Origin: Acidobacteriota bacterium
GTDB lineage: Bacteria; Acidobacteriota; Terriglobia; Terriglobales; Acidobacteriaceae
Length of the DNA: 10,522 nucleotides
Reading direction: 5' to 3'
Assembly (NCBI GenBank): GCA_021781255.1
Contig: JAJXXG010000505.1
Location: forward strand, 1-10,522
This document shows, in pieces, positions 1 through 10,522 of this stretch (the stretch's first letter is position 1; each line of letters starts with the position of its first letter). The position numbers were made by a program, and so were the translations under genes. The notes beneath the pieces were generated by a model that was not told the origin of the DNA, ran no database searches, and saw only the letters and a list, made by a program, of their open reading frames with translations.

Positions 1-1221
1 GAATCATCCGGCGACTTCGATGCAATCCTGCTCAACCTGCCCAATCCACAGACCGCGCAGCTCAACCGCTTTTACACAGCAGAGTTCTTCCGCTCCGCTC
101 ACGATCACCTCGCGCGGGGTGGGCTCTTCGCGCTCCAGCTTGGAGCATCGGAAGACTATATCAGCCCGCTGCTCGCAGAATTTCTGCGCTGCATCCACCG
201 CACGCTTCGCGAGGTCTTTCCCTATGTCGCCATCATTCCCGGCGGCACAATCCATTTCTTCTCCGCTGCGCAACCCGGCATTCTGACGGATGATCCGCAA
301 GTCCTCGTCCGCAGGCTGCAAGACCGCAATCTGCAGACGTTGTATGTGCACGAGTACTTCATTCCCTTCCGCATGACGCCCGACCGCATGGCACAGATCC
401 GTGACCTGTTGCAGCCTCTTCCTGAAACAGTGGTCAATCGCGATTTTCAGCCCGTCGCATATTACTTTGGCACTGTGCTCTGGAGCGCACAGTTCAAGTC
501 AGTCTATGCGCATCTCCTGCAGAGCGCATTTCACATTCCATTCACATCGCTCCTCGCAGTCATCGCCGTTCTTTCGTCTCTCTTCGTTGCTGTGTTTGCC
601 ATGTTGGCGGCGCCCCGTCAACGCGCCCGTGCCTCAGCCTTGTGGTCTGTATTTGCAACCGGCTACACACTCATGACGCTGCAGATTCTGGTCCTGCTGA
701 CTTTCCAATCCGTCTACGGCTATGTCTACAGCGAACTCGCCATGCTCATCGGCATGTTCATGACCGGCATTGCATTGGGAACCTGGTTCGGCATCGCACA
801 CAGGCACAACGGAGAAGGCCCGCCTCTGCTGCGAAGGGCTGCAACCAACCAGATGGTCCTCGCTATCGCCGCGCCTCTTCTTCTGCTGCTGGTGAGCCTG
901 CTCGCGCGCGATGCAGGCGCAGCCGCCTGGACTGCGCAGATTGTCTTCCCTGCGCTGGCGTTGCTGTGCGCAACCCCTGGAGGCTACCAGTTTCCCGCTG
1001 CCACGAAAATCTATCTTGGCGGCAACCAGACAAAGACAGGCGCAGGCACACTCTACGCGCTTGATCTGCTTGGAGGCTGCGCCGGTGCGCTCCTGCTGGC
1101 GGGGTTTTTGATCCCCTTGTTTGGCTTCTGGAACACCGCATGGCTGGCCACGGCCGTTTGCCTGGCGCCTGCGCTGCTCATGGCACGAGCTGCCATGGAT
1201 GCGCAGCCTATTGAGAACTAG
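1..1221 (+). CDS. Membrane protein with spermidine-synthase-like domain (5' end missing)
   Basis: The reading frame is open from base 1, so the N-terminus lies outside the window; 406 codons and a TAG stop are present. The first ~100 residues look like the C-terminal half of a spermidine/spermine synthase Rossmann domain, with FDAILLNLPNPQTAQLNRFY near residues 7-26 and a following LARGGLFALQL strand. A stretch containing DFQPVAYYFGTVLW (~148-161) precedes the membrane part, as in membrane-fused SpeE-like proteins. About six or seven hydrophobic helices follow, roughly at 180-203, 217-239, 243-265, 284-302, 309-327, 352-375 and 377-397. Canonical aminopropyltransferases carry an acidic D-S/T-x-D-P motif where this protein has N-L-P-N-P, so ordinary spermidine synthesis is doubtful. 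The gene converges on the amrB-amrA gene and overlaps it by 14 bp. Family assignment is fairly sure; the reaction is unknown. Confidence 0.8.
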   Translation, partial: ESSGDFDAILLNLPNPQTAQLNRFYTAEFFRSAHDHLARGGLFALQLGASEDYISPLLAEFLRCIHRTLREVFPYVAIIPGGTIHFFSAAQPGILTDDPQVLVRRLQDRNLQTLYVHEYFIPFRMTPDRMAQIRDLLQPLPETVVNRDFQPVAYYFGTVLWSAQFKSVYAHLLQSAFHIPFTSLLAVIAVLSSLFVAVFAMLAAPRQRARASALWSVFATGYTLMTLQILVLLTFQSVYGYVYSELAMLIGMFMTGIALGTWFGIAHRHNGEGPPLLRRAATNQMVLAIAAPLLLLLVSLLARDAGAAAWTAQIVFPALALLCATPGGYQFPAATKIYLGGNQTKTGAGTLYALDLLGGCAGALLLAGFLIPLFGFWNTAWLATAVCLAPALLMARAAMDAQPIEN

Positions 1222-2749
1222 CGGGCCGGTGCTCGCCGAAAACCACTGCTGTGAACATGAAGATATCGGTCTGTTCATCCTTCCAGCAGTCCGGGCGCAA
1301 GTCCGCCTTGGCGCAGGTCTCTTCAAGGAATCGGGTGCGATCCCAGTGCTGCTCTGTCGGAACCTGCGGAAGCAGCAGACCCTCATTGGTGCGGCTCTTC
1401 ATCAGCAAGCCATGCTGACCAACGACGATCTGACGAACGTCAAGCACGTGCCGGAGCGGTGAGAGCACTGAGATTTCGTACTGCAGTTTAGGCAACTCCT
1501 GCGTTGAAACCGGACGGAAGCGCGGATCGCGCAAAGCGGCCAGCACCGCGGTGTCCCGCACCGTCAGGTAGAGCGGCTTCATGGCAGAGGTATAGCCGAT
1601 GCACCCTCGCAGATCTCCAGCCTCCTTCAAAGTGACAAACGCACCGCGCTCTTGATGCAGCGCATCATCTGGAATCGCGCCCGGGTCATACGCCTTCTGC
1701 TCCCGAACGGCGGACTCGACCGACTTGCGGGCCACTGTCAGCAGCACATCCTTCTCGCGGTCACTCAGCGAATACGGTTTCTCCGCCGCTTGCTGGCCCG
1801 GCGCTTTCACCAGCGCCACCGCCCCATACCCCACAACATGCGAGCGGTCGCCTGTTACATCGCCGGAATTCGCATAGTGCAGCAGCTTGGCCTGATTCGC
1901 GCCCATGTGCTCGGCGGCAATCATTGCAGCCACGATTGGCGCGCCTCCACAGGCCTCCCACACGCGCGCATCAAAGTTCCGCGACATGCTGAAGTAGTCC
2001 CACGCTTGCAGCGCGTTCAGCGTCTTGTGGTCCATCTCTTCGGCCTCAGCGTAGGTGTGGTAATGCGATAGATCGGAGCTGGCCACAATCAACGTGTCTC
2101 CTGCATTCGACTTGGCAGATGAACCTTCGCGCTGGATCAGTTGAGCCAGCGCCATACCCAGGGCGCGGCTGCTCTCGTAGCTCTGATCTCCCATGATGAT
2201 CGGCACCAGCGCAAAACTGCCCAGCACGTGCTGCAGCCACGGCAACTGCACTTCAAGCGCGTGCTCCGCGCCTTTTGACGTAGCCAGATGACCGCGGCCC
2301 GAGAGCCTGATCGACGAGCTCATCTTCGTCAGTTGTTGCGCAAATGCCTTGTCCACAGGAATTGTTCCAAGTGGCGTCACATATCCGTCGCCGTCGTAAA
2401 CAGACGTGAAATCAAATGCCTCATAGTGCGATGGAGCAATCACAACAACGCGCGAATACTTGCGCCCTTTCAGCGCAGCATACGTGTAGGCCGCCACCGG
2501 GCCGGAGTATGGGTAGCCCGCGTGCGGCGCCACCACGGCCAGAATCTTGCCGCTGATGGCAGGTTGTGACGCATGCGACATCATGTCGTCCATCATGGCC
2601 GTCAGTTGCGCAGCATCAGCAGGGTAAAAGCTGCCGGCCACGCCTGCCTGCCGCAGCTTCTGCTGCTCCGCGCCAAAGGCCTGGTTCTGTGCCGCAAGCG
2701 CCGCGAAGCTGAAACTCAGGCCTGCCATGATGAACCTTCCCAATCGCAT
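1208..2749 (-). CDS. amrB-amrA: AmmeMemoRadiSam proteins B and A fused: Memo domain + AMMECR1 domain, with signal peptide
   Basis: The predicted protein has 513 residues. An N-terminal basic stretch and hydrophobic core (MRLGRFIMAGLSFSFAALAA) ending near AFG-A looks like a Sec signal peptide. Residues ~35-312 form a Memo-like domain with every residue expected for metal binding in the family: His in VAPHAGY (~75), His in IAPSHY (~107), Asp/His in SSDLSHY (~225-228) and Cys in ACGGAP (~266). Residues ~325-505 form an AMMECR1 domain with LRGCIGY (~379-385) and GLLLPQVPTEQHWDR. The frame is open further upstream to 2974, but that would overlap amrS by 190 bp. ATG 2749 has GAGG six bases upstream and starts directly at the signal peptide; ATG 2761 is the alternative. 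The gene lies 34 bp after amrS, so it is probably co-transcribed. Biochemical function is unknown; Memo and AMMECR1 proteins are normally thought to be cytosolic, so the signal peptide is unusual. Confidence 0.9.
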   Translation of the reverse strand: MRLGRFIMAGLSFSFAALAAQNQAFGAEQQKLRQAGVAGSFYPADAAQLTAMMDDMMSHASQPAISGKILAVVAPHAGYPYSGPVAAYTYAALKGRKYSRVVVIAPSHYEAFDFTSVYDGDGYVTPLGTIPVDKAFAQQLTKMSSSIRLSGRGHLATSKGAEHALEVQLPWLQHVLGSFALVPIIMGDQSYESSRALGMALAQLIQREGSSAKSNAGDTLIVASSDLSHYHTYAEAEEMDHKTLNALQAWDYFSMSRNFDARVWEACGGAPIVAAMIAAEHMGANQAKLLHYANSGDVTGDRSHVVGYGAVALVKAPGQQAAEKPYSLSDREKDVLLTVARKSVESAVREQKAYDPGAIPDDALHQERGAFVTLKEAGDLRGCIGYTSAMKPLYLTVRDTAVLAALRDPRFRPVSTQELPKLQYEISVLSPLRHVLDVRQIVVGQHGLLMKSRTNEGLLLPQVPTEQHWDRTRFLEETCAKADLRPDCWKDEQTDIFMFTAVVFGEHRPASSQ

Positions 2750-2783
2750 TCCCCGCCTCATACGCGCATCCCGTCTCCCGCCC

Positions 2784-4028
2784 TCATGCGTGCCACACCC
2801 CTGGAATCTCTTGCTTGCAAAACGGACACGCATCATTACGGATAAGCATCTGCCGGATTTCGAATCCGCCACGTTGCACCAGCATACGCCGGCATTGCGG
2901 ACAATAGGTATTCTCCGCAGGGTGCCCCGGCACATTCCCAATGTAGACAAAATGCAATCCCTCGGCCATGGCAATGTCGTGGGCGCGCTCCAGCGTCGAG
3001 ACCGGCGTAATGGGCAGATTCTTCAGCAGGTAGTCTGGGTGAAACTGTGTGAAGTGCACCGGAACATCCGTCCCGAGATTCGCCTTGATCCAGCGCGCCA
3101 TGCCGGTAAACTCCGCATCGCTGTCATTGAGAGTCGGCACGGCCAGGTAAACAATCTCATTCCATTTGCCCATCTTGCGCAACGCGACGAGTGTTTCCAG
3201 CACGGGCTTCAGCTCGCCTGACACGATCTTTCGGTAATAGGACTCGGAGAAGGACTTCAGGTCAATCTTGACCGCGTCCACTCTGCTGTAAACCGCCCGC
3301 AGTGGCTCGCTCTGAATGTAGCCGTTGGACACCACAATGCTGCGAATCCCTGCTTCGTGGCCCGCATCTGCCGCATCCATCACAAATTCGCTGAACACGG
3401 TCGGCTCGCTGTAGGTATACGCAATCGTCGGACAATGATTCTGCGCCGCCAGTTCCGCCACGCGTTTGGGCGGAATGTACTGCGAAGAGACCTGCTCGGG
3501 CCTCGCCTGTGAAATTTCCCAGTTCTGGCAGAATTTGCAGTCAACATTGCAGCCGGCCGTAGCCAGAGAGAATGCCAGCGTTCCCGGCAGATAATGGAAG
3601 AACGGCTTCTTCTCAACCGGATCCACGTGCGCCGCGCACACGCGCGAGTGAACCAGCGTGTAGTAGACGCCGCCCCGATTCTCGCGGACTCCGCAATATC
3701 CGCGCTCCTTGTCGCCCACCGTACAGCCGCGCGGGCAGAGATTGCACTTGATCCTCTTGCTGGGGAGCTTCTCATAGAATCTTGCTTCCACGGCAAACTG
3801 CGCATCGTCCTGCTTCGCCGCGCTGTCCGGCGGCGGCATGGCAGGGAACGGCTCAACAAGGTGTGGAATGCCTCCCGCCACTCCCACTGACACCGCGCAC
3901 ATCAGAAAAGACCGGCGGTTGATAGGAACCGACACCAGTTCGCGCCCGGCGCAATTCACGTTCGCTGCAGCCGGCATCTCCGCGCTCGTCTCTGAGCCTG
4001 TCGATTGTGTGAAGAGATTCGTTGTCAT
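2784..4028 (-). CDS. amrS: AmmeMemoRadiSam system radical SAM enzyme with Tat-like signal
   Basis: The protein has 414 residues. Residues 37-42 (NRRSFL) followed by a weakly hydrophobic stretch (43-58) resemble a twin-arginine signal behind a long 36-residue n-region. A cysteine-rich segment follows (C95, C98, C102, C112), then the radical SAM CxxxCxxC motif as CNVDCKFCQNW (C160, C164, C167), which binds the 4Fe-4S cluster that cleaves S-adenosylmethionine. YTYSEPT, VDAVKIDLKSF and VPTLND fit the PflA-like radical SAM fold of this family. The C-terminus has two more CxxC pairs (376/379 and 401/404), like a zinc ribbon. The start at 4028 is well supported by GGGAGG at 4040-4035, six bases before ATG. 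Only 12 bp separate it from the DUF362 gene upstream. Substrate unknown. Family assignment is strong; export is inferred from the N-terminus alone. Confidence 0.93.
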   Translation of the reverse strand: MTTNLFTQSTGSETSAEMPAAANVNCAGRELVSVPINRRSFLMCAVSVGVAGGIPHLVEPFPAMPPPDSAAKQDDAQFAVEARFYEKLPSKRIKCNLCPRGCTVGDKERGYCGVRENRGGVYYTLVHSRVCAAHVDPVEKKPFFHYLPGTLAFSLATAGCNVDCKFCQNWEISQARPEQVSSQYIPPKRVAELAAQNHCPTIAYTYSEPTVFSEFVMDAADAGHEAGIRSIVVSNGYIQSEPLRAVYSRVDAVKIDLKSFSESYYRKIVSGELKPVLETLVALRKMGKWNEIVYLAVPTLNDSDAEFTGMARWIKANLGTDVPVHFTQFHPDYLLKNLPITPVSTLERAHDIAMAEGLHFVYIGNVPGHPAENTYCPQCRRMLVQRGGFEIRQMLIRNDACPFCKQEIPGVWHA

Positions 4029-4034
4029 CGCACA

Positions 4035-4040
4035 CCTCCC
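4035..4040 (-). promoter_or_regulatory. Ribosome binding site of amrS
   Basis: On the minus strand GGGAGG stands six bases before the ATG at 4028 and directly follows the TAA of the DUF362 gene. It fixes the amrS start and hence keeps the whole Tat-like N-terminus in the protein. Confidence 0.8.
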
Positions 4041-5060
4041 TTACGCTACCCGCACCTCGGCGAGCGTAATGCGCCGTGGATCGTTCATCCCCAGGCGGTG
4101 CGCTGCATCAGCCGCGGTGGCAATGTAGCGCGGCGTGCGGCCCTCGGCATCGAGCGTCTTGAGCCCCTTCTCGGCCCGCTTGCGCTCAATGATCTGCCAC
4201 CCGATCGTATCGAGCGCCACCGGATCATGCGCGACAATCAGCGCGTTGTGCTGCCAGGTAAATTCCGGCTTGAAGCTCGGCCCGCCTTCAAAGCAGGCGT
4301 TTGTCGCATCGCAAATCGTCAGGCGCAGCTTTGCCCGTATCTCCGGCAGCATGTTCACGTCCGCGATATACGGGTCACATCCATTCGGGTGGTACTTGTT
4401 GGGATTGTGAATCACGCCATACATATTCTTCAGCGCAATTGAAACCCCGGCGCCATCGTGATCCTTCAGGACTGGAACATTGATCAGCACGTCGCATCGC
4501 TGCGTCAGAATTTTCGACAGCCTGCTTCCAACAGTGCCCCAGGTCACCAGTTCGCCTTCATAACCCACGCGGTCGGTGCCAAAACACTGCACCTGATTTC
4601 CGCCCGTGCGTATTCGAAATCCTGCGCGCTCCAGTTCCACGCTATCGCGATCCCAGATCACAATCTGCTGCGGCCTGACGCCCGCTCCCTGCAGCCTTTC
4701 ACAAATCGCCTCCACCAGCGGCACATTGCTTGAAAGTCCGCGCCCGCCCAGCGTGTTCACCTTCACGCCGACCATCAGCCCTCGGCGGACAAGCCTCGTC
4801 CAGGGCTGCATTGGTTCATCGGCGCCAAAGATGCTTTGCATCGCATGATCGAGCAAGGTGACCACGCGGCGTGAGTCGACAGCACCCTCCGCGTCGCGCA
4901 GCAACGCATCATGCGCAATCGCAACTCTGGCTTTCGTTGCAGAGGAAGCAGTCTCTGCTGAATCCAGCGGAAAAGCACTTTCCCCGGCGGCAGCACCCGC
5001 AGCTCCAGCAAGGCAATTGCTCAAGAAACTCCGCCGGCTCGTGATGCGCTCGTTGCGCAT
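4041..5060 (-). CDS. DUF362 domain protein with twin-arginine signal peptide
   Basis: The protein has 339 residues and starts with a textbook Tat signal: TSRRSFLSNCLAGAAGAAAG at 7-26. The rest matches the DUF362 family in my reading: KVNTLGGRGLSSNVPLVEAI (~100-119), a central INVPVLKDHDGAGVSIALKN (~193-212) and HDPVALDTIGWQIIERKR (~278-295) near the C-terminus. Unlike some family members it has no appended ferredoxin domain: its five cysteines, at ~16, 120, 159, 189, 228, 250 and 256 counting the signal, form no CxxCxxC motif. The frame is open upstream to 5186, but ATG 5060 is preferred because GGAG lies eight bases upstream and the Tat signal follows at once. It is the first gene of the operon with amrS and amrB-amrA. 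Its molecular role is unknown; location predicts an exported partner of that system. Confidence 0.87.
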   Translation of the reverse strand: MRNERITSRRSFLSNCLAGAAGAAAGESAFPLDSAETASSATKARVAIAHDALLRDAEGAVDSRRVVTLLDHAMQSIFGADEPMQPWTRLVRRGLMVGVKVNTLGGRGLSSNVPLVEAICERLQGAGVRPQQIVIWDRDSVELERAGFRIRTGGNQVQCFGTDRVGYEGELVTWGTVGSRLSKILTQRCDVLINVPVLKDHDGAGVSIALKNMYGVIHNPNKYHPNGCDPYIADVNMLPEIRAKLRLTICDATNACFEGGPSFKPEFTWQHNALIVAHDPVALDTIGWQIIERKRAEKGLKTLDAEGRTPRYIATAADAAHRLGMNDPRRITLAEVRVA

Positions 5061-5523
5061 AATGCATTCTCCACAGGGACGCGCCAGGCCATACGCAGCC
5101 AAGCATGATATACCGCTCCCGGCAGCGCATCTCAGTGACGCGGGACACAACAATCTTTGCCCTGATCGCCAGTCCGCATAGCGCACACCCCGCCGTTTCC
5201 TTCATTCGGCGGGAATACATTCGATGCAGCGAGCAGAAAAGGAAGATCGGCTCTTCGCCCTTCTAACCGGCGGAGATGGAGGATGTTGCGCACCGCATGG
5301 CGCCGCATTCTGCGGGCCGCGCAAAATTCGCTGTTGCTTTTTAGCCGGTCTCCTGCGAATATCGAAATATGCAAGGTCGCCCCTGTTGTCGCCGCTGTTC
5401 GCCGCTTCGCGCGCAGAGGTGACCTGGGTCTAAAAGTTCGAAGTTAATTCCAAGGTTTCTGAATGCCCGCGATGCAGCCATAGCTGCCGCGGGATTTTTT
5501 TGTTTTTGGCAAAAGGGGAAGAA
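5061..5523. other. Divergent intergenic region between the DUF362 and reductase genes
   Basis: These 463 bases separate two operons read outwards and should hold the promoters of both. Contents: GGAG at 5069-5072 (minus) serving the DUF362 gene; an inverted repeat CCCGCCG/CGGCGGG at 5189-5195 and 5207-5213 with an 11-base spacer; an open frame 5224-5433 (+) of 69 codons with five Cys codons, two of them CC pairs; and an intrinsic terminator at 5466-5507. GGGG at 5515-5518 lies five bases before the reductase ATG. A possible minus-strand -10 (TATATC, 5113-5108) and a weak plus-strand TTGCTT/GAATAT pair around 5334-5361 are not convincing. I recognise no known riboswitch class; the SAM-I and cobalamin signature motifs are absent. 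Confidence 0.6.
5466..5507 (+). terminator. Intrinsic terminator in the leader of the nitrite/sulfite reductase gene
   Basis: CCCGCG (5466-5471) and GCAGC (5474-5478) pair with GCTGC (5483-5487) and CGCGGG (5488-5493) around a CATA loop: 11 base pairs with one two-base bulge. A T-rich tract follows (seven T at 5495-5501, then G and five T). This is a strong rho-independent terminator for plus-strand transcripts only, since the minus strand has no T-run after the hairpin. It ends 16 bases before the reductase ATG, so it either ends a short upstream transcript or acts as an attenuator of the operon. Confidence 0.85.
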
Positions 5524-7221
5524 ATGACTGAAGCTGTTCAATCTAAAGAGACCAAGGCGCAGCGTTCTGAGCGCTTGAAGCGCGAAAAGAACCCATGGGA
5601 AGCCTTCGATGAAGTGCGCGCTTTTGCACGGCAGGGGCGCTCCAGCGTCGTTCCCGAGTGGGCATCGACGTACTTCAAGTGGTGGGGCGTCTACACGCAG
5701 GGCGACGGCGTGGGCGCGACCGGCGGCAAGGGTGGCGAGGGCGTCACCTCCGACTACTTCATGATGCGCATCGGCATCCCCAATGGCATTCTCACCGCCC
5801 ACCAGCTTCGCATCATCGCCGGAATCACACGCAAGTACGCTCGTAACCTGGCCGACATCACAGTACGCCAGAACATCCAGCTCCACTGGCTCACCATCGA
5901 GTCGCTTCCCGAGGTGGTGGACGCGCTCGACGCCATCGGCCTCTCGCCCAAAGGAGCCTGCGGCGACGTAGTGCGCAACGTCACCGGTTGCCCTCTGGCC
6001 GGGGTGGACGCGGATGAACTCATCGACTCATCGCAGCTTGCCATCGATATTGCGCGATTGCTCACGGCCAACCCGGAGTTCTACAACCTGCCGCGGAAAT
6101 TCAAAATCTCCGTCACCGGCTGCCCCACGTGGTGCAACTACCCGGAGATCAATGACGTCGCCCTCACGCCGGTGGCGCACAGCGGCCAGGTGGGCTATGC
6201 ACTGCGCGTGGGTGGCGGGCTCTCAAAGGAACCGCATCTTGCCATCCCCATCGATGCCTTCATCCTGCCCGATCAGGCTCTCCGCGTTGTGCGCACGGTT
6301 GTTGAAATCTTCCGCGATCAGCAGGGCCTGCGCGAGAATCGCGATCGCGCCCGCTTGAAATATCTTTTCCTGAAAGAGGGTTGGACTCCCGAATCGTTTC
6401 GCGCTGAGCTCCAGTCGCGCCTCGACTTCACGCTGCTTCCCGGCGTGCCCGAGAACGTGCCCGACGAAACCCTGCGCGACCACGCCGGCATTCATCCGCA
6501 GCGGCAGCCCGGCCTCAGCTACGTTGGCGCGTCCGTGCTGCGCGGACGCATGACGGGCGACCAGTTGGAAGCCGCAGCCGATCTCGCCGATCGCTACGGC
6601 ACAGGAGAACTCCGCGCTACCGTCTCACAGAACCTTTTGTTCATCAACGTTCCCTACCAGAAGTCCGGTGAACTGGCGCGCGAGCTCGGCAAGCTCGGCC
6701 TGCATGTCGAAGGCTCTTCCTTCTGGCGCGGCGCAATCGCCTGCACAGGCACTGAGTTCTGCAAGCTGGCCATCACTGAGACCAAGGGCTTTACCCGCTG
6801 GCTGGTGGAGGAGCTTGAGGAGCGCCTGCCGCAGTTCGATCAGGATCTCCGGCTTCATGTGACCGGCTGCCCCAACGGCTGCGGCCAGCACTGGATCGCC
6901 GACATCGGCATCGAGGGCAAGAAAATCAAGCACGACGGCAAGCTCACCGATGCGTACTACTTCTGTCTCGGCGGAGCCGTGGGCCGCGACTCATCCATTG
7001 CGCGCCCGGTTGGATTTCGCTGCCCCGCGCCGCTTGTTCCGGAAGCGATCGAGCGCCTGCTGCGCGAATATCTCGCCAGCCGCACTCAAAATGAAAATCT
7101 TCGCACCTGGTTCCAGCGCCATTCTGACGACGAGTTGCGCGCTCATCTTGCCGGAGAGTCTTTGCCGGCTGTTGAACGCGACCTGCCCGCCGGCCGAGTA
7201 CCACACGCCGTGGCCGATTGA
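5524..7221 (+). CDS. Nitrite/sulfite reductase, siroheme- and 4Fe-4S-dependent (ferredoxin type)
   Basis: The 565-residue protein has the doubled layout of the siroheme reductase family, with two ferredoxin-like half-domains (~75-140 and ~330-395) and two catalytic halves. The cluster and siroheme ligands are visible in the second half: CTGTEFC (C407, C413) and VTGCPNGC (C449, C453). VRQNIQLHW (114-122) and KFKISVTGCP (~192-201) are family motifs. It reduces sulfite to sulfide or nitrite to ammonia by six electrons, normally from ferredoxin, in the cytoplasm. FKWWGVYTQ near the N-terminus and KGACGD (C146) recall the SirA-like group, in which a Tyr-Cys crosslink was described; Y57 and C146 are candidates, but nitrite reductase remains possible. 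ATG 5524 has GGGG five bases upstream; an in-frame TTG at 5500 lies inside the terminator T-run and is rejected. The siroheme synthase gene follows after 11 bp. Confidence 0.93.
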   Translation: MTEAVQSKETKAQRSERLKREKNPWEAFDEVRAFARQGRSSVVPEWASTYFKWWGVYTQGDGVGATGGKGGEGVTSDYFMMRIGIPNGILTAHQLRIIAGITRKYARNLADITVRQNIQLHWLTIESLPEVVDALDAIGLSPKGACGDVVRNVTGCPLAGVDADELIDSSQLAIDIARLLTANPEFYNLPRKFKISVTGCPTWCNYPEINDVALTPVAHSGQVGYALRVGGGLSKEPHLAIPIDAFILPDQALRVVRTVVEIFRDQQGLRENRDRARLKYLFLKEGWTPESFRAELQSRLDFTLLPGVPENVPDETLRDHAGIHPQRQPGLSYVGASVLRGRMTGDQLEAAADLADRYGTGELRATVSQNLLFINVPYQKSGELARELGKLGLHVEGSSFWRGAIACTGTEFCKLAITETKGFTRWLVEELEERLPQFDQDLRLHVTGCPNGCGQHWIADIGIEGKKIKHDGKLTDAYYFCLGGAVGRDSSIARPVGFRCPAPLVPEAIERLLREYLASRTQNENLRTWFQRHSDDELRAHLAGESLPAVERDLPAGRVPHAVAD

Positions 7222-7232
7222 GGATGCAACCC

Positions 7233-8609
7233 ATGAGTCTGCTGCCCATCTTTCTCAAACTCGACAACCGTCCCTGCCTGCTGGTCGGCGCAGGCAATGT
7301 TGCGCTTGAAAAAATCGGCAGCCTGCTCAAGACAGGCTTGCGTCTGCGCGTCGTCGCGCCCGATGCCAGACCCGAAGTGCAGCAGTTGGCAGCCGCGGGC
7401 AAGCTCGAATGGGTCCAGCGCCCGTTCGATCTCAACGACCTCGACGGCAACTTCCTGGTCATCGCCGCAACTGATTCCCCTGAGGTCAACGCATCTGTCT
7501 ATCGTGGAGCAGTCGAGCGCAACATCCCCTGCAACAGCGTGGATGACATTCCCAACTGCGATTTCTTTTTCGGCTCGGTCGTGACCCGCGGCGCATTGCA
7601 GATCGCCATCTCCACAGCCGGGGAAAGCCCCGCGGTCGCGCAGCGTCTGCGCCGCGAAATCGACGAGCAGCTCCCACAGGACCTGGGACCATGGCTCGAA
7701 AACCTCGGCCAGCTTCGCCGCGACATTCTTGCGACACATCCCCGCGGCGACGCCCGCAAAGCTCTCCTCCACCAGCTCGCGCAGCGTCAGGTCTGCGGCG
7801 CTGCCTCGTGCCCCTCGCGCCACATGGCCCTTGCGCCGCTTGTGCCCGAAACTGCCACCGGCGAGGGCAAGGTCTATCTGGTCGGCGCCGGTCCCGGTGC
7901 CCCCGACCTGCTCACCGTGAAAGCGCTGCGCCTCATTCAGTCCGCGCAGGTCATCCTCCACGATGACCTTGTCCCCGATGCCATCCTGCAGCTCGCCCCA
8001 CAGTCCGCTGAAGTCGTCAACGTGGGCAAACGCTGCGGCGTAAAGAACATCACGCAGCAGGAGATCAACGAGCTGATGGTGAAGCACGCCCGCGCAGATC
8101 GCAGCGTGGTTCGCCTCAAAAGCGGAGACCCGCTCCTCTTTGGCCGCGCCGCAGAGGAAATGGCTGCGCTCGCCGAAGCGGACATCCCGTATGAAGCCGT
8201 TCCCGGAATCAGCGCCGCCTTCGCAGCCGCGGCAGCCGTCGGCTGCTCGCTCACCAGCCGCAACACGGCATCCAGCGTAACCTTCTCCACAGGCCATCAC
8301 GCGCAGTCCCACAGCCAGGCGCCTCTGCCTCAGTTGGAGGACGCGACCCGCGTCGTCTACATGCCCGGCCGCGATCTGAGCCTGCTCGCGCTTGAGTGGC
8401 TTCAGGAAGGTCTCCCGCGCGAGTTCCCTTGCGCCCTGGTCTCGCGCGCCGCCCAGCCCGACCAGCAGATTCGCTACACCACGCTCGCTGAGCTGGGCGA
8501 AGCCGAACCCACCCTTGCACCCAGCCTCCTCATCGCCGGCTGGGCGGTGCAGGAATCATCCGCCACCTGCCCCACTGCTATGGACAGAGCAGCAGCCGCA
8601 CTCGCCTGA
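7233..8609 (+). CDS. cysG: Siroheme synthase: precorrin-2 dehydrogenase/ferrochelatase fused to uroporphyrinogen-III methyltransferase
   Basis: The 458-residue length is close to E. coli CysG. The N-terminal Met8-like half has the NAD-binding loop LLVGAGNVALEK (16-27), VIAATDSPEVN (76-86), CNSVDDIPNCDFFFGSVV (100-117) with the presumed catalytic Asp, and STAGESPAVAQRLR (127-140). A linker containing VCGAASC leads to the SUMT half: KVYLVGAGPGAPDLLT (213-228), VNVGKRCG (262-269), VVRLKSGDPLLFGR (292-305) and EAVPGISAA (321-329). Together they convert uroporphyrinogen III to siroheme, the cofactor of the reductase 11 bp upstream. The usual His after GKRxG is replaced by KN here, and GCSLTSRN stands where GIPLTHR is usual. 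ATG 7233 has GAGG nine bases upstream, and the protein start matches the family; ATG 7224 and an overlapping TTG at 7218 are less likely. Confidence 0.94.
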   Translation: MSLLPIFLKLDNRPCLLVGAGNVALEKIGSLLKTGLRLRVVAPDARPEVQQLAAAGKLEWVQRPFDLNDLDGNFLVIAATDSPEVNASVYRGAVERNIPCNSVDDIPNCDFFFGSVVTRGALQIAISTAGESPAVAQRLRREIDEQLPQDLGPWLENLGQLRRDILATHPRGDARKALLHQLAQRQVCGAASCPSRHMALAPLVPETATGEGKVYLVGAGPGAPDLLTVKALRLIQSAQVILHDDLVPDAILQLAPQSAEVVNVGKRCGVKNITQQEINELMVKHARADRSVVRLKSGDPLLFGRAAEEMAALAEADIPYEAVPGISAAFAAAAAVGCSLTSRNTASSVTFSTGHHAQSHSQAPLPQLEDATRVVYMPGRDLSLLALEWLQEGLPREFPCALVSRAAQPDQQIRYTTLAELGEAEPTLAPSLLIAGWAVQESSATCPTAMDRAAAALA

Positions 8610-8649
8610 GGACATGCACGCCGAAAGCCAGATGCCGCGCCAGGCCGCG

Positions 8650-8676
8650 TTCAACCACCCGGCCTGCCTTTATACT
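8650..8676 (+). promoter_or_regulatory. Probable promoter of mtnP
   Basis: TATACT at 8671-8676 differs from the sigma-70 -10 consensus at one position. TTCAAC at 8650-8655 is a poor -35 with short 15-base spacing. It lies in the 129-base gap after cysG, overlapping a 7-bp inverted repeat (8640-8646 / 8661-8667) that might be a weak cysG terminator with a poor T-run. Confidence 0.4.
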
Positions 8677-8679
8677 GAA

Positions 8680-8700
8680 GTGTCTGCTATATGCAGACGC
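8680..8700 (+). promoter_or_regulatory. Palindrome just downstream of the putative mtnP -10
   Basis: GTCTGC (8682-8687) and GCAGAC (8693-8698) flank TATAT as a perfect inverted repeat. As RNA it extends to eight pairs, including one G-U. It starts about four bases after the -10, where transcription should begin, so it could be an operator or a 5'-end stabilising hairpin. It is not followed by a T-run. Confidence 0.35.
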
Positions 8701-8726
8701 ACGGGCTGAAAATGAGGCTCGTCGCA

Positions 8727-8732
8727 AAGGAG
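8727..8732 (+). promoter_or_regulatory. Ribosome binding site that selects the TTG start of mtnP
   Basis: AAGGAG is followed by six bases and then TTG at 8739. In-frame ATGs at 8691 and 8712 have no comparable site upstream, and the first falls inside the palindrome. Confidence 0.75.
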
Positions 8733-8738
8733 CGGGCC

Positions 8739-9602
8739 TTGGCTCAGGCAGAAATCGGCATCATCGGCGGCAGCGGACTCTACTCCATGCCCGGATTCAC
8801 CAACGTCCGCGAAGAGCGCGTGGAAACGCCCTTCGGCGACCCTTCCGACGTTTTCGTCCTCGGCGAACTCGAGGGGCGCAAAGTCGCCTTCCTCGCCCGC
8901 CATGGGCGCGGCCATCGCATCCTGCCATCAGAGCTGAACTTCCGCGCCAACATCTACGCCTTCAAGAAACTCGGCGTCGAGCGCATCCTGTCCGCCTCAG
9001 CCGTCGGCTCCCTCAAAGAAGAGCACAAGCCCACCGACTTCGTCATTCCCGACCAGTTCATCGACCGCACCTTCCATCGCGTCTCCACTTTCTTTGGCGA
9101 TGGCATCGTGGGCCATGTGGCCTTTGGCGATCCCGTTTGCGCCACCGTCGCCCGCACCGCGGCCCAGGCCTGCGCCACGGTCGGTGTCGTGGGCAAACTG
9201 GGCGGCACCTATGTCTGCATGGAGGGCCCGCAATTCTCCACCAGGGCCGAGTCGAACCTCTACCGCAGTTGGGGCGCCGACGTCATCGGCATGACCAACC
9301 TGCAGGAAGCCAAGCTGGCCCGCGAGGCCGAGATCTGCTACGCTACCGTGGCCATGGTCACGGACTACGATTGCTGGCGCGAAGGCCATGACGCCGTCAC
9401 CATTGAAGAAATCGTAGCCGTCCTCCACCAGAACGCTGAGAACGCCGCCAGGGTGGTAAAAGCAGCGGTAGCGGCCATGCCAGTGGGGCGCACCTGCGCC
9501 TGCGCGTCGGCCGCCAAATTCGCCGTCCTCACTCAACCGGACGCAATCCCGGCTGCAACCAAAGAAAACCTGAAGCTGCTCTTCGGAAAATATCTCGGCT
9601 GA
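8739..9602 (+). CDS. mtnP: S-methyl-5'-thioadenosine phosphorylase
   Basis: The 287-residue protein has the nucleoside phosphorylase (PNP/MTAP family) layout: IGIIGGSGLY (6-15) at the N-terminus, ARHGRGHRILPSE (53-65) for phosphate binding, YVCMEGPQFSTRAES (158-172) and GMTNLQEAKLARE (184-196). TDYDCW (208-213) supplies the two Asp residues (209, 211) that in MTAP replace the purine-discriminating Asn of PNP, pointing to methylthioadenosine rather than inosine or guanosine. It splits methylthioadenosine with phosphate into adenine and methylthioribose-1-phosphate in the cytoplasm; some bacterial relatives also take 5'-deoxyadenosine. TTG 8739 is chosen as start because of AAGGAG six bases upstream and because the family normally begins just before this GIIGGSGLY motif; starts at 8691 or 8712 would add 9-16 uncharacteristic residues. 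A PfkB kinase gene follows after 49 bp. Confidence 0.92.
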   Translation: MAQAEIGIIGGSGLYSMPGFTNVREERVETPFGDPSDVFVLGELEGRKVAFLARHGRGHRILPSELNFRANIYAFKKLGVERILSASAVGSLKEEHKPTDFVIPDQFIDRTFHRVSTFFGDGIVGHVAFGDPVCATVARTAAQACATVGVVGKLGGTYVCMEGPQFSTRAESNLYRSWGADVIGMTNLQEAKLAREAEICYATVAMVTDYDCWREGHDAVTIEEIVAVLHQNAENAARVVKAAVAAMPVGRTCACASAAKFAVLTQPDAIPAATKENLKLLFGKYLG

Positions 9603-9651
9603 TAACATACCCGCCGCAAGATAAATAAGTTCGAGTTATGGAGAAAGTTAC

Positions 9652-10522
9652 ATGGCAATTACCGTAGTAGGCAGCGTCGCATTCGATTCAATCGAAACCC
9701 CAGCAGGACGCCGCGAGCGCTGCCTCGGCGGCGCGGCAACTTATTTCTCTCTCGCTGCCAGTTACTTCACAGATGTGCGCGTCATCGCCGTTGTCGGCGA
9801 GGACTTTGGCCCCCACGAAGAGAAAGTCTTCACCGCGCGCGGCATTGACATGCGCGGCATCGAGCACGCCCCTGGCAAGAGCTTCTTCTGGGAAGGCTCA
9901 TACCTCGAAAACCTCAACGAAGCCAGGACTCATAACACCGAGCTCAATGTCTTCGGGTCTTTCCAGCCCAAGATTCCCGATGCTTACCGCGACTCAGAGT
10001 TCCTGTTTCTTGCCAATATCGATCCCGTCCTTCAGCGCCGCGTGCGCGAAGCCATGCCGCAGGCCCGCCTCGTCGCCGGCGACACCATGAATTACTGGAT
10101 CAAGGATCATCGCGCCTCGCTGCTCGAAGTGCTCAAGGGGCTCGACGTGCTGCTCATCAATGACACAGAGACCCGCATGCTCGCCGGCAACAACAACATG
10201 GTCAAAGCCGCGCGCGCGGTGCTCAACATGGGGCCGCGCATGCTCGTCGTCAAGCACGGCGAGTATGGCGCCACCGTCTTCCACAAAGCCGACCACGAGG
10301 CCGGCGCAAAAACCTTCCGCGCACCCGCCCTCCCGCTCGAAGAAGTCATCGACCCCACCGGCGCAGGCGACAGCTTTGCCGGCGGCTTCTTTGGCTATCT
10401 CGCTTCGCAGCCCGCGCTCACGCCCGCCACGTTCCGGCGCGCCATGTTCTACGGCAGTGTCATGGGATCGTTCACCGTGGAGCGCTTCGGCACAGAGCGC
10501 CTGCAGCAGCTCTCGCGCGAGG
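9652..10522 (+). CDS. PfkB/ribokinase-family sugar or nucleoside kinase (3' end missing)
   Basis: The frame is open from ATG 9652 to the end of the window, giving 290 residues with no stop. VVGSVAFDSI (5-14) and CLGGAATYFS (24-33) form the N-terminal PfkB substrate region, LLINDTETRMLAG (167-179) the middle, and DPTGAGDSFAGGFF (234-247) the C-terminal signature with the anion hole and catalytic Asp240. GGAG lies eight bases before the ATG. These enzymes phosphorylate sugars or nucleosides with ATP in the cytoplasm; the substrate cannot be read from the sequence. Its place 49 bp after mtnP suggests co-transcription and perhaps a role in ribose or adenosine salvage, but MtnP already releases a phosphorylated sugar, so no kinase step is obviously needed. 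Most of the protein is probably present, as the family is usually about 300-330 residues. Confidence 0.9.
   Translation, partial: MAITVVGSVAFDSIETPAGRRERCLGGAATYFSLAASYFTDVRVIAVVGEDFGPHEEKVFTARGIDMRGIEHAPGKSFFWEGSYLENLNEARTHNTELNVFGSFQPKIPDAYRDSEFLFLANIDPVLQRRVREAMPQARLVAGDTMNYWIKDHRASLLEVLKGLDVLLINDTETRMLAGNNNMVKAARAVLNMGPRMLVVKHGEYGATVFHKADHEAGAKTFRAPALPLEEVIDPTGAGDSFAGGFFGYLASQPALTPATFRRAMFYGSVMGSFTVERFGTERLQQLSRE

What the first reader, a model, noticed from the sequence alone, without database searches (positions are those of the whole stretch)
1208..5060. An AmmeMemoRadiSam operon in which all three products carry export signals
The DUF362 protein (SRRSFLSNCLAG), the radical SAM enzyme (NRRSFLMCAVSVG) and the Memo-AMMECR1 fusion (MRLGR plus a hydrophobic core) each start with a Tat- or Sec-like signal, and the start codons giving these N-termini have good ribosome binding sites. 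Memo, AMMECR1 and their radical SAM partner are conserved from bacteria to eukaryotes without an agreed reaction and are normally regarded as cytosolic. Three independent signals in one operon argue against chance and point to an envelope-located variant whose third partner is a DUF362 protein.
Basis: partly seen in the sequence, partly recalled or inferred. Interest (0 to 1): 0.75.

Follow-up and report, generated by a model that had tools for sequence, protein, structure and literature searches.

The report
An exported radical-SAM enzyme system
Some bacteria appear to send a whole set of partner enzymes, normally kept inside the cell, to the outer side of the cell membrane, together with a membrane protein that looks built to handle the fuel molecule (SAM) that this chemistry needs.

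Summary
DUF362, AmrS (radical SAM, TIGR04337) and the Memo-AMMECR1 fusion (AmrBA) form one minus-strand operon, each with an export-type leader. Twin Arg is invariant in 22 of 22 aligned AmrS. Leadered AmrS form essentially one branch of the AmrS tree, reaching Acidobacteriota, Latescibacterota, Calditrichota and KSB1. Leaderless AmrS form the other side; many genomes carry one of each. AmrB leaders track AmrS leaders: present in 107 of 108 leadered loci, absent in 17 of 18 leaderless ones. M occurs in 73 of 77 sampled Acidobacteriota genomes with leader-clade AmrS and 7 of 220 without. In five Terriglobia genomes whose AmrS lost its leader, M is gone in 5 of 5, the operon-type DUF362 in 5 of 5 and the AmrB leader in 4 of 5. 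Best reading: an envelope-located AmmeMemoRadiSam module, with M handling SAM at the membrane. Location is well supported by comparison; SAM supply is inference. No SignalP run or experiment.

The parts
4041..5060 (-). DUF362 protein (PF04015), 339 aa
   Evidence: Pfam 72.9 bits; same-length homologues with the same N-terminus; LarA-like fold by a weak Foldseek match
4965..5060 (-). Tat-like leader of DUF362 (SRRSFLSNCLAGAAGAAAG)
   Evidence: TIGR01409 E 0.0094, just under cut-off; 20 of 24 aligned proteins match at E up to 1
5069..5072 (-). GGAG ribosome-binding site of DUF362
   Evidence: read from sequence
2784..4028 (-). AmrS, radical SAM enzyme of the AmmeMemoRadiSam system, 414 aa
   Evidence: TIGR04337 373.7 bits against cut-off 220
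3834..3923 (-). Tat-like leader region of AmrS (NRRSFLMCAVSVGVAGG), residues 36-65
   Evidence: R38, R39, F41 invariant in 22 aligned AmrS; conserved across phyla
4033..4040 (-). GGGAGGTG ribosome-binding site of AmrS
   Evidence: read from sequence
3528..3551 (-). radical SAM CxxxCxxC motif (C160, C164, C167)
   Evidence: CxxxCxxC present in 221 of 221 AmrS cores examined
1208..2761 (-). AmrBA, Memo-AMMECR1 fusion, 517 aa (513 aa if started at 2749)
   Evidence: TIGR04336 and TIGR04335 over cut-off; Memo metal ligands conserved
2669..2761 (-). Sec-type leader of AmrBA (MRRGMRLGRFIMAGLSFSFAALAAQNQAFGA)
   Evidence: hydrophobic core 1.98 on the Kyte-Doolittle scale; leaders in 107 of 108 AmrB beside leadered AmrS
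1814..2653 (-). Memo (AmrB) domain
   Evidence: TIGR04336 residues 108-387 of the 588-aa ORF
1238..1747 (-). AMMECR1 (AmrA) domain
   Evidence: TIGR04335 residues 410-579 of the 588-aa ORF
1..1221 (+). M: C-terminal part of a membrane protein with a spermidine-synthase-like domain, convergent with the operon; its 5' part lies outside the window
   Evidence: 526 bits to the M model, positions 344-723; the full homologue L001:7826-10162 was modelled

Best explanation
This is an extracytoplasmic (envelope) variant of the AmmeMemoRadiSam system. AmrS, and usually DUF362, go out through Tat with their cofactors; AmrBA goes out through Sec, in some relatives perhaps as a lipoprotein; all then act at the outer face of the inner membrane. 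A fourth partner, M, is a 14-helix MFS-like protein carrying a SAM-binding-type (spermidine-synthase-like) domain on the outer side. Supported by comparison here: leaders conserved and co-varying, one leadered clade beside a leaderless one, M and DUF362 tied to the leadered form and lost with it. Predicted: topology of M and its loss of the residue that aminopropyltransferases need. Inferred: M brings SAM out, or holds it at the outer face, for AmrS, which would otherwise have none; AmrS and AmrBA run the same unknown reaction as their cytosolic paralogues on an envelope substrate; DUF362 handles substrate or product. My confidence is about 0.8 for the envelope module and about 0.35 for SAM supply by M.
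Against: No SignalP, cleavage or localisation data. Radical SAM enzymes need SAM and a low-potential electron donor, and neither is known to me outside the cytoplasm. L050 lost the AmrS leader but kept the AmrB leader. DUF362 lacks a leader in the D-S-M group. Few independent leader changes exist, so tree-aware tests cannot reach significance: 3-4 pairs, concordant for M in 2-3 of 3, none opposed; for DUF362 in 1-2 of 3, none opposed. Four leader-clade genomes lack M and seven have M without leader-clade AmrS, and in the second phylum five lack M and one has a partial M without it; some may be incomplete assemblies, and in the first phylum the search scored at most 3 (M) or 7 (AmrS) candidates per genome. 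M keeps the catalytic Asp in 22 of 83 rows, so loss of aminopropyl transfer is not proven for those. SAM binding or transport by M is untested.
Confidence: 0.65

Rival explanations
1. M is not a SAM supplier but a membrane methyltransferase (or another SAM-using transferase) that modifies an exported product or protein of the same pathway, like fungal NHMT, a seven-helix membrane protein with a spermidine-synthase-like methyltransferase domain that methylates secreted LPMOs.
For: Same domain logic and same missing acid in GxG(D/E)G as NHMT (PMC10349129, passages); weak profile match to METTL13, E 2.6e-5.
Against: The M model matches two-half MFS proteins, more than an anchor would need, and M is lost where AmrS loses its leader. 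An outward-facing methyltransferase would itself need SAM outside, so this rival also implies SAM export.
Confidence: 0.3
2. The leaders export the proteins, but AmrS does its radical chemistry in the cytoplasm before export, for instance on AmrBA or DUF362, and is carried out as a complex; the exported complex does something else.
For: SAM and reductant are cytoplasmic; Tat exports folded proteins (established knowledge); DUF362 without a leader in the D-S-M group could be a Tat hitchhiker.
Against: Sec substrates such as AmrBA cross unfolded (established knowledge); it gives no role to M, which tracks the leader.
Confidence: 0.15
3. M, DUF362 and the leaders occur together only because one ancestral locus was inherited and sometimes deleted whole, with no functional tie.
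For: Few independent changes; tree-aware pairs too few for significance.
Against: In Calditrichota-type and several Terriglobia genomes M is not found beside AmrS yet is kept; in leader-lost genomes AmrS and AmrBA stay together while the AmrS leader, M and operon DUF362 are gone.
Confidence: 0.1
4. The leaders are artefacts of start choice or non-functional hydrophobic N-termini.
For: Window AmrS is not hit by PF10518 and DUF362 falls just under TIGR01409; the AmrBA start is uncertain.
Against: Twin Arg invariant in 22 of 22; conserved across phyla and co-varying with the AmrB leader; 2.8% chance rate of the loose rule.
Confidence: 0.04

Closest known systems
AmmeMemoRadiSam system (TIGR04335/04336/04337), cytosolic form
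   Same: Same three domains, radical SAM cluster motif and Memo metal ligands; one of each form often sits in the same genome.
   Different: Leadered; AmrB and AmrA mostly fused (97 of 107 leadered AmrB); accompanied by M and often DUF362; about 380 bits against up to about 665 for the best leaderless forms.
MFS_SpdSyn (NF037959) and membrane-bound polyamine aminopropyltransferase (PRK03612)
   Same: MFS-like helices joined to a spermidine-synthase-like domain; four M proteins score 63.2 (L001), 62.4 (L066), 43.9 (L152) and 31.6 (L166) bits against the NF037959 cut-off of 40.
   Different: Domain lies between two 7-helix halves; acid of GGG(D/E)G missing in 82 of 83 rows; far under the PRK03612 cut-off of 472.
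Fungal NHMT (7TM + SpdS-like methyltransferase, PMC10349129; passages read)
   Same: Membrane helices plus a spermidine-synthase-like domain lacking the acidic residue, acting on an exported protein.
   Different: One 7-helix half only, helices then domain; fungi; sequence relation of the helices not tested.
LarA / DUF2088 (Pfam clan CL0471 with DUF362, PMC11770544; passages read)
   Same: Shared clan; the DUF362 model matches LarA-type structures weakly (Foldseek best E 5.6e-5; query TM 0.32-0.43 over the 7 matches at E up to 0.001).
   Different: No evidence of nickel-pincer cofactor binding; shorter; leadered.

Membership tests
AmmeMemoRadiSam system | AmrS over the TIGR04337 cut-off | tested here: met
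   373.7 bits, cut-off 220
AmmeMemoRadiSam system | AmrB and AmrA over the TIGR04336/04335 cut-offs, beside AmrS | tested here: met
   264.2/26 and 174.7/99 bits, adjacent gene
AmmeMemoRadiSam system | Cytosolic location (general assumption, not part of the models) | tested here: inconclusive
   Leaders conserved and co-varying argue for export; no localisation data
Radical SAM superfamily | CxxxCxxC cluster motif | tested here: met
   Present in 221 of 221 cores; Pfam Radical_SAM 64.8 bits
Tat substrate (AmrS, DUF362) | Twin Arg followed by a hydrophobic region | tested here: met
Tat substrate (AmrS, DUF362) | Curated Tat model over its cut-off | tested here: not met
   Window DUF362 16.3 bits against 16.7; window AmrS no PF10518 match at E up to 1; of all aligned proteins, the window's included, 20 of 24 and 12 of 22 match at E up to 1
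Tat substrate (AmrS, DUF362) | Tat-dependent export | not testable with these tools
   Needs reporter fusions
Spermidine synthase (for M) | Spermidine-synthase fold | tested here: met
Spermidine synthase (for M) | Acid in GxG(D/E)G (requirement as stated in PMC10349129) | tested here: not met
   Missing in 82 of 83 rows with letters there; L043 has Glu; Ile in L001
Spermidine synthase (for M) | Catalytic Asp (position recalled) | tested here: inconclusive
   Asn 44, Asp 22, Gly 9, Ala 5, Ser 2, Cys 1 of 83; Asn in the window's M
14-helix MFS transporter (for M) | MFS-type fold over both helix halves, 14 helices | tested here: met
MEMO1-type metal site | Ligands equivalent to H49, H81, C244 | tested here: met
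   His 170, His 168 and Cys 162 of 172 rows, the rest gaps but for one Asp and one Thr; ligands from PMC11081632, passages
LarA superfamily (for DUF362) | LarA-like fold and cofactor site | tested here: inconclusive
   Weak Foldseek matches only; cofactor site not examined

The most novel reading that the evidence does not exclude
Bacteria run radical-SAM chemistry outside the cytoplasm. M is a dedicated SAM exporter that hands SAM at the outer face to a Tat-exported radical SAM enzyme, with a c-type haem on the enzyme as possible electron relay in one clade. Where AmrS stays inside, M and DUF362 become useless and are lost. To my knowledge that would be the first extracytoplasmic radical SAM system and the first bacterial SAM export route built for one.
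Probability: 0.3. Interest if true: 0.95.

Novelty: new variant of a known kind. Interest (0 to 1): 0.76.

Why it matters
Memo and AMMECR1 are conserved up to humans and have no agreed reaction. An envelope version with two extra partners, one of them a SAM-type membrane protein, narrows what the reaction can be: it must make sense outside the cell, it still needs SAM, and the partners needed only outside (M, DUF362) can be told from the core (AmrS, AmrBA). Genomes with both versions, and Terriglobia that lost the outside version, give natural controls. If the enzyme does work outside, the rule that radical SAM chemistry is cytoplasmic falls.

Tried and rejected
The neighbouring nirA, cysG and MTAP genes as parts of the system: relatives of them turn up in only 7, 6 and 3 of the 221 loci, the window included (loci are 3-11 kb, so some end too soon), so I treat them as local neighbours. 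A link between 5'-deoxyadenosine salvage by MTAP and the system was dropped for that reason.

DUF362 as a ferredoxin-like electron donor: the invariant columns of the 24-row alignment contain no cysteine; no support.

Tree-aware correlation test: too few independent changes to reach significance.

Search for published work: 'AmmeMemoRadiSam' (5 papers, one mention each; listing seen), AMMECR1+Memo+radical SAM (one paper, PMC7159879; passages), ring-dioxygenase variant (same paper), five Tat/export terms with radical SAM (4 papers) and radical SAM + Tat signal (3 papers): PMC10924467 seen by passage (a neighbouring gene only), the others by listing only. DUF362 + radical SAM (none), DUF362 (9 papers; PMC11770544 passages; PMC12423673 passages, which concern DUF3623 instead), spermidine synthase with membrane domain or transporter (PMC10349129 passages), MEMO1 iron (PMC11081632 passages). 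The key earlier paper, Burroughs et al. 2019 (JBC, doi 10.1074/jbc.RA119.007595; named), is not held. From memory, it describes five Memo families and further gene contexts, so parts of this context may already be in print.

Weaknesses kept in view: score cut-offs for leader-clade AmrS (E 1.5e-138) and M (E 5e-67) were placed at gaps seen in the results. The tree used 182 of 221 AmrS (of L001-L049 every fifth; cores of 280 aa or more). One search left out two loci (L049, leader cut; L133, AmrB cut). AmrS regions fetched and AmrB regions were chosen by hand from longer lists, favouring genomes with two copies, so counts over loci are not population frequencies; the genome counts are the fairer ones. 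Leader labels of L156, L061 (added) and L214 (removed) were set by eye after the rule. A first look at 22 M proteins overstated the loss of the catalytic Asp; a count over all aligned M corrected it.

Full report
What is in the window. On the minus strand lie, in order, a DUF362 protein (5060-4041), the radical SAM enzyme AmrS (4028-2784) and a Memo-AMMECR1 fusion, AmrBA (2761 or 2749 to 1208), with gaps of 12 and 22 bases between genes. Family models place AmrS and AmrBA firmly in the AmmeMemoRadiSam system. Convergent to them, cut by the window edge, is the C-terminal part of a membrane protein with a spermidine-synthase-like domain (1-1221, plus strand), called M here. No whole genome is held for the window; the closest loci found are Acidobacteriota metagenome assemblies (L001, 89% identity over AmrS).

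The leaders are real and conserved. The best homologues of all three proteins mostly keep the N-termini (120 listed for each; 40-45 of each printed; a few are shortened by start choice). In 22 aligned AmrS, R38, R39 and F41 are invariant. A genome scan kept 80 loci of 378 relatives, in Acidobacteriota but also Latescibacterota, Calditrichota, a Deferribacteres-labelled genome and KSB1; the twin-Arg motif persists in most of them, and a few Terriglobia lack it. Curated Tat models match 20 of 24 DUF362 and 12 of 22 AmrS at E up to 1, but the window's own proteins fall just short or are not hit. A loose leader rule passes 2.8% of random ORF segments.

Two versions of the system. I searched TIGR04337 in 297 genomes of the phylum of G001 (Acidobacteriota by record title) and 80 of the phylum of G006 (Latescibacterota by title) and read regions around AmrS. 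Of 221 AmrS (220 loci and the window), 138 are leadered after three labels were set by eye. In a tree of 182 cores the leadered rows fall on one side: 104 rows, of which 97 were called leadered, two were miscalled (L061, L156) and five are real losses, against 78 rows with one leadered outlier, L167; 6 changes against about 60 in shuffles. Many genomes carry one copy of each kind, for example G023, G052, G110 and G240.

AmrB follows. Where AmrS is leadered, the AmrB in the locus is leadered in 107 of 108 cases; where AmrS is leaderless, AmrB is leaderless in 17 of 18, the exception being L050 (two loci left out; loci without AmrB not counted). The one leadered-AmrS locus scored without an AmrB signal, L126, has a hydrophobic stretch broken by one Asp. 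In 21 genomes with leadered AmrS, many with no AmrB in the AmrS locus, a Memo search found a leaderless stand-alone AmrB and a second, leadered AmrB in 20. In one of these, G010, a hydrophobic stretch upstream makes the 'leaderless' call uncertain; in G007 no leadered AmrB was found. The leadered one is fused to AMMECR1 in 19 of the 20. Nine AmrB leaders fit a simple lipoprotein motif. One clade of nine leadered AmrS carries CxxCH between leader and core.

M and DUF362 belong to the leadered version. DUF362 lies just upstream of AmrS in 90 of 138 leadered loci and 0 of 83 leaderless ones, though 18 and 42 of these have too little sequence upstream to tell. M is in the locus of 90 of 138 leadered and 1 of 83 leaderless loci; that one (L049) has its AmrS N-terminus cut off. 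Most leadered loci without M end too soon; the 13 that have 4-5 kb downstream all have M elsewhere in the genome. At genome level, with cut-offs set at clear gaps, 73 of 77 genomes with leader-clade AmrS have M, against 7 of 220 others. In a second phylum sample of 40 genomes it is 13 of 18 against 1 of 22 (a partial match), with M often not beside AmrS. These Fisher tests ignore kinship; on the tree only 3-4 independent contrasts exist, mostly concordant for M and none opposed, too few for significance.

Natural knock-outs. Five Terriglobia genomes (L046, L050, L060, L062, L069) have AmrS of the leadered clade that lost the leader, in two or three events on the tree. All five lack M, while 10 of 10 leadered relatives that I chose have it. 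Three have no DUF362 match at E up to 1e-20; the other two have only matches of 42-51% identity to the window's DUF362 (plus a short 36% piece), like the second paralogue of leadered genomes (48-50% in G001 and G432), while operon copies in L031 and L064 reach 61-65%. Four of five have lost or degraded the AmrB leader. AmrS and AmrBA themselves stay together. So the parts needed only when the enzyme is outside seem to be M and DUF362.

How it most likely works. Leaders take AmrS, AmrBA and usually DUF362 out. No SAM is expected there, and M is what could supply or hold it. Shown by comparison: leaders, co-variation, co-loss. Predicted: topology and fold of M. Inferred: SAM transport, site and nature of the reaction, role of DUF362, whose fold resembles LarA only weakly. 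In the D-S-M group DUF362 has no leader; it may ride out with AmrS through Tat or stay inside there.

What is known. The core is a known system of unknown reaction. My searches listed no paper that I could see to describe an exported form, but most hits were seen by listing only, and the main earlier analysis of Memo contexts is not held and may contain part of this. I therefore call it a new variant of a known kind.

Noticed in passing
L142, L166, L181, L194, L200, L205, L206, L208, L219 (AmrS leader region): Nine leadered AmrS of one clade carry a CxxCH motif between the Tat leader and the radical SAM core, as if a single c-type haem had been added; none of the other 212 AmrS does.
   Followed up: partly
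L060, L062, L069, L046, L050: Terriglobia in which AmrS lost its leader also lack M and the operon-type DUF362 in the genome: natural loss mutants of the envelope version.
   Followed up: yes
L146, L150, L152, L154, L156, L158 and similar: Loci with DUF362 - AmrS - M on one strand, no AmrB in the locus, and a leaderless DUF362 beside a leadered AmrS.
   Followed up: partly
L190, L193, L141, L165, L202, L204, L209-L218, L220: Further leaderless AmrS-like subfamilies with divergent cores (for example 'PARWWETMPDGRLHCYLCPRHC' in L190 and L193); their function was not examined.
   Followed up: no
window 5500-8609 (+): Divergent nitrite/sulfite reductase gene and siroheme synthase cysG beside the operon; relatives found in only 7 and 6 of 221 loci.
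   Followed up: partly
window 8691-10521 (+): Methylthioadenosine phosphorylase and a PfkB-type kinase follow; MTAP is found in only 3 of the loci, so it is probably unrelated.
   Followed up: partly
L167 and L197: Two long-branch AmrS with Tat leaders and low core scores; L167 lies outside the leadered clade in the tree, yet both loci contain M.
   Followed up: no
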